DNA from: Erysipelotrichaceae bacterium 7770_A6
Lineage (GTDB): Bacteria; Bacillota_I; Bacilli_A; Erysipelotrichales; Erysipelotrichaceae
NCBI GenBank assembly: GCA_014610835.1
Contig: QQXM01000008.1
Span: 1-64,000, forward strand
Direction of reading: 5' to 3'
Length of the DNA stretch: 64,000 nt
Position numbers and translations under genes: made by a program. Shown here piece after piece: positions 1 through 64,000 of this stretch (within the stretch, counting starts at the first letter, position 1; each line of letters opens with the position of its first letter). The notes under the pieces were generated by a model. It saw only the letters and a list, made by a program, of their open reading frames with translations. It had not been told where the DNA came from and searched no databases.

Positions 1-71
1 GCCTCTTCGCTCAAAGAGTTACCAGGTTAGGAGTTTCACCTAACTATGTCAACTGCACCGAACTGGCGCAC
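1..71 (-). mobile_element. 5' end of a group II intron (truncated by the window edge)
   Basis: Read on the minus strand, the sequence from 71 downwards begins GTGCGCC, which matches the GUGYG 5' boundary of bacterial group II introns (Ll.LtrB starts GTGCGCC). It continues with GTTGACATAGTTAGGTGAAA and a CCTAACC stretch able to pair with it, as expected of domain I. The rest of the intron and any reverse transcriptase lie outside the window. The 5' exon ends in TTATATG, about 40 nt past the potD terminator. The call is by motif recognition only; the subclass cannot be assigned. Confidence 0.6.
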
Positions 72-110
72 CATATAATTCCCCCTCATGCATTGCTACT
101 ATCATACTAT

Positions 111-134
111 AAGAAAAAAGGGATTGCTCCCTTT
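111..134 (-). terminator. Rho-independent terminator of the pot operon
   Basis: On the minus strand AAAGGGA and TCCCTTT form a stem with a GCAA loop, followed by TTTTTTCTT. It lies just past the potD stop codon. Confidence 0.85.
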
Positions 135-138
135 CTTC

Positions 139-1245
139 TTATTGAATCTTAACTTTATTCCACAAATCACTTAACTGTTTTGTTAATTTTTCACTGTAGT
201 GGAATGTTTCATCATTCTTGCCGTCTGTTCTTGGTGCATATGCCTTATTTTCAAAGTAGTCACCATCTTCTCCCGCAAGATAATCTTCAACATCTTTTCT
301 AACAGGTGTATAGCCAACATATTCACTGTTTGCTAACTGAATATCATAGCTTGTCATATAGTTAATGAATTCATTTGCCAATCCTGAACAAGATGCATTC
401 TTAGGAATTACCATTCCATCAAGCCACTTGTTTGTGCCCTGATCTGGTTCAATCCAGTCCATATCTGGGTTTTCACTCAATACATATGCAGCGTCTCCAG
501 AATACATAACCGCAATTGCCTTTTCACCGTTTGCCATACCGTCAATCACTTCATCTGTAACATATGCTGGTTCCATTGTATCGTTCATTTCTCTTAGCCA
601 CTGATATGCATCCTGGATTTGGTTTTCATCATCTGTATTCATAGAATAGCCAAGTGCTTTAAATGCAATCATGAATCCATCACGCTGTGAATCATAGAAA
701 TAGATATCACCCTTATAGTTTGTATCCTTTAAGACTTCCCAGCCTTCTTTTTTGATTGTGTCTGCATCAACAACCTCTTTGTTATAGACAAGACCAACTG
801 TTCCCCAGAAGTATGGCATAGAATATACACCATCTGGATCAAAGGATTCTCTCGTTTGCACTACTGCAGGGTTGAGATCCTTTTCATTTTTCATTTGTTC
901 CTTATTCAAAGGCTGCAGCATATCTTCAGAAATCATTCTTTCAATCATGTAGTCACTAGGAACGATGACATCATACGAAGAACCGCCTAATAATTTAGTA
1001 TACATAATTTCATTAGATTCAAATGTATCATAGTTAACGCGCGCATTATACATTTTTTCAAATGTAGAAATTACATCTTCCCCAATATATTCACCTGCGT
1101 TATAAACATTTAAGACATTACATCCAAACTGTTCTTGTGCATCAATGTGCTCTTCAGATTTACCAGAGTCACCGCCACAGGCAGTCAATGCCAAACAAGT
1201 AGAAGATGCTAATAAGATTTTAGAGAGTTTTTTCAATTGTTTCAT
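139..1245 (-). CDS. potD: Spermidine/putrescine ABC transporter substrate-binding lipoprotein PotD
   Basis: This is the extracellular polyamine-binding protein of the PotABCD importer, 368 aa. The start was set at MKQLKKLSK because AAAGGAGA sits about 11 nt upstream; an upstream in-frame ATG lacks a ribosome site. A signal peptide ends in a lipobox (LALTAC), so the protein should be lipid-anchored outside the membrane. The mature part has the PotD fold signatures NVYNAGEYIGEDV near the N-terminus and YDVIVPSDYMIERM. The gene starts inside the 3' end of potC (26 bp overlap), which suggests translational coupling. It is last in the operon and followed by a terminator. Substrate preference between spermidine and putrescine cannot be read from this. 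Confidence 0.93.
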   Translation of the reverse strand: MKQLKKLSKILLASSTCLALTACGGDSGKSEEHIDAQEQFGCNVLNVYNAGEYIGEDVISTFEKMYNARVNYDTFESNEIMYTKLLGGSSYDVIVPSDYMIERMISEDMLQPLNKEQMKNEKDLNPAVVQTRESFDPDGVYSMPYFWGTVGLVYNKEVVDADTIKKEGWEVLKDTNYKGDIYFYDSQRDGFMIAFKALGYSMNTDDENQIQDAYQWLREMNDTMEPAYVTDEVIDGMANGEKAIAVMYSGDAAYVLSENPDMDWIEPDQGTNKWLDGMVIPKNASCSGLANEFINYMTSYDIQLANSEYVGYTPVRKDVEDYLAGEDGDYFENKAYAPRTDGKNDETFHYSEKLTKQLSDLWNKVKIQ

Positions 1246-2032
1246 GTTTCTTTTTTCTCCTTTCACGAATCATTGGAACAACATTTACAATAATCAACAC
1301 AGCTGTCACAACATATACAATAACTGCACTCAACGCATTGATTGTAGGATTCACACGCTTTACGTTGGAATATACGTAAATGGAAATATTAGATACCCCA
1401 GGTCCTGTGGTAAATAATGAAATAACGAAGTCATCAAATGACATAGAGAATGCAGCCAAAGCCCCAGCTACGATTCCACCTTTGATCTGTGGAATGATAA
1501 CCTTAAACATTGCCTGTAACGGTGTGCATCCAAGGTCCATTGCTGCTTCTGCAATATTTGGATCCAATGTACGTAATCTAGGCATCACTGACAAGATAAC
1601 GTATGGAATACAGAATGCAATATGTGCTAGAAGCATTGTTGTAAAGCCAGTTTTAATTCTAAGAGAAGAGAACAGCAACATAAATCCAATCGCCGTAACG
1701 ATTTCCGGATTTAACATTGGAAGGTTATTTACCTGTGTAACGATCTCTTTTACGATCTTCTTAGATTTTGACAAGCCAATTGCGGTAATTGTTCCAACAA
1801 ACGTAGATACTATCGTTGCAATGACCGCAATCAGTACTGTATACCAGATTGCTTCCATAATAGAACGGTTGTTGAACATCGCTTCATACCATTTTGTAGA
1901 AAACCCAGTAAATCTTGTTAAAGATTTTGAACGGTTAAACGAAAAGAATACAACATAGAAAATTGGTAAATAGAAGAAGGCTAAAACAACCCAAAGATAG
2001 ATTTTTGAAAAAATACCAGATTTCTTTTTCAT
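1220..2032 (-). CDS. potC: Spermidine/putrescine ABC transporter permease PotC
   Basis: Inner permease of the polyamine importer, 270 aa. About six hydrophobic segments are visible, starting with IYLWVVLAFFYLPIFYVVFF. The EAA loop that docks on PotA is seen as EAAMDLGCTPLQAMFKVIIP around residues 160-180. The start lies 1 nt downstream of the potB stop codon, and the 3' end contains the ribosome site and start of potD. Length and motifs match the PotC family (about 260 aa) and separate it from PotB by the N-terminal FSFNRSKSL segment. Confidence 0.93.
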   Translation of the reverse strand: MKKKSGIFSKIYLWVVLAFFYLPIFYVVFFSFNRSKSLTRFTGFSTKWYEAMFNNRSIMEAIWYTVLIAVIATIVSTFVGTITAIGLSKSKKIVKEIVTQVNNLPMLNPEIVTAIGFMLLFSSLRIKTGFTTMLLAHIAFCIPYVILSVMPRLRTLDPNIAEAAMDLGCTPLQAMFKVIIPQIKGGIVAGALAAFSMSFDDFVISLFTTGPGVSNISIYVYSNVKRVNPTINALSAVIVYVVTAVLIIVNVVPMIRERRKKKHETIEKTL

Positions 2033-2033
2033 G

Positions 2034-2813
2034 TTACTTCTCCTTTACATCTTTATCTAATTTTCTAGTGATATACATAGAAATCAGAATAATGACTGCC
2101 ATGATCAATGAGATTGCTGAACCAAAATTCCAGTCTCCTGTAGAAACGAAATAATCTTCAATCAGGTTACCTATCAATACGTACTGTCCTCCACCAAGTA
2201 ATTTTGGAATGAAGAAGGATGATACTGCCGGCAGGAATACAAGTGTAATCCCTGAAACAACACCACTTAAAGAAAGAGGCAGTGTAACACGCAAGAATGT
2301 CTGTTTTTCATCAGCACCTAAGTCGTGTGCAGCTGTAATCAAAGATGCATCGATCTTTGATAATGCTGTATAGATCTGAAGAATCATAAATGGCAGGAAG
2401 TTATACACCATACCAACATAGACACTAATTTCACCTGGTACACCTAGTCTTCCTAAAATACCCTTCCATGCATATGTTCTAACAAGCATATTGATCCACA
2501 TAGGCAATGTAACAAGCAATACTGTCAGGCCTTGTGATTTTGGCTTTTGGCGAGCCATGATATATGCCGTTGGATAACCAATGGCAATACATATGATCGT
2601 TGTTATCAAAGCCATCTTTAAAGATTTCCATAAAACACCTGGAAAGATAGGGTCTGAAAAGAATCGTGCAAAGTTATCAAATGTGATTGTTAATGTAAGC
2701 ACGCTGTTTCCCTGTACAGTAAATGCATACAAAACAATCATCAGCATTGGAACAATGATCATTCCAATCATCCATACAATGTATGGATAAACAAGCTTTG
2801 AAAATGACTTCAT
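2034..2813 (-). CDS. potB: Spermidine/putrescine ABC transporter permease PotB
   Basis: First permease of the importer, 259 aa, with about six membrane segments and the EAA-type loop AAHDLGADEKQTFLRVTLP. The ATG at 2813 is preferred; an in-frame TTG two codons upstream overlaps the potA stop codon (TTGA) and could be used by coupled translation. No strong Shine-Dalgarno is seen, in keeping with reinitiation after potA. It pairs with PotC to form the channel. Confidence 0.93.
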   Translation of the reverse strand: MKSFSKLVYPYIVWMIGMIIVPMLMIVLYAFTVQGNSVLTLTITFDNFARFFSDPIFPGVLWKSLKMALITTIICIAIGYPTAYIMARQKPKSQGLTVLLVTLPMWINMLVRTYAWKGILGRLGVPGEISVYVGMVYNFLPFMILQIYTALSKIDASLITAAHDLGADEKQTFLRVTLPLSLSGVVSGITLVFLPAVSSFFIPKLLGGGQYVLIGNLIEDYFVSTGDWNFGSAISLIMAVIILISMYITRKLDKDVKEK

Positions 2814-2815
2814 TA

Positions 2816-4384
2816 TCAATTCATCTTTCTCATGACGTGAATGTCTTCAGGGTTCCATTCAAGTCCAACTCTTTCACCAACTTCATGGTGGTCTGTTGTT
2901 TCAAGTTTCAATTCTCTACCTTGTGTAGAGAATGTAATTGGATAGTCACCTTCTGTGATATTTTCATCATCAAAGTCATATTTAACATCCCAGATTTCTA
3001 CCTGAGAGTTATCTTCTGTTGACCATGCATATGCATCTGCCCAGCGAATCAAGTCTGTATCTAAAGCAACGGATTCCTTGATTTCATCTACAGATTTTGT
3101 AAAGTTAAATGCCTGAATAGATTCTTCATTTCCAGCATCTTCTACAGAAACAGGTTTTACAACATTGATCTTGATTGTAATCTTTGTACCTGCTGCTGTT
3201 TCAAACGTACAGTCATATACACCTTCATCTTCTTTTAGATCATAATTAACATTCGGAATAGATACATCTTCTTCATCATCATTCCATGCCTGTGCGTTTG
3301 CACGTGCAATGATTTCAGCATCAGTAATATCCTTAACGTCTTCTACGTCCATAGAGAAGCTAGTCGCAGACATTCTTTCATGTGCTTCTGCATTGACAAC
3401 GTCATGTTCACCTGTAACATGCATTATAACTGTCTTAGAAGTACCGGAAGAAGTTTCCGCAACGATTTCATAATGAACACCCTTGAACAATACAGACTTT
3501 ACTTCCCCATTCAATAAGCCTCTATTTCTAGGTACAATATCAATATCTTCTGGACGAATGACAATATCAACTGGTTCGTTTTCCGCAAAGCCATAGTCTT
3601 CACATACATAATCAGCATCATCAAAGCTGACAAGACGATCCTTTTTCATTGTTCCATCAATGATATTGGAGTCACCAATAAACTTTGCACAGTATTCATT
3701 GACTGGTGTGTTATACACTTCTAATGGTGAGCCAACCTGTTCAATCATACCATCACGCATGATAACGATTTTATCACTCATTGTTAATGCTTCTTCCTGA
3801 TCGTGTGTAACGAAAATAAATGTAATACCAACTTCTCTTTGAATTTCCTTCAATTCCAGCTGCATTTCTTTTCTTAGATTCTTATCCAAAGCACTTAAAG
3901 ATTCATCAAGCAAAAGAACCTGAGGTTCATTGACTAACGCTCTAGCAATCGCAACACGCTGCTGCTGCCCACCACTCATCGCATTAATATCTCTATGTTC
4001 AAATCCTTCTAGACCAACAAGAGAAATCATTCTCATAACCTTCTGATGAATAATATCCTTTGGCTGCTTCTTGATTGCTAAACCAAAAGCAATATTGTCA
4101 TATACATCTAAATGAGGAAATAAAGCATAGTGCTGGAACACTGTATTAACGTCTCTTTTATACGCAGGAACAGTCGCAATATCTTCGCCATCAAGGAAAA
4201 CATTTCCTTCATCTGGCTCTAAGAATCCAGCAATGATACGAAGTAATGTCGTTTTACCACATCCACTAGGACCTAATAATGTCACAAACTCATTTTCATT
4301 GATATCCAGGTTGATTCCCTTTAAAACAACTTGATTATCAAATCTTTTCACAATGTTTTTGATTTCAATTAGCTTTTTTGCCAT
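2816..4384 (-). CDS. potA: Polyamine ABC transporter ATPase PotA with an enlarged C-terminal domain
   Basis: ATPase of the polyamine importer, 522 aa against roughly 350-380 for typical PotA. The start at MAKKLIEIK has AAAGGAGA upstream. Walker A is GPSGCGKTT (38-46), the signature is MSGGQQQR (136-143), Walker B is LLLDE (157-161) and the switch His is in VTHDQEE. The TOBE region begins near IRPEDIDIV (276-284) and its last strands appear to be at the very C-terminus ([12 protein letters not shown]). Between them, about residues 340-497 hold two related units of about 70 aa that are not normal for PotA. The extra domain could sense a ligand or modulate transport; that is inference. Core function is certain. 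Confidence 0.95.
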
Positions 4385-4406
4385 GTTTCTATCTCCTTTT
4401 GCACTG

Positions 4407-4949
4407 TCAAAACTCTGGTGGCGTACTAACCCAAAGAACAACCGCTTTCTTATCAGTGTCGTTTTTCAAATAATGTGATTCATCCCCTCGGATATAGAAA
4501 GAATCACCTTTTCTCAATAAGTTTCCTTTTTTGTTGGAATCACGTACAAGCAATACTCTTCCACGCAATACATATCCAAACTCTTCCCCTTCATGAGGTT
4601 CAATCAATTTACTTTCTGCATTTGCTTCCAGTTCAATCATGATTGGTTCCATTTCATTTTTCTGTGCGTTTGGAATGATCCAGTGAATCGTACAGTTTTC
4701 TTGTTCATCTACAAATTCATCATCGGAAGTAAAGACGATCTGTTCATCATTTTCTACCGCAAAGAATCTTGATAATGTCGTTCCCAATGCTTCCGCAATA
4801 TCTTCTAATGTCTGCAAAGAAGGTGATGTCAGATTGTTTTCCAGCTGTGAAAGAAACCCTTTCGTAAGTTCTGTTCTGGAAGCAAGTTCCTCTAACGTTA
4901 GATCGTTTTTATAGCGTAATTGTCGGATTCGATGCCCTATATCTATCAT
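4407..4949 (-). CDS. XRE-family regulator with C-terminal cupin, probable pot operon regulator
   Basis: DNA-binding regulator of 180 aa. The N-terminal HTH_3 domain (about residues 5-60) contains [20 protein letters not shown], a textbook recognition helix region. The C-terminal cupin (about 105-175) has [18 protein letters not shown] and the second cupin motif near [13 protein letters not shown]. This architecture matches PuuR-like regulators. The start [10 protein letters not shown] was chosen for GGAGGG just upstream; a longer reading frame lacks support. It is first in the operon, 22 bp before potA. A palindrome between promoter and start suggests autoregulation. The ligand, perhaps a polyamine, is inferred from context. 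Confidence 0.88.
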
Positions 4950-4960
4950 ATCCCTCCTTT

Positions 4961-4977
4961 GTTTAGCAACACTAAAC
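4961..4977. promoter_or_regulatory. Palindromic operator candidate of the pot operon
   Basis: GTTTAG-N5-CTAAAC is a perfect 6-bp inverted repeat between the promoter and the ribosome site of the XRE/cupin regulator gene. It would lie in the transcribed leader or just past the start site, a usual place for an autorepressor site. Confidence 0.5.
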
Positions 4978-5007
4978 TTAAAATCAGTTTTTATAAAACC
5001 AAAAATT

Positions 5008-5035
5008 ATTATACATATTCCATGAAATGTTGCAA
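5008..5035 (-). promoter_or_regulatory. Sigma-A promoter of the pot operon
   Basis: On the minus strand TTGCAA (5035-5030), a 16-bp spacer and a perfect TATAAT (5013-5008) are followed by the palindrome and the regulator gene. Confidence 0.75.
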
Positions 5036-5103
5036 TAGTTTTTTCAAACTTTTTGTTTACTGTTTCTAAACTCTTCATCTATTTAACATTTCTAATATTT
5101 CAC

Positions 5104-5142
5104 ACATAAAAAAGAAGGCTTTTCAGTATTGCTGAAAAGCCT
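5104..5142 (-). terminator. Terminator of the tetR operon
   Basis: AGGCTTTTCAG and CTGAAAAGCCT form an 11-bp stem with a 5-nt loop; on the minus strand it is followed by TCTTTTTTAT. Confidence 0.85.
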
Positions 5143-5154
5143 ATTATTTATGCC

Positions 5155-5475
5155 TTATTCTTTATCCAGCTGATCGAGTTTCTCGTTTAAAAGCTCAATC
5201 AGTTTTTCTTTGTCTCTAATTTTTGCAAATGTTTCTTTTTCATCTGTTTCCTGGATACTGCCTTCCTTCAACAAGAAATATTCTCTTCCAAGCTTTTCAT
5301 ATGCTTTGGATAATTCTCTTGCATTATGTCCAATTTCACTACGAATTTCAGCCTTTCTTTTTTCTGTATCCAATTTTTTCAGCACTGTTTCTGTTGTTTC
5401 CTTCATTGCTTTGAGTGCTTCATCTTTCAATGTATTGAATCTTTCTGTAAAATCTTTTTCTTTGTTTTCTGACAT
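5155..5475 (-). CDS. Small coiled-coil protein of unknown function
   Basis: A highly charged protein of 106 aa with no signal peptide or membrane segment. Lys/Glu-rich heptad-like stretches cover most of its length, for example the segment around KAYEKLGREYFLLKEG and the C-terminal KLIELLNEKLDQL, so one or two long helices are likely. It starts 2 nt after the TetR stop codon and is followed by a terminator, so it is co-transcribed with and probably controlled by that repressor. I do not recognise the family. Its position as the only partner of an autoregulated TetR gene suggests a stress or envelope-linked role, but nothing in the sequence proves it. Confidence 0.75.
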   Translation of the reverse strand: MSENKEKDFTERFNTLKDEALKAMKETTETVLKKLDTEKRKAEIRSEIGHNARELSKAYEKLGREYFLLKEGSIQETDEKETFAKIRDKEKLIELLNEKLDQLDKE

Positions 5476-5477
5476 TT

Positions 5478-6038
5478 CTAGTCCTTTCCAGATCTTTCAA
5501 TCAGATCAATGATGATGTCCTTGATTTCATCATCTCCCGCTTCTTTTTCTTCTACCAAAGTAAGAATTCCACTAATCAGAATATCTGCATAATACTTTGG
5601 ATGCACAAACTGTAATGTTCCGTCTTTCATTCCTTCTTCAAACAAATCACATAATCCATCGATGGATACTTTCTTTGCTTCTTCAATGGATCTAGAAGAA
5701 AGTGGTGTTAAATCTACATCCTCACCTTCTACCTGACGTGTCAAGACACGAAATGAATGTACGCAATTTGTTATATACTGCTCTAGACGTTCTTCATACG
5801 TATCTTTATCCATAGATGCATTCATCATTTCATTAAATAATTCGTTATACTTTTCGCTGATTGCATCAATGACATCATCTTTTGATTTAAAGTAGTAATA
5901 GAACAGTCCCTTTGCGACGTTCATTTCCTTCACAATAGAATTGATCGTAGTATCTACGATTCCATGTTCACGGAACAATTTCTCCGCTGCTTCAACAAAT
6001 TCATTTCTTCTTTCTTCACTATCTTTTGTTTCTGCCAT
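5478..6038 (-). CDS. TetR/AcrR-family transcriptional repressor
   Basis: Repressor of 186 aa. The N-terminal HTH is clear: AAEKLFREHGIVDTTINSIV, then MNVAKGLFYYYFKSKDDVI around residues 40-60. The C-terminal helical ligand domain is diverged, as usual. AGGGAGG lies 4 nt before the ATG. Its own promoter has a 17-bp palindrome exactly between the -35 and -10 boxes, the classic autorepression layout. It forms an operon with the coiled-coil gene behind it and faces rlmA, whose promoter begins about 25 bp beyond the palindrome. The inducing ligand is unknown. Confidence 0.9.
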   Translation of the reverse strand: MAETKDSEERRNEFVEAAEKLFREHGIVDTTINSIVKEMNVAKGLFYYYFKSKDDVIDAISEKYNELFNEMMNASMDKDTYEERLEQYITNCVHSFRVLTRQVEGEDVDLTPLSSRSIEEAKKVSIDGLCDLFEEGMKDGTLQFVHPKYYADILISGILTLVEEKEAGDDEIKDIIIDLIERSGKD

Positions 6039-6055
6039 AATGCCTCCCTAATTGA

Positions 6056-6083
6056 AGTATAGCACTGACTGAGAGTCAGTCAA
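6056..6083 (-). promoter_or_regulatory. tetR promoter with embedded operator palindrome
   Basis: TTGACT (6083-6078) and TATACT (6061-6056) are 16 bp apart on the minus strand. The spacer region is filled by ACTGACT-GAG-AGTCAGT (6064-6080), a perfect 7-bp inverted repeat of the kind bound by TetR dimers. Confidence 0.85.
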
Positions 6084-6102
6084 GTGAATAATTCTTTTTT
6101 TG

Positions 6103-6111
6103 TGATACAAT
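6103..6111 (+). promoter_or_regulatory. Extended -10 promoter of rlmA, predicted leaderless
   Basis: TGaTACAAT ends 6 nt before the rlmA ATG, so transcription should start at or next to the start codon. There is no Shine-Dalgarno. Confidence 0.6.
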
Positions 6112-6117
6112 AGATGC

Positions 6118-6891
6118 ATGAAATTATTATGTCCAATATGTAACGAAAAACTAGTCAAAGTAGATAGACAGGCAAGATGTGCAAATAACCATTCATTTGA
6201 TTATGCAAAACAAGGATATTTAAACTTATTGATCAAACAATCCGTTGATCATGGTGACAACAAAGAAATGGTGCAGGCAAGAACACAGTTTTTAAATTCT
6301 GGTGGATATGCCTTCTTAAAACAGGAACTTGTCAATCTAACAAAGAAGTATGATTCACATGTTTTATGTGATTTAGGATGTGGGGAAGGATATTATACTT
6401 CTGGCTTTCAGGCAGAAGAAAAGTATGGATTTGATATGAGCAAGGAAGCATTAAAGCATGCAAGCAAGAATGATCCATCAACACAATATGCAGTTGCTTC
6501 TATCTTCCGTCTTCCTTTGGAAGATGCATCCTGTGATACTGCAGTCACATGCTTTGCACCATTTGCGAAAGATGAGATTGAAAGAGTATTAACACAGGGC
6601 GGCAGATTCTTCTTTGTTTCCCCTGGTCCAAAACATTTATTTGAACTAAAGCAATTGATCTATGATACACCATATGAAAATGAAATGAAGGATCTGGAAA
6701 CAACGCTTGTAAAAGAAGAAGAATACTTCATTTCAAATACATTCCATTGTGAAAAAGAAAATCTCATTTCTTTATTCAAAATGACACCATATTATCATAG
6801 AACAAGAAATGAAGATATTGATAAGATCAACCATCAGGATGGAATGGATATTACTGCCGAATTCTTAATTCGTGTCTATCAAAAAAGATGA
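6118..6891 (+). CDS. rlmA: 23S rRNA (guanine-N1)-methyltransferase, RlmA family
   Basis: Cytoplasmic SAM-dependent enzyme of 257 aa that methylates a guanine in helix 35 of 23S rRNA (G745 in E. coli RlmAI, G748 in Gram-positive RlmAII/TlrB). The N-terminus has the family's zinc site LLCPICNEKL...ARCANNHSFD followed by KQGYLNLL. The SAM motif I is LCDLGCGEGYY near residue 90. Whether it is type I or II cannot be settled by eye; Gram-positive context favours II. The start has no ribosome site and sits directly behind a -10 element. The gene converges on the malic enzyme gene and shares a terminator with it. Confidence 0.88.
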   Translation: MKLLCPICNEKLVKVDRQARCANNHSFDYAKQGYLNLLIKQSVDHGDNKEMVQARTQFLNSGGYAFLKQELVNLTKKYDSHVLCDLGCGEGYYTSGFQAEEKYGFDMSKEALKHASKNDPSTQYAVASIFRLPLEDASCDTAVTCFAPFAKDEIERVLTQGGRFFFVSPGPKHLFELKQLIYDTPYENEMKDLETTLVKEEEYFISNTFHCEKENLISLFKMTPYYHRTRNEDIDKINHQDGMDITAEFLIRVYQKR

Positions 6892-6908
6892 CAGGCGTCA
6901 TCTTTTTT
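6881..6908. terminator. Bidirectional terminator between rlmA and the malic enzyme gene
   Basis: AAAAAAGATGAC and GTCATCTTTTTT form a 12-bp stem with loop AGGC. It has A and T tracts on both sides and overlaps both gene ends. Confidence 0.85.
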
Positions 6909-8085
6909 ATTTTCTAACAAAGCCACTCTTGATAGCTTCTTTTTTGACTGCGTCTGCAACAGTAGGCACAACACGTGGATCAAACGGAGAAACAATGATA
7001 TGTTCTCTTGTCAGTTCTTCATCTTTAATTAATGATGCGATACCAATCGATGCAGCAATTTTCATTTCTTCAGTGATCTTTGTTGCCTTTGCATCTAATG
7101 CACCTCTAAATAAGCCTGGGAATGCCAGTAAATTATTTACCTGGTTTGGATAGTCTGATCTGCCTGTACCAATGATATAGGCTCCTGCTTCCTTGACTTC
7201 TTCATATGTAATTTCAGGTTCTGGATTTGCCATCGCAAATACAATATTTCCTTCATTCATAGAAGCAACCATTTCTTTTGTAACAATACGAGGAGCAGAT
7301 ACTCCAATAAAAATATCTGCACCAGCCATCGCTTCTTTTAAGGAAGCATAATGCTGATGATCCAGATTGACATAGCAAAGCAGCTCTTTCTTAAGATCAT
7401 TGTAGCCTTCACTATGATCTGGATCCAGGCATCCATCTACATCAAAGGCATAGATCTTATGAAAACCATACTGATACAGCATACGAATAATACTCGAACC
7501 AGCTGCACCACATCCAGAAATGACGACCTTCTGCTCTTCAGGCTTTGCCTTTTTCAAACGCATACAGTTGATGAGTGCTGCAAGTACAACGATTGCAGTG
7601 CCATGCTGATCATCATGAAATACAGGGATACTGCATTCTTCAATGAGTCTTCTTTCGATTTCAACGCATCTAGGTGCACTGATATCTTCTAGATTGATTG
7701 CACCAAAAGATGGTGCAACCATCTTACAGAAACGAATGATTTCTTCTGTATCTTTCGAATCAATCACAAGTGGCCACGAATCAATATCGGCAAATCGCTT
7801 CATCAACAAAGACTTTCCTTCCATAACAGGAAGTGCAGCTTCTGCACCAATATCACCAAGTCCTAAAACTGCCGTACCATCACTAATGACCGCAACAGTA
7901 TTTGCACGATTCGTATAGACATAGCTCATTTCTTTATCTTCGTGAATCTTACGACATGGCTCAGCAACGCCAGGTGTATATGCAAGAGATAAATCTTTTG
8001 CATCTTCACAAGGCACCTTTGCTTCAACCTTTAATTTACCATGATACTTTCCATGTAACTTCAATGATTCATCATAAACACTCAT
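6907..8085 (-). CDS. Malic enzyme (oxaloacetate-decarboxylating malate dehydrogenase)
   Basis: Converts malate to pyruvate and CO2 with reduction of NAD or NADP; 392 aa, the short prokaryotic form. Visible signatures are LAYTPGVAEPCRKI at the N-terminus, FGAINLEDISAPRC, the metal-site region PVFHDDQHGTAIV, and the nucleotide-binding GCGAAGSS. The ATG overlaps the stop codon of the fumarase beta gene (ATGA), so the three genes are translated as a unit: fumarate to malate to pyruvate. The cofactor cannot be assigned with confidence. Confidence 0.93.
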   Translation of the reverse strand: MSVYDESLKLHGKYHGKLKVEAKVPCEDAKDLSLAYTPGVAEPCRKIHEDKEMSYVYTNRANTVAVISDGTAVLGLGDIGAEAALPVMEGKSLLMKRFADIDSWPLVIDSKDTEEIIRFCKMVAPSFGAINLEDISAPRCVEIERRLIEECSIPVFHDDQHGTAIVVLAALINCMRLKKAKPEEQKVVISGCGAAGSSIIRMLYQYGFHKIYAFDVDGCLDPDHSEGYNDLKKELLCYVNLDHQHYASLKEAMAGADIFIGVSAPRIVTKEMVASMNEGNIVFAMANPEPEITYEEVKEAGAYIIGTGRSDYPNQVNNLLAFPGLFRGALDAKATKITEEMKIAASIGIASLIKDEELTREHIIVSPFDPRVVPTVADAVKKEAIKSGFVRK

Positions 8086-8618
8086 GCTTCTTCCTCCAAA
8101 TCATAAATATCATTCCCATCAATATCACATCCAACAAAACATGGAAAATCTTTCACTTCCAGTTTTGTAACTGCTTCTGCAAGCAACTCTTCAAAAGCAA
8201 CCATTTCTCTTTTGATAATGCAGTGAGATAATAATGCACCAACACCACCAGCACACACAAAATAAATCATTTCATGATCTTTGATTGCCTGCTTCACTTC
8301 ATCACTTCTTCTGCCTTTTCCAATCATGCCTTTCATTCCACACTCCGCAAGTGTTTTCACATATGGATCCATTCTACTAGAAGTTGTTGGTCCACTAGAA
8401 CCAATCACCTGTCCACTTCTTGCAGGTGTAGGTCCAACATAATAAATCGTTGCACCATGAAGATCAAATGGCAGCGGTTCATGATTTTCAATCATTTCTA
8501 CAAGTTTTTTGTGTGCAGCATCACGTGCAGTATAAATCGTTCCATTCAACAATACCGCATCTCCTGCATGCAGATTTCTAATATCTTCTTCCTTCAGTGG
8601 CAATTGAATTGTTTTCAT
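8082..8618 (-). CDS. fumB: Class I fumarate hydratase, beta subunit (C-terminal domain)
   Basis: Beta component of a split iron-sulfur hydro-lyase, 178 aa. Signatures are LLNGTIYTARDAAHKK, YYVGPTPARSGQVIGSSGPT and TSSRMDPY, all typical of the FumA C-terminal domain. The start codon overlaps the alpha stop (ATGA) and has AAGGTGA upstream. L-tartrate dehydratase is a homologous alternative; the adjacent malic enzyme makes fumarase more likely. The gene symbol here denotes the beta subunit, not the E. coli FumB isozyme. Confidence 0.88.
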   Translation of the reverse strand: MKTIQLPLKEEDIRNLHAGDAVLLNGTIYTARDAAHKKLVEMIENHEPLPFDLHGATIYYVGPTPARSGQVIGSSGPTTSSRMDPYVKTLAECGMKGMIGKGRRSDEVKQAIKDHEMIYFVCAGGVGALLSHCIIKREMVAFEELLAEAVTKLEVKDFPCFVGCDIDGNDIYDLEEEA

Positions 8619-9463
8619 GAAATCACCTTCTTTGCGTGTCTGCACACGTGGCAGCAGATATTTACCGCTACTGGAAGTCCAGCAATATGTGTTGGTGCCT
8701 GTTTGATTTGAATCTTCAATGCGGTTGTTGCACCATGGAATCCCATAGGACCAATCTTTAATGCATTGGCTTCTTCTAGCAATGTATCTTCTAAAGCTTT
8801 ATAGCGAGGGTCTGGATTAGAATGATCAATAGAGCGAAGCATTGCTTCTTTAGATAACTTCGCACAAAGATCAAATGTTCCACCAATGCCAACACCAACA
8901 ACAAATGGAGGGCAAGCATTAGGTCCAGCATTTTTGATTGTTTCTAAAACAAACTTCTTTACACCTTCTTCCCCATCCGCAGGTGTCAGCATTTTCAAGG
9001 CAGATTTATTTTCAGAGCCAAATCCTTTTGCCATCACTTCAATTTCAACATGATCCCCTTCAATAAAATCGGTATAGAGAATCGCTGGTGTATTATCCTT
9101 TGTATTCTTTCTATCATATAGTGGATCATCGACACTGCTTGCACGCAGATAATTTTCTGTATAGCCTTTTCTAACCCCTTCATTCACTGCTTCATTGATA
9201 TTTCCACCAACAAAGTGAACATCCTGTCCAACATGCAGCCATACGATCATTAGACCGGTATCCTGACATAAAGGAATTCTTTCCTTTTGAGCAATTTCTG
9301 CATTTTTTAAAAGCATATCCATGACTGTTTTTGATTTTTCATCCCTTTCATTACTGGATGCTTTTTGAATTGCACTGAAAACAGCAGGGTCATAGATACA
9401 CGCAATATCCGCTGCCATAGAAGCAATTGCTTCTGTGATTTGATTTACATTGATTTCTTTCAT
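8615..9463 (-). CDS. fumA: Class I fumarate hydratase, alpha subunit
   Basis: Catalytic iron-sulfur subunit, 282 aa, hydrating fumarate to malate with the beta subunit. Three cysteines that should bind the [4Fe-4S] cluster are visible: PLCQDTG (about residue 75), GPNACPP (about 188) and FDLCAKLSKEA (about 210). The family motif GIGGTFD is present. The ATG has no Shine-Dalgarno but lies 6 nt behind TGaTAGAAT, so the operon mRNA may be leaderless. It is divergent from htpG. Tartrate dehydratase alpha is the alternative. Confidence 0.88.
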   Translation of the reverse strand: MKEINVNQITEAIASMAADIACIYDPAVFSAIQKASSNERDEKSKTVMDMLLKNAEIAQKERIPLCQDTGLMIVWLHVGQDVHFVGGNINEAVNEGVRKGYTENYLRASSVDDPLYDRKNTKDNTPAILYTDFIEGDHVEIEVMAKGFGSENKSALKMLTPADGEEGVKKFVLETIKNAGPNACPPFVVGVGIGGTFDLCAKLSKEAMLRSIDHSNPDPRYKALEDTLLEEANALKIGPMGFHGATTALKIQIKQAPTHIAGLPVAVNICCHVCRHAKKVIS

Positions 9464-9469
9464 AAGACA

Positions 9470-9478
9470 ATTCTATCA
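9470..9478 (-). promoter_or_regulatory. Extended -10 promoter of the fumarase operon, predicted leaderless
   Basis: On the minus strand TGaTAGAAT is followed by 6 nt and the fumA ATG. No ribosome site is present. Confidence 0.6.
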
Positions 9479-9498
9479 GTTTGTTTATATATGACAAC

Positions 9499-9527
9499 TT
9501 GATTTTCTATGATGTGCGTACTACAAT
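9499..9527 (+). promoter_or_regulatory. Sigma-A promoter of htpG
   Basis: TTGATT (9499-9504), a 17-bp spacer and TACAAT (9522-9527), immediately upstream of the CIRCE element. Confidence 0.75.
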
Positions 9528-9529
9528 AT

Positions 9530-9556
9530 TTAGCAGTCATTCATAAAGAGTGCTAA
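9530..9556 (+). promoter_or_regulatory. CIRCE element (HrcA operator)
   Basis: TTAGCAGTC-N9-GAGTGCTAA matches the CIRCE consensus (TTAGCACTC-N9-GAGTGCTAA) in 17 of 18 arm positions. It lies between the -10 box and the htpG ribosome site, so HrcA should repress htpG. HrcA itself is not in the window. Confidence 0.9.
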
Positions 9557-9569
9557 GGAGGATATCATC

Positions 9570-11462
9570 ATGGCAAAAAAACAGTTTAAAGCCGAATCAA
9601 AACGTTTACTGGAATTAATGATCAATTCTATCTATACGAACAAGGAAATCTTTTTAAGAGAACTCATTTCCAATGCATCTGACGCACTAGATAAAAGACA
9701 TTACATTTCCCTTACAGATAAAGATGCAAAGGTTGATAAGAAAGATCTGAAGATCACAATTGAAAGACATCCAGATACGCATCAGCTCATCATTGAAGAT
9801 ACTGGTATTGGTATGACTAATGAAGAGCTAGAAAAGAATCTTGGTACAATTGCCAAGTCTGGTTCTGCAGAATTCCGCGAACAATTTGAAAAAGCAAAGA
9901 AGAATACAGATATCATCGGACAGTTTGGTGTTGGATTCTACAGCGCATTCATGGTCGCAAAAAGAATCTTAGTTGAAACAAAATCAATCAAATCAGACAA
10001 AGCATACAGCTGGTCTAGTTCAGGAGAAGATGGCTATGTCATTTCAGAAATTGAAAAGTCTGGTTATGGCACAAGAATCACACTGGATCTAAAAGATGAT
10101 ACAGAAGATGAAAAATATTCCGAATTCCTGGAAGAATGGAAGATCAAGGAACTAATCAAGAAGTACAGTGATTATGTACGCTATCCAATTGAAATGGAAT
10201 GTACAAAGCATATTCCTGATCCAACAGATGACAAGAAGACAATCGAAACACAGGAAGTTGAAACTTTGAACTCTATGGTTCCACTTTGGAAAAAGCAGAA
10301 ATCAAAGATTACACAGGAAGATTACAATGAATTCTACAAGTCAAAATTTAATGACTGGGAAGATCCGCAGAAAGTCATTCACTACACTGTAGAAGGCAAT
10401 ATTTCCTATACTGCTTTACTTTACATTCCATCAAAGGCACCATACAACTTCTACTACACAGACTATGAACCAGGTCTAGAGCTCTACTGCAAGAATGTAT
10501 TCATCATGGATAAAGTCAAAGACTTGATTCCATCTTATTTCAGATTTGTGAAGGGACTTGTTGATAGTGATGATTTGAATCTGAATATCTCAAGAGAAAT
10601 CCTTCAGCAGGATCGTCAAGTCAAGATGATGGCAAAATCCATCGAAACAAAGGTTTCTTCAGCATTAAAAGAGATGCTTGAAAAAGACAGAGAAGGATAT
10701 GAAAAATTCTTTGATAACTTTGGCTTGAATCTAAAGGCTGGTATCTTAGCTGACTATGGACTCAACAAAGACAAGCTTCAGGATTTCATGATCTTTAGAA
10801 GCTCTAATGAAGGTAAATACGTTACATTAAAAGAATATGTTGATCGTATGAAGGATGATCAGAAAGCAATCTACTATGCAATTGGCAAGAGTGTTGATGA
10901 AATCCAGAACCTTCCAGCAATGGGTAAACTCAAAGAAAAAGGATATGAAGTACTCTACTTCCTTGATGAAAGAGATGAATTCGTTGCCAATACATTGATG
11001 AACTATGCTGAAAAGCCATTCCAGTCAGTGAATAAGGGTGATCTTGATCTAGAAAGCGATGAAGAAAAGAAGACAAGAGAAGAAAAAGCAGAAGCAAATA
11101 AAGATTTGTTAACTACTATGAAAGATTCCCTTGGTGACAAGGTCAAGGAAGTTCGACTCTCTTCTCGTTTAACAGATGAAGCAGCATGTGTTGTTGCGGA
11201 TGAAGGCATGTCTCTTGAAATGGAGAAATACCTTGCAAATGATCCAATGGCAAAGGGTCAAGGCATGAAAGCTGTCAAGATCTTAGAATTGAATCCAGAA
11301 CACCCACTATTTGAAAAGCTGCAGAAGCTTGAAAAAGAAGATCCGGATACATTAAAGAAATATACTTCTGTACTTTATGATCAGTCATTGTTAGCACAAG
11401 GCTTATCCATTGATGATCCTAAGGAATATGCAAAGAGCATTACAGAATTAATGATGAAATAA
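9570..11462 (+). CDS. htpG: Molecular chaperone HtpG (Hsp90)
   Basis: ATP-dependent cytosolic chaperone of 630 aa, the normal HtpG length. The GHKL ATP site is seen as ELISNASDALDK (about 30-41), EDTGIGMT (about 78-85) and IGQFGVGFYSAFMVA (about 118-132). The middle domain contains the conserved NISREILQQDR. AAGGAGG precedes the ATG. Control is by a CIRCE element, not the class III mode known for B. subtilis htpG. A strong terminator follows, shared with the convergent transporter gene. Confidence 0.97.
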   Translation: MAKKQFKAESKRLLELMINSIYTNKEIFLRELISNASDALDKRHYISLTDKDAKVDKKDLKITIERHPDTHQLIIEDTGIGMTNEELEKNLGTIAKSGSAEFREQFEKAKKNTDIIGQFGVGFYSAFMVAKRILVETKSIKSDKAYSWSSSGEDGYVISEIEKSGYGTRITLDLKDDTEDEKYSEFLEEWKIKELIKKYSDYVRYPIEMECTKHIPDPTDDKKTIETQEVETLNSMVPLWKKQKSKITQEDYNEFYKSKFNDWEDPQKVIHYTVEGNISYTALLYIPSKAPYNFYYTDYEPGLELYCKNVFIMDKVKDLIPSYFRFVKGLVDSDDLNLNISREILQQDRQVKMMAKSIETKVSSALKEMLEKDREGYEKFFDNFGLNLKAGILADYGLNKDKLQDFMIFRSSNEGKYVTLKEYVDRMKDDQKAIYYAIGKSVDEIQNLPAMGKLKEKGYEVLYFLDERDEFVANTLMNYAEKPFQSVNKGDLDLESDEEKKTREEKAEANKDLLTTMKDSLGDKVKEVRLSSRLTDEAACVVADEGMSLEMEKYLANDPMAKGQGMKAVKILELNPEHPLFEKLQKLEKEDPDTLKKYTSVLYDQSLLAQGLSIDDPKEYAKSITELMMK

Positions 11463-11468
11463 AAAATG

Positions 11469-11507
11469 AAACTTCAGAGAATCATCATCTCTGAAGTTTT
11501 GTTTTTT
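11469..11507. terminator. Terminator between htpG and the EamA transporter gene
   Basis: AAACTTCAGAGA and TCTCTGAAGTTT form a 12-bp stem with a 7-nt loop, followed by TGTTTTTT on the plus strand. Confidence 0.85.
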
Positions 11508-12384
11508 ATTTCGTTTCTTTTTTGAACTGCATCTGTGAAAGGATGATTGCCCCAAAGACTAGAACACATCCAAATAGCTCTCTAGAAGATAAAGATTCAT
11601 GTAAGATGACTGCACCTGCCAAAGCCGCAAATACAGATTCTAAAGAAAGAATCATTCCCGCAATGGAAGCATCTGCATCCTTCTGCCCTACAATTTGTAA
11701 AGTATACCCTGCACCACTGGAAAGAATACCAGAGTACAGAATTGGAACTGCCGCATCGATAATATTCTGCATAGATGGATGTTCAAGAACAAACATTGGA
11801 ATCAAACATAACAGTCCAGCTGTAAAAAACTGAATACAGCTCATACGGATCCCATCTAAGAATGAGAAATGATCAATCACAAGAATATGTATCGCAAACA
11901 TAAACGCACATACCATCACCAATGCATCTCCATAGGCAATACTGAAATCTTCCGTTACACTTAAGAAATACATGCCAATCATAGAAATCCCAACAGCTAC
12001 ATATACATTCCAGTTTGATTTCTTATGCATAAATAAAGAAAGAATTGGAACAATCACAGTATATAAAGCTGTTAGAAATCCTGCTTTTCCAACTGTTGTA
12101 TACATAATCCCAACCTGCTGAAACATAGAAGCAACACATAACGCACATCCACATGCAATTCCACCAATCCATAAAGCTTTCTGATCAGCTGGTTTTTTTG
12201 TTGTACCGGTAATCTTGTCTAAGACTGGCAATAATAGATACAGTGTCAAAGCCGCAACAAAATTACGAATACATGTAAACGTAAAAGGACCAATATGGTC
12301 CATGCTGACGCTTTGTGCTACAAATGCAATTCCCCAGATGAATGCAGCTAAAGCAAGTAATAAGTTGGATTTCATGTGCTTCAT
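11506..12384 (-). CDS. DMT-superfamily (EamA) transporter
   Basis: Membrane protein of 292 aa with about ten hydrophobic segments in two EamA halves (about 5-135 and 150-288). The N-terminal FIWGIAFVAQSVSMDHIGPF and the second-half GAGYTLQIVGQKDADASIAG are typical of YdcZ/RhaT-like drug/metabolite exporters. The start overlaps the stop of the upstream cation transporter gene (ATGA), with GGGGGA as ribosome site. The substrate is unknown; amino acids or small metabolites are usual in this family. Confidence 0.85.
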   Translation of the reverse strand: MKHMKSNLLLALAAFIWGIAFVAQSVSMDHIGPFTFTCIRNFVAALTLYLLLPVLDKITGTTKKPADQKALWIGGIACGCALCVASMFQQVGIMYTTVGKAGFLTALYTVIVPILSLFMHKKSNWNVYVAVGISMIGMYFLSVTEDFSIAYGDALVMVCAFMFAIHILVIDHFSFLDGIRMSCIQFFTAGLLCLIPMFVLEHPSMQNIIDAAVPILYSGILSSGAGYTLQIVGQKDADASIAGMILSLESVFAALAGAVILHESLSSRELFGCVLVFGAIILSQMQFKKETK

Positions 12385-13562
12385 AGATTTCCCCCAATAA
12401 ATCCGTGTTCAAAAGTAATATGAATATGCATATGCTGCGGCTGTGAAAGAAAAGCATCTTCGATTGCTTTTTGAATTTCAGCGTTCTTATATTTACATTT
12501 AAATGGAACAATCACATCAAAAAACAGATTCATATGATTTTTTCCAGGTACAAGTCTAAGATCATGCATACTTAGTTTTGGATCCAGCTGTTGTAATGTA
12601 TCAATAATGATTTTCTTATATGCAAGAGATCTTGGTGTATCCTTTTCAAGTGGATCTACATGTAAAGACATCTGTACATGATACTTTTCTAAAATATGAC
12701 GTTCTGCTTCATCTACGATTTCATGTGCCTGCATCAAACTGATATCACTATCCATTTCACAATGAGCACTGCCAAACATTGTATTTGGTCCATATTCATG
12801 AAGCATCAAATCATGAATGCCGTGAATTTGTGGATCAGATAAGATTTCCGTTTTGATTTCTTCCGCAATTTCAGGATCAATTGGATTCCCAAGGATTGCG
12901 CTGACAATTTCCTTTGCCATTCCAAAGGCAGAATAAAACAGGAAGAACGATAACAAAATACCTGCGGCGCCATCAAACGGAATATCTGGATATACACAAG
13001 CCAGTACCATCGCAACAATCGATAATAATGTTGCAAATGCATCATTTCTAGCATCCTGGCTGGCAGTCTTCATTGCCAGATTGTTTAACTGTTCACCAAG
13101 TTTTTTGTTATAGAAACACATCCATACTTTCACAAGAACAGAAGCAAGCAATAAAACAAACAGTACATTGTTGAATGTGATTTTTTCTGGATGAATCAGT
13201 TTTGTGATGCTTTCTTTCAATAAGCCATAGATGACCACAAAGATGATAATACAGGAGATGAATGAAACAATGTATTCCATTCTGCCATGACCAAATGGAT
13301 GTTCCTCATCTGCAGGTTTATTTGCCATTTTAAAGCCAATCAGCGTAATCAGACAAGACAATCCATCAGACAGATTATTGAATCCATCAGACATAATACT
13401 GACAGAATGAATCATCATTCCAGAAATCACTTTCAAAAGGCACAGGAATGTATTGCATACAAGTCCCATGATCGTTGTTAGAATGCCATAAGAATATCGA
13501 ACCTGTTCATCCTGGATATTCTCATAATCTTTAATAAATGTATGTATTAACCAATTTGTCAT
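12381..13562 (-). CDS. Cation diffusion facilitator transporter, possibly Mn2+-type
   Basis: Divalent cation/proton antiporter of 393 aa with six membrane segments followed by a cytoplasmic metal-binding domain. The TM2 metal motif reads N62-x3-D66 (in SDGFNNLSDG) and TM5 reads D170-x3-D174 (QDARND), instead of the HxxxD of zinc exporters. As far as I recall, an Asn in TM2 and Asp-x3-Asp in TM5 occur in Mn2+-exporting members such as MntE. EEHPFGHGRMEY is the conserved loop. It starts 5 nt after the upstream gene without a clear Shine-Dalgarno, although TAGAAT lies 7 nt before the ATG. It is followed by the overlapping EamA gene. Confidence 0.88.
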   Translation of the reverse strand: MTNWLIHTFIKDYENIQDEQVRYSYGILTTIMGLVCNTFLCLLKVISGMMIHSVSIMSDGFNNLSDGLSCLITLIGFKMANKPADEEHPFGHGRMEYIVSFISCIIIFVVIYGLLKESITKLIHPEKITFNNVLFVLLLASVLVKVWMCFYNKKLGEQLNNLAMKTASQDARNDAFATLLSIVAMVLACVYPDIPFDGAAGILLSFFLFYSAFGMAKEIVSAILGNPIDPEIAEEIKTEILSDPQIHGIHDLMLHEYGPNTMFGSAHCEMDSDISLMQAHEIVDEAERHILEKYHVQMSLHVDPLEKDTPRSLAYKKIIIDTLQQLDPKLSMHDLRLVPGKNHMNLFFDVIVPFKCKYKNAEIQKAIEDAFLSQPQHMHIHITFEHGFIGGNL

Positions 13563-13567
13563 GCCTA

Positions 13568-14077
13568 TTATTCTACAACACTCATATGTGTATTTCTATG
13601 AGAAATCATTTGTTTGTGACGTGAATATGTTAAACAATAATGAAAACTTGATGGAAGAAATACAACGGCAATGATCAAAAGTGTCTGTAAGAATGTATAT
13701 TGATGAAAACTGGATACAAATGAAGAGAGAAAGAAGAGAATTCCCGTAGCAAGCATCCATTGCATTCCATAGCATTTTGCTTTTCTACTTGTATGTGACC
13801 AGATAAAAGATACAAGCAGAGAAGATAATGAAAGGAAATAGAGAGAAGCGAATACATGTGACAGTCCACTTACTTCAATCATGATCAATTCAAATAGTGA
13901 AACTGTAATAATAATAGGTACATCATTTTTCAATACGTGAAACGAAATTGAGAAATCTGCATAAAATATCGCAGCCAGTCCCATCAAGATACCAAGTCCT
14001 TCATAGCCATTCAGACTACATACAAATGCAAATAAAACAAAACATTCATTCAATAAAAACGCATCTTTCTTATACAT
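13568..14077 (-). CDS. Hypothetical membrane protein
   Basis: A 169-aa protein with about five hydrophobic segments and a basic, His-rich C-terminal tail (YSRHKQMISHRNTHMS). GGAGG lies 7 nt before the chosen ATG; an ATG one codon and a GTG two codons upstream are possible. I do not recognise the family and no motif suggests transport or catalysis. It is first in a three-gene membrane protein operon with the cation transporter and the EamA protein. Confidence 0.65.
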   Translation of the reverse strand: MYKKDAFLLNECFVLFAFVCSLNGYEGLGILMGLAAIFYADFSISFHVLKNDVPIIITVSLFELIMIEVSGLSHVFASLYFLSLSSLLVSFIWSHTSRKAKCYGMQWMLATGILFFLSSFVSSFHQYTFLQTLLIIAVVFLPSSFHYCLTYSRHKQMISHRNTHMSVVE

Positions 14078-14171
14078 CATCACACCTCCATCTGGTATGA
14101 ATATTCTATCTAAGAGTTGTGTTTTTACTGTCCAAAATATTGTATAATAAAGAAAAAGAATTGAGAAATTT

Positions 14172-15143
14172 ATGGAAAACAGAAAAGAATTGAATGTTGT
14201 ATTATGTCTCTATCGGATATTTCTTGAAAAAACGGATGCATCCCATGTCATTTCACTGGCATCACTCATTGATGAATTAGAGAATTGTGGAATTCATGCG
14301 GAAAGAAAAACCGTCTATAAATACATGCAGGCATTGAATGACTATGGCTTTAAAATTCATCATGTTCGTCGAGGAAAACCACATTTCTACTATATGGAAC
14401 ATCCATATACATTAAGTGAAGCCGTTGTATTAATTGATCACATATCTTCTTCTCCTGCTTTTTCAAGCAAGGAAACAGATCTTTTAACAAACAAGATCAA
14501 ATCACAGCTCAGTACATATCAGGCAGAACATTTACCACATACATACTATGCAACTTCGAAAACAGACAATGATGCTTTCTTAGAAAACATTGAAACACTG
14601 CTGCCAGCAATTGCTTCCTGCACTGCTGTGGAGTTTCAATATTATGATTTGACGATTGATAAAAAAAGAAAGTATCGTAAAAATGATAAGATCTATCATT
14701 TAACACCATATGCAATCGTCTCTTCACAAGGAAAATACTATGCTGTATTCTATGATGAAAAACATAAAGGTTTTTCTAACTATCGCTTAGATAAGATTGA
14801 TCATATTCGGATTACAGATGAGAAAACAAAACCAATTCCATTCTCTTTAGAAGAGCATATGAAAACAAGCATGCAGATGTATCATGGAAAACCAGCTACG
14901 GTATCTATTGAATTTAATGCTTCCATGGCAAATCCAGTACTGGAACAGTTTGGAGATAATATGATTATTTCTAAAAGAACAGATACAACGTTTATCGCAA
15001 ATATTAAAACAACGCTGTCTCCAACACTGACAAGCTGGCTCATTCAATATCACGAACAATTACATATATTACGACCACAGTCTTTAATCAAAGAAATACG
15101 TCACATTGCATTAGAATTATTAGAGAAATACGAGGAGGAATAA
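14172..15143 (+). CDS. WYL-domain transcriptional regulator
   Basis: Regulator of 323 aa. The N-terminal region has a DeoR/HTH_11-like winged helix (residues about 8-70, with ERKTVYKYMQALNDYGFKI). The WYL domain follows (about 135-210, with AVEFQYYDL, LTPYAIVSSQGKYYAVFYDE and RLDKIDHIRI), then a C-terminal beta-rich extension. WYL domains bind nucleotides or nucleic acid ligands in other regulators. TATAAT lies about 20 nt upstream; the ribosome site is weak. It is followed at 4 bp by a sirtuin gene, which suggests co-expression. Confidence 0.87.
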   Translation: MENRKELNVVLCLYRIFLEKTDASHVISLASLIDELENCGIHAERKTVYKYMQALNDYGFKIHHVRRGKPHFYYMEHPYTLSEAVVLIDHISSSPAFSSKETDLLTNKIKSQLSTYQAEHLPHTYYATSKTDNDAFLENIETLLPAIASCTAVEFQYYDLTIDKKRKYRKNDKIYHLTPYAIVSSQGKYYAVFYDEKHKGFSNYRLDKIDHIRITDEKTKPIPFSLEEHMKTSMQMYHGKPATVSIEFNASMANPVLEQFGDNMIISKRTDTTFIANIKTTLSPTLTSWLIQYHEQLHILRPQSLIKEIRHIALELLEKYEEE

Positions 15144-15147
15144 AACG

Positions 15148-15879
15148 ATGAACAAAGAAGAAAAAATTCAAGAATTCCAGAAAATCATTGATCAGGCAAA
15201 ACACATTGTATTTTTTACAGGTGCTGGTGTTTCTACATTAAGCGGTATCCCTGACTTTAGAAGCCAGGATGGTCTATACAACCAGAAATATGCTTATCCG
15301 CCAGAAGAAATCATTTCTCATCATTACTTTGAAGAAAATCCAGAAGAATTCTTCCGTTTCTACAAAGACAAGATGCTTCATTTAGATGCAAAGCCAAATA
15401 TCGTACATACATTCATTGCCGAATGTGAGAAAAAAGGTAAAAGCCTTGGCGTTGTAACACAGAATATTGATGGCTTGCATCAGGCAGCTGGCAGCAAGCG
15501 TGTATATGAAATCCATGGATCTGTTGAAAGAAACTACTGCGAGAAATGTCATAAGTTCTTTAATGCAGAATATATCAAAGATGCTGAAGGTGTTCCATAT
15601 TGTGATGCTTGTGGAGGTATTGTAAAACCGGATGTTGTTCTGTATGAAGAAGGACTCAGCGAAGCTGTATTGAATGGTGCAATTGCCGCAATTCAATCAA
15701 GTGATGTTCTTGTCGTATTAGGAACAAGTTTAGTTGTATATCCTGCTGCTGGATTATTGAGATACTTTGGCGGTAAATATCTTGTACTTATCAATCGAGA
15801 TGCTACGCCATATGATACTGCCGCAGATCTAGTGATCAACGATACATTTGAAAATGTATTTCCAAAACTGCATATTTAA
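15148..15879 (+). CDS. cobB: NAD-dependent protein deacylase, Sir2 family
   Basis: Removes acyl groups from lysines with consumption of NAD; 243 aa. Motifs are FTGAGVSTLSGIPDFRS (NAD binding), TQNIDGLHQAAG, the catalytic His in EIHGS, and a four-Cys zinc site (NYCEKCHKF and YCDACGG). GTSLVVYPAAGL completes the Rossmann part. CGAGGAGG precedes the ATG, 4 bp after the WYL regulator. The sirtuin class and acyl preference are not certain. Confidence 0.94.
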   Translation: MNKEEKIQEFQKIIDQAKHIVFFTGAGVSTLSGIPDFRSQDGLYNQKYAYPPEEIISHHYFEENPEEFFRFYKDKMLHLDAKPNIVHTFIAECEKKGKSLGVVTQNIDGLHQAAGSKRVYEIHGSVERNYCEKCHKFFNAEYIKDAEGVPYCDACGGIVKPDVVLYEEGLSEAVLNGAIAAIQSSDVLVVLGTSLVVYPAAGLLRYFGGKYLVLINRDATPYDTAADLVINDTFENVFPKLHI

Positions 15880-15925
15880 AAAAAAAGAGGCTGTAACAGT
15901 TTGTTATAGCCTTCATTTTTATTGA
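15879..15925. terminator. Bidirectional terminator between the sirtuin and HAD genes
   Basis: AGGCTGTAACA and TGTTATAGCCT pair with one G-U and a short loop; A8 lies on the left side and a T-rich tract on the right. Confidence 0.75.
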
Positions 15926-16737
15926 TTTAACACATAACGGTTAATAACTTCCGCAACTGCACTATGATCACAGTCATTCTCTGTAATGACATCACACAAT
16001 GGCTTCATATCCGCAATTGTATTACTTACACCAACGCCAAGACCTGCTTCCTGAATCATTGACAAGTCATTGAAATTATCTCCGATTGCAATTGTATCTT
16101 TAATATCTACACCTAAGATATTACATAATCTTTTAAGACCATTTCCTTTCGATACACCTTTACGGTTAAATTCCATATAACGATTGCTGGAAAAAGAAAC
16201 ATCCATATTTCCAGTCAAATCCGTAATTTCAGATTCAATCTTTTTTAAATACGAATAATCTGTATTCATATAGATTGCTTTAACAATTTCTTTTCCCTTT
16301 AAGAAATCAATATCATCTGAGAAGATTTCCGTACATGGCTGACGGTTTGCAAGATATTCAACTTCTTCTGGATAGAAGTTTCTTACCCATACCTGATCTG
16401 GTGTATAGATATGGATACAAATATGATCATACGTTAATCCACGCTTATAGATAGCTTCTGCTTCTTCAAATGTAATCCCTTGGAAATACAATTGCCTTTC
16501 ATCTTTATTTTCTGTAATTGCACCACCATTATAGGAAATGACATATTGATCTTTCTGATCAAATAAGCCTAACTGTGCAGTTGTATGATGAACAGAATTA
16601 TATCCTCTTCCCGTACATGGAACAAACTTTACACCAGCTTCTGTTGCTTTTCGAATTGCTTCAATATTTTCTCTGGAAATTGTTCGATCCCTTGAAATCA
16701 ATGTTTCATCTAGATCACAGACAATAATTTTATACAT
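15919..16737 (-). CDS. Cof-type HAD-IIB phosphatase
   Basis: Cytosolic phosphatase of 272 aa. Motif I is VCDLDETLISRDR at the N-terminus with both catalytic Asp residues; motif II is in PCTGRGY; motif IV is AIGDNFNDLSMIQEAG. The IIB cap is in between. AGGGAGG overlaps the first in-frame ATG, so the second ATG, two codons later, is the start. Members act on sugar phosphates, flavin or pyridoxal phosphates; the substrate is unknown. A second Cof-type gene is at 49 kb. Confidence 0.9.
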   Translation of the reverse strand: MYKIIVCDLDETLISRDRTISRENIEAIRKATEAGVKFVPCTGRGYNSVHHTTAQLGLFDQKDQYVISYNGGAITENKDERQLYFQGITFEEAEAIYKRGLTYDHICIHIYTPDQVWVRNFYPEEVEYLANRQPCTEIFSDDIDFLKGKEIVKAIYMNTDYSYLKKIESEITDLTGNMDVSFSSNRYMEFNRKGVSKGNGLKRLCNILGVDIKDTIAIGDNFNDLSMIQEAGLGVGVSNTIADMKPLCDVITENDCDHSAVAEVINRYVLNQ

Positions 16738-16794
16738 ACACATCCTCCCTGGATGCTTCCATTATACAAATAAGATCTCGGAATAAAATTCCAA

Positions 16795-17373
16795 TTAAAA
16801 GAATACACCTTTGATAAAGATTTCTAGACCTATCACAAGCAAGATCACACCACCAAGAATTGCAGCCTTGTTTGCAAGCTTCATACCAAACTTTTTTCCA
16901 ATTTCAATACCAATCCAGCAGATAACAAACGTTACAATTGCGATAACTAGACACGCAGCAAGTGCTAAGACAAGATTGTAGTTTGCAATGGTAAATCCAA
17001 CAGATAACGCATCAATGGAAGTTGCAATTCCCTGCATCAATAATGTACCTTTGCCAACTTGTTTTTCTTCCTCTTCACTTTGTTCTTCAAATCCTTCTTT
17101 TAACATGTTTCCTCCGATAAAGGATAATAGAATCAGGGCAATCCAGGGAATCAGTTTCTCAAAGGCATGAAAATACGTCACAATCGTATGCACACAGATC
17201 CATCCAATCATTGGCATCGCAAACTGAAAGAATGCAAATGTAAATGCAATCAGAAACATTCTTTTCTTTTGCATCTTCACTTCTTTTAATCCATTTGCCA
17301 TGGAAACAGAAAAAGCATCCATCGCTAATGCAACACCAAGTGCTGCACTATTCAAAAAAAACATGAAATTCAT
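16795..17373 (-). CDS. mntP: Manganese efflux pump MntP
   Basis: Exports Mn2+ across the membrane; 192 aa with six hydrophobic segments. The conserved acidic motifs of MntP are present: GVALAMDAFSVSMANG in TM1 and TSIDALSVGFTIA in TM4. GGGGAGG lies 7 nt before MNFMFFLNS; the longer reading frame starts inside the riboswitch terminator and is rejected. Expression should be switched on by Mn2+ through the riboswitch directly upstream. The family and regulation agree, so the call is firm. Confidence 0.95.
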   Translation of the reverse strand: MNFMFFLNSAALGVALAMDAFSVSMANGLKEVKMQKKRMFLIAFTFAFFQFAMPMIGWICVHTIVTYFHAFEKLIPWIALILLSFIGGNMLKEGFEEQSEEEEKQVGKGTLLMQGIATSIDALSVGFTIANYNLVLALAACLVIAIVTFVICWIGIEIGKKFGMKLANKAAILGGVILLVIGLEIFIKGVFF

Positions 17374-17391
17374 AAAAAATCCTCCCCAAAC

Positions 17392-17419
17392 AAAAAAAAC
17401 CGGAACATGCACGTCCGGT
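17392..17419 (-). terminator. Terminator of the mntP riboswitch expression platform
   Basis: On the minus strand ACCGGA and TCCGGT form the stem, followed by TTTTTTT. It lies between the aptamer and the mntP ribosome site, where conditional termination is expected. Confidence 0.85.
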
Positions 17420-17458
17420 CATCTTTCATTCCATTCATGCATAACCAAAAAAAGTTAT

Positions 17459-17543
17459 ACATGAGTCTCGCTGATTAAAACAAGCCAGGTATAAAAACCA
17501 GTATGTTGACTTGTTACTCTATGGAGTTAGCTACTCCCTCACG
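17459..17543 (-). ncRNA. yybP-ykoY manganese riboswitch aptamer
   Basis: On the minus strand the conserved elements appear in order: P1 5' strand CGTGAG, GGGAGTAGC, GTCAACATACTGG, CCTGGCTTGTT, GCGAGAC and P1 3' strand CTCATG. They are preceded by a promoter (TTGACT at 17581-17576, 18-bp spacer, TTTAAT at 17557-17552). Downstream, CATGTATAAC and GTTATGCATG can pair and compete with P1, followed by the terminator. The gene behind it is mntP, a known regulon member. Confidence 0.94.
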
Positions 17544-17587
17544 ACTGAATTATTAAACACTGTAATACATCAGTTAGTCAATATTAA

Positions 17588-18085
17588 TTAAGCATCTACT
17601 TTACTGACTTCTTCAGTAAAATATTCTTTTGCTTCTTCAAATGACATACCTAATACAACAGACAATTCATTATACAAGTAGCCTTCAGCCTTCTGCAGAT
17701 ATTCATCATCTACGGAAGCTGCCTTCTTATGCTGTTCCATACGGATTCTATTTCTTTCATAGGAAGTTTTAATGATACGAATCAAATCTGTAATTTCATT
17801 TGTCTTAAGAAGATTTGCATATTGGCTTTTCATATTGGCAGGTTTATTTGTTAAAAGTTCAAGTTCTGGTGTTTCCTTGATCAATTCCAGCAATTGTTCC
17901 TTCGTAATCAAATCTCTTAAATGACCTGCCTTGTTCGACACAGGTACTTGCATACGTGTAGAACCATCTGTGTTATGATATGGAACTAAAATATAGCACT
18001 TTTCACCAGTAAAACCACTTTTTTCTCTGCCTACTACTCTACAAACATCTCTTTTGTAAACTACTACATCATTAATCTTATACAT
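17588..18085 (-). CDS. CarD-family transcriptional regulator
   Basis: Binds the beta subunit of RNA polymerase and stabilises open promoter complexes; 165 aa. The N-terminal CarD/TRCF interaction domain (about 1-60) starts YKINDVVVYKRDVCRVV and includes YILVPYHNTDG. The C-terminal helical domain (about 75-160) is charged. The ATG has GAGG 8 nt upstream; an in-frame GTG three codons earlier is less likely. No strong terminator is visible between this gene and the mntP riboswitch. Confidence 0.9.
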   Translation of the reverse strand: MYKINDVVVYKRDVCRVVGREKSGFTGEKCYILVPYHNTDGSTRMQVPVSNKAGHLRDLITKEQLLELIKETPELELLTNKPANMKSQYANLLKTNEITDLIRIIKTSYERNRIRMEQHKKAASVDDEYLQKAEGYLYNELSVVLGMSFEEAKEYFTEEVSKVDA

Positions 18086-18151
18086 GTGTCTCACCTCATT
18101 CCATTAGCCTTATTTTAGCATATTTTAGCCTTTTTTGCACGTGTCCAGCCG

Positions 18152-18177
18152 TAAAAAAAAGAGCCAGAAACTGGCTC
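18152..18177 (-). terminator. Terminator of the RlmI-like gene
   Basis: GAGCCAG and CTGGCTC with a 3-nt loop, followed on the minus strand by TTTTTTTTAC; the stem overlaps the stop codon. Confidence 0.9.
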
Positions 18178-19387
18178 AAATGATCTGCAGTAAGAAGAAT
18201 TTCAAGTATTCTGTTTCAGGAATACAAGGATTAACTGGATGATCAGGTGCTGCACCTCTTTCTTCAATCAGACGGATGGAAACACCTGCTTCATTTGCAG
18301 CATCACATAACATCTTTCTAAATTCATCCTTTGGCATAAAATGAGAACAGGAAGCACTGGCAAGATAACCGCCTCTTGATAAAAGACGCATTGCTTCTGT
18401 ATTAATTTCCTGATATCCCTTTCTCGCATTATGGAATGTTTTTCTGCTTTTTGTAAATGCTGGTGGATCTAAGACAATAAAATCAAACTGTGCATGTTCT
18501 TTCTTCAATGCTGGCAGGATTTCAAATACGTCTGCCTGTCGAAAAGATAAGTTCAATCCATTTCTTTCTGCATTCTTCTGTGCCATTTCCAGCGCAGATT
18601 CAGAAATATCCATCGCAAGTACAGAAACTGCACCACCTTTAGCAGCATTCAATGCAAAAGAGCCTGTATGTGTACAACAATCCAATACACGCATTCCCTT
18701 TGCAAGACGTGCAACCTGTCTACGATTATATTTCTGATCCAGGAAGAAACCAGTCTTTTGACCGTTCTCTACATCCACTTCATACTTGATGCCATTTTCA
18801 ACAATTTCAGTAATACAGCTGGATGGATGCTTTTCACCATACCATCCTTTATATTGCTTCAAACCTTCTTTTTTTCTCAGCTCTCCTTCATTGCGTTCAT
18901 AAATGCCATCAATCACTTCACCATGATTTTCTAGTTCATCAAGCAATGCCTGATAAATTACATCCTTATTTTTTTCTGTACCAACGGATTCTACCTGTGT
19001 AACTAGAATGTTATTGTATCGATCCACTGTCAATCCTGGCAAGCCATCGGATTCTCCATGAATCAGTCGACATGCCTTGATATCTTCCTGCATGACTGTA
19101 TATCGATACTCTAATGCATACTTCACTTTTCTTTGAAAAAATGCATCATCATATTTCTCATTTGCATTGTTGCCTAATAGACGAATACGAATCTTTGAAG
19201 TTTCGCTATAAAATCCAGAACCAAGATAGTTGTTCTTGCCTCCAAATACATCAACAACACATCCATTTTTCTCTATCTCACTAGATTCTACAATTTCATC
19301 TGCATAGATCCATGGATGTCCTTTTTTAATATTCTTTTCTTGTTTTTTTGTCACAACAAATCTTGGAAATACTCTCTCTTGTTTCAT
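18176..19387 (-). CDS. Class I SAM-dependent rRNA methyltransferase, RlmI-like
   Basis: Probable 23S rRNA cytosine-C5 methyltransferase, 403 aa. The N-terminal PUA domain (about 5-80) contains KNIKKGHPWIYADEI. A central RlmI-like domain (about 85-200) has RLIHGESDGLPGLTVDRY. The methyltransferase domain (about 215-400) has VLDCCTHTGSFALNAA (motif I), VLDPPAFTKSRK (motif IV) and SCSHFM with the expected catalytic Cys. GGAAGG precedes the chosen ATG; TGaTAGAAT lies 22 nt before it. The exact target base is by homology only. Confidence 0.88.
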   Translation of the reverse strand: MKQERVFPRFVVTKKQEKNIKKGHPWIYADEIVESSEIEKNGCVVDVFGGKNNYLGSGFYSETSKIRIRLLGNNANEKYDDAFFQRKVKYALEYRYTVMQEDIKACRLIHGESDGLPGLTVDRYNNILVTQVESVGTEKNKDVIYQALLDELENHGEVIDGIYERNEGELRKKEGLKQYKGWYGEKHPSSCITEIVENGIKYEVDVENGQKTGFFLDQKYNRRQVARLAKGMRVLDCCTHTGSFALNAAKGGAVSVLAMDISESALEMAQKNAERNGLNLSFRQADVFEILPALKKEHAQFDFIVLDPPAFTKSRKTFHNARKGYQEINTEAMRLLSRGGYLASASCSHFMPKDEFRKMLCDAANEAGVSIRLIEERGAAPDHPVNPCIPETEYLKFFLLQII

Positions 19388-19409
19388 GTTTTCTACCTTC
19401 CGCTTCAAT

Positions 19410-19418
19410 ATTCTATCA
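19410..19418 (-). promoter_or_regulatory. Extended -10 promoter of the RlmI-like gene
   Basis: TGaTAGAAT on the minus strand, with a short leader of about 16 nt that contains GGAAGG. Confidence 0.55.
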
Positions 19419-19419
19419 C

Positions 19420-19444
19420 AAACAAAAAGAGGTGATACACCTCT
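19420..19444 (-). terminator. Terminator of the V-ATPase operon
   Basis: AGAGGTG and CACCTCT with a 3-nt loop, followed by TTTTGTTTGT on the minus strand, directly after the subunit D stop codon. Confidence 0.9.
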
Positions 19445-20071
19445 TTATGCTTGTGGATTTGCTTCCTTGGAAGCTTTAATTACTTTCATTCGTGAGAATT
19501 CTTCACGTTCTTTTTCATCTAATGAATCATTGATAAAACGAATTGTATTTGTATAACGCGGAATCACCACGTTTTTCAATGCATTGGCACGTTTCTGTGT
19601 CTTGCTGATAGCATTTGCTAAACGATATACCGCATTATCAACTTCCGCAAGAACCATTGTCAGCTCCTTAACTTTCTGAAACTGTAAGTACGCTTCATCA
19701 ATTTTAGAGTTAGATTCTTCCAGACCATACGCCAATTCTAAATTGTCAGGTTTTTCATAGATAACATTAGGTACTTCAACACCCATAACAGAACGATATG
19801 TGAGTTGAATGTGCGTTTCAACTGGAATTTCAGATGCAATTCTCTGGATAACACCTGAATAGATATTTGCCTGCTGAAGAAGATAGTAACCTGTAGAATA
19901 TGCCTGTGTAATTTCATCACGAAGCATTTTCACTTTATCTACAAGCTGCATCATTTCACTGACAAGAATGTTTCTCTTACGATCCATCAGATCATATCCA
20001 GATTTTGCCAACGCAAGAGAACGCTTCATACGAATGAGATTACCTTTTGTTGCGGCAACCTGCACTGCCAT
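19445..20071 (-). CDS. ntpD: V-type ATPase subunit D (central stalk)
   Basis: Rotor shaft of the V1 sector, 208 aa, almost wholly helical. The N-terminal ATKGNLIRMKRSLALAKSGY and DLMDRKR are typical, as is the C-terminal RRANALKNVVIPRY-like segment (KRANALKNVVIPRYTNTI). It starts 1 nt after the subunit B stop codon and is last in the operon. Confidence 0.95.
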   Translation of the reverse strand: MAVQVAATKGNLIRMKRSLALAKSGYDLMDRKRNILVSEMMQLVDKVKMLRDEITQAYSTGYYLLQQANIYSGVIQRIASEIPVETHIQLTYRSVMGVEVPNVIYEKPDNLELAYGLEESNSKIDEAYLQFQKVKELTMVLAEVDNAVYRLANAISKTQKRANALKNVVIPRYTNTIRFINDSLDEKEREEFSRMKVIKASKEANPQA

Positions 20072-20072
20072 A

Positions 20073-21497
20073 TTAGTATTCTCCTTCGTGCTTTGTAATC
20101 ATTTCGATGGTAGCCATCGCATGATCAGGATCATAGTTACGCTTGATCAGTTCAGAATCAAGACGATCCAGTGCTTCTACTGGCAATGTGGATAATAATG
20201 CCCAGCCAAGGTTCAATGTTTCTTCCATAGAACGGTTTACATTGAATCCCTGTCCAACAAATACCTGTTCAAACAAACGGCCAAATGCCATATGTTTCTT
20301 GTCAATATCAGACAATTCATCTTCACCAATAACAGAAGCTAAGCTTCTAGCATCCTGTACCTTTGCATAAGATGCAAACAGCTGGTTGGAAATATCCTGA
20401 TGATCTTTTCTAGTATATCCTTCACCAATACCATCTTTCATCAAACGAGACAATGAAGAAAGTACACCGATTGGTGGAGTAATGTTATTCAAGAATAAGT
20501 CACGATCCAGTACAATCTGTCCTTCAGTGATATAACCCGTCAAGTCAGGAACTGGATGTGTAATATCATCATTTGGCATTGTCAAGATAGGAATCTGTGT
20601 AACAGAACCCTTGCCACCTTTGATAATACCAGCTCTTTCATATAGACAAGCCAAGTCTGAATATAAGTAACCAGGATATCCTTTACGTGAAGGAATTTCA
20701 CCCTTACTGGAAGAGAATTCACGTACTGCTTCACAATAGGATGTCATATCTGTCAAGATAACAAGCACATTCATACCACAGTCATATGCAAGATATTCTG
20801 CAGCAGTCAATGCACATCTAGGTGTCAGCATTCTTTCAACGATAGGATCATCGGCAAGGTTGACATACATAACAACCTTTTCCATAACACCTGTTTCTTC
20901 AAAAGATCTTCTAAACAAGTCAGCAACGTCGTTTTTTACACCCATTGCACCAAAGACGATACAGAAGTTTTCTGCATCTTCACCTGTTAATTTTGCCTGC
21001 TTAACAATCTGGATTGCTAATTGATCATGTGGAAGACCACTGCCTGAGAAAATAGGAAGTTTCTGTCCACGAATCAATGTATTCAGTCCATCAATTGCAG
21101 AAATACCAGTCTGAATATAGTTTCTTGGATATTGTCTTGAATATGGATTCAATGGTTTACCATTTACATCTTCAAACTTATCCGCATAGATTTCACCTAA
21201 GCCATCAATTGGTTCACCTGTACCATTAAATGTTCTGCCTAAGATTTCCTTAGATAGTCCAAGTTCCATTGGATGACCAAGTAACTTTGTTTTTGTATTG
21301 CTGAGTGATAGACCTTCTGTACCCTGGAATACCTGGATTACAGCTTTTTCACCAGAAATAGATACAACTCTTCCACTTCTTGTAGAACCATCATTCAATT
21401 CAATTTCAACCATTTCTTCATTGGATACATTTTTTACATGGTCTAGGGCAACAAGTGAGCCCTGGATCTCATCCAGTCCTAATAACTGTAAACTCAT
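20073..21497 (-). CDS. ntpB: V-type ATPase subunit B
   Basis: Non-catalytic nucleotide-binding subunit of the V1 hexamer, 474 aa. The usual P-loop is replaced by GSGLPHD, as in the B family, and [13 protein letters not shown]-like sequence ([14 protein letters not shown]) is seen. Further motifs are [20 protein letters not shown] and [17 protein letters not shown] precedes the start. The length is normal. Confidence 0.97.
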
Positions 21498-21509
21498 AAT
21501 CTGCCCTCC

Positions 21510-23261
21510 TTATAAAATAGAATTCAATGCTTCGTCAATCTTTTCTGGATAGCTGTCCAGAAGATCAATATTGTTATTTGGTACATCAAACTTCATCTTG
21601 ATGACTGTTTCAAAAATACCTGTTTTTGTAATCAAAGATACTGGAATGTGTTTTTCAACCTTTGATTTACAAGCACGATATAGATAGTCGATGACTTTCA
21701 TCATCTTAAACTGCTTTTCCATTGGTACAGACATATCATCTGGATGGAAAGCATTCTGTTGTAGATAGCCAACTCTAACAACACGTGCAATTTCAAGCAA
21801 TAGCTTCTGATCTTCAGGCAGTACATCAGAACCAATCAGCTTAACAACTTCCAGCAGGGAATCTTCTTCATGAAGAATTTCCTGTAATTCTGCACGTAAT
21901 GTCAAGAAAGAACGATTAATATTTTCAGCATACCAGTGAGATAATTCATCAATATATTCACTTGTAGACTGATTCCAGTTGATAGCGGCATAGTGTCTAG
22001 CATATGCTAAAGATTTATCCAATGCCCAGAAGCATCTGACAAATCGACGTGTATTCTGTGTGACTGGTTCAGAGAAGTCACCACCCTGTGGAGATACTGC
22101 ACCAATTAAAGTAACAGAACCTTGTTTGCCACTCAATGTATCAACATATCCAGCACGTTCATAGAACTGTGCAATTCTACTAGGAAGATATGCTGGGAAT
22201 CCTTCTTCTGCAGGCATTTCTTCCAGACGGCCACTCAATTCACGAAGTGCTTCTGCCCAACGAGAAGTAGAGTCAGCCATTAAAGCAACATGATAACCCA
22301 TATCACGGTAATATTCCGCAATGGATACACCTGTATAAATAGAAGCTTCACGTGCTGCTACTGGCATATTAGAAGTATTGGCAATCAATACTGTACGGTC
22401 CAGTAATGATTTACCAGTTTTTGGGTCCTTCAATTCAGAGAATTCTTCCAGAACCTGAGTCATTTCATTACCACGTTCACCACAACCAACGTAAATAATA
22501 ATATCTGCATCACAGAACTTAGCGATGGAATGCTGAAGCATTGTTTTACCAGCACCAAATCCACCAGGTAAAGCTGCAGAACCACCCTTTGCAATTGGGA
22601 ACATTGTATCAAGTACACGCTGTCCAGTTATTAGAGGAATGGATAATGGCTTTCTAGCTTTGATTGGACGAGGAATACGAACTGGCCATTTCTGTGCCAA
22701 TGTGATTTCTGTCTGTTTTCCTGTTTCTTCATCTTCAACAACAGCTAATACATCATTCACTGTATAGCTGCCGCTAGGCTTAACATTCTTCGCTACACCA
22801 TGAACACCATTTGGAATCATAGAACGATGTTCAATGACACTTGTTTCCTGACAAGTCGCAAAGATTTCACCAGCAGTTACAATATCACCTTCCTTGATGA
22901 GCATTGTAACATCCCATTTCACCTTAGTATCAATAGCATCTACCTGTGATCCTTCAGAAATGAATGCACCTTCAATTTCTTCGATCTTCTGTAGAGGTCT
23001 TTCAATACCATCATAAATATTTTTTAATAGACCAGGACCAAGTGTTGCGTTTAACAAAGAACCTGTTCCAATGACTTCTTCACCTGGTCTTAGACCTGTT
23101 GTAGATTCATATACCTGGATTGTTGTGCAGTCATCATTTACTTTGATAACTTCACCAAGCAGATGCTTCTTACCAACATAAGTCATTTCTCTCATCGCAA
23201 ATGACTTTGTATTACGGACGGTAATGACCGGCCCATTAATTGAATATACGGTATCGCTCAT
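21510..23261 (-). CDS. ntpA: V-type ATPase catalytic subunit A
   Basis: ATP-hydrolysing subunit, 583 aa. The P-loop is GGFGAGKT (about residue 230), followed by YVGCGERGNEM with the catalytic Glu, and SRWAEALRELSGRLEEMPAE. The non-homologous region characteristic of A subunits (about 110-190) is present. The start overlaps the subunit E stop by one base (TAATG), showing tight coupling. Confidence 0.98.
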   Translation of the reverse strand: MSDTVYSINGPVITVRNTKSFAMREMTYVGKKHLLGEVIKVNDDCTTIQVYESTTGLRPGEEVIGTGSLLNATLGPGLLKNIYDGIERPLQKIEEIEGAFISEGSQVDAIDTKVKWDVTMLIKEGDIVTAGEIFATCQETSVIEHRSMIPNGVHGVAKNVKPSGSYTVNDVLAVVEDEETGKQTEITLAQKWPVRIPRPIKARKPLSIPLITGQRVLDTMFPIAKGGSAALPGGFGAGKTMLQHSIAKFCDADIIIYVGCGERGNEMTQVLEEFSELKDPKTGKSLLDRTVLIANTSNMPVAAREASIYTGVSIAEYYRDMGYHVALMADSTSRWAEALRELSGRLEEMPAEEGFPAYLPSRIAQFYERAGYVDTLSGKQGSVTLIGAVSPQGGDFSEPVTQNTRRFVRCFWALDKSLAYARHYAAINWNQSTSEYIDELSHWYAENINRSFLTLRAELQEILHEEDSLLEVVKLIGSDVLPEDQKLLLEIARVVRVGYLQQNAFHPDDMSVPMEKQFKMMKVIDYLYRACKSKVEKHIPVSLITKTGIFETVIKMKFDVPNNNIDLLDSYPEKIDEALNSIL

Positions 23262-23863
23262 TATTCATCCTCACTTTCTACAACTTTGAAACCAGAATGA
23301 TTTCTAAACCATGCAAATTGTTCATCACGTTTTTCACCTAATGTACAACTGTATTCAAAATGATTTACTTCATCAACGAATTTAAATCCGCCAATAGAGA
23401 AATATCCCTTTCTGATTTCTTGTTTCATTTCCAGCTGATTTAACAGCTGTTTCATTAATTCCATATCATTTTCACGAACAAGGAAATATCCTTCTTCATG
23501 TAAATCTACTTTTTTCAAATTACTTAAAAGATACTCTTTATAAGCATCACTCTTTGCGAATGCTTTTAACTCTTTTGTAACTTCAGCAGTTAATTCATCA
23601 ACAAATCCTTTACGCAGCTCTAATAGTTTTTTCTTTGTATCTAATTTGTCATGAGAAGATTTTGTTGCCGCAAACATGCGAGCTTCTTTCAATTCACCTT
23701 CTAGATATGTAGAAGTTTCTTTGAGCAAACCTTCTTTAAAGAAGCTAACCTGATCGTTACGTAATGCATCTGTTTCCTGGTTGACTAAATTTTCAACGAG
23801 TTCTGCATTACTTTTGACATCATTCGCAATTTCTTCAAGCAATTTCTCCTGATTGTCTTCCAT
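23261..23863 (-). CDS. ntpE: V-type ATPase subunit E (peripheral stalk)
   Basis: Peripheral stalk subunit, 200 aa. The N-terminal half is a charged long helix (residues about 1-95), and the C-terminal globular half ends with GGFKFVDEVNHFEYSCTLGE, similar to NtpE. GAGGTG precedes the ATG. It lies 11 bp after subunit F and overlaps subunit A. Sequence similarity in this family is low, so the identification leans on position. Confidence 0.85.
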   Translation of the reverse strand: MEDNQEKLLEEIANDVKSNAELVENLVNQETDALRNDQVSFFKEGLLKETSTYLEGELKEARMFAATKSSHDKLDTKKKLLELRKGFVDELTAEVTKELKAFAKSDAYKEYLLSNLKKVDLHEEGYFLVRENDMELMKQLLNQLEMKQEIRKGYFSIGGFKFVDEVNHFEYSCTLGEKRDEQFAWFRNHSGFKVVESEDE

Positions 23864-23874
23864 CTGTATTCACC

Positions 23875-24183
23875 TCATAGTTTTACGCCAATTGCTTCAG
23901 AAATATATTTGTTAATTGATTCAGAAATATTTCCGGAGCCATGACGATCTGGAATCTCTACAATAAGAGGCTTTGCAAGATTCATTTTGTATTTGGATAC
24001 GATATCACTGACCTCTTCTATCGTAATCGTTGTCATCAAAATAATGGCAATATCATCTGTATGGATCAATTCATCCAGACGATGAAGTATATTGTCACGT
24101 CCTTTGATGACTTCACCTTCGATACCAGCAAGGCGCATTCCCATTACTGTATCGGTATTGTCGCTGATGACGTAGCTTCTCAT
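23875..24183 (-). CDS. ntpG: V-type ATPase subunit F (central stalk)
   Basis: Small central stalk subunit of 102 aa (NtpG in Enterococcus naming). The fold signature is RSYVISDNTDTVMGMRLAG at the start, then DIAIILMTTITIEEVSDIV and PLIVEIPDRHG. It begins 3 nt after the subunit K stop without a ribosome site, so translation probably reinitiates from ntpK. Confidence 0.9.
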   Translation of the reverse strand: MRSYVISDNTDTVMGMRLAGIEGEVIKGRDNILHRLDELIHTDDIAIILMTTITIEEVSDIVSKYKMNLAKPLIVEIPDRHGSGNISESINKYISEAIGVKL

Positions 24184-24186
24184 AGA

Positions 24187-24624
24187 TTAAAGATTGTTCA
24201 AGATCAAGATGGAAATTAACAAACCGTAAATAGCAACACCTTCACCTAAGGCTACGAAGATAATTGCACGACCGAAGTTATCAGGATTTTCACTAACAGC
24301 ACCTAAAGCAGCTGGAGCAGCCTTTGCTACGGCCCAACCAGCACCGATACAAGAGCATCCTACAGCCATAGCAGCAGCGATAAATCCAAGACCCTTTGCA
24401 AAATCACCAGTAGCAGCAGCTGTTGTATCTTCAGCTAATGCTGTGAACTGATTTGCCTGGAATAAAACCATAACCAGGAATACACCACAGAACAAGGCAA
24501 TCTGCGCCATCATTCTATTACGTGCATTTTTTACATCTAACTTTCCAGCAAACATTAAACCAAGAGGACCAACAACAAGAACAACAGCGATTAAAGGTAA
24601 TAACATTTCAATAGCACTTAACAT
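24187..24624 (-). CDS. ntpK: V-type ATPase rotor-ring subunit K
   Basis: Membrane ion-carrying subunit, 145 aa with four hydrophobic segments. The second hairpin (about 76-145) is canonical, with GAGWAVAKAAPAALGAV and the ion-binding Glu128 in FVALGEGVAIYGL. The first hairpin (about 5-58) lacks the usual Gly-rich motif and carboxylate. The Gln that helps bind Na+ in E. hirae NtpK (Q110) aligns by eye with Val99. Whether H+ or Na+ is carried is therefore open. GGAGA precedes the ATG. Confidence 0.92.
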   Translation of the reverse strand: MLSAIEMLLPLIAVVLVVGPLGLMFAGKLDVKNARNRMMAQIALFCGVFLVMVLFQANQFTALAEDTTAAATGDFAKGLGFIAAAMAVGCSCIGAGWAVAKAAPAALGAVSENPDNFGRAIIFVALGEGVAIYGLLISILILNNL

Positions 24625-24658
24625 TTTATTTTTCTCCTTTAGATTATTTATCTATTGA

Positions 24659-26479
24659 TTACTCTGCTACTTTAGCAGACAAAGCATTAAACTGAACGCC
24701 TCCAGCATCATAATATCTAGAGAACATTTCATAGTATTCAAGACGTAATGTCTGAATACCTACAATCAAACCTTCCAGTACCATAACGAAGATGTTACCG
24801 AAGATCAATACCGCAACACCGGCTTTTCCTGTCATTTCAACAAGTGTCATAACAACAAGCATCATACCAGCATGGCTTAATACGAAGCCACCAACTCTTA
24901 AGTAAGACATAGAGTTTGTAACGAATGTCAACAATACATCAATCAGTTCAAAAATTGACTGTGCGATGTATCCACCCCATCCTTCTTCTGGCTTTACTGT
25001 TTTATGTTCAACCGCATTGCTTAAAGGTTCTTTCATTACAAAGCTGATGACTGGTAAAACAATAAAGATACCAAGATACACAGGATTGAGTACATTCCAT
25101 CCAAGCAGCATAGTCGCAACGATTGCGAATACAATACCACCATAGAATACTAGACCAGCAATACCATTCTGAGAGAAGATTGCATCTCCTAACTGATGGT
25201 GTTTGAAACGGTTCACAATATTCATGCACTGTGTTGTAAGAATCAATACAGCACCAATTGCGACTGCACCAATCAGCAATAACATCGTACTGCTCTGTGC
25301 CATAACATCGAAAAGCTTTTCTCTTACACCAAATAATGACTGATGAATAGGATTTAACAGCTCTTCATATCCAAATACAGACCCAAACAAGAAACCAAAG
25401 ATCATAGATGTAATACCACATCGATTAATGATTCCAAAGATCTGACCCTTCTTTTCAAATACAAGTCCAAGGATAAATAGAACAAGTCCCTGTCCAAGAT
25501 CACCGAACATGATTCCAAACAATAGACAGTATGTAAATGCCATAAATCCAGTTGGATCAAAGTCTGTATATTTTGGAACACCATACATGCCTAAGAACAT
25601 TTCAAATGGCTTTGCAAACCAGTTGTTCTTAAGTAAAGTTGGACATTCTAAATCTGGTACTTCAGATGGATCCTTCACTTCAATTGTTGATGGAAGATCC
25701 TTGAAGATTGCTTTATAATGATCAACTTCATCTGCCTTTACAAATCCACTTAACAGATACTTTTCATTGATCTCAGCTATATATGGATATAATTCATGCA
25801 CACTGTTTTCTTCATTACAGAATGCATAGATATCATCAATCTGATCTTTGTAATGTTCTAACTGTTTCTTGACATCGATCATTGGGATATCAATTGGTTC
25901 AAAATATAGATCTTTGAAAATCTTACGTACTTTATCTACATAAGAATCTGATGTTACGTATAACATCCATACGTACTGTGGTGTTTCATGTACGTGATGA
26001 TGTACAAAGATTTCATCTTTATACATGCTTAGCTTTTTATAAGACTCTCTTGGAAGTCTGCCAAAGCCAAAGTTCAAATACTGACACGCATGCATTCTTT
26101 CAAAACCACATTCACTCAGTGCACCTAAAGCCTGTTCATCATCTGGTGTCAATAAGACAGTATTTGCATCTGTCTCAAGACCAAACGTTTCATCGAGCTC
26201 ATCAATAAAAGCATCCATTTCTTCATTTGTGTAATGCTTTTTTGGAGCTCTTTCAGGATCTAGTGTGTAATTTACACTATGTGCAAAGTTCTGCAGTGTC
26301 TGAAGATAACCGCTATATGGATTCTCATCATTAATGAGATGTCCACCATTATCTTCATTGATAATGTCTGCAGCATGTACAGCGTGTAACAAACCTGAAT
26401 GCACACCATCCAATACCATCTCATCGATGTGTGATTCATCCGTGGCTACACTGACATATTTCATTTTTACAATAGCCAT
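24659..26479 (-). CDS. ntpI: V-type ATPase subunit I (membrane stator)
   Basis: Stator subunit that forms the ion half-channels, 606 aa. The N-terminal cytoplasmic half (about 1-320) is charged; the C-terminal half has about seven or eight membrane segments, with LLFGIMFGDLGQG and MSYLRVGGFVLSHAG near the essential Arg. The start MAIVKMKYVS has GAAGGAG upstream; the longer frame is not supported. It is the largest gene in the operon. Confidence 0.95.
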   Translation of the reverse strand: MAIVKMKYVSVATDESHIDEMVLDGVHSGLLHAVHAADIINEDNGGHLINDENPYSGYLQTLQNFAHSVNYTLDPERAPKKHYTNEEMDAFIDELDETFGLETDANTVLLTPDDEQALGALSECGFERMHACQYLNFGFGRLPRESYKKLSMYKDEIFVHHHVHETPQYVWMLYVTSDSYVDKVRKIFKDLYFEPIDIPMIDVKKQLEHYKDQIDDIYAFCNEENSVHELYPYIAEINEKYLLSGFVKADEVDHYKAIFKDLPSTIEVKDPSEVPDLECPTLLKNNWFAKPFEMFLGMYGVPKYTDFDPTGFMAFTYCLLFGIMFGDLGQGLVLFILGLVFEKKGQIFGIINRCGITSMIFGFLFGSVFGYEELLNPIHQSLFGVREKLFDVMAQSSTMLLLIGAVAIGAVLILTTQCMNIVNRFKHHQLGDAIFSQNGIAGLVFYGGIVFAIVATMLLGWNVLNPVYLGIFIVLPVISFVMKEPLSNAVEHKTVKPEEGWGGYIAQSIFELIDVLLTFVTNSMSYLRVGGFVLSHAGMMLVVMTLVEMTGKAGVAVLIFGNIFVMVLEGLIVGIQTLRLEYYEMFSRYYDAGGVQFNALSAKVAE

Positions 26480-26495
26480 ACATCTACTCCTTCTT

Positions 26496-27533
26496 TTAAT
26501 ATACCAATAGCGCACGGATACGATCTGGTGCTATTTGATAACGAATTCCTTCAATAATATTGATCAGATTCTGAATTTCTGTTTCCGCAAGTAATAAATA
26601 ACTCAAGAAAACAACATGAGAATCCTGATAATATTCAAACATATGATGACCCATGTTAAATTGAATCATCTGAACATACTGTTCAATACTTGTAAATCTT
26701 AGATCATGTGTATAACGATGATATTTCTTCGCAACACGTTCTAATACTTCATCTGCATCACAGTTTTCAATCATATCATCCAGTTCATGTTTTTTAAAAA
26801 AACATGTATATGGAAGCATAAACTTCTCAATTGTCAGTGATGATTCTTTGAAGTATTTCTTCAAACGATAAATTGCTGATAGATTAATCAATTCTGCTTT
26901 TGACATGATCAGCTGATCTAAAGCAACATTCACTTCATTTTTCTTTGTCAGATCTAATAATTGAATCGTATCTTTATACAGTTCTAATTCAAGATCATGT
27001 TCCAGTGCAATGTAATCAATTTCTTCCAGTCTTTCAGACTGATATTTGAATATGATTCTCTCATACGCTGTACCCTTTAAGACATCTAATAATTCACTAA
27101 AGCTTGTTACTTCTGGTAAACGTTTAATGTCAAAAGAAAAATATTTTTGCGCGAACATTGGAAGATCCGATATAATTCCACTTCTGATTTCTTCATCATT
27201 TGTGACAATATATCTCACACATGCTAAGATCATACGAATCTCTGAACGCATTACAAATGCATAGATAAAGCCTCTATCATTTTCACCACCATAGCGTTCT
27301 AGTTTCTCTAAGCGATGGAAAATATCCATACGCAATAAAGATTCCAGCTGTTCTCTATGAATTGCCTTTTCATTGATTCCATCCAATGTTTTTGAAAAAT
27401 ATGTTTCGTTCTTTAAATAGCTGGCTACTTCAGGTACAGATTTTTTTTGAATCAAAGTTTCATACTCATTTGCTTGAAGGCGACTACCGAACATTGCTCT
27501 TGCTTTCGTACTCATTGCTAACTCTGAGCTCAT
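26496..27533 (-). CDS. ntpC: V-type ATPase subunit C
   Basis: Subunit that connects the central stalk to the membrane ring, 345 aa, helical. Signatures are ARAMFGSRLQANEYETL at the N-terminus and the C-terminal AETEIQNLINIIEGIRYQI, the typical end of NtpC/AhaC. AGGAGG precedes the ATG. Its place between subunits H and I differs from E. hirae, where ntpC lies after ntpE. Confidence 0.92.
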   Translation of the reverse strand: MSSELAMSTKARAMFGSRLQANEYETLIQKKSVPEVASYLKNETYFSKTLDGINEKAIHREQLESLLRMDIFHRLEKLERYGGENDRGFIYAFVMRSEIRMILACVRYIVTNDEEIRSGIISDLPMFAQKYFSFDIKRLPEVTSFSELLDVLKGTAYERIIFKYQSERLEEIDYIALEHDLELELYKDTIQLLDLTKKNEVNVALDQLIMSKAELINLSAIYRLKKYFKESSLTIEKFMLPYTCFFKKHELDDMIENCDADEVLERVAKKYHRYTHDLRFTSIEQYVQMIQFNMGHHMFEYYQDSHVVFLSYLLLAETEIQNLINIIEGIRYQIAPDRIRALLVY

Positions 27534-27545
27534 ATTCGCCTCCTG

Positions 27546-27866
27546 TTATGATTCAACACTGATAATTCTTGTAACCAGTTCTTTTTTCCATTGTTCTTTA
27601 TTTGCGTTATACATTTCAGTTAATCTTTGAACATTCTTTTCATACAACGCTTTGTTTTCTTCTTGGTTTTTTGCAACTTCCTGTGCAAGTTCTTTCTTTG
27701 TCTGCTCTACTTTGCTTTTTACATCAGCCCAGGCATCGTCAGAAAGTTTCTTTTTTTCCTCTTCTACAGCTTGTTTGAGTTCAGCACGTTTTGCATATTG
27801 CTTCTGAATCGCTTCACGTGTTTTTTCATCTGTCTCAATCAACTGTAAGATAGCATCCATTTCCAT
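27546..27866 (-). CDS. V-type ATPase subunit G/H (peripheral stalk)
   Basis: First gene of the operon, 106 aa. It is a single long amphipathic helix rich in Lys and Glu (about residues 15-90), as expected of the subunit that pairs with E in the peripheral stalk (NtpF, AhaH). GAGG precedes the ATG. A TATTAAAAT-like -10 region lies about 30 nt upstream. The assignment rests on position and coiled-coil character. Confidence 0.82.
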   Translation of the reverse strand: MEMDAILQLIETDEKTREAIQKQYAKRAELKQAVEEEKKKLSDDAWADVKSKVEQTKKELAQEVAKNQEENKALYEKNVQRLTEMYNANKEQWKKELVTRIISVES

Positions 27867-27911
27867 AATAAATACCTCTTATCTTTTTGACCCACTTATT
27901 TTAATACTTTA

Positions 27912-27972
27912 CTTATAAAAATAAAGAGTTTCTTGTGAAATCAAAAAGTTAATAATTTCACATAAACTCTTT
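27912..27972 (-). terminator. Terminator of the GNAT gene, before the V-ATPase operon
   Basis: A long stem of AAAGAGTTT and AAACTCTTT, extended by TGTGAAAT and ATTTCACA with one bulge, then ATTTTTATAA on the minus strand. It separates the GNAT gene from the V-ATPase promoter. Confidence 0.75.
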
Positions 27973-27973
27973 T

Positions 27974-28588
27974 TTAACGGATCATGTCGTAAACGTGATA
28001 TCCATGTCCACAATTTCGTGTTCGATACAGGATCATCCCTAAATGTTCATACTTCTTTGCTTTTAAAATATCATCGGTTTCTAATGCAACCATAATGCCA
28101 TACTGCTGGGCATGCGCATATACAAATTCCATCATTTCTCTCATAAATCCTTGATGCTGATATTGCTTCAATACAACAAGAATATCTACAGAAACATAGC
28201 GTGCATTTCTTTTCATGATTTCTTGAGAAATCGTACCACCATCATTAGATGAAATTCGTGAATAATCCAATACTTTCTGGAAACCACCCAATGCTTCTGT
28301 TTCCGCAAGCATTTCTTTAATCACATGAATTAATGTAATACGATGTCCTTCAGAATCCGTCATAATAAGATATGACTCTCCCCCTTCACTCATATACGCA
28401 CATCCACTTCTTACTGCAGCTTCAAATACAGCGCGCATAAAGATATACATTGATTCTCTTGTCAGAAAGAATCCTTTCATACCGATTTCACCTTCGGAAT
28501 ATTCATAATCAAAAAATGCATCTGCAATGTCTTTTGCAATTTCAGATATTTTTTCAGCAGACAGTTTTTTATCAATTGGAACAATCAT
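27974..28588 (-). CDS. GNAT-family acetyltransferase-like protein
   Basis: A 204-aa protein resembling GCN5-related N-acetyltransferases: SVDILVVLKQYQHQGFMREM carries the QxxGxM acetyl-CoA loop, followed by an LETDDILKAKKYEHLGM segment typical of the C-terminal strands. The N-terminal half (about 1-100) matches nothing I recognise. GAGGG precedes MIVPIDKK and a TATAAT lies at 28613-28618. The substrate is unknown. Confidence 0.72.
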   Translation of the reverse strand: MIVPIDKKLSAEKISEIAKDIADAFFDYEYSEGEIGMKGFFLTRESMYIFMRAVFEAAVRSGCAYMSEGGESYLIMTDSEGHRITLIHVIKEMLAETEALGGFQKVLDYSRISSNDGGTISQEIMKRNARYVSVDILVVLKQYQHQGFMREMMEFVYAHAQQYGIMVALETDDILKAKKYEHLGMILYRTRNCGHGYHVYDMIR

Positions 28589-28616
28589 ATTTTTTCCCTC
28601 TATTTCGCATCCATTA

Positions 28617-28645
28617 TAAAAAAAAGAATGGCAAAATGCCATTCT
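28617..28645 (-). terminator. Terminator of the nucleoside ABC operon
   Basis: AGAATGGCA and TGCCATTCT with loop AAA; the T tract on the minus strand runs into the TATAAT of the GNAT gene. Confidence 0.88.
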
Positions 28646-28649
28646 AATA

Positions 28650-29588
28650 TTAACGTGTAGATTTGTCATATGGAATTCCTTCTGCCTTTGGTGCCATTGA
28701 ATTCTTTGATGAGAATGCTAATACAATCAAAGAAATGATATATGGCAATAAGTTATATACAGTCGATGGAATATTCATAGAAGCAAGCAGTGGAATACCA
28801 GAATATACAGAACCTAAGGATCTGAAGAATCCGAATAACAATGCAGCCAATGCAATTCTATGTGGTTTCCATTGACCAAAGATCATAACAGCCAATGCTA
28901 AGAAGCCATATCCCGCAACACCATTTTCAAATGTCCAGCTAGAACCAGCAGTAATATAAGCAATACCGCCAAGACCGCCAAGCATACCAGAAATCAATAC
29001 ACCAGCCCAGCGCATCTTGAATACGTCGATACCTACAGAGTTAGCAGCCTGTGGATTTTCACCACATGCCATTAGTCTTAGACCAAATCTAGTCTTGTAA
29101 AGAACGACATATGCGGCAATCACTGCAACTACTGCAACAAGCATAAACCAGTTAAATTCAAATCCACCAATCTGAACTGTTAAATCTGGACGGTTATCAA
29201 TGTAGTAAACAACAGAAGAAACATCACTGGAATCTACAGATAAGTTAATTGCTTTTACAATAACTGCAGATACTGCTGTTGCTAACATGTTCATTGCAGT
29301 ACCAATCAATGTCTGATCAGCATTGAAATGAATTGCTGCTACACCAAGCAATGCAGAATATAACATACCAAATGCAATGGCACCAACCAATGTAACGATG
29401 ACAGTGATAAAGCTAGGTACATCTACTGGCATGTATTTCAGTACAAGTGCTCCGCCAAGTGCACCAACAACCATGATTCCTTCAAGACCAAGATTAATAA
29501 TACCGGAATGTTCTGAGAAGCATCCTCCTAAAGCAACCAATGCAAGAACGGAAGCAAACAGAAGCATATATTGAAGTAACAATACCAT
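28650..29588 (-). CDS. nupQ: BMP-type nucleoside ABC transporter permease 2
   Basis: Permease of 312 aa with eight to ten hydrophobic segments, similar to YufQ/NupQ. The family motif GGCFSEHSGIINLGLEGIM is near the N-terminus, and CGENPQAANSVGIDVFKMRW is the coupling loop. It starts in the stop codon of the other permease gene (TAATG). With NupP, NupO and the BMP lipoprotein it forms an importer for nucleosides; substrate range is by analogy to B. subtilis NupNOPQ. Confidence 0.9.
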   Translation of the reverse strand: MVLLLQYMLLFASVLALVALGGCFSEHSGIINLGLEGIMVVGALGGALVLKYMPVDVPSFITVIVTLVGAIAFGMLYSALLGVAAIHFNADQTLIGTAMNMLATAVSAVIVKAINLSVDSSDVSSVVYYIDNRPDLTVQIGGFEFNWFMLVAVVAVIAAYVVLYKTRFGLRLMACGENPQAANSVGIDVFKMRWAGVLISGMLGGLGGIAYITAGSSWTFENGVAGYGFLALAVMIFGQWKPHRIALAALLFGFFRSLGSVYSGIPLLASMNIPSTVYNLLPYIISLIVLAFSSKNSMAPKAEGIPYDKSTR

Positions 29589-30679
29589 TATCTGTTATCT
29601 CCTTTCTTCTTACTATGTAAGAGTGTTCGAATGAATCCCATGAATCCGCAAAGGTAAATAATAATTGCGGTAATCAAATCAGGAATCTGAGATGGGAATG
29701 CTGTTTTATCAAGGAAGACAGCACCATCTGTAATATGCTGAATAAAGTATGAGGAGAAGATTGTTCCAATTGGATTTAATCCTCCTAGGAACGTTGCGGC
29801 AATACCATTGAATCCCATTGCTGGAACAGATGTCTGTCCAACTTCCCATTCTGCAATACCAGAAAGATAGAAGAAGGAAGCACCTATTGCGGCAAGTGCA
29901 CCACCAATTGCCAACGTAACGATGATGTTTTTCTTTTCTTTCATACCTGCATATTTAGCAGCATCTTTATTGTAACCTGTTGCGACAAGTTCATATCCGA
30001 ACTCTGTTTTATTTAAAACAAACCAGACTAGAATTGCGATAATAATGGAAAGTGGAATTGCAATGGTTACCTTGTCGTTGCTGAACAGCTTATCCAATCC
30101 AAGACTTGGCAGGATTGCAGCGTTTCCATGTCCCTGCAGCTTTAATGTGTAAGGACTTGTTGGCTCTTTTACACCAGCTAACAACATGTTGACACAATAT
30201 AATGAAATCCAGTTCAGCATGATGCCAGAGATAACTTCATTTACATTTCTAAATGCTTTTAATACCCCAATGAGTACACCACTCAATGCACCAGCAGCAG
30301 CACTCAATACAACACATAAAAACCAAGGAAGTTTTAAACTCAATCCACAGAATAAAGCAACACCAGCACCAAGTGCATATTGACCAGCAGCACCGATATT
30401 AAATAAGCCAACTTTGTAACAGAAGCATACGCTCAATGCACAAAGAATCAGTGGAGAAGTCTTAACAAGTGTACTTCCAAAATATTTCACACAGATCTTT
30501 CCCATTGGGTAGTTAAAGTAATTCTTTAAGATAGAACAGATACCTTTAAATGCCTCAGAAGGATTGATCAACAGCAATACAATAAAACCAATCAATACAC
30601 CAAGTACGATACAGATCAATGCAGCCAGAACAGCCTGTACAGATGGTCTATCAAGAAAACTTTTCTTCTCTTTCATCAT
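29588..30679 (-). CDS. nupP: BMP-type nucleoside ABC transporter permease 1
   Basis: Permease of 363 aa similar to YufP/NupP, with about ten hydrophobic segments. Signatures are FNIGAAGQYALGAGVALF and the coupling loop ATGYNKDAAKYAGMKEKK. The ATG overlaps the ATPase gene stop (ATGA). It ends one base inside the start of the second permease gene. Confidence 0.9.
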   Translation of the reverse strand: MMKEKKSFLDRPSVQAVLAALICIVLGVLIGFIVLLLINPSEAFKGICSILKNYFNYPMGKICVKYFGSTLVKTSPLILCALSVCFCYKVGLFNIGAAGQYALGAGVALFCGLSLKLPWFLCVVLSAAAGALSGVLIGVLKAFRNVNEVISGIMLNWISLYCVNMLLAGVKEPTSPYTLKLQGHGNAAILPSLGLDKLFSNDKVTIAIPLSIIIAILVWFVLNKTEFGYELVATGYNKDAAKYAGMKEKKNIIVTLAIGGALAAIGASFFYLSGIAEWEVGQTSVPAMGFNGIAATFLGGLNPIGTIFSSYFIQHITDGAVFLDKTAFPSQIPDLITAIIIYLCGFMGFIRTLLHSKKKGDNR

Positions 30680-32220
30680 TCTGCTCCTTTCTGCACATTT
30701 CTTTTCGCACCAGCCATATATAAACCAAGTTCTTCAACCGTTGTCTTCTTAGGGTCTAATTCACCAACGATTTCACCTTCATACATAACTAAGATACGAT
30801 CAGAAAGATTCATAACTTCTTCCAGTTCAAGAGAAATCAATAGAATTGCTTTTCCATTGTCTCTATCCGCAATCAACTGTTTATGGATAAATTCAATTGC
30901 ACCAACGTCAAGACCTCTTGTAGGCTGCACCGCAACAAGCAAATCATGATCTTTATCAAGCTCACGCGCAATAATTGCTTTCTGCTGGTTGCCACCAGAC
31001 ATAGAACGTGCAACTGTAGAAGCACCTTGACCACTACGTACATCAAATTTATCAATCAATGTATTCGCATATTTACGGATTTCATCTTTCTTTAAAATAC
31101 CAGCTTTATTCACAAATTGAGGCTGCCAGTATCTCTGCAGAACAATGTTGTAATCCAGTGGATAATCCAGTACAAGACCATGTTTATGACGATCTTCTGG
31201 AATATGAGACATTTTTAAAGATCTTTGACGAATAGATTGATTTGTAATATCTTCTCCACTCAATGTAATCTTGCCACTTGTGACTGGTTCTAGTCCTGTA
31301 ATACCATAGACAAGTTCTGTCTGTCCATTTCCTTCAATTCCCGCAATACAAACGATTTCTCCTGCTTTGACATCAAAAGAAACATTCTTTACTGCGTTAT
31401 TGGAATGGCGTTTACTAGACATTGTCAGGTTTTCAACCTGTAGAACAGTCTGTGAAGGATGTGCTTCATCTTTTTCAACAACAAGCTGTACATCTCTACC
31501 AACCATCATTCTAGAAAGTTCTGCTTCACTTGTTTCTTTAACATTTACTGTACCAATGCATTTACCTTTTCTAAGTACAGTAACACGATCCGCTACTTCC
31601 ATAATTTCATTCAGCTTATGAGAAATAAACAGAATTGATTTTCCTTCACTTGCAAGATGCTTCATGATCTGCATCAATTCTTCAATTTCCTGTGGTGTTA
31701 ATACCGCAGTAGGTTCATCAAAAATCAGAATTTCATTGTCTCGATACAACATCTTTAGAATTTCTGTTCTTTGCTGCATACCAACTGTAATATCTGAAAT
31801 TTTTGCATCTGGATCAATCTGTAATCCATATCTTTCAGATAGATCCATAACTTTCTTTCTTGCTTCCTGCTTCTGCAAGATTCCATTTTTTGTATCTTCA
31901 ACACCTAAAATGATATTATCCAATACTGGAAAACATTGAACTAATTTAAAATGCTGATGAACCATTCCGATACCTAATGCATTGGCATCGTTAGGGTCAT
32001 TGATTTTAACTTCTTTGCCATCCTTTTTAATTACACCTTCTTCAGCTTGATACAGTCCAAATAAAACTGACATCAAAGTTGACTTACCAGCACCATTTTC
32101 TCCAAGCAGAGCATGAATTTCACCTTTTTTTAATTGTAGAGTGATATCATCATTTGCCACGATACCTGGAAAACGCTTTGTAATGTGTAACATTTCAATT
32201 GCGTAATTTTCGCTAGACAT
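30676..32220 (-). CDS. nupO: BMP-type nucleoside ABC transporter ATPase (two ABC domains)
   Basis: Fused duplicated ATPase of 514 aa, as in sugar and nucleoside importers. Domain 1 has LLGENGAGKSTLM and IFDEPTAVLTP; domain 2 has a diverged Walker A (IAGIEGNGQTEL), signature MSGGNQQK and AVQPTRGLDVGA. AAGGAAGGAG precedes the ATG. A terminator lies between this gene and the upstream lipoprotein gene, which would keep ATPase levels below those of the binding protein. Confidence 0.92.
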   Translation of the reverse strand: MSSENYAIEMLHITKRFPGIVANDDITLQLKKGEIHALLGENGAGKSTLMSVLFGLYQAEEGVIKKDGKEVKINDPNDANALGIGMVHQHFKLVQCFPVLDNIILGVEDTKNGILQKQEARKKVMDLSERYGLQIDPDAKISDITVGMQQRTEILKMLYRDNEILIFDEPTAVLTPQEIEELMQIMKHLASEGKSILFISHKLNEIMEVADRVTVLRKGKCIGTVNVKETSEAELSRMMVGRDVQLVVEKDEAHPSQTVLQVENLTMSSKRHSNNAVKNVSFDVKAGEIVCIAGIEGNGQTELVYGITGLEPVTSGKITLSGEDITNQSIRQRSLKMSHIPEDRHKHGLVLDYPLDYNIVLQRYWQPQFVNKAGILKKDEIRKYANTLIDKFDVRSGQGASTVARSMSGGNQQKAIIARELDKDHDLLVAVQPTRGLDVGAIEFIHKQLIADRDNGKAILLISLELEEVMNLSDRILVMYEGEIVGELDPKKTTVEELGLYMAGAKRNVQKGAE

Positions 32221-32257
32221 GATGGTCTCCTTCCTTGATTCTTCTAATATTAATTAT

Positions 32258-32297
32258 ATTAAAAAAAAAGGATGGAATAAAGCGTTTCCATCCTTCT
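32258..32297 (-). terminator. Intra-operon terminator between the BMP lipoprotein and nupO
   Basis: AAGGATGGAA and TTCCATCCTT with an 8-nt loop, then TTTTTTTTTAATATAATTAA on the minus strand. It probably attenuates the downstream ABC genes; a TATAAT-like box follows it. Confidence 0.85.
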
Positions 32298-32321
32298 TTT
32301 CGACAAATTATCTATATTGAC

Positions 32322-33530
32322 TTATGCAAGAATTGTTCCCTGGAAGTCAATCTTAACGTTTTCAGCTGTTGGTTCTGGAGCTGATGTATCGTTAGAAACC
32401 TTGATCTTTCCATCAAACATATCCTTAACTAATGCCTTGTAGTCTTCAACAGTGAACTTACCGTCTTCAAACTGTGTTGTTTCTTCAGGAATCTGTACAT
32501 AGTTAGCTGTTGGATCATCACCAGAAACAAGACCTAATGTATCGATCTTACCAGCTAATTTATCCCAGTTGCCATCCTTGATTTCATCAAGAGCATTTTC
32601 AACAGTAACAGCAAGACCCTTCATAGCAGAAGTAACTGTCATACCATCACCATAGTCAGCATCGATAGAAGCGCTCTGGTCAACGTCAACACCAATCATC
32701 TTGCCATTAGCAGCCTTGGCAGCTTCAGCAGCAGAGATATAAACACGTCCACCACAACCGAATACTACTTCTGTACCATTTGCGAACCATGTATCCATTG
32801 TAGCCTTGATAGCTGGATCTTCAGAGAACTTACCACCGTATACATACTTGATTTCAACGTCTTTTTCACCAAGTTCCTTAGCAGCAGCGTCAGCACCCCG
32901 AACATAGCCGTAACCATAACGCATAACAGCTGGAACAGCCATACCACCTAAGAAACCAAGCTTTTTATAACCAAGCTTAACTGCAGCATAACCTGCCATA
33001 TAACCAGCTAATTCTTCCTGGTAAATAGCACAGTATACATTATCAATATTTACATACTTTTCAAAATCCCAGTTAGATGGGTTGTAGTCATACTTTTCAC
33101 CTGCAGCTGTAACACCTGCTTCAAGTAAGTCGCCTTCAGCAACGTCAAGAGCTACAAACTTAACATCAGGATATTCCTTAGCACATGCTACTACAGAACC
33201 AGCAAATAAGTAACCAGGCATAACAACTACGTTATGTCCTTCAGCAATTGCTGTTTCGATAGCCTGTACACGAGCATCTGTTGTGTCAGCAGATGGCTTG
33301 TAGTACTTGAAATCAGCACCGTTCTTTTCGCTCCATGCCTTAGAAGCTTCGTAAGTTGTCTGGTTGAATGATTTATCTGTAATTTCACCAGAGTCTGTAA
33401 TCATCGCAACAGAAATATCAGATGTTGCTGATGTTGTTTTGTTTGATCCGTCTGTGTCTTTACCAGAAGAACAAGCAACTAAGCTTGTTGCCATAAGACC
33501 AGAAAGGACCAGTTTGAATAATTTCTTCAT
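32322..33530 (-). CDS. BMP-family nucleoside-binding lipoprotein
   Basis: Extracellular substrate-binding protein of 402 aa. The signal peptide ends at the lipobox LVACSSG. The Bmp/PnrA fold is seen in VAMITDSGEITDKSFNQTTY, VVMPGYLFAGSV and KLGFLGGMAVPAV. The start MKKLFKLVLS has GAAGGAGG upstream. The leader of about 80 nt contains TATAAT but no purine riboswitch elements. The gene is first in the operon with the ABC ATPase and two permeases. Confidence 0.92.
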   Translation of the reverse strand: MKKLFKLVLSGLMATSLVACSSGKDTDGSNKTTSATSDISVAMITDSGEITDKSFNQTTYEASKAWSEKNGADFKYYKPSADTTDARVQAIETAIAEGHNVVVMPGYLFAGSVVACAKEYPDVKFVALDVAEGDLLEAGVTAAGEKYDYNPSNWDFEKYVNIDNVYCAIYQEELAGYMAGYAAVKLGYKKLGFLGGMAVPAVMRYGYGYVRGADAAAKELGEKDVEIKYVYGGKFSEDPAIKATMDTWFANGTEVVFGCGGRVYISAAEAAKAANGKMIGVDVDQSASIDADYGDGMTVTSAMKGLAVTVENALDEIKDGNWDKLAGKIDTLGLVSGDDPTANYVQIPEETTQFEDGKFTVEDYKALVKDMFDGKIKVSNDTSAPEPTAENVKIDFQGTILA

Positions 33531-33731
33531 TATTCTTTTCCTCCTTCGCAAAGGCTTGCTTCACGTTATCTATATTTTACTTTTTTTTAATATGAAGTTT
33601 CAATGATTATTCGAGAAATTATAGACAATTTCACTAAAACGTAATCGCAATTTACATTTGTTCTCAACAATTTATGAAATTGTTTTCATGAATTGACAAA
33701 TGGTATACTTTATACAGACAGGAGTTTTAAA

Positions 33732-35111
33732 ATGGTTTTTAGCAGTCTGACATTTTTGTATGCATATTTACCAATCGTTTTATTCATTTACTATATTTCT
33801 CCACTACAATGCAGAAATCTTGTTTTATTCATTGTTTCTTTGATTTTCTATGGATGGAGCAATCCACTGTACATATGCATCATGCTATTTTCTATCGTTA
33901 TGAATTATATGTTTGGTCACTGGATCAAAACATATCAAAACAAAGCAAAAACACTCCTTATACTATGTATCATCTGTAACCTTTCCATTTTATTTTTCTT
34001 TAAGTATTACACATTTGTAAACAATACGCTGCAATCATCTGGCATCTATATCTTGCCTGCCGTATCTATTGCATTGCCAATTGGTATTTCTTTCTACACT
34101 TTCCAGGCAATGAGCTATCCAATTGACCTATACACAAATACAATCACACCACAGAAAAGTCTCATCAACTTTGGAACATATGTAACGATGTTCCCTCAGC
34201 TGATTGCAGGTCCAATCGTTCGCTATAAAGATATTGCCTCTCAACTCACACAGAGAAAATATACACTCGATCGTTTTTCCTATGGCATTCAACGATTTGT
34301 CATCGGTTTAAGCAAAAAAGTCATGCTCGCAAACACATGTGGAGAAATCTACGAATCTATTGAAACATTACACTTTTCAGAGACTTCTGTCTGCACAAGC
34401 TGGATTGGAATTCTCTGTTATACATTTCAAATCTATTTTGATTTTTCTGGATATTCAGATATGGCAATTGGCTTAGGAGAGATGTTTGGATTTCATTTTC
34501 TTGAAAACTTTAATTATCCATACATTTCTAAATCCATTACAGAATTCTGGCGAAGATGGCATATTTCACTATCCTCCTGGTTTAAAGACTATGTCTATAT
34601 TCCACTTGGAGGAAATCGAAAAGGATACAAACGACAATGTTTGAATCTATTTGTTGTATGGCTGCTTTGTGGCTTATGGCATGGTGCCAGCTGGAACTTT
34701 GTATTGTGGGGTGCATTCTATGGAATTGTACTATGGATTGAAAAAATATTTCTATCTAAGATCCTTGCCAAAATTCCAAAAGTATTTGCACATATATATA
34801 CAATGATTGTCGTCATGCTCGCGTGGGTACTATTCTCACATACAGATATTTCACAGGCCATTCATTCAATCTCCATGTTATTTGGGAACTGCCCTGCTTT
34901 CTATAATGCTGTTACGTTCTACTATATTCGTAACAATGCATTCTTATTCATGATCTGTTTCATCGCATGTACTCCAGTTGCGAAAACAAAATGGAATGTT
35001 TTCAAAAAGCTTCACTGGATCTATCCTGTTGTATTGATGATACTTATGATTCTCTCAACTGCATTCATTATCAATGGAACGTATAATCCATTCCTGTACT
35101 TTAGATTCTAG
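33732..35111 (+). CDS. MBOAT-family membrane O-acyltransferase (AlgI/DltB-like)
   Basis: Membrane enzyme of 459 aa that transfers acyl groups onto an extracellular polymer or lipid. It has about ten hydrophobic segments and the MBOAT motifs QLIAGPIVRYKDI (about 155-170), the FWRRWHISLSSWFKDYVYIP block, and LCGLWHGASWNFVLWG with the catalytic His. CAGGAG precedes MVFSSLTFLY; TATACT lies 25 nt upstream. The DHHW gene follows at 10 bp. The pair resembles alginate or wall-polymer acetylation systems (AlgI with AlgJ/X); the acceptor is unknown. Confidence 0.92.
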   Translation: MVFSSLTFLYAYLPIVLFIYYISPLQCRNLVLFIVSLIFYGWSNPLYICIMLFSIVMNYMFGHWIKTYQNKAKTLLILCIICNLSILFFFKYYTFVNNTLQSSGIYILPAVSIALPIGISFYTFQAMSYPIDLYTNTITPQKSLINFGTYVTMFPQLIAGPIVRYKDIASQLTQRKYTLDRFSYGIQRFVIGLSKKVMLANTCGEIYESIETLHFSETSVCTSWIGILCYTFQIYFDFSGYSDMAIGLGEMFGFHFLENFNYPYISKSITEFWRRWHISLSSWFKDYVYIPLGGNRKGYKRQCLNLFVVWLLCGLWHGASWNFVLWGAFYGIVLWIEKIFLSKILAKIPKVFAHIYTMIVVMLAWVLFSHTDISQAIHSISMLFGNCPAFYNAVTFYYIRNNAFLFMICFIACTPVAKTKWNVFKKLHWIYPVVLMILMILSTAFIINGTYNPFLYFRF

Positions 35112-35121
35112 GAGGTTTTTT

Positions 35122-36225
35122 ATGAAAAAGAAGTTTACTTCCTATATAACAACAATATTATTTCTCACATTACTTTTTTCACTCACAATTGCGAATTGCC
35201 TCCATGAGAAAGTTGATTTTTCTATCAATGAAAATCGTTCTCTTTCTTCTTTCCCATCTCTTACATTTTCAAATATTGTTCAGGGAAACTTTGATCAGCA
35301 GTTTGAAAACTGGCTGAGTGATCATTTTCCATTTCGAGATGCATGGATCATGACAAAAGCAGCTGTCAAAAAAGCTTGTGGTGCCATTGAAAATAACAAT
35401 GTCTATTTTGGAGAAGATAATCATCTCATCAAACAAGAATTAGACTATGATAAAACAACGATCCAGAATAACATTTCCTATATTCAGCAATTCACAGAAA
35501 ATAACAATATCAAAGCAAATATTCTACTGATTCCTGATGCATGCTATGGAGAGGAACAGCTGCTTCCAAAAGGTGCAGTCAATATGGATGAAAAAGAAAT
35601 GATTCAATCCATTCAGCAAGATCTGCAAGATCAGACAATCATTGATATCACGGATACGATTCATGATACAAAAAATACCTATTACAAAACAGATCACCAC
35701 TGGAATGAAAATGGAGCTTTGCTTGGATATGAAGCAATCTGTAAAGATGTATTAAACAAAAAGCCGAATACATTTCATTTCCAGAAAGTATCTGACTCTT
35801 TTCAAGGAACAATGGTGACAAAATCAGGTGTATTCTGGAATGAAGCTGATAAAATCAATAAGATGGAATGTGATATTCCATTTCAAGTCAAAGTAACATA
35901 TGATAATACAGTCATGAAAGATTCTCTTTTTGAAGAAGACAATCTTCAAAAGAAAGATCAGTATACATACTATTTAGATGGAAATCATGCTTTGGTAGAT
36001 ATTAAAATAAATGTAAAGACAAAAAAGAAAGCAGTGATTGTCAAGGATTCATATGCACATATATTACTCCCATATCTTGCGAGTGAATATCGTGAAATCC
36101 AGGTAGTTGATTTACGTTACTATAGTCAGTCAACTTCATCTCTTTTAGATAAAAACACAGATTTTTATGTGATCTATTCACTAGAATCATTTGTCAATGA
36201 CAATCATTTAGCACTGCTATATTAG
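35122..36225 (+). CDS. DHHW-family (AlgJ/AlgX-like) exported protein
   Basis: Partner of the MBOAT enzyme, 367 aa. An N-terminal membrane anchor or signal (YITTILFLTLLFSLTIANCL) is followed by an extracellular SGNH-like domain with LSDHFPFRDAW, the signature TDHHWNENGALLGY (about 187-200) and a late KDSYAHILLPYLA motif. TAGGAGG precedes the ATG. Such proteins complete acyl transfer to the polymer outside the cell; the precise reaction here is inferred from the gene pair. Confidence 0.88.
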   Translation: MKKKFTSYITTILFLTLLFSLTIANCLHEKVDFSINENRSLSSFPSLTFSNIVQGNFDQQFENWLSDHFPFRDAWIMTKAAVKKACGAIENNNVYFGEDNHLIKQELDYDKTTIQNNISYIQQFTENNNIKANILLIPDACYGEEQLLPKGAVNMDEKEMIQSIQQDLQDQTIIDITDTIHDTKNTYYKTDHHWNENGALLGYEAICKDVLNKKPNTFHFQKVSDSFQGTMVTKSGVFWNEADKINKMECDIPFQVKVTYDNTVMKDSLFEEDNLQKKDQYTYYLDGNHALVDIKINVKTKKKAVIVKDSYAHILLPYLASEYREIQVVDLRYYSQSTSSLLDKNTDFYVIYSLESFVNDNHLALLY

Positions 36226-36239
36226 AAAGGATTATTTGT

Positions 36240-37562
36240 ATGAAACTAAAAATCAGAAAAATGGGAATCAATGGAGAAGGTATTGGATACGTTGATCATA
36301 AACCTGTCTTTGTTGAAGGTGTTCTTCCTTATGAAGAAGCTGAAGTAGAAATTACAGAAAAGAAAAATACATACGCAAAAGGTACGCTCAAAAAACTGCT
36401 ATGGGTATCTAAAGAAAGAATCCGTACAGACTATGAATACTATATTGAAGAAGGATGTCCTTTATATATTCTTCAATACGAGGCACAGCTCAAATATAAA
36501 AAACAGATCCTGGAAGAAGCTTTATTGAAATATGGAAATGTCAAAAGTCACTTTGTCAGAGATTTTCACCCATCTCCACTCATTTATGGCTATCGTACAC
36601 AATGTAAGTTACCTGTACAGGATTCTAGAGGTCATATGGTAACAGGTATGTATGTACCAGGCACAAACCATTTCCACCCAGTTAAAAGATCCAGAATTCA
36701 ATCAGAAGAATTAGAAAACGCTAGAATCAAGATCATGAAAATGGTAGACCGTTCCTATTTAAAAGCATATGATGATCGAAAAGAAAAAGGGTTACGCTAC
36801 CTGGTATTACGTGTCATTGATGGTAAAATGCAATGTACACTTGTTACAGGAAAAGATAAAGTACACAAAGAACTTGTAGAAGAAATCATGTCAATAGATG
36901 GTATGACAGGTGTATTCCAATCAATCAATACAGATAAAAAAGCAGTCGCAATCTTTGGAAGTGCGGTACATAAGCTCGCTGGTGAAGATACAATGCCAGT
37001 GAAAATCGGGGATATTACATTATCTTTAGCGCCAGAATCATTCTTCCAGCTGAATGTTGTGCAGGCACAGGAAATGTACAAAATGGCCGTCAGCAAGATT
37101 GATAAATGTAATACTCTTGTAGAAGCATATTGTGGAGTTGGTGCAATGAGTTTACTCGCACATAAGAAAGCAAAACACATTATTGGTATTGAATCCATCC
37201 CTTCTGCCGTTGCCAATGCAAATGAAAATGCAAAAAAGAACGGCATTGAAAATGCACAGTTTATCTGTGATGATGCGGCTGAGGGTTTAAAGAAGATTGC
37301 GAAAGAAAGAGAAGTTGATGTATTGCTTGTAGATCCACCTAGAAGTGGTATGGATGATAAGATGCTGGATGCAATTGCACAGGCACTGCCTAAAAAGATC
37401 ATCTACATTTCATGTAATCCATCAACACTGGCAAAAAACCTCAAAGTGTTAAAGCATAATTATCATGTCACAACAATATTGCCATATGATTTATTCCCAC
37501 ATACACCACACATTGAATCCATTACTGTTTTAGAAAGAGATAACTATAAGAAGGATAAGTAA
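36240..37562 (+). CDS. RNA uracil-C5 methyltransferase, TrmA/RlmD family
   Basis: SAM-dependent RNA methyltransferase of 440 aa. An N-terminal TRAM domain (about 1-58, GINGEGIGYVDHKPVFVEGV) is followed by the catalytic domain with VEAYCGVGAMSL (motif I), LVDPPRSGM (motif IV), the catalytic Cys in YISCNPSTLA, and the general base Glu in TPHIESI. Only one cysteine (EEGCPLY) remains in the region where RlmD binds a [4Fe-4S] cluster, so a cluster is unlikely. Targets could be 23S U747/U1939 or tRNA U54. AAAGGA precedes the ATG. Confidence 0.9.
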   Translation: MKLKIRKMGINGEGIGYVDHKPVFVEGVLPYEEAEVEITEKKNTYAKGTLKKLLWVSKERIRTDYEYYIEEGCPLYILQYEAQLKYKKQILEEALLKYGNVKSHFVRDFHPSPLIYGYRTQCKLPVQDSRGHMVTGMYVPGTNHFHPVKRSRIQSEELENARIKIMKMVDRSYLKAYDDRKEKGLRYLVLRVIDGKMQCTLVTGKDKVHKELVEEIMSIDGMTGVFQSINTDKKAVAIFGSAVHKLAGEDTMPVKIGDITLSLAPESFFQLNVVQAQEMYKMAVSKIDKCNTLVEAYCGVGAMSLLAHKKAKHIIGIESIPSAVANANENAKKNGIENAQFICDDAAEGLKKIAKEREVDVLLVDPPRSGMDDKMLDAIAQALPKKIIYISCNPSTLAKNLKVLKHNYHVTTILPYDLFPHTPHIESITVLERDNYKKDK

Positions 37563-37568
37563 ATAAAT

Positions 37569-38486
37569 ATGAAACAGGTTATTTTACAAGAAAACTTAAA
37601 ACCCGTATCTACAATCGGCATTGGATGCATGCGTATTGCATCCATGAATGAAAAGGAAGCAGATACATTCATTCATACTGCATTAGATGCATCCATCAAT
37701 TTCTTTGATGAAGCAGATATCTATGGCGGTGGAAAAAGTGAAGAAGTATTAGGAACCTTCTTACACAATTCTCCATCTGAAAGAGAAAAGATGTTTATCC
37801 AGTCGAAATGTGGTATTCGTAAAGGCTTCTTTGATTTCAGCAAAGAGCATATCTTGTCTTCTGTCGATGGTATTCTATCTAGACTCCATACAGATCACTT
37901 AGACTCCCTTCTATTACATCGCCCTGATATATTGATGGATGTAAATGAAGTACAGGAAGCATTTGATGAACTCTATCAGTCTGGCAAAGTACTCGCATTT
38001 GGGGTATCGAATATGTCAAGTGGACACATGTCGTATTTATCCAAATATATTCATCAGAAACTCATCACAAATCAATTACAGGTATCATGTGCACATACAC
38101 CAATCATTGATGCATTATTGCACGTCGATATGCATGATACATGGAGCGTAGATCATGATGGCGGTGTACTTCCTTACATGATGGAGAATGGCATTTCTCT
38201 ACAATGCTGGTCACCACTACAAAAAGGATATTTTGAAGGTGTATTCTTAAATGATCCAGAGTACAAAGAATTAAACGACACATTAGATTCGATTGCTTCC
38301 AAATACAAAGTAGAAAAAGATACAATTGCCTATGCATGGCTATTAAAGATTCCATGTTCCACACAGGTAATTACAGGTACAACAAAACCAGAAAGAATTC
38401 TCTCTGCCGCAAAAGCAATGGATATCGATCTTACAAAGGAAGAATGGTATCAAATCTATACTAGTGCAGGAAATATCCTTCCATGA
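37569..38486 (+). CDS. Aldo/keto reductase
   Basis: NAD(P)H-dependent oxidoreductase of 305 aa with a TIM barrel. The N-terminal TIGIGCMRIASM, catalytic Asp/Tyr in FFDEADIYGGGKSEEVLG, the Lys in FIQSKCGIR, and the C-terminal TGTTKPERILSAAKA cofactor segment are visible. It resembles the YdhF/Tas-like group. It starts 6 nt after the methyltransferase gene with no strong ribosome site, so it is probably coupled to it. The substrate is unknown. Confidence 0.9.
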   Translation: MKQVILQENLKPVSTIGIGCMRIASMNEKEADTFIHTALDASINFFDEADIYGGGKSEEVLGTFLHNSPSEREKMFIQSKCGIRKGFFDFSKEHILSSVDGILSRLHTDHLDSLLLHRPDILMDVNEVQEAFDELYQSGKVLAFGVSNMSSGHMSYLSKYIHQKLITNQLQVSCAHTPIIDALLHVDMHDTWSVDHDGGVLPYMMENGISLQCWSPLQKGYFEGVFLNDPEYKELNDTLDSIASKYKVEKDTIAYAWLLKIPCSTQVITGTTKPERILSAAKAMDIDLTKEEWYQIYTSAGNILP

Positions 38487-38491
38487 ATCAC

Positions 38492-38520
38492 AAATGTCAT
38501 TCACTGAATGGCATTTTTTA
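38492..38520 (+). terminator. Terminator of the MBOAT-to-AKR operon
   Basis: AAATGTCATTC and GAATGGCATTT pair with one G-U and loop ACT, followed by TTTTA. Confidence 0.8.
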
Positions 38521-38541
38521 TTGGCTTTTCTCTAGCTGCCA

Positions 38542-38550
38542 TGTAATAAT
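38542..38550 (+). promoter_or_regulatory. -10 element of the phosphoesterase gene, possibly leaderless
   Basis: TGTAATAAT ends 6 nt before the ATG and no Shine-Dalgarno is present. The match to TGnTATAAT is weaker than at the other sites. Confidence 0.4.
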
Positions 38551-38556
38551 TCTGTT

Positions 38557-39033
38557 ATGAAACTGATTGTATTAAGTGACTCACATGGTTTAAAACAGCC
38601 ACTGGCATATATTCGCTCTACCTACGAAGATGCGGACTGCATTATTCATTGTGGAGATATCTGTTTACCAAAGGAATATGCAAAAGGAATGATTGTCGTT
38701 GCGGGAAACTGCGATAATCCAGCATGGTACCCAAATGGAGAAATCATTGTATTAGAGAATCATAGGATCTTGATTCTACATGGACATGTTCTATTCTCTT
38801 CTTCTTTTGTAAACAAGGATGCAATTGTACGCTGTGCAAAAAGAAACAACTGCGATATTGTTTTCTTTGGACACTCTCATGTGTACTGTGATGAAATCAT
38901 TGATGGGATTCATCTCTACAATCCTGGATCAATTACACAATCCCGTGATGGATCACAGCCAAGCTACATGATCGTTACATTAGATACAAATTCATGTGAA
39001 GCAAAACGCATGACATACCAGCCATATCAATAA
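38557..39033 (+). CDS. YfcE/MJ0936-family metallophosphoesterase
   Basis: Small binuclear metallophosphoesterase of 158 aa. All five metal motifs are present: LSDSHG, HCGDIC, VAGNCD, LHGH and FGHSHVYC, then LYNPGSITQSRDG, a typical ending. Members hydrolyse cyclic or linear phosphodiesters in vitro; the natural substrate is unknown. The start lies directly behind a -10-like sequence. A bidirectional terminator follows. Confidence 0.92.
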   Translation: MKLIVLSDSHGLKQPLAYIRSTYEDADCIIHCGDICLPKEYAKGMIVVAGNCDNPAWYPNGEIIVLENHRILILHGHVLFSSSFVNKDAIVRCAKRNNCDIVFFGHSHVYCDEIIDGIHLYNPGSITQSRDGSQPSYMIVTLDTNSCEAKRMTYQPYQ

Positions 39034-39063
39034 AACAGAAGCAAATAATCTTCTGTTTTTTCA
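39031..39063. terminator. Bidirectional terminator after the phosphoesterase and yolD-like genes
   Basis: AAAACAGAAG and CTTCTGTTTT with an 8-nt loop and T tract on the plus strand. Confidence 0.85.
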
Positions 39064-39480
39064 TACATCGATCTGAATGATATCCTGGATTGCAATGACA
39101 GTTCCACTTTCTAATTCCACACCACCAAATTCAATTTTCTTTACACGCTCACTAAGCGTTTCATACATGCCACCATCTTTCAAATAATCTTGTACAAAAT
39201 ATGTAATTGTAACATATGGGTGGTTAGAAATATTTTCTTTTAATGCCTGCAATTTAGTATCAATGATTTGTTTTTCATCATCCGATAATTCGATCTGTTC
39301 TACAGTAATTCTTCCATTTTCCTGAATCGTATCTTTATACCCATCCAACGCATCAAAACTTGCAAACTGTGCAGCACGCTGTGCCATAGATAATGCTTTA
39401 TGTTGAGAAAGTGGACGTTCCATGTTTAAAAGATCATCATAGCGATGTGGATCATTCTGATCTTTGGAAACATACTTCAT
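39061..39480 (-). CDS. YolD-like protein
   Basis: A 139-aa protein of the YolD group that accompanies UvrX/YqjW-type Y-family polymerases in Firmicutes. The N-terminal RYDDLLNMERPLSQHKALSM and AQRAAQFASFDALDGY are characteristic. Its start overlaps the polymerase stop (ATGA), which indicates coupled expression. The biochemical role is unknown; a polymerase accessory function is inferred from the constant pairing. Confidence 0.85.
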   Translation of the reverse strand: MKYVSKDQNDPHRYDDLLNMERPLSQHKALSMAQRAAQFASFDALDGYKDTIQENGRITVEQIELSDDEKQIIDTKLQALKENISNHPYVTITYFVQDYLKDGGMYETLSERVKKIEFGGVELESGTVIAIQDIIQIDV

Positions 39481-40946
39481 GCCTTATGTCCTCCAATCTG
39501 TGCATTTCTTAATTTTGTCGTAGCACCTTCTGTTAGATCAATTCCCTTCAGTACTGCATTTTTTCCATACTTCTGCTTGATTTTCAAAATTGCTTCTTCC
39601 GCCTTTTTCTCACTTTCATCTTCTTCAACAGGCTGCCTGTCAAACAAGCTTGTCTGCTGGTATTGTGCTAATGATGCATTTTTAATATTTGCCGCACTTA
39701 AAGTAATTCTTCGAATCAACAAAGAAGGATTCACTTTTGCTTCATATATTTTCATGCATGCCATAATCAATTTAGAAGTCGTAGAAGTACGTACATCAAA
39801 CCGATACGATCCATGTGCTGATTTGGGAAGCTCTCTTCCATAACAGTCCGTAACAACTTCACCTGTATAATTTGTTGTCATAGAAGAAATATCATAACCA
39901 ACAGTTAATGTAATACTTTCCGCATTTACATGATTCTGAATGAGTTTCAATGATAATTGTTCACACATCTCTTTGACAATGATTTTCCCTTTTTCATATG
40001 TATATGGCTCTGATAAGACTTGTCCAATCCCGCAGGAATGGTTCGATGGTCGATATGCTTTGATATCCTTTATTGTACACGTTTCTATTCCCCATGCGTG
40101 ATCAATCAATAGTTCCGCATTGATTCCAAACATCTGATACAGAAGATCTTCATTATAGTCATCTTCATATTTACCAGCAGAACATCTCGCAATATCTCCC
40201 ATCGTTAAAATACCTGCATTCTCCAGTCGTTTTGCGATGCCCTTTCCAACACGCCAGAAATCCGTTAATGGTCGATGCGTCCATAACAGTTTTCGATATG
40301 AATACTCATCCAACTCCGCAATTCTAACGCCATCTTTATCTGCAGGAATATGTTTCGCAACAATATCCATTGCACATTTACATAAATACAGGTTACTTGC
40401 AATACCTGCTGTTGCGGTAATTCCTGTTTCTTTCAATACTTCCTGAATTAATTTTCTCGCAAAATCATGTGCGTTCATGTGATAGATTTTCAAGTAATCC
40501 GTTGCATCAATAAATACTTCATCAATGGAATATACATGAATATCATCTTTTGCGATATAGCGAAGATAGATTTCATAAATACTTGAAGAATATGCAATAT
40601 ATGTTGCCATTCTAGGCGGTGCAATTAAAAAATCCAGTTTTGTATATGGATCTTTCAATTCATCATCATACATACTGGAAGCAAGAAATGGCTGATGCTG
40701 AATTTTTCTTGCGCGCTCTTCGTTGATTTCTTTCACTTTCGCTCTGACTTCAAATAATCTAGCTCTGCCACTGATGCCATATTTCTTCAGCGATGGAGAA
40801 ACCGCCAGACAAATTGTCTTGTCTGTTTTTGATGCATCCGCCACAACGAGATTCGTTTTCAAAGCATCCAGTCCTCTTTCCTGACACTCACAAGAAGCAT
40901 AGAATGATTTCAGATCAATTGCGATATATGTTCTATTTGTCTGCAT
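39477..40946 (-). CDS. Y-family DNA polymerase (UvrX/YqjW/UmuC-like)
   Basis: Translesion polymerase of 489 aa. Motif I is YIAIDLKSFYASCE and the catalytic pair is in VYSIDEVFIDATDYL. A helix-hairpin-helix near GKGIAKRLENAGILTMGDIA and a little-finger domain follow. DQTNR start: the ATG of MQTNR was chosen because the long upstream extension in the same frame lacks homology and runs over the divergent promoter. A -10 element lies 7 nt before this ATG. The C-terminus lists QTSLFDRQP, a beta-clamp-like QxxLF motif. No LexA box was found. Confidence 0.9.
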   Translation of the reverse strand: MQTNRTYIAIDLKSFYASCECQERGLDALKTNLVVADASKTDKTICLAVSPSLKKYGISGRARLFEVRAKVKEINEERARKIQHQPFLASSMYDDELKDPYTKLDFLIAPPRMATYIAYSSSIYEIYLRYIAKDDIHVYSIDEVFIDATDYLKIYHMNAHDFARKLIQEVLKETGITATAGIASNLYLCKCAMDIVAKHIPADKDGVRIAELDEYSYRKLLWTHRPLTDFWRVGKGIAKRLENAGILTMGDIARCSAGKYEDDYNEDLLYQMFGINAELLIDHAWGIETCTIKDIKAYRPSNHSCGIGQVLSEPYTYEKGKIIVKEMCEQLSLKLIQNHVNAESITLTVGYDISSMTTNYTGEVVTDCYGRELPKSAHGSYRFDVRTSTTSKLIMACMKIYEAKVNPSLLIRRITLSAANIKNASLAQYQQTSLFDRQPVEEDESEKKAEEAILKIKQKYGKNAVLKGIDLTEGATTKLRNAQIGGHKA

Positions 40947-40953
40947 ATGCAGT

Positions 40954-40962
40954 ATCATATCA
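40954..40962 (-). promoter_or_regulatory. Extended -10 promoter of the Y-family polymerase gene, predicted leaderless
   Basis: On the minus strand TGaTATGAT is followed by 7 nt and ATG. No ribosome site is present. Confidence 0.55.
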
Positions 40963-40972
40963 TATTTAGTTT

Positions 40973-40981
40973 TGCTAAAAT
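40973..40981 (+). promoter_or_regulatory. Extended -10 promoter of the RluA-type gene, predicted leaderless
   Basis: TGcTAAAAT is followed by 6 nt and ATG. It lies back to back with the polymerase promoter, 10 bp apart. Confidence 0.55.
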
Positions 40982-40987
40982 GGATAT

Positions 40988-41896
40988 ATGAATTACGAAT
41001 GTACGAACACATCCATAACATTTCACAACACAGATTGTTTTGAAACAATATTGGATTTTCTAGAACACTATAAACAATCAAAAAAGAATCGTTACCTTTT
41101 GTTATTAAATAAGCAATTATATTTAAATGACGCTGTCGTAAAAGATATTCATGAAAAGATTAACGGAAAAGATATTAAACTGCTACTAGACAAATATGAC
41201 ATTGACTGGGTCATTGGAAAAAAGCCATGTACGGTTCTATACAAAGATGATTTTATTTTAGCAGTACATAAGGATGCAGGATGTATTATTCATGGAGAAG
41301 AGAATGATCAGGATTGTCTCAATGCACAAGTTGCAAGATACTTCAAAGACAATAACATTCATACTTCTGTACGACCTCTGCATCGCTTAGATAAAGATAC
41401 GACTGGTATTGTCTTGTATTCATTGATTCCTTTCTTTCAGCCATATTTAGATCAGGCAATGGAAAAAAAGAAAATTCATCGTGCGTATCTTGCAATCACG
41501 TATGGAAATAAAAAAGCAGGTGCGTGCTTTGATATTCATAAGGCAATCGGAAAAGATCGACATGTATCAAATAAATATCGTATTTCTTCAAATGGAAAAG
41601 ATGCATTGACACATGTTGAAATCATTGAGAAAAAAAAGAATTATGAACTTGTTCGCTGTATCCTGGAAACAGGGAGAACACATCAGATTCGTGTGCATCT
41701 TTCTTCAAATGGTTTACCAATCGTGAATGATCCAATGTATGGAAAACCATCCAGAGATTTTAAAAAAATGGGATTATTTGCTTATCAAATTTCATTTTTT
41801 GACCCAGTCAATGAAAATAAAATAAATATTTCAGATAAATTTTTAAAAGATTACTTATTTTTTGATTTTTGTAACAATGTAACGAACAAAAAGTGA
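40988..41896 (+). CDS. RluA-family RNA pseudouridine synthase
   Basis: Isomerises uridines to pseudouridine in rRNA or tRNA; 302 aa. The catalytic motif is RPLHRLDKDTTGIVLYS with the Asp nucleophile (about 133-149). HRAYLAITYG, LETGRTHQIRVHLSS and PIVNDPMYG complete the RluA signature. An N-terminal region of about 80 aa could be a degenerate S4-like domain. The RNA target is unknown. It has no Shine-Dalgarno. Confidence 0.92.
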   Translation: MNYECTNTSITFHNTDCFETILDFLEHYKQSKKNRYLLLLNKQLYLNDAVVKDIHEKINGKDIKLLLDKYDIDWVIGKKPCTVLYKDDFILAVHKDAGCIIHGEENDQDCLNAQVARYFKDNNIHTSVRPLHRLDKDTTGIVLYSLIPFFQPYLDQAMEKKKIHRAYLAITYGNKKAGACFDIHKAIGKDRHVSNKYRISSNGKDALTHVEIIEKKKNYELVRCILETGRTHQIRVHLSSNGLPIVNDPMYGKPSRDFKKMGLFAYQISFFDPVNENKINISDKFLKDYLFFDFCNNVTNKK

Positions 41897-41935
41897 TTAT
41901 AATATGTTCATTCAAAATTTGGGAGGAGAAAAGCA

Positions 41936-43144
41936 ATGAAGTATGATTTTGAATCAATTTTAGACAGAGCTGGAAAAGATGCAATCGCTGTTGACTTACC
42001 TACAAATCAGGCTGGCGCATTTAAAGATGTCAAAAGAAAAGAAGGCTTTGATGTCATTCCTATGTGGGTTGCGGATATGAATTTCCCAGCATGCCCTACA
42101 ATCGCAGAAAGTATCATTGAAAGAGTAAACCATCCAACATATGGTTACTTTGAACCAAGAGAAGAATACTTTGACAGTATCATTCAATGGCATAAGACAA
42201 GAAATCATGTGGAAGGCTTAGAGAAAAAGCACATTGGATATGAAAATGGTGTTTTAGGCGGCGTTATTTCTGCTTTGAATGTACTGGCTTCTAAAGGTGA
42301 TAATGTTTTATTAAATTCTCCAACATATATTGGTTTTACACACGCACTTGAAAATAATGGTTATAACATGGTCTTATCTCCTCTGAAATTAGATGAAAAT
42401 AATGTCTGGAGAATGGATTATGAAGATATGGAAAAGAAGATCGTAGAAAATCATATTCATGTTGCGATCATCTGCAGTCCATATAACCCATGTGGAAGAG
42501 TCTGGGAAAAAGAAGAACTTGAAAAAGCAGTTGCATTATTTGAAAAGCATAACGTATGGATCGTTTCAGATGAAATCTGGTCAGATATTATCTTAGACGG
42601 CAACAAGCATATTCCAACACAATCTGTCAATGCATATGCTAGAACACATACAGCCGCAATGTACGCACCAAGCAAGACATTCAACCTTGCAGGGCTGATT
42701 GGTTCTTACCACATTATTTACAACGACTGGCTGAGGGAACGTGTTGAAAAGAAATCTTCCCTTTCACATTATAATTCCATGAATGTTCTTTCTATGTATG
42801 CTTTGATTGGTGCATACAAGAAAGAAGGTTATGAATGGGCTGATGAACTTTGTGAAACTATTACTGGCAATGTCAACTATGCCTATGATTTTATCAAAGA
42901 AAACTTCAAAGGCGTCTCATTAGCAAAGCCACAGGGAACATATATGTTATTCATTGACTGTGAAAAATATTGTAAAGAAAATAATGTTGATATTGAGACA
43001 ATCCTTCATAAAGGATGGGAATATGGCGTATACTGGCAGGATGGCAGACCATTCCATGGACCTTATTCCATTCGTATCAATCTTGCTTTACCACTCTCTA
43101 GAGTCAAAGAAGCATTTGACCGTTTAAAAACATATGTATTTTAA
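41936..43144 (+). CDS. patB: PatB/MalY-like PLP-dependent C-S lyase or aminotransferase
   Basis: Fold-type I PLP enzyme of 402 aa. PMWVADMNFPACPTI at the N-terminus is the PatB/MalY hallmark. ICSPYNPCGRVW and VSDEIWSDIILDG line the cofactor site, and the PLP lysine is in YAPSKTFNLAGL (about 245). SIRINLALP carries the carboxylate-binding Arg. GGGAGGAG precedes the ATG and TATAAT lies about 25 nt upstream. It likely cleaves cystathionine or cysteine, which would link it to the cys genes 4 kb away; a transaminase role is possible. Confidence 0.88.
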   Translation: MKYDFESILDRAGKDAIAVDLPTNQAGAFKDVKRKEGFDVIPMWVADMNFPACPTIAESIIERVNHPTYGYFEPREEYFDSIIQWHKTRNHVEGLEKKHIGYENGVLGGVISALNVLASKGDNVLLNSPTYIGFTHALENNGYNMVLSPLKLDENNVWRMDYEDMEKKIVENHIHVAIICSPYNPCGRVWEKEELEKAVALFEKHNVWIVSDEIWSDIILDGNKHIPTQSVNAYARTHTAAMYAPSKTFNLAGLIGSYHIIYNDWLRERVEKKSSLSHYNSMNVLSMYALIGAYKKEGYEWADELCETITGNVNYAYDFIKENFKGVSLAKPQGTYMLFIDCEKYCKENNVDIETILHKGWEYGVYWQDGRPFHGPYSIRINLALPLSRVKEAFDRLKTYVF

Positions 43145-43171
43145 AAAATAGCACAGTGTGCTATTTTTTTT
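43143..43171. terminator. Terminator between patB and the NUDIX gene
   Basis: AAAATAGCAC and GTGCTATTTT with loop AGT, followed by TTTT on the plus strand. Confidence 0.85.
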
Positions 43172-43733
43172 GATCCAGTAATTCTAATTTTTCATTCAGT
43201 TTATTATAGATATGTGTACGGAACCATTCTTCACTGCTCTTATCAATAGCTTCCTGCTTTGTAAACCAGTTCACTGCACTATTTTCATCTTCCTTCACAA
43301 ATACAGGATCATTCCTGTCTGCTTCAAATACATATGTTAAGTTCAGATGCAGATGACCTGGTACATATACACCATGTTTGATATGACCATCGACTGTTAA
43401 TATTTCTAAAGAAAAAATATCATCACTTAACAGCTTAATATGTTCAACACCACTTTCTTCTTTCACTTCTCGATAGGCAACATGCTTAAAATTCTGATCA
43501 CCATCATTATGACCTCCCAGCCAGCTGTATGACTGATAAATATTGTGATATGCCATTAAGATATGCTGATGACTTTGATCACATACCCATGCACTCGAAG
43601 TAAAATGTGCCATTCCATTCTCTCTTGTAAATAGATCCAATCCCGTATCAATCCATTTCAGCATCTGTTTCTGATCATTTGCTTCCTGTTCATTATAAGG
43701 TTTGTAGTTTGCAATGTAATTTCTAATATCCAT
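43161..43733 (-). CDS. NUDIX hydrolase
   Basis: Hydrolase of 190 aa acting on a nucleoside diphosphate linked to another group. The Nudix box region is GGHNDGDQNFKHVAYREVKEESG: the REVKEESG core with the metal-binding Glu residues is intact, but the usual first Glu of the box is Gln. The start MDIRNYIANY follows TATAAT by 6 nt without a ribosome site; the longer reading frame would run through that promoter. The substrate is unknown. Confidence 0.85.
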   Translation of the reverse strand: MDIRNYIANYKPYNEQEANDQKQMLKWIDTGLDLFTRENGMAHFTSSAWVCDQSHQHILMAYHNIYQSYSWLGGHNDGDQNFKHVAYREVKEESGVEHIKLLSDDIFSLEILTVDGHIKHGVYVPGHLHLNLTYVFEADRNDPVFVKEDENSAVNWFTKQEAIDKSSEEWFRTHIYNKLNEKLELLDQKK

Positions 43734-43739
43734 ACAAAG

Positions 43740-43745
43740 ATTATA
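43740..43745 (-). promoter_or_regulatory. -10 element of the NUDIX gene, predicted leaderless
   Basis: A perfect TATAAT preceded by TG, then 6 nt and ATG, on the minus strand. Confidence 0.6.
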
Positions 43746-43779
43746 CATCATTCTTTTAAACAACTTTTCAAAATGATAA

Positions 43780-45270
<1,491 letters not shown>

Positions 45271-45276
45271 TCTCTG

Positions 45277-45312
45277 AAAGGAATGGAACAATATTTCATT
45301 CCTTTTTCTTTC
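45277..45312 (+). terminator. Terminator of the GH1 gene
   Basis: AAAGGAATG and CATTCCTTT with an 11-nt loop, followed by TTCTTTCACTTTTT. Confidence 0.85.
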
Positions 45313-45330
45313 ACTTTTTCAAGAAATGAA

Positions 45331-45336
45331 TATAAT
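45331..45336 (+). promoter_or_regulatory. -10 element of the MATE gene, predicted leaderless
   Basis: A perfect TATAAT followed by 7 nt and the MENTKQ ATG. No ribosome site is present. An upstream in-frame ATG overlaps this box. Confidence 0.6.
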
Positions 45337-45343
45337 ACATGCT

Positions 45344-46705
45344 ATGGAAAATACAAAACAAATTGATTCACAATATCAAAGAATGACACAGACACCTGTG
45401 TCAAAACTCATTTTATCTCTAGGTCTGCCTACGGTGATCAGTATGCTTGTAACAAGCATCTACAATATGGCAGATACCTACTTTGTAGGAACACTTGGAA
45501 CAAGTGCATCTGGCGCTACAGGAATTGTTTTTGGACTCATGGCAATCTTGCAGGCATTTGGATTTATGTTTGGACATGGTGCAGGTGCAAATATCGCAAG
45601 AAAACTAGGCAATCATGACGTACAAAGTGCAAAAGAATATGCATCCACTTCTTTCTGGTGTTCAATTCTTATAGGTGTTTTAATCATGATTTTTGGACTT
45701 CTTTTCATTGATCCATTCATGAGACTGTTAGGAAGTACATCAACAATTCTTCCATACGCACGTACCTATGGTATCTACATTCTGATTGCTGGTGCAGCAA
45801 TGACTAGCAGCTGTGTCATGAATAACATTCTTCGCTATGAAGGAAAAGCATTCTTTGCGATGATTGGCTTAACACTTGGTGGCGTATTGAATATCTTTGG
45901 TGACTATATCCTGATTAATATCTTTCATATGGGAATTGCAGGTGCTGGCTTATCCACTGCCATATCTCAATATATTTCCATGTTTGTATTAATAATTCCT
46001 TATCTACGAGGAAGAACACAATCTAGTTTTCATCTCAAAGATTTTTCAACAAGACGCATTGTATATCAAGATATCATTTCTACAGGAATGCCTTCATTAT
46101 TCCGTCAAGGCTTAAACTCTGTTTCAACAATGGTATTAAATGGAACAGCTGGTATTTATGGAGATGCTGCAGTTGCAGCTATTTCTATTGTGACGCGTAT
46201 CATCAATTTCATGTTCTGTATCGCAATTGGTATCGGACAAGGATTCCAGCCTGTTTCTGCATTTAACTATGGTGCAAAATACTATTCTAGAGTGAAGCAA
46301 GGATTCTTCTTTGCGATGAAACTTGGAACATTGATTATGATCGTCTTGTCCATATTTTCATTTTTCAATACTTCTTCACTCGTATCTATTTTCAGAGATG
46401 ATCCAGAAGTCATCAAAATTGGTGTTAGAACACTACACTGGTATTCCATTTCACTCATATTGATGCCAATTACAATGTATGGAAATATGCTGTTTCAATC
46501 CATCGGAAAAGCAAAAGTTGCTTCTTTTTTAGCAGCACTGCGCTCTGGCTTATCCCTCATTCCATGTATTGTTATCCTGAATGCATGCTTTGGACTGAAT
46601 GGTCTAGAAACAGCACAATCCATTTCTGAAATCATTGCTTCTATTATTACCCTTCCATTTATCATTCATTTCTTTCAGAAAATGCCAGAAGATCACAAAG
46701 ACTAA
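45344..46705 (+). CDS. MATE-family efflux transporter
   Basis: Cation-coupled multidrug or metabolite exporter of 453 aa with twelve hydrophobic segments. The two MatE halves are seen: LILSLGLPTVISMLVTSIYN plus ADTYFVGTLG in the first, GMPSLFRQGLNSVSTMVLN plus FQPVSAFNYGAK in the second. The start was moved to the ATG 7 nt behind TATAAT. A strong terminator follows. The substrate is unknown. Confidence 0.92.
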   Translation: MENTKQIDSQYQRMTQTPVSKLILSLGLPTVISMLVTSIYNMADTYFVGTLGTSASGATGIVFGLMAILQAFGFMFGHGAGANIARKLGNHDVQSAKEYASTSFWCSILIGVLIMIFGLLFIDPFMRLLGSTSTILPYARTYGIYILIAGAAMTSSCVMNNILRYEGKAFFAMIGLTLGGVLNIFGDYILINIFHMGIAGAGLSTAISQYISMFVLIIPYLRGRTQSSFHLKDFSTRRIVYQDIISTGMPSLFRQGLNSVSTMVLNGTAGIYGDAAVAAISIVTRIINFMFCIAIGIGQGFQPVSAFNYGAKYYSRVKQGFFFAMKLGTLIMIVLSIFSFFNTSSLVSIFRDDPEVIKIGVRTLHWYSISLILMPITMYGNMLFQSIGKAKVASFLAALRSGLSLIPCIVILNACFGLNGLETAQSISEIIASIITLPFIIHFFQKMPEDHKD

Positions 46706-46733
46706 AGGGATGCAATCTGCATCCCTTGTTTTT
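46705..46733 (+). terminator. Terminator of the MATE gene
   Basis: AAGGGATGCA and TGCATCCCTT with loop ATC, followed by GTTTTT. Confidence 0.9.
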
Positions 46734-46829
46734 AATTTCCACTTCGAGCGTAAACTGTACTTTTGCCTTGTAACAAGAAAGAATCATCCTTGTCAAATAC
46801 TGAACGAACAGTTTATTTTGTCCTTTTTC

Positions 46830-47627
46830 TTATCTATAATAGATTTTTGATCCTTCTTCCACAGAATGTAATAGCCATGTATTCCCACCAATAATACTGT
46901 GACTGCCAACGACCGTATTACCACCTAAAATCGTAGCATTCGCATAGATCACAACATAATTCCCAATATCTGGATGACGTTTTCCAGACTTTAATGGATT
47001 TCCATTTTCATCCAGATCAAAGCTTTTTGCCCCAATTGTCACACCTTGATACAGTTTTACGTGATGACCAATCGTTGCTGTTTCTCCAATGACGATTCCA
47101 GTTCCATGATCAATGCAGAAATATTCATCAATCACTGCACCTGGATTAATATCAATTCCTGTTTTTTCATGTGCATATTCACTCATGATACGAGGAATAT
47201 ATGGAATTGATAAACGGTATAATTCATGTGCGATACGATAAATATTCGTCGCATAGAAACCAGGATAGCATAACAGCACCTCTGCTTTGCTTTTCGCTGC
47301 TGGATCGCCATCATAGATTGCCTGAATATCTGTTAATAGTTTCTTCTTGATTAAAGGCAGACAGTTAAGAAACGTATCTGTCAGTTCATCTACCTGTGCA
47401 GTACTTCTATGATCAAAAGCTAAACATGTTCGAATTTCATACCGTAATGCCTGTTCCAGTTCAATACATGCTTCTTCTTGTGAAAGATCAGAGTAGTGAT
47501 AAAAATCAGGAAACAGAACAACCTGTGAAAGCTTGATGATAGAAATGATCCTTCTTCTTTCAGGCAATATCTGTTTATCATTTTTAATCAGATTTAATTC
47601 ATTCAATACATTACGATTTCCACTCAT
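46830..47627 (-). CDS. cysE: Serine O-acetyltransferase
   Basis: Makes O-acetylserine from serine and acetyl-CoA, the first step of cysteine synthesis; 265 aa. The C-terminal left-handed beta helix is evident in GIDINPGAVIDEYFCIDHG, TGIVIGETATIGHHVKLYQG and IYANATILGGNTVVG. The N-terminal helical domain is long, as in EpsC-like and plant forms. The ATG lies just before the end of cysK with GGAG upstream; a longer frame overlapping cysK is rejected. It is under the cysteine leader described below. Confidence 0.94.
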   Translation of the reverse strand: MSGNRNVLNELNLIKNDKQILPERRRIISIIKLSQVVLFPDFYHYSDLSQEEACIELEQALRYEIRTCLAFDHRSTAQVDELTDTFLNCLPLIKKKLLTDIQAIYDGDPAAKSKAEVLLCYPGFYATNIYRIAHELYRLSIPYIPRIMSEYAHEKTGIDINPGAVIDEYFCIDHGTGIVIGETATIGHHVKLYQGVTIGAKSFDLDENGNPLKSGKRHPDIGNYVVIYANATILGGNTVVGSHSIIGGNTWLLHSVEEGSKIYYR

Positions 47628-47628
47628 T

Positions 47629-48564
47629 TCATTCTCCAAATAAATCCGTTGACAAATATCGATCTCCACTGTCTGGAAGCAATACAACAATTGTCTTTCC
47701 TTTGTTTTCTTCTTTCTTCGCAAGTTCAATTGCAGCATACACTGCTGCACCACTGGAAATTCCTACAAGTACACCTTCCTTGTGACCAACCAGTCTTCCT
47801 GTTGTAAATGCATCTTCATTTTTCACACGAACAATTGCATCATAAATATCTGTATCCAATACCTTTGGAACAAATCCTGCACCAATTCCCTGAATCTTAT
47901 GCGCGCCAGCCTTTTCACCAGACAATACTGCAGAAGAATCCGGTTCAATCGCAATCACTTTCAGATCTTTGATCTTTTCCTTCAGATATTTGCCTGTCCC
48001 TGTAATTGTTCCGCCAGTTCCAACTCCAGCAACGAAGTAATCCACATTCCCATCCGTATCTGCATAGATTTCTGGACCAGTTGTTTCATAATGTGCTTTC
48101 CAGTTAGCTTCATTATCAAACTGTCCAGCAATCCATGCACCTTCTGTTTCCTTCGCAATTTCATTTGCTTTTTCAATTGCGCCCTTCATTCCTTTAGATC
48201 CATCTGATAAAACAAGTTCAGCACCATACGCTTTCATCAGTTTTCTTCTTTCAACAGACATTGTCTCTGGCATTACAATAATGACGCGATAGCCTTTACT
48301 TGTACCGACAGAAGCAAGTCCAATACCAGTATTTCCAGAAGTTGGTTCAATGATAACAGAGCCTTGTTTCAATATTTCTTTTTCTTCTGCATCTTCGATC
48401 ATTTTTTTCGCAATTCTGTCTTTTACAGATCCAGTAGCATTGAAATATTCAAGCTTTGCAATGATTTTTGCCTGTAAACCCAATTCTTTTTCAATGTGTG
48501 TCAACTCCATCATTGATGTATGTCCAATTAGTTCTGTAACGGATGTTTTAATGTTTTTCATCAT
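47629..48564 (-). CDS. cysK: Cysteine synthase (O-acetylserine sulfhydrylase)
   Basis: PLP enzyme of 311 aa that makes cysteine from O-acetylserine and sulfide. The PLP lysine is in NATGSVKDRIAKKM (about residue 46), the substrate loop is EPTSGNTGIGLA, and the phosphate loop is VGTGGTITGTGKYL. GISSGAAVYAA is also typical. AGAGG precedes the double ATG. It is translated together with cysE. The 200-nt leader carries a Cys-rich peptide and a terminator. Confidence 0.96.
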   Translation of the reverse strand: MMKNIKTSVTELIGHTSMMELTHIEKELGLQAKIIAKLEYFNATGSVKDRIAKKMIEDAEEKEILKQGSVIIEPTSGNTGIGLASVGTSKGYRVIIVMPETMSVERRKLMKAYGAELVLSDGSKGMKGAIEKANEIAKETEGAWIAGQFDNEANWKAHYETTGPEIYADTDGNVDYFVAGVGTGGTITGTGKYLKEKIKDLKVIAIEPDSSAVLSGEKAGAHKIQGIGAGFVPKVLDTDIYDAIVRVKNEDAFTTGRLVGHKEGVLVGISSGAAVYAAIELAKKEENKGKTIVVLLPDSGDRYLSTDLFGE

Positions 48565-48605
48565 TTATTCCTCTTTTCTTACACGTTTCAAGTACCAACA
48601 TACTA

Positions 48606-48663
48606 GATATATTGATCCTGAAACAAATAAGAAAAAGACCGAGGATCAATATATCTCTCGGTC
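48606..48663 (-). promoter_or_regulatory. Alternative hairpins of the cysKE attenuator
   Basis: On the minus-strand RNA, CCGAGAG (48661-48655) can pair with CTCTCGG inside the leader ORF (48724-48718). GACCGAG (48663-48657) can instead pair with CTCGGTC (48643-48637) to form the terminator. GATATATTGATCCT (48655-48642) can pair perfectly over 14 bp with AGGATCAATATATC (48619-48606). These pairings exclude one another. Confidence 0.7.
48631..48663 (-). terminator. Leader terminator upstream of cysK
   Basis: GACCGAG and CTCGGTC form a 7-bp stem with a 13-nt loop, followed by TTTTTC. It lies between the leader peptide and cysK, so it must be read through for cysK expression. Confidence 0.75.
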
Positions 48664-48693
48664 ATATTTACTCTAACAGCTTATATGTGTTGT

Positions 48694-48774
48694 TTAAAAC
48701 AACTCTGCATGAGAAATCCGAGAGCCTGAATTAAAACAACAACAGCAATTTAACACAGCAACATTGTTTTTCAT
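48694..48774 (-). CDS. Polycysteine leader peptide of the cysKE operon
   Basis: A 26-codon ORF with a strong ribosome site (GAAAGGAGAG, about 6-8 nt before the ATG). Residues 9-13 read NCCCC: four consecutive Cys codons (TGC TGT TGT TGT) at codons 10-13. The peptide ends 30 nt before the attenuator terminator. Eleven nucleotides after the last Cys codon lies CTCTCGG, which can pair with the 5' arm of the terminator. The layout is that of amino acid attenuators such as trp or his: stalling at Cys codons when charged tRNA-Cys is scarce would favour antitermination. The peptide itself probably has no other function. Its expression is predicted, not shown. Confidence 0.75.
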   Translation of the reverse strand: MKNNVAVLNCCCCFNSGSRISHAELF

Positions 48775-48836
48775 AAGTCTCTCTCCTTTCTCGTCAGTAC
48801 TTTTAACAACTATAAATTAATACGCAAGAAAACAAA

Positions 48837-48842
48837 TGTCAA
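48837..48842 (-). promoter_or_regulatory. -35 box of the cysKE leader promoter
   Basis: A consensus TTGACA on the minus strand; the -10 is less clear (TAATTT at 48819-48814 with a 17-bp spacer). Confidence 0.5.
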
Positions 48843-48896
48843 TCAATGTGATTTATCATTTGTAAATTTTACAAATCACGCAAGAATTAATTTACA

Positions 48897-49715
48897 TTAT
48901 TTTACAATACCTAATTGTTCCAGTACAACCGCAACACCATCATCTATACAAGCTGGTGCAACAATATCTGCATGCTTTTGAACATCATCCTTCGCATTTC
49001 CTAAAGCAACACCAATATAGGCAGGTTCAATAAATGGTGTATCATTTCCCGCATCACCAAAAGCAATGACATTATCCCATGTTAAACCATATTCTTTTAA
49101 TGCACGATTGACAGAAATAGACTTGTTAATATCTTTCAGGAATACGTCATAGCCATCTTTATAAGACCATGCAAACTTCAAATCTGGAAGTGTAGCAGAA
49201 AAACGATCAATGATAGATTCATCTCCAATCAAAAATGTACCAAGAGGCAATCCATGTTCTAAGTGATGTTTTCTTTCTTTTGTATCATCAATCACAGTAT
49301 GATCCCATGGTGTATCTTTTTTTATGTAGCCATCAACAAACTTCTGATGATTTGCATACGTTACAATACGATCTTCAAATTTAAAACCCAGTCCAATATC
49401 ATGCTTAATACAAATATCAGTAATTGCATCCATATCCTCCTTCTTCATTGGATGCTTCTCAATTGTATTTCCATCATGATCTACTAAGCAGGCACCATTG
49501 ATTGTTCCAATCAGATCCATTGGAAGATCACGAAATAAAGATGGTGGTAAAAATGTATAGTGTCTGCCAGTATTTACCATCACTTTGATACCTTGATCTA
49601 ATGCCTTATGAAAGTCTTCTTTCAAACGTGCAGAAATTTCATATTTCCCTGCCGGAAGGATCGTGTTATCAATATCTACAACGATCAATTTAATTTGTTC
49701 TATGTTTTTATCCAT
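48897..49715 (-). CDS. Cof-type HAD-IIB phosphatase
   Basis: Phosphatase of 272 aa. Motif I is VVDIDNTILPAG, motif II is in VNTGRHY, and motif IV is AFGDAGNDTPFIEPA, with an IIB cap between about 85 and 190. The start has no Shine-Dalgarno but lies 6 nt behind TGaTAGAAT. It stands alone between the cysteine leader and a tRNA gene. The substrate is unknown. Confidence 0.9.
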   Translation of the reverse strand: MDKNIEQIKLIVVDIDNTILPAGKYEISARLKEDFHKALDQGIKVMVNTGRHYTFLPPSLFRDLPMDLIGTINGACLVDHDGNTIEKHPMKKEDMDAITDICIKHDIGLGFKFEDRIVTYANHQKFVDGYIKKDTPWDHTVIDDTKERKHHLEHGLPLGTFLIGDESIIDRFSATLPDLKFAWSYKDGYDVFLKDINKSISVNRALKEYGLTWDNVIAFGDAGNDTPFIEPAYIGVALGNAKDDVQKHADIVAPACIDDGVAVVLEQLGIVK

Positions 49716-49721
49716 GGAAAT

Positions 49722-49730
49722 ATTCTATCA
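49722..49730 (-). promoter_or_regulatory. Extended -10 promoter of the HAD gene, predicted leaderless
   Basis: TGaTAGAAT on the minus strand, then 6 nt and ATG. Confidence 0.6.
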
Positions 49731-49756
49731 CAAGCTGTAAAATAATATTTGGTTTT

Positions 49757-49833
49757 GTGCTCGTAGCTCAATTGGATAGAGTGTTGGCCTCCGAAGCCGA
49801 AGGTTGCGGATTCGAACTCCGTCGAGCACACCA
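49757..49833 (+). tRNA. tRNA-Arg, anticodon CCG
   Basis: A complete cloverleaf of 77 nt. The acceptor is GTGCTCG with CGAGCAC, the D arm GCTC with GAGT, the anticodon stem TTGGC with GCCGA around loop CTCCGAA (anticodon CCG at 49791-49793), and the T arm GCGGA-TTCGAAC-TCCGT. The discriminator A and an encoded CCA end follow. It reads CGG codons. A terminator lies directly behind. Confidence 0.97.
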
Positions 49834-49837
49834 TGAT

Positions 49838-49866
49838 AAAAGGGATTCCAGCGAATCCCTTTTAAT
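49838..49866. terminator. Terminator after tRNA-Arg and the lipid kinase gene
   Basis: AAAAGGGATTC and GAATCCCTTTT with loop CAGC; it overlaps the end of the convergent kinase gene. Confidence 0.85.
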
Positions 49867-50821
49867 TTAGCATTTGTAATTTTTCTTTAAGAAGATGAAT
49901 TTGAATATGCGTTGATTGACAATTCACTTCTCCATCCGTATGTACCCACATTGGTTTTTCTACTTTGATCTCAATTTCCTTTGCTTTCATTTCCGTTACA
50001 CCTTTAAATTTCAGATGTTTTCCAGAATATGCATACGGAAAGATACGGAAGAAATCAAATTGAGATAAGTGATTGCCAACACATACATCTAATAAACCAT
50101 CATCACTTTCAGCATGTGGACAAAACTGGAATCCTCCACCCTCATATTTTGTATTCATACATACAGAAAACAGTAGCGCTGGAAATGCATATTCTTTTCC
50201 ATCTGCGATGATAGTAGATGGAATCCGTTTTGTTGAAGCAATGATACGAATCGCAGTCATAATATATACAAGCTTTCCTAAATATATTTTATTCAGGATT
50301 TTCTTAGCTTTAGAAATCTGTGCTTCTTCACAAATATGTGCATCAAAACCAATACCGCTGGAAATATTGAAGCGATGATGTACATAACCATCTTCACTTG
50401 TTTCTTCTTTCTGTAAAATATTTTCTTGATTCAGATATACAACTTCTCCAACATCCATACAGCGATGTACTTTTCCTTGTAGAATCTGTTTTGTACAGGT
50501 TTCTAAATCTTTTGAAATATGCAGTCCTTTCGCTAGATCGTTCGCACTGCCGCAAGGAATATAGCCAATTCTAGTATTCTCAAAATCAACAATACCATTC
50601 ACTGCCAGATTCATTGTTCCATCCCCTCCAACAACAATGATGTTTCTTTTTTCATGTGTTGAAGTCAGATCTCTCATAATTTCTGGAATGTTATATTCCA
50701 ATGTTGAAAAATGAACATTGTAGTCTACATTTGCAGCCTGAAAAATTGGCTCAATTGTACGTAGCCAAACCTTTTTCACTCTGCCGGAAGCTGCTGCTGG
50801 ATTGATCACTACATCAAACAT
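49862..50821 (-). CDS. Diacylglycerol kinase-family lipid kinase
   Basis: Soluble lipid kinase of 319 aa (DagK/YegS/BmrU group) that phosphorylates diacylglycerol or a similar lipid. The nucleotide motif is IVVGGDGTMNLAVNG (about 57-71), followed by GYIPCGSANDLAKGL and, in the second domain, GGGFQFCPHAESDDGLLDV. GAGG precedes the ATG, 4 nt after the RNase Z stop, so the two are co-transcribed. The natural lipid is not certain. Confidence 0.9.
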   Translation of the reverse strand: MFDVVINPAAASGRVKKVWLRTIEPIFQAANVDYNVHFSTLEYNIPEIMRDLTSTHEKRNIIVVGGDGTMNLAVNGIVDFENTRIGYIPCGSANDLAKGLHISKDLETCTKQILQGKVHRCMDVGEVVYLNQENILQKEETSEDGYVHHRFNISSGIGFDAHICEEAQISKAKKILNKIYLGKLVYIMTAIRIIASTKRIPSTIIADGKEYAFPALLFSVCMNTKYEGGGFQFCPHAESDDGLLDVCVGNHLSQFDFFRIFPYAYSGKHLKFKGVTEMKAKEIEIKVEKPMWVHTDGEVNCQSTHIQIHLLKEKLQMLN

Positions 50822-50824
50822 AGA

Positions 50825-51736
50825 TTATTCCTCACTGAAAGATAAATCGATTCTCTCCCCATCCTTGCTGATGACTGCCTGCGGGAAAAGCTGTTGAACC
50901 ATTTCTTCATAGATCCATGGATCATGCATACTTGGAGAATAATGGGTAAACCATAATTGCTTAACATTCGCATTTTTCGCAATTTCTGCACTCTCCTGCA
51001 TCATCATATGCTTATTCAGTTTTGATTTTTCTTTCTTTTCTTCATCACCATACATACCTTCCGCAATCATCAGATCTGCATCCTGTGCATACTTTCTAAT
51101 CGATTCCGTAGGTCGCGTATCTGTTGTATACAGGAAATGAATTCCTTTTCTTTCTTCTGCTAAAACCATGTCAGAAGTATATGTAACGCCATCGATTTCA
51201 ACAGAATCATTTTTTTGCAGACGTCCCCAGGCTTTCATAGGAACATTATTTCTTTCTGCTTTTTCACGATCAAATTTAGGACTACGCGCATAATCAAAGG
51301 AAAAGCTGAAACATGGAACAGAATGTCTAACAGAAAAAGATGTAATCTTTAAACCATCAATTTCGTATATATTTTCTTTCTGTTCATATTCCACAAATTT
51401 AATTTCAAATGGAACATATCTAGCAATCAATAAAACACCTTTTAATAAGTCTTCCAGCCCCTTTGGACCATAGATTGTAATTGGTTCTGTTCGATCTGCT
51501 TTTGCCATGGATAATAATAACCCAGGAAGTCCTGCTGTATGATCCGCATGAAAATGCGTTAAAAATATCGCATCAATATGTCGACAAGACAATGTCTTGG
51601 CATTCAATGCAATCTGTGTTCCTTCTCCACAGTCAACAAGTATTTCATGACCATTCCATCTCACAAGCAAACTCGTTAAAAAACGATTTGGAAGTGGAAC
51701 AGTCCCACCAGTTCCTAACAAACAAATATCTATCAT
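50825..51736 (-). CDS. rnz: Ribonuclease Z (tRNA 3' endonuclease)
   Basis: Processes the 3' end of tRNA precursors; 303 aa. The zinc motif is FLTHFHADHTAGLPGL (about 60-75), with GTGGTVPLPNR at the N-terminus and the late WFTHYSPSM. The start was placed at MIDICLLGTGG. TGgTAAAAT lies 10 nt before this ATG, so the leader should be only a few nucleotides. It is first of two genes with the lipid kinase. An encoded CCA in the nearby tRNA does not exclude a role, as in other Firmicutes. Confidence 0.92.
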   Translation of the reverse strand: MIDICLLGTGGTVPLPNRFLTSLLVRWNGHEILVDCGEGTQIALNAKTLSCRHIDAIFLTHFHADHTAGLPGLLLSMAKADRTEPITIYGPKGLEDLLKGVLLIARYVPFEIKFVEYEQKENIYEIDGLKITSFSVRHSVPCFSFSFDYARSPKFDREKAERNNVPMKAWGRLQKNDSVEIDGVTYTSDMVLAEERKGIHFLYTTDTRPTESIRKYAQDADLMIAEGMYGDEEKKEKSKLNKHMMMQESAEIAKNANVKQLWFTHYSPSMHDPWIYEEMVQQLFPQAVISKDGERIDLSFSEE

Positions 51737-51760
51737 AAGTTCCACTATTTTACCATAAAA

Positions 51761-51784
51761 CAAAAAGACTTCCCATGGGAAGTC
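51761..51784 (-). terminator. Terminator of the pyrophosphatase gene
   Basis: GACTTCCC and GGGAAGTC, followed by TTTTTG on the minus strand. Confidence 0.8.
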
Positions 51785-51787
51785 CTC

Positions 51788-53422
51788 TTATAGATTCAAT
51801 AATACTTCAGAAAGTTTCGGCATTAACTGCTGCTTTCTAGAAATGATATTTGGATCAAAGCCTGAATGATCATCAAATGTTGTTTCAATTACAGAAGCAA
51901 CAACATGTGCCATAGGTCCATAGTAATAGAACATGGATCCATTTCCCATAACATCCGTGAATAACATAACCATGATATCCAGCTTGTTTTCCTGTTGTTC
52001 TTTTTCCATATTCTCAAGAAATTGTGGAAGGATCTTCTGTACTTCATCTTGTCTAGAGTAGTTTGTCTGACCAATCGCAAAATGGAATTTTCCGATCTGG
52101 TAGTTTTTCAAGTCTCGTGTCAAGATTTCATGTGGTGTTGCATCTTTCAACGAAATAGAAGCACCAAGCATTTCTCTTGCATACATTTCTACATCATCGA
52201 TTCCTGCAATTTCTGCAAGCCACTTCACAGTATCACGATCTTCCTGTTTTGTCGTTGCAGATTTAAAGTTCAATGTATCAGAGAGGATTGCTGACATCAA
52301 CAGTCCACTCATTGTACGATCTGGAAGCAAGCCATTTTCTTTATACAAAGAAGCAATGATCGTACATGTACTTCCACATTTATGATTGCGATATTCAATT
52401 GGCATCTGTGTTTGAATGTTGCCGATATGATGGTGGTCAACAATGGCAACAATTTCAGCCATATCAATATTCTGGAATGTCTGGTTCACTGCACTATGGT
52501 CAACCAAGGCAACCTTCAGTTTCTGATAGTTTCTTGTATGGTATCGAGAAATTGCACCAACGACTTCTCCTGCATCATTTAAAACAGGATAAGAACGTAC
52601 ACGTGAATGTCTCATCTTCATCGCAACATCTTCAACATATTCATTTTCATTAAATGTAATGATGTCTGTTGTCATGATTTGATCAACACTGTAGCTTTCT
52701 GTAATAACTCTTGCAGTATTCATCGTATCATTGATTGTTTCAATGATTGCACATCCCTTTTTCTTTGCTAAAGCAATTGTATCTTTAGATGCTTTCATAC
52801 CACATGTAATTACTAGACACTTGCATCCTCTTTCAATGACCATACGATGTTTTTCATCACCATTGGAAACAATAGAAATACCATCTTCCAGCACATAATA
52901 ATCCATATCTTCACGCTCTAATGTAATGATATGAATCACACCATTTGTCTTAAAATGCTCTGGTTCATAAATAATATTTCCACCAACAGTCCGTGCAATA
53001 TTGTCTAAAGAAGCCGTTGACATTAACGTAACAAGGTCTGTATCTGGATGCAGACGAACACTTGCAAGATTACTCGTTGTACAGATACCGCAAAGCTTAC
53101 CATTTTCATCATATACTTCCAATGAGCGGTTCTGTGTCTGCAGCATCAAATGCCATGCATGATGTACTGTTTCATTTTTCTGTATGATTGTAGGCGTATC
53201 AATTTCTATATCACGGATCTTTGCACGTGCATCCGTCATCAACAAAGGATTTTCAAGTCCAAATCTTTTCAAAATAAACTTAGTTTCTTCATTCAATGGA
53301 CCTTGTCTGCATGCAACTGCTGTTTTACCTAAATGATTCAAAAGATCAGCATAGGTAATCGCTGCACAGATTGCATCAGAATCAGGATGTCTATGTCCTG
53401 TTACATATATTTTCTCATTCAT
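51788..53422 (-). CDS. ppaC: Manganese-dependent inorganic pyrophosphatase with CBS and DRTGG domains
   Basis: Family II pyrophosphatase of 544 aa, against about 310 for the unregulated form. The DHH catalytic start is VTGHRHPDSDAIC and the second metal site is IVDHHHIGN. Between them lie a CBS motif (about 65-120), a DRTGG-like region (about 130-240) and a second CBS motif (about 250-305, MTTDIITFNEN to VVGAISRYH). The DHHA2 domain ends the protein. CBS-PPases of this layout are controlled by adenine nucleotides and diadenosine polyphosphates. The start MNEKIYVTGH was chosen by family alignment. It clears PPi in the cytosol. Confidence 0.93.
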   Translation of the reverse strand: MNEKIYVTGHRHPDSDAICAAITYADLLNHLGKTAVACRQGPLNEETKFILKRFGLENPLLMTDARAKIRDIEIDTPTIIQKNETVHHAWHLMLQTQNRSLEVYDENGKLCGICTTSNLASVRLHPDTDLVTLMSTASLDNIARTVGGNIIYEPEHFKTNGVIHIITLEREDMDYYVLEDGISIVSNGDEKHRMVIERGCKCLVITCGMKASKDTIALAKKKGCAIIETINDTMNTARVITESYSVDQIMTTDIITFNENEYVEDVAMKMRHSRVRSYPVLNDAGEVVGAISRYHTRNYQKLKVALVDHSAVNQTFQNIDMAEIVAIVDHHHIGNIQTQMPIEYRNHKCGSTCTIIASLYKENGLLPDRTMSGLLMSAILSDTLNFKSATTKQEDRDTVKWLAEIAGIDDVEMYAREMLGASISLKDATPHEILTRDLKNYQIGKFHFAIGQTNYSRQDEVQKILPQFLENMEKEQQENKLDIMVMLFTDVMGNGSMFYYYGPMAHVVASVIETTFDDHSGFDPNIISRKQQLMPKLSEVLLNL

Positions 53423-53468
53423 AAAATTTTTTATATACCCTCTAATCAATATTCTAACAAATATAGCA

Positions 53469-53500
53469 CAAAAAAAACCTTAAAGATTGATATCTCTAAG
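53469..53500 (-). terminator. Terminator of the map gene
   Basis: CTTAGAGAT and ATCTTTAAG pair with a G-U, followed by GTTTTTTTT on the minus strand. Confidence 0.7.
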
Positions 53501-53510
53501 ATTTCTTTGA

Positions 53511-54368
53511 TTAGTATGTCAAGATTTCATTTCCATCTTCTGTAATAAGAATTGTATGTTCCCATTGTGCAGAATCAGAGCCATCTCTTGTATAGATTGT
53601 CCAGTTATTATATGGATCAATTTCTACTGCAGCTTTTCCAGCATTGATCATCGGTTCAATTGTGATGATCATGCCAGGAACAAGAACCATGCCTTTTCCT
53701 TTTGAACCAACATGTGCAACAAATGGATCTTCATGGAAGTCAATCCCCACGCCATGTCCACCAAGTTCTCTAACAACAGAATATCCTTTGGAATGTGCAT
53801 ACTTTGCAATTGCATATCCAATATCTCCTACATGTGCCCATGGCTGTGCAGCCTGCATGCCAATTTCAAGACATTTCTTTGTTTCTTCAACAAGTTTTCT
53901 TCTTTCTTCAGATACATTACCAATCATAAACATTCTAGAAGCATCCGCATAGTAGCCATCTAAAATTGTTGTACAATCAACATTGATAATATCACCATTT
54001 CTAAGTTTTCTGTGTCTTGCGGGAATCCCATGACATACTTCACCATTGATGGAAGTACATACACTCTTAGGGAAACCTTCATAGTTCAAAGGTGCACAGA
54101 TTCCACCATGTTCTGCTGTATACTTCGAAACAATATCATCAATATCCTGTGTACTCATGCCTTCATGAATTAATTTTCCAACTTCATCTAAAACACCTGT
54201 ATTGATTTCGCCAGCTTTTCTGATACCTTCAATCTGTGATGGACGTTTGATCCATTCATCATCAATCACATCTTTATGTTTCTTTCTCAAATATTCCATT
54301 CTTTCAAGAATATGAGAAGGAATTGGTTCTTTTTCATCGATTTCCTGCCATCTTTTTTCATCAATCAT
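53511..54368 (-). CDS. map: Methionine aminopeptidase, type I
   Basis: Removes the initiator Met from new proteins; 285 aa. The metal ligands are visible in NVDCTTILDGYYADAS (two Asp), LGGHGVGIDFHEDP (His), ITIEPMIN (Glu) and WEHTILITEDG (Glu). An N-terminal extension of about 40 aa has no zinc-binding cysteines. It lies 15 bp downstream of dut and patatin genes in the same direction. The ribosome site AGAAGA is moderate. Confidence 0.95.
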   Translation of the reverse strand: MIDEKRWQEIDEKEPIPSHILERMEYLRKKHKDVIDDEWIKRPSQIEGIRKAGEINTGVLDEVGKLIHEGMSTQDIDDIVSKYTAEHGGICAPLNYEGFPKSVCTSINGEVCHGIPARHRKLRNGDIINVDCTTILDGYYADASRMFMIGNVSEERRKLVEETKKCLEIGMQAAQPWAHVGDIGYAIAKYAHSKGYSVVRELGGHGVGIDFHEDPFVAHVGSKGKGMVLVPGMIITIEPMINAGKAAVEIDPYNNWTIYTRDGSDSAQWEHTILITEDGNEILTY

Positions 54369-54383
54369 ATGTCTATCTTCTTT

Positions 54384-54893
54384 CTATTTTGTGGTAGATC
54401 CAATACCGCCTGTTCTTTCATCATTTGCATCATCATCCACTGTGACTCCAAATGACATAAAGATTCCCTGGACCATACCTTGTCCTTTTTCAATCAATAA
54501 GTGTTTATCATCTCTAGAATCATTCATAAATTTACACATGATATGACCTTCATTGTCTGCATTGTAATAATCAGCATCAATGACACCCACTGTATTGTTC
54601 AGTTGCATGCGATACTTAAAACCAAGAGAACTTCTTGGATACAGCATCAAAACATACCCATCGTCTATTTTAGCACGAATTCCTGTAGGAATGAGCCTAA
54701 CATCTTCTGGATCCATTGTAATATCTACAGGTGCATAAAAATCATATCCTGCTGACTGCTTTGTAGCACGATGCGGAAGCTTAATCGAATCATAGATTGC
54801 CTTGATTTCTTCTTTACTTCCACCCATATTCTTTTCCCAGTCTTTTTCAAACTGTTCATATGATACTTTTTCAAACTTTGCGATTGCTTTCAT
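54384..54893 (-). CDS. dut: dUTP diphosphatase
   Basis: Hydrolyses dUTP to dUMP and PPi; 169 aa. Trimeric dUTPase motifs: SAGYDFYAPVDI (motif 1), YPRSSLGFKY (2), NNTVGVIDADYYN (3), KGQGMVQGIF (4) and the C-terminal ERTGGIGSTT (5) that closes on the substrate. An N-terminal extension of about 40 charged residues is unusual but seen in some Firmicutes. AAGGAG precedes the ATG, 8 nt after the patatin stop. Confidence 0.93.
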   Translation of the reverse strand: MKAIAKFEKVSYEQFEKDWEKNMGGSKEEIKAIYDSIKLPHRATKQSAGYDFYAPVDITMDPEDVRLIPTGIRAKIDDGYVLMLYPRSSLGFKYRMQLNNTVGVIDADYYNADNEGHIMCKFMNDSRDDKHLLIEKGQGMVQGIFMSFGVTVDDDANDERTGGIGSTTK

Positions 54894-54901
54894 AGTACTC
54901 C

Positions 54902-56179
54902 TTATATGTGTTTCATCATAATATATACGAATTTAGCGAGTGCACTTTCAAATGGATAAATTGTATTTCTCACATTCTCACTGATCAATTCATGATCAGG
55001 ATAAAATAATGCATGCAGAATCAACATGACAATTGCTTTTTTATCCAATGTAGAAACATACGAAACAAATTCACCCGGTGAACGTGAAGGCTTGTATGGA
55101 TAGTCTTCATACGCACATGGTGCAAAAGATGCAAGAATCGTATGTCTTGCTTCTTTCATTGTATACACCTTCGCGTCATCCATTTCACACAATTCCATTA
55201 ATGCATCAAGCATACCATAAAAGTATAAACGATCCGTCAAGCGAGATATATTCATACGCTCCATCAATCGATCTGTAATCACATGTTCTGAACGTAATTT
55301 TTCATTGATTGACGTTGCATTTTTAATATCCATTTCTGTAATCAGAAATTCACGAATATATTCATGAAAATATACAGGAAGTGGAAAACGTTCAAATGTA
55401 TAACGGAATCCATAATATCTCTTATAGTGCTTCATTGTATCGTTATAGCCAAGTTTCTTTGCTTTCTCCATCTTTTCATGATCAAAGCATAAGAAATCAT
55501 ACAATGGTGCTTTTGGATGAATCATGTGAATCATCGCATGATTCTCATACAGTGGATGAAGGGTCTGCGGTCCCATTTCTATCGCAACAACTTCATCTGC
55601 ACCATCACGCAACGCATAATCAATTGGGCAGTTATCATAATATCCACCATCCACATATTCATTGCCATCAATTTCTTTTACAGGAAAAGCAGGATACGCA
55701 GAACAAGAAGCAATCAGCCAGTCTTCTCCATGTTCTTTCATCATTTCCTTTGTTACAAATACACCTTCATGATCTTTCTTTGTCGCAGCAACACAAGAAA
55801 AATCCATTTTACTCTCAAAGAATTTCTTTGGATCATAATAATAATGTACAAAATCATAGAACGGACTAATATCAATTCCATGTTCTTTCATATAGTAATG
55901 CAGTTGAGAGAAAAACTCCTCTCTTTCATTCAATAATGTTTTGAATGACATATCTGTTGGAACAAATCCATTCACGATCTTATCACTAGATAAATGCATA
56001 TACATATTTTCCAGCTTCTCTAAATCATTCTGTACGATCATCGCAGCATTTAAAGATCCAACAGATACACCAATCACTTTATCGAAGTGATCTTCACCAA
56101 TTTCTTTCAGTGCCTGCAATACACCAAATTCATAAATTCCTTTTGTACCACCGCCAGATAAAACAAGTGTTCTTTTCAT
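54902..56179 (-). CDS. Patatin-like phospholipase
   Basis: Serine acyl hydrolase of 425 aa. The oxyanion loop is LSGGGTKGIYEFG, the nucleophile Ser is in IGVSVGSLNAAM, and the Asp of the dyad is in YVDGGYYDNCPIDYAL (about 188). The patatin domain covers about 5-230; the C-terminal 190 residues are helical and unassigned. There is no signal peptide, so it acts inside the cell. CGGAGG precedes the ATG. It leads an operon with dut and map; the functional link is not obvious. Confidence 0.9.
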   Translation of the reverse strand: MKRTLVLSGGGTKGIYEFGVLQALKEIGEDHFDKVIGVSVGSLNAAMIVQNDLEKLENMYMHLSSDKIVNGFVPTDMSFKTLLNEREEFFSQLHYYMKEHGIDISPFYDFVHYYYDPKKFFESKMDFSCVAATKKDHEGVFVTKEMMKEHGEDWLIASCSAYPAFPVKEIDGNEYVDGGYYDNCPIDYALRDGADEVVAIEMGPQTLHPLYENHAMIHMIHPKAPLYDFLCFDHEKMEKAKKLGYNDTMKHYKRYYGFRYTFERFPLPVYFHEYIREFLITEMDIKNATSINEKLRSEHVITDRLMERMNISRLTDRLYFYGMLDALMELCEMDDAKVYTMKEARHTILASFAPCAYEDYPYKPSRSPGEFVSYVSTLDKKAIVMLILHALFYPDHELISENVRNTIYPFESALAKFVYIMMKHI

Positions 56180-56291
56180 ATAAATGCCTCCGTTTATATT
56201 TTACATTTTCCACTTCGTATTACCATCTACAATTTTTGAATACTGTCATGATACTGAAATACTGCTATAATAGATATGTTGGAGGTTTTTT

Positions 56292-57503
56292 ATGAAACTG
56301 AATGTAGGTGTATTTTTTGGTGGAGAATCTGTTGAACATGAAGTCAGCATTATTTCTGCACACCAGGCAATGGAAGCATTAGATAAGAATAAATATAATG
56401 TTATTCCTGTATATATAACAAAAGGCAGAAAATTATATGTTGGAGAAGATCTTTGGGATATGAACAACTATACAGATCTCAAGGCACTACAAGAAAAGCT
56501 CACACAGGTATCTCTTGTACTTGAAGATAACAAAGTTGCCATCAAACCTGTTAAAACTTCTTTATTTTCCAAAAAAGAATTAGGAACAATTGACGTTGCA
56601 ATTCCAGTCATGCATGGAACAAATGGTGAAGATGGAACAATTCAAGGTTTCTTTGAAATGTTAAAGCTGCCATATGCTGGATGTGATCTATATGGTGCAG
56701 CAGTTGGACAGGACAAAGTATTACAGAAGCATATTCTGGCAGATAATGATTTACCTGTTACAAACTGGTTCTGGGTATATGGAAATGAAATGGATGAAAG
56801 AAAAGATGAAATTCTAGAAAAAGTTCATAAACTCATCTACCCTGTTATCTTAAAGCCAGCAAGAACTGGCTCTTCTGTTGGTATTGCAATCGCACATAAC
56901 GATGAAGAGTATCTGGAATGTTTTGAAGATGCACGTCAATATGATGAAAAAGTCATTACAGAAAAAGTTGTCAAGCCAATGGTGGAATTGAACTGTTCTG
57001 TTTTAGGCGATGGTGCAAATGCACGTGCAAGTGTCATTGAACAGGTTGGTTCTGTTTCTGGAGATGAACTGCTCAGCTATAAAGATAAATACCAGGGTGG
57101 TGGTAAATCAAGCAGTAAAGCAGGAAGCAAATCCAGTGGTATGGCTTCTACCGCAAGAATCGTACCTGCACCTATCAGTGAAGAACAGACAAAACTCGTA
57201 CAGTCCCTTGCTTTAAAAACATTTAAAGTACTTGGTGCAGCTGGTGTTTGTCGTATTGACTTCATGATGGATCAGGAAACAAAGAAAGTCTATGTTAATG
57301 AAATCAACACAATCCCTGGTTCTTTAGCTTTCTATCTATGGAAAGAAGAAGGCATGTCCTTTAGAGAACTCATGGATAACTTAGTCAATCTTGCATTAGA
57401 AAGAGAAAGAAAGAGAAGTAAAATGACATTCTCTTATGATACAAACCTGTTATCTACATATAGTGCAAACAGTGCAAAAGGAAGCAAAGGATGCAAAGCA
57501 TAA
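56292..57503 (+). CDS. ddl: D-alanine--D-alanine ligase
   Basis: ATP-grasp ligase of 403 aa that makes the D-Ala-D-Ala ends of peptidoglycan precursors. FFGGESVEHEVSIISA, MHGTNGEDGTIQG, KPARTGSSVGI and VNEINTIPGS are the family motifs. The omega loop (about 262-290) keeps the KY pair typical of D-Ala specificity, but holds an unusual Gly/Ser/Lys stretch (GGGKSSSKAGSKSSG). A tail of about 25 aa ends in KGSKGCKA. TGGAGG precedes the ATG and TGcTATAAT lies upstream. D-Ala-D-Ser activity is a less likely alternative. Confidence 0.92.
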   Translation: MKLNVGVFFGGESVEHEVSIISAHQAMEALDKNKYNVIPVYITKGRKLYVGEDLWDMNNYTDLKALQEKLTQVSLVLEDNKVAIKPVKTSLFSKKELGTIDVAIPVMHGTNGEDGTIQGFFEMLKLPYAGCDLYGAAVGQDKVLQKHILADNDLPVTNWFWVYGNEMDERKDEILEKVHKLIYPVILKPARTGSSVGIAIAHNDEEYLECFEDARQYDEKVITEKVVKPMVELNCSVLGDGANARASVIEQVGSVSGDELLSYKDKYQGGGKSSSKAGSKSSGMASTARIVPAPISEEQTKLVQSLALKTFKVLGAAGVCRIDFMMDQETKKVYVNEINTIPGSLAFYLWKEEGMSFRELMDNLVNLALERERKRSKMTFSYDTNLLSTYSANSAKGSKGCKA

Positions 57504-57529
57504 TGGTTCTCAATTGAGAACCATTTTTT
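57501..57529 (+). terminator. Terminator of ddl
   Basis: AATGGTTCT and AGAACCATT around CAATTG, followed by TTTTT; it starts in the stop codon. Confidence 0.85.
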
Positions 57530-57537
57530 GATATAAT
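57529..57537 (+). promoter_or_regulatory. Extended -10 promoter of deoD
   Basis: TGaTATAAT, placed right behind the ddl terminator, about 26 nt before the deoD ATG. This leader is long enough to hold AGGAGG. Confidence 0.65.
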
Positions 57538-57563
57538 GGATACATAACAGGAGGATTATTTGT

Positions 57564-58271
57564 ATGTCAACGCCACATAATAGTGCAGATATCAAGGATA
57601 TCGCAAAAACAGTATTAATGCCTGGAGATCCACTTCGTGCAAAATTCATCGCTGAAAACTTCTTAGAAGATGCAAAACTTGTCAATAACGTTAGAGGGAT
57701 TCAGGGATACACAGGTACATGGAAAGGAACACCAGTAACTGTTATGGCCAGTGGCATGGGTATGCCATCCATTGGTATTTATTCCTATGAATTATTTAAG
57801 TTCTATGATGTAGAAAATATCATTCGTGTAGGTTCTGCAGGTGCATATTCTGCTGATTTAAAGCTATTCGATGTTGTAGTTGCGGATAGTGCATATTCTG
57901 AATCTACATACGCAAAGGAGCAGTGTGGAAACACTTCTGATATTCAATATCCAAGTGAAGAATTAAATGCAAAGATTATTGCTTCTGCTAAGAATCTTGG
58001 TATTGAAACACATGTTGGATGTCTCCACTCTTCAGATGTTTTCTATAGAGAAAGCAAAGATTATTTAAAGACAGTTGAAGAAAAAGGCTGTCTCGCTGTA
58101 GAAATGGAAAGCTTTGCATTATTCTCAAATGCTAAAGTATTAGGAAAACACGCCGCATGTATTGTTACAATTTCTGACTCATTCGTTTCTCCAGAAGAAA
58201 CAACACCAGAACAAAGAGAACAGTCATTTACAGACATGATGAAGATTGCATTAGATGCAGCAATCGCATAA
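57564..58271 (+). CDS. deoD: Purine-nucleoside phosphorylase DeoD
   Basis: Hexameric PNP of 235 aa that splits purine nucleosides with phosphate. TVLMPGDPLRAKFIAE, VMASGMGMPSIGIYSYEL, IRVGSAGAY and LAVEMESFALF are all signature motifs; the catalytic Asp is in VTISDSFVSPEE. AGGAGG precedes the ATG. Function fits with the nucleoside importer at 28-33 kb and cdd at 61 kb, which together form a salvage route. Confidence 0.95.
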   Translation: MSTPHNSADIKDIAKTVLMPGDPLRAKFIAENFLEDAKLVNNVRGIQGYTGTWKGTPVTVMASGMGMPSIGIYSYELFKFYDVENIIRVGSAGAYSADLKLFDVVVADSAYSESTYAKEQCGNTSDIQYPSEELNAKIIASAKNLGIETHVGCLHSSDVFYRESKDYLKTVEEKGCLAVEMESFALFSNAKVLGKHAACIVTISDSFVSPEETTPEQREQSFTDMMKIALDAAIA

Positions 58272-58278
58272 ATCCATA

Positions 58279-58311
58279 CAAAAAGAGAGAAAAACTTTTC
58301 TCTCTTTTTTA
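58279..58311. terminator. Bidirectional terminator after deoD
   Basis: AAAAGAGAGAAAA and TTTTCTCTCTTTT with a very short loop and T tracts. Confidence 0.8.
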
Positions 58312-58325
58312 TGAATTGTTCACCT

Positions 58326-59219
58326 TTAACGATTGATAGAAGCAGCCATCTTGCGGTATGTCCATCTCTTGCCGCGAATCGCAACGCTTAATGTCATGAT
58401 ATTTTCTGGCAAAGCAACTCCACACCATCCAGCATCACCAATATGCTGAATATCAACACCGCATCTCTTATTCACAATTGCAATTTCTCTGACCGTTTCA
58501 CAATCAGCACCTTCCTGGCTTGTACCAATTGCGGATAAAGCCAATGCATTGTGTGCATGGATATATTCACAGGCTTCTGTGACTGTTGCTTCAGATAAGC
58601 CAGGAACAGTATTCACTGCAGGCATCAAAATTACATCTGCACCAGCATCAATAAATTCCTTGATTGCATCTAAATCAACAACAGGTTCATTCACGCCAGC
58701 ACCATGCATCTTTCCCGCAATAATCAAACCATTGAAATACTTCTTAGCTTCTACGATTGCTTCAGCAATAGAACGGTTAGAAACACCAACCCCAGGATTA
58801 CCTGTCAAGCAGATGAAATCCAATCCCAATTCCTGTGCTTTCTTGAATGTTTCAACAGTTGCCTGTCTGCCTTCAGCAATCACATGTCTTTCTTCCAGCA
58901 TATCTGCTTCCAAGTCAACGGGTTCCAGGTTGCATCCAACAGGTCTACCAACAAGTTCTTTCAGCTTTTTAACCGGTTCCTCACAAGCAGGCAATCCCTG
59001 AATCACTGGATGATTGCAGTCAAATCCATTCAACAAAACCATGTCACTGCCAAAAGATACGGCAAGTTCAGCATTTGTCAAATCACCAAGTAATGGTTGC
59101 GTTGAAACAACTGTCTCTGTCATTACAGTTCTTCCTTCAGAAGCTAGAATGGATAATTTCAATTGCTCTCCATTCATTGCGACCATGTCGCTTGTCATAC
59201 AATTCAATAATCTTTTCAT
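58326..59219 (-). CDS. DUF7916-like TIM-barrel protein of unknown function
   Basis: A 297-aa cytosolic protein. Alternating beta/alpha character and motifs such as ICLTGNPGVGVSNRS, LIIAGKMHGAG and DVILMPAVNTVPG suggest a TIM barrel with phosphate-binding loops. I recall similar proteins in Firmicutes annotated as haloacid dehalogenase-like and later DUF7916, often near PTS genes; the HAD motifs are absent here. Cys residues in KRCGVDIQHIGDAGWCGV could be functional. GGAGA precedes the ATG and TATACT lies upstream. It stands alone, so context gives no function. Confidence 0.65.
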   Translation of the reverse strand: MKRLLNCMTSDMVAMNGEQLKLSILASEGRTVMTETVVSTQPLLGDLTNAELAVSFGSDMVLLNGFDCNHPVIQGLPACEEPVKKLKELVGRPVGCNLEPVDLEADMLEERHVIAEGRQATVETFKKAQELGLDFICLTGNPGVGVSNRSIAEAIVEAKKYFNGLIIAGKMHGAGVNEPVVDLDAIKEFIDAGADVILMPAVNTVPGLSEATVTEACEYIHAHNALALSAIGTSQEGADCETVREIAIVNKRCGVDIQHIGDAGWCGVALPENIMTLSVAIRGKRWTYRKMAASINR

Positions 59220-59254
59220 AGTAACGTCTCCATCTTTACTTACAGTATACTACA

Positions 59255-60991
59255 TTACCCTTCCATCTTTTCGCTAAGTTCCATCCAGCGCATTTCACTT
59301 TCTTCCAAAACATTTCTTTTTTCTTCCAGCGCATCAGAAACTTTCTTGATTTCTTCATAATCCGATAATGTATTCAATGTATCTTCTAGATTTTTGACTT
59401 GCTCTTCTAAAACGGGCATTTTCTTTTCCAGCTCTGCCAATTCTTTTTTCTCCATGTAAGTCAGACGATTTGCTGGACGTTCTTTTTTTCTTTGTACCGT
59501 TTCCTGTTTGCCATGTTCTTTCTTTTCTTTATTCTCAAGATAATCAGAATATGTTGTCTGCTGAATAGAAATATTTCCATCTTCAAATACAAACAGACGA
59601 TCCGCAACTTTATCCAGAAAATAACGATCATGGCTCACCACGATCACAGCACCTTTAAACTGCTCCAGATAATCTTCTAGAATTGTTAATGTTTCTGTAT
59701 CCAGATCATTTGTAGGTTCATCTAAAACAAGGATATTTGGTGCCTGCATCAAAATTGAACATAAATACAGTCTTCTTTTTTCACCACCGGAACATTTACT
59801 GATTGGTTTATACTGATCTTCTTTGAAAAACAAGAATCTTTCCAGCATCTGAGAAGCAGAAATGGCTTCATGTTCTGCCGTATAGACAATTTCACCAAAT
59901 TCTTTGATATAGTCAATGACTCTCTGATTTTCCTCAAATACTTCATTCATTTGCGCAAAGTAGCCAATCTTTACTGTTTCCCCAATCGTAACACTGCCGG
60001 TATCTGGCTGGATCTTATGCATGATAATTTTCAATAGTGTACTTTTTCCACAGCCATTGTTGCCAATGATTCCAACACGATCCATTCTCATTAATGTATA
60101 GGAAAAATGAGAAAAAAGCTGTCTTCCATCATATGCCTTTGAAATATCATCAATGATAATTGTTTTATTTCCAAGTCTGGAAGCTGCAGATTTTAACTCT
60201 AGTGTATCTTTGAGCTTCATATCTTCCATTGCGGCAATCTTGTTGAATCTTTCAATTCTACCCTTCTGCTTTGTGCTTCTTGCCTGTGCACCTGCTCTGA
60301 TCCATTCAATTTCCGTTTTCAGAAATCGCTGTCTTTTATGTTCTGCACTCAGCGCCTGTTGATAACGCATTTCTTTCTGTTCAAGATAATCTGCATAGTT
60401 ACCAACATACGTATAAAGATTACCTTGATCTACTTCAACGATATGATTTGTAATACGTGTTAGAAAGTAACGATCATGCGTAACAAGTACAACAGCTTTC
60501 GATACTCTAGCAAGATATTTTTCCAGCCATACGATCATATCCTGATCAAGGTGGTTTGTAGGCTCATCCAAGAGATACAGATCTGCTTTTCGAATCAGAG
60601 AAATTGCTAAGGCAACACGTTTTTTTTCTCCACCAGAACAAACATCAATATTCTTTGTATAGTCTGTTAATCCAAGTTTATTCAAGATTGCCTTGATTTC
60701 ATATTCTTCTACAGATTCTTCTAGATGAGATAATACAGTATCATAGACTGTCTGATTGCTTTTGAATTCCATTGTCTGCGGACAATAGGAAATCTTATAT
60801 TTCTTAAGTACATTTACATTTCCTTCATCTGGCAGTTCAACCTGCGCCATTAACTTCAACAATGTACTTTTTCCAGCACCATTTAAACCAACAATACCCC
60901 ATTTATCATTTTCATTTACCACAAAATTTACATGTGACAATATTGGTGTCACCGCATATTTATAACTCACATTTTCTAAAGATAAAATCAT
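59255..60991 (-). CDS. ABC-F family ATPase, Uup-like
   Basis: Soluble duplicated ATPase of 578 aa without membrane segments, of the group that acts on ribosomes or nucleic acids. Domain 1 has GLNGAGKSTLLK, CSGGEKKRVALA and LLDEPTNHLD; domain 2 has GNNGCGKSTLLK, CSGGEKRRLYL and VLDEPTNDLD. The inter-domain linker (about 185-270) is rich in Arg and Lys. A C-terminal coiled coil (about 500-578) with the usual Uup-type pattern is present. GGAGA precedes the ATG. A drug-resistance role cannot be inferred. Confidence 0.92.
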   Translation of the reverse strand: MILSLENVSYKYAVTPILSHVNFVVNENDKWGIVGLNGAGKSTLLKLMAQVELPDEGNVNVLKKYKISYCPQTMEFKSNQTVYDTVLSHLEESVEEYEIKAILNKLGLTDYTKNIDVCSGGEKKRVALAISLIRKADLYLLDEPTNHLDQDMIVWLEKYLARVSKAVVLVTHDRYFLTRITNHIVEVDQGNLYTYVGNYADYLEQKEMRYQQALSAEHKRQRFLKTEIEWIRAGAQARSTKQKGRIERFNKIAAMEDMKLKDTLELKSAASRLGNKTIIIDDISKAYDGRQLFSHFSYTLMRMDRVGIIGNNGCGKSTLLKIIMHKIQPDTGSVTIGETVKIGYFAQMNEVFEENQRVIDYIKEFGEIVYTAEHEAISASQMLERFLFFKEDQYKPISKCSGGEKRRLYLCSILMQAPNILVLDEPTNDLDTETLTILEDYLEQFKGAVIVVSHDRYFLDKVADRLFVFEDGNISIQQTTYSDYLENKEKKEHGKQETVQRKKERPANRLTYMEKKELAELEKKMPVLEEQVKNLEDTLNTLSDYEEIKKVSDALEEKRNVLEESEMRWMELSEKMEG

Positions 60992-61015
60992 ATTTTAAAT
61001 TCTCCAAGCACAACA

Positions 61016-61053
61016 ATTATACATGATTTTCTTTTTTAAGATTCATGTATAAT
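61016..61053. promoter_or_regulatory. Symmetric divergent promoters of the ABC-F and cdd genes
   Basis: ATTATACATGA (61016-61026) and TCATGTATAAT (61043-61053) are perfect inverted copies. Each contains TGTATAAT reading outwards, one for the ABC-F gene and one for cdd. Confidence 0.6.
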
Positions 61054-61070
61054 ATGGATAGGAGATATGA

Positions 61071-61523
61071 ATGATGAGTACAAAATTAACATTAGAAGAG
61101 AAAAAAGATCTCATACGAATGGCATTTGCGGCAAGAAAATTTGCATATACGCCATATAGTCACTTTCAGGTTGGAGCTGCACTGCGTGCAAAAGATGGCA
61201 CGATATTTACAGGCTGCAACATTGAAAACGCCTCCTTTACACCCACAATCTGTGCAGAAAGAACAGCTTTATTCAAAGCCGTTTCTCAAGGTGTTCATGA
61301 ATTTACGGATATTGCCATCGTAGGAAGTAAAGAAGGAGAAGTAAATGAACAGATTACTTCCCCTTGTGGTGTCTGCAGACAGGCATTATTTGAATTTGGT
61401 GGTAAAGATCTCAATGTCATCATGGCGAAAAGTGAAGATGATTTTATTGAAGAAGATTTAAACACACTGCTTCCATATGGATTTGGTCCAAGTAATGTAG
61501 AAGGAAACAGTGCATTAGACTAG
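61071..61523 (+). CDS. cdd: Cytidine deaminase
   Basis: Zinc enzyme of 150 aa that deaminates cytidine and deoxycytidine. The N-terminus ARKFAYTPYSHFQVGAALRA, the zinc and catalytic motif CAERTALFKA, and SPCGVCRQALFEFG are diagnostic. The Glu of CAE is the proton shuttle. GGAG precedes the ATG. The C-terminus overlaps the convergent MBL gene by a few bases, and no terminator lies between them. Confidence 0.95.
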   Translation: MMSTKLTLEEKKDLIRMAFAARKFAYTPYSHFQVGAALRAKDGTIFTGCNIENASFTPTICAERTALFKAVSQGVHEFTDIAIVGSKEGEVNEQITSPCGVCRQALFEFGGKDLNVIMAKSEDDFIEEDLNTLLPYGFGPSNVEGNSALD

Positions 61524-62293
61524 AGATTTTCTGGATTATAACAATAATCGTAGATCAATCCATATGAAATACTGCAGTAAGGAATTTCACTGCCACCAAC
61601 ACACATTGTTTTTACAGGAGAAGTTAATTCTCCTTGTATGATTTTATCTGTAGCTTCCATATTATCCTTGATGTACTGGATATTTTGAATTTCATTGGAT
61701 TGCTCACTATGCCCAAAGAATAATTGTAAATGCGTATAGGAATGTAGAATGTCATAAAGATGTTCTACATTCTTTTTGTATTCATGTAATGGCAGGCAAT
61801 GATCTAATTGCATCCAGAATCCGCCAGATCCAATTGCATCACCAGTAAATCCTTCTTCATGTTCTTCATTTAGAAATACCAGTGAACCTTTTGTATGACC
61901 AGGAACACGAAGTGTCTTCAATGTATATTCACCTAGATCAAATACTTCATTTCCTTCAATCAAAGTAATTTCATTTTTCCAATCATCATTTACAAACAGA
62001 TCCAGTAATGATTGATCTTCTTTCTGCATATAGACTGGTACATGCTTCGCAATCAGTTTTTGACATGCCTTTCCTGCGTGATCTGGATGCGCATGTGTCA
62101 ATAAAACAATGAGTGGTAAAGAAGTAATTTCTTTTACGATATCATAGAGATTTTCTTCCTCTTGTAATGTATCAATCAAAGCTGCTTTTTGATTTCCCAG
62201 CACTAGATAACAATCGACATTCAGCCCATTTTCATCTTTTTCATTAATGCGATATACATGTTCATTCATTTGATTTACTGTTATGTTATTCAT
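61520..62293 (-). CDS. MBL-fold metallohydrolase
   Basis: Hydrolase of 257 aa with the metallo-beta-lactamase fold. The metal motif is VLLTHAHPDHAGKACQKL (about 76-93), followed by RVPGHTKGSLVF, GDAIGSGGFW and FFGHSE. The pattern resembles glyoxalase II-like and quorum lactonase-like members; substrate unknown. The ATG at 62293 overlaps the end of the lipoprotein gene by 8 bp; an ATG eight codons upstream is possible. It is expressed with that gene. Confidence 0.88.
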   Translation of the reverse strand: MNNITVNQMNEHVYRINEKDENGLNVDCYLVLGNQKAALIDTLQEEENLYDIVKEITSLPLIVLLTHAHPDHAGKACQKLIAKHVPVYMQKEDQSLLDLFVNDDWKNEITLIEGNEVFDLGEYTLKTLRVPGHTKGSLVFLNEEHEEGFTGDAIGSGGFWMQLDHCLPLHEYKKNVEHLYDILHSYTHLQLFFGHSEQSNEIQNIQYIKDNMEATDKIIQGELTSPVKTMCVGGSEIPYCSISYGLIYDYCYNPENL

Positions 62294-62774
62294 ATTCCAA
62301 TGCAAATCCTTTCTCATAGTTTTCCTTTAACTGTTCATTCAAACCTTCTACTTCATATACAACATCGCCATCTTTGATAAAGAAAACATGTGGTGTATAT
62401 AGATGTTTCTTGCCATCATCATCGTATTGCAGGTATTGACCAAACAGATTCACTACAACATCATAATCTTTCATATCCATATTACTTTGCCACGCAGCAT
62501 TTTTTCTTGTATTGATATATGCAACTTCTGCATGATTTTCTTTTGCGACGTCATTCAATACAGGCATTGCTTCAATGCATGATGGGCACTTTGCAAAGCC
62601 AAAATACACTGTCAGTGTTTCTTTATTTTGCATTTTGGATTGCAATTCTTTGACTGTCATGTCATAGAACACATGATCTTCATCATGAAAATTCTCATAT
62701 TGAGACATATCAGATTTTGTACTTGTACATCCCACAAGAAATATACAACATAATATGATCCAAAATTTTTTCAT
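62286..62774 (-). CDS. Thioredoxin-fold lipoprotein
   Basis: Exported 162-aa protein. The signal peptide FWIILCCIFLVGCTST has a lipobox (LVGC), so it is anchored outside the membrane. A thioredoxin-like domain follows with the redox pair in FGFAKCPSCIEAMPVL (CPSC) and the cis-Pro region LYTPHVFFIKDG. It resembles the bacteriocin-transport accessory or thiol reductase group. No ribosome site is present; TGaTATTAT lies 6 nt before the ATG. It is co-transcribed with the MBL gene. It may reduce or protect extracellular thiols. Confidence 0.85.
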   Translation of the reverse strand: MKKFWIILCCIFLVGCTSTKSDMSQYENFHDEDHVFYDMTVKELQSKMQNKETLTVYFGFAKCPSCIEAMPVLNDVAKENHAEVAYINTRKNAAWQSNMDMKDYDVVVNLFGQYLQYDDDGKKHLYTPHVFFIKDGDVVYEVEGLNEQLKENYEKGFALEYE

Positions 62775-62780
62775 AAACTT

Positions 62781-62789
62781 ATAATATCA
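62781..62789 (-). promoter_or_regulatory. Extended -10 promoter of the lipoprotein gene, predicted leaderless
   Basis: TGaTATTAT on the minus strand directly behind the buk terminator, then 6 nt and ATG. Confidence 0.6.
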
Positions 62790-62817
62790 AAAAAAGTGAT
62801 GCTTTTACACATCACTT
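62789..62817 (-). terminator. Terminator of the butyrate kinase gene
   Basis: AAGTGATG and CATCACTT with an 8-nt loop, followed by TTTTTTT on the minus strand; it overlaps the stop codon. Confidence 0.88.
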
Positions 62818-63922
62818 AATCATCAAAACCAGTCCATACAGGCTTACCTGTATACTTCTTAGGTTTTTCTTCCCCTCTTAGAACACGTAAAGCAGCATAT
62901 GCCATTGCTTCATGTTCAAATTCACCAGGATATGCCTTGACAGGTGCAATCCATCCAACATCTTCTGTAATTGTATCAATAACGCCTGGAATTCTTAATA
63001 GTCCGCCTGTCAAAAGAATTGCATCTACTTTACCCTTTAATGGAGCAGACATCATCGCAATCCACTTAGAGCACTGATAGATCATCGCATTCCAGACTCT
63101 TTCAGCTTTTTTATCTCCTCTACGAATCATTTCATAATAGATTTTAGAGGAATCAGAAGTGCCAAACCAGCTGGACAATCCACCTCGCTGGGAGCAAAGT
63201 GCTCTAACTTCTTTCGGATCTTTATCAAACAGATAATCTAATACATCTGTCACTGCCATAGATCCCATACGTGTTGGTGTAAATGGACCTTCACCACCAC
63301 CAGCATCATTACCATCGATCATTCTTCCATGATCATGTGCAGTAATAGAGATTCCTCCATCAATATGTGCAATAATCAAATTCAGATCTTCATACTTTTT
63401 GCCAATTTCCTTTGCATATACGCGACCTGTAGCTTTTGCATTTAATGTATGCGCAGTTGCACGACGATATGTATCTTTGACACCAGTCACTCTAGCTAGA
63501 TCACACAATTCATCAACGATTGGCGGATCAACCATCAAACACATGCATTCATAACGATTCGCAATTTCTTTTGCGAGCTGCACACCTAACATAGAACTAT
63601 GATAGAAATGACCTTTGACTTCTTTAGTGTCTTTGATCAATTTATCGTCCACTTCATATGTTCCGCTTTCACATGCATAACATGGACCTCCTCTTCCAAC
63701 AACAGCATCAATGCCATGCAGATCGATACGAGAATCACTCAAAAACTTTCGGATACCAAACATACGATAATCTAACTGATCATTAATTGTCTCGTATGTC
63801 ATCAACTTTGATGAATCGTGAAAGATACTTCTTGAAACAACACATTTCTCATTTTCGAAATATGCAACTTTAGTTGAAGTAGATCCTGGGTTCACCACAA
63901 ATACACGATATGTCTTTTCCAT
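62816..63922 (-). CDS. buk: Butyrate kinase
   Basis: ASKHA-fold kinase of 368 aa that converts butyryl phosphate and ADP to butyrate and ATP. VNPGSTSTKVAYFE is the N-terminal phosphate motif. VGRGGPCYACESGTYEV, AHIDGGISITAHDHGRMID and ILLTGGLLRIPGV are typical of butyrate, rather than acetate, kinases. Branched-chain acyl kinase is a possible role. GCGAGG precedes the MEKTYRVF start. The end of another ORF lies 22 nt upstream, which would fit a ptb-buk operon. Confidence 0.92.
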   Translation of the reverse strand: MEKTYRVFVVNPGSTSTKVAYFENEKCVVSRSIFHDSSKLMTYETINDQLDYRMFGIRKFLSDSRIDLHGIDAVVGRGGPCYACESGTYEVDDKLIKDTKEVKGHFYHSSMLGVQLAKEIANRYECMCLMVDPPIVDELCDLARVTGVKDTYRRATAHTLNAKATGRVYAKEIGKKYEDLNLIIAHIDGGISITAHDHGRMIDGNDAGGGEGPFTPTRMGSMAVTDVLDYLFDKDPKEVRALCSQRGGLSSWFGTSDSSKIYYEMIRRGDKKAERVWNAMIYQCSKWIAMMSAPLKGKVDAILLTGGLLRIPGVIDTITEDVGWIAPVKAYPGEFEHEAMAYAALRVLRGEEKPKKYTGKPVWTGFDD

Positions 63923-63944
63923 ATAATTTTTACCTCGCAAATAA

Positions 63945-64000
63945 TCATAACGCTAAGATTTCAAAAAATGAAGAGATTGCCATACACGAAAGCGTATACA
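63945..64000 (-). CDS. C-terminal end of an upstream ORF, possibly phosphate butyryltransferase
   Basis: The minus-strand frame ending at TGA (63947-63945) reads YTLSCMAISSFFEILAL as its last residues. A final helix like this, and a position 22 nt before buk, fit Ptb. Seventeen residues are too few to prove it; the call is based on context. Confidence 0.3.
   Translation of the reverse strand, partial: YTLSCMAISSFFEILAL

Follow-up and report, generated by a model that had tools for sequence, protein, structure and literature searches.

In the window, i.e. the whole stretch of 64,000 nucleotides that was analysed, genes for cysteine synthesis are encoded on the minus strand, preceded by a gene for a HAD-family hydrolase, with a leader region located in between. 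cysK (47629-48564) encodes an O-acetylserine sulfhydrylase (Pfam PALP, E 1.5e-77) and is followed by cysE (46830-47627), encoding a serine acetyltransferase (SATase_N); the probable start of the latter is 47627, the listed open reading frame (ORF) running from 47753. cysE lies 3' of cysK in 17 of the 19 leader-bearing loci for which enough DNA is available. The CysK of the window contains no Cys codon at all, and Cys-free CysK proteins are found in 40 of 43 leader-bearing loci versus 63 of 76 other loci. Such a composition befits an enzyme produced during Cys starvation; yet, CysK is poor in Cys generally. For the window leader, a consensus scan detected no sigma-70 promoter; a TTGACA sequence is present at 48837-48842, but without a good -10 box 16-18 nt away.

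The leader harbors an ORF of 26 codons (MKNNVAVLNCCCCFNSGSRISHAELF; 48694-48774, minus strand) with its ATG at 48774 and its stop codon at 48694-48696, preceded by the Shine-Dalgarno (SD) sequence AAAGGAG (48783-48789); counterparts exist in 43 other leaders. Codons 10-13 are four tandem Cys codons (TGC TGT TGT TGT, 48736-48747), the proposed stall site. Segment 1 (CTCTCGG, 48718-48724), the putative 5' strand of an antiterminator, follows 11 nt past the last Cys codon, and segment 2 (CCGAGAG, 48655-48661) is common to the antiterminator and the terminator. The intrinsic terminator (48632-48663, -12.9 kcal/mol) consists of the stem GACCGAG...CTCGGTC (48637-48663) with segment 3 as its 3' strand, followed by TTTTTC; its hairpin begins approximately 30 nt past the leader's stop codon. 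A consensus terminator scan of the window leader, which permits loops of at most 8 nt, returned nothing. The stop codon itself is spanned by a small hairpin, P1 (GTTGTTTTAAACAAC, 48689-48703), which is conserved and covaries in relatives. In addition, folding and covariation indicate that GAGAG adjoining the SD sequence (segment 0, 48779-48783) is able to form a helix with CTCTC in segment 1, and it is regarded as a protector strand. An earlier note, made from the sequence of the window alone, had described the ORF with its good ribosome site and the four Cys codons, the CTCTCGG/CCGAGAG pairing, and the terminator, and each of these was found again at its place.

The leader is not confined to the window. 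CysK was sought in 60 genomes assigned to the genus of the window, further copies were included, and up to 420 nt upstream were scanned. Among 59 regions upstream of cysK, SD-preceded ATG ORFs with runs of at least two, three, and four Cys codons occurred 23, 13, and 6 times, at dinucleotide-shuffle expectations of 0.57, 0.03, and 0.00, respectively. By inspection, 26 cysK copies of this genus sample possess a leader and 33 of the 59 have none. The leader-bearing CysK proteins are only 63-76% identical to that of the window, so the leaders are old. A covariance model (R1), built from 15 leaders and applied to 196 genomes from the family, matched 19 places at E<1e-4 in the genera g1, g3, g19, and g24. 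All 19 contain a Cys-rich ORF, the longest run comprising six Cys codons (MKHYTVMCCCCCCSVLNEPGPIC), and in 18 cases cysK is the gene immediately downstream; five are model-building leaders or near copies of these, the remaining ones are new. Family matches at E 0.001-0.1 were taken as chance, as they showed no convincing Cys leader and none was located at cysK. Beyond the family, R1 gave no true match in 395 genomes of the class and 392 of the phylum, where it retrieved family members only, plus one borderline match inside a coding region. Inspection of 80 named CysK loci revealed leaders with Cys runs and terminators in L071 (a Firmicutes metagenome-assembled genome, MAG) and L093 (a Bacilli MAG). 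Less certain are L114 (Clostridia MAG) and L139 (Lachnospiraceae MAG), where an ORF with a Cys run and then a strong terminator precede cysK; these two are possibly independent Cys attenuators. A class-wide search for the pattern GGAG-ATG-Cys4 produced many matches that appear to be out of frame. A second complete Cys leader in genome G235 (L186:554-679, minus strand) precedes, at the end of a contig, the gene for an unrelated protein of membrane type. This protein has no Pfam match, and the copy could be a captured leader, an insertion, or a misassembly.

In total, 44 leaders from divergent relatives were collected, 43 of which precede cysK. Every accepted leader comprises an ATG ORF with in-frame Cys codons, mostly with an SD sequence; the number of Cys codons ranges from two to seven, nearly always arranged as a run of two to six. 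Relatives that have lost the Cys codons and retained the hairpins, named beforehand as a case against attenuation, were not encountered among the accepted leaders, each of which has at least two Cys codons. L027, L029, and L038, located 5' of cysK, are Cys leaders without an SD sequence in which a -10-like box immediately precedes the ATG, so that they look leaderless. Across the 44 leaders, TGT and TGC are mixed into 20 different Cys-codon strings, and the flanking residues, the length, and the C-terminus of the peptide vary. What is preserved are thus the Cys codons, and neither the DNA sequence nor the peptide.

This pattern bears on a first rival explanation, according to which the function resides in the Cys-rich peptide itself, with metal binding or thiol/redox sensing stalling or releasing the ribosome instead of a lack of Cys-tRNA. 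Copper-linked Cys-rich leader peptides are known elsewhere, and some of the leaders keep a CxC arrangement (MCMC or CYCTC, for example). Against it, nothing in the peptide is kept except the Cys codons, and the regulated genes are those of cysteine synthesis. The distance between the Cys run and segment 1 also fits stalling at the codon level: in most of 34 leaders, 9-13 nt (median 13) separate the end of the Cys run from the start of segment 1, the outliers being two leaders whose longest Cys run comes after segment 1. Given the established ribosome footprint, a ribosome engaged with the final Cys codons would have its leading edge at about this place. A peptide product is accordingly considered very unlikely, and sensing of charged tRNA-Cys through the codons is the preferred reading.

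The RNA elements show a conserved plan, which reads in 5' to 3' direction segment 0 at the SD sequence or start codon, Cys run, segment 1, P1, segment 2, and segment 3 with a U-tract. The terminator is present in 44 of 44 leaders. In relatives, the consensus sequences are CCCGGA for segment 1, TCCGGG for segment 2, and CCCGGA for segment 3; segments 1 and 3 are thus near copies of each other that compete for segment 2. The window displays CTCTCGG/CCGAGAG/CTCGG versus CCCGG/CCGGG/CCCGG in most relatives, and further variants comprise ACCGGG/CCCGGT, CCTGGATC/GATCCAGG, GACCGGA/TCCGGTC, and AGGAAAC/GTTTCCT. In an alignment of 15 sequences, the antiterminator together with P1 shows seven pairs with two-sided changes (mean of shuffled alignments 3.7, 0 of 500 as high), and the terminator four (shuffled mean 1.0, 1 of 500 as high). 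Shuffling gave a Fisher P of 5e-11 for antiterminator complementarity with relatedness ignored. When one sequence per close group was used and partners were exchanged between species at random, the observed complementarity of segments 1 and 2 was reached in 0 of 20000 permutations; all P values are optimistic, since the species are related. Taken together, the comparison shows conservation of the ORF, the Cys codons, the terminator, the antiterminator, the protector, and P1.

Conserved hairpins of this kind could also constitute an attenuator for another signal, e.g. a riboswitch, the target of an RNA-binding protein, or a T-box remnant, with an ORF that is merely incidental. P1, located over or near the stop codon, retains its UGUUUU sequence even where the ORF stops earlier, and extra helices exist, which speaks for this explanation. 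It is difficult to reconcile with an ATG ORF, mostly equipped with an SD sequence, and in-frame Cys codons in every accepted leader. No family of Rfam 15 matches the leader of the window or those of its relatives, including the T-box family (RF00230) in the cysK leader, and the 22 T-box matches in the window's genome are all located elsewhere. A signal other than Cys-tRNA therefore has little to recommend it and is given only a slight chance, similar to that of the peptide product. The covariance model and the 44 leaders would permit annotation of this element, which Rfam 15 lacks. A third possibility, namely no regulation at all but a chance ORF beside a terminator that serves the HAD-hydrolase gene, such a terminator being normal between co-oriented genes, is practically negligible as an explanation given a conserved and covarying architecture in front of cysK in dozens of divergent genomes.

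Two further pairings involve the 5' end of the leader. The protector pairing is GAGAG/CTCTC in the window, GGGTAT/ATACCC in L002, TGGGCAT/ATGCCCG in L009, GGATCCC/GGGATTC in L024, GTCCGG/CCGGAC in L168, and CCGGT/ACCGG in L169, and is weak (3 bp) in several relatives. Its covariation reached a z of only 1.8 in a first test with wide windows; with tight windows, 6 of 20000 permutations reached the observed value. The other pairing is a closing helix, formed by the sequence that immediately follows the terminator and by the 5' untranslated region, from just upstream of the SD sequence into it. Examples are ACGGCAAAGGA/TTCTTTGCCGT in L009, AAAGACGACGAA/TTTGTCGTCTTT in L071, GAAACGACGAA/TTTGTCGTTTC in L168, GACGGCGAAA/TTTTGCCGTC in L169, and 19 bp in L005; the helix was observed upstream of cysK in L009, L071, L163-L166, L168, L169, L002-L005, L016, and L172. 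None of 20000 permutations reached the observed covariation (control pairings: 19000 of 20000 and 378 of 20000). Formation of the closing helix is restricted to read-through RNA. Since it can form only in such transcripts, it could be a latch acting after the decision, which would either stop translation of the leader or shield the 5' end when the polymerase is already committed, an idea put forward tentatively and with some doubt. To our knowledge, classical attenuators have no post-decision element of this kind, and the helix raises the question of which role an attenuator plays once the polymerase has passed.

The window itself has a weak closing helix only, and a private hairpin of 15 bp occupies about the same place, which may replace it under the same tentative proposal. 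This perfect inverted repeat has its 5' arm at 48642-48656, overlapping the loop and the 3' arm of the terminator, and its 3' arm at 48605-48619, downstream of the terminator. It is private to the species of the window and would open the terminator stem in read-through RNA. As an antiterminator the repeat was rejected: it has no counterpart in relatives (P 0.33), and it cannot sway the termination decision, because its 3' arm is transcribed only after the terminator. The earlier note had listed it as a third perfect pairing of 14 bp competing with the terminator; the pairing exists, being one base pair longer, whereas the competition has to be abandoned. Of the three stems for which that note had proposed an alignment of related leaders, the antiterminator and the terminator covary and the Cys runs are kept, while this third stem is absent from relatives. 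Its general reading as Cys attenuation is largely right, but three elements had been overlooked, namely P1 at the stop codon, the pairing of the protector strand, and the closing helix.

Very probably, the cysK-cysE operon is under the control of this leader, which would act as a ribosome-mediated transcription attenuator and sense charged tRNA-Cys. This had been the central proposal of the earlier note and is strongly supported by the comparison through Cys runs, covariation, and spacing. From these we infer translation of the leader, stalling, a kinetic choice, and a response to Cys-tRNA, in the following way. With ample Cys-tRNA, the leading ribosome would pass the Cys codons and cover segment 1, leaving segment 2 to pair with segment 3, and transcription would terminate. 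With scarce Cys-tRNA, the ribosome would stall on the Cys run, its leading edge not quite reaching segment 1; segments 1 and 2 would then pair around P1 before segment 3 is synthesized, and RNA polymerase would continue into cysK. In an untranslated leader, the start region (segment 0) would pair with segment 1 as protector, favoring termination.

Equilibrium folding of complete leaders turned out to be uninformative as a test of this scheme, as the terminator hairpin is favored in nearly all cases irrespective of the ribosome state. The decision must hence be kinetic and fall during transcription. Instead, nascent chains were folded with a ribosome placed on them and RNA polymerase not yet beyond the loop, i.e. 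with segment 3 unmade. Averaged over the leaders, the predicted pairing of segments 1 and 2 is 0.61 for a ribosome positioned at the Cys run versus 0.07 for one four codons further; it amounts to 0.36 with the ribosome at the stop codon and 0.50 without a ribosome. For the window leader, the predicted value is 0.17-0.21 when the last Cys codon is the stall site and 0.06-0.07 when it is the first one, against 0.00-0.01 in the other states (ribosome past the run or absent). These values are low owing to segment 0, a competitor for pairing with segment 1.

T-boxes are the other device by which tRNA charging is read in this genome. One of them (L233:1235-1430) lies directly upstream of cysS, and its specifier apparently reads UGC (Cys), the position being taken from the T-box alignment. 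One genome thus seems to possess two sensors of tRNA-Cys charging, a T-box on cysS and a leader peptide on cysK-cysE, which would make a direct comparison of both readers possible within one cell. In Clostridium perfringens, the cysK-cysE operon is controlled by a Cys-specific T-box (PMC2940859). Operon, signal (tRNA-Cys charging), and premature termination are the same as here; the T-box, however, binds the tRNA directly. This raises the question why a lineage would equip cysK-cysE with a leader peptide rather than with a T-box.

Cys leader peptides were predicted earlier in mycobacteria, Propionibacterium acnes, and Bifidobacterium longum (cbs), with no conserved terminator hairpin (Seliverstov 2005, PMC1262725). 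Polycysteine leaders of mycobacteria were reported to be Cys-responsive (Canestrari 2020, Mol Microbiol 114:93, as cited in PMC13236596). The mycobacterial cys operons share with the present ones a short upstream ORF with a Cys run, genes of cysteine synthesis, and Cys-responsive attenuation, and the leaderless-looking L027, L029, and L038 resemble their polycysteine ORFs. The actinobacterial leaders lack a conserved terminator, whereas in the present set an intrinsic terminator and a covarying antiterminator accompany every leader, mostly along with a strong SD sequence; the phylum differs, and no sequence relation was seen. With its SD sequence and intrinsic terminator, the window leader falls outside the mycobacterial type, a leaderless Cys ORF without intrinsic terminator. 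The uORFC-8-2 motif upstream of cysS in Rhodobacterales is a predicted Cys attenuator with a terminator (PMC8632094). It likewise combines tandem Cys codons, an intrinsic terminator, and a proposed ribosome-mediated transcription attenuation. It differs in having only two tandem Cys codons, in its fold, with these codons placed within the first stem, in its target cysS, and in its alphaproteobacterial hosts; the leader described here precedes cysK, and its Cys run is placed ahead of segment 1.

Within the Firmicutes, attenuators with His leader peptides have been described for the his operon of Erysipelotrichales (six species), Peptostreptococcaceae, and B. cereus (PMC9413887) and for hisS/hisZ of bacilli (PMC2965389); they use His codons in front of his genes, and the excerpts of these two sources contain no Cys case. 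Ribosome-mediated transcription attenuation is common to them and the Cys leaders, probably including the same order. A paper on isoleucine control in Listeria reportedly invokes ribosome-mediated attenuation as well. A literature search, whose coverage included few subscription papers, found no Cys leader-peptide attenuator in Firmicutes. The earlier suggestion that a Cys attenuator would be new for this lineage agrees with this search, although the novelty is smaller than claimed in view of P. acnes, B. longum, Rhodobacterales, and the His systems of Firmicutes. With the classical enterobacterial trp and his attenuators, the leaders share mutually exclusive protector, antiterminator, and terminator helices. 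In contrast to these, the protector strand is located at the SD sequence or start codon of the leader, the P1 stop-codon hairpin lies inside the antiterminator, and in relatives the sequence past the terminator is engaged in a closing helix. The leader combines a short ORF with tandem codons for the end product, an intrinsic terminator, an antiterminator that excludes it and begins just past the stall codons, and a protector helix. On the evidence of its sequence, it would represent a new branch, within the Firmicutes, of a mechanism already known, a Cys attenuator not previously described in this group, by which cysteine would join the amino acids sensed through leader-peptide attenuation in Firmicutes.
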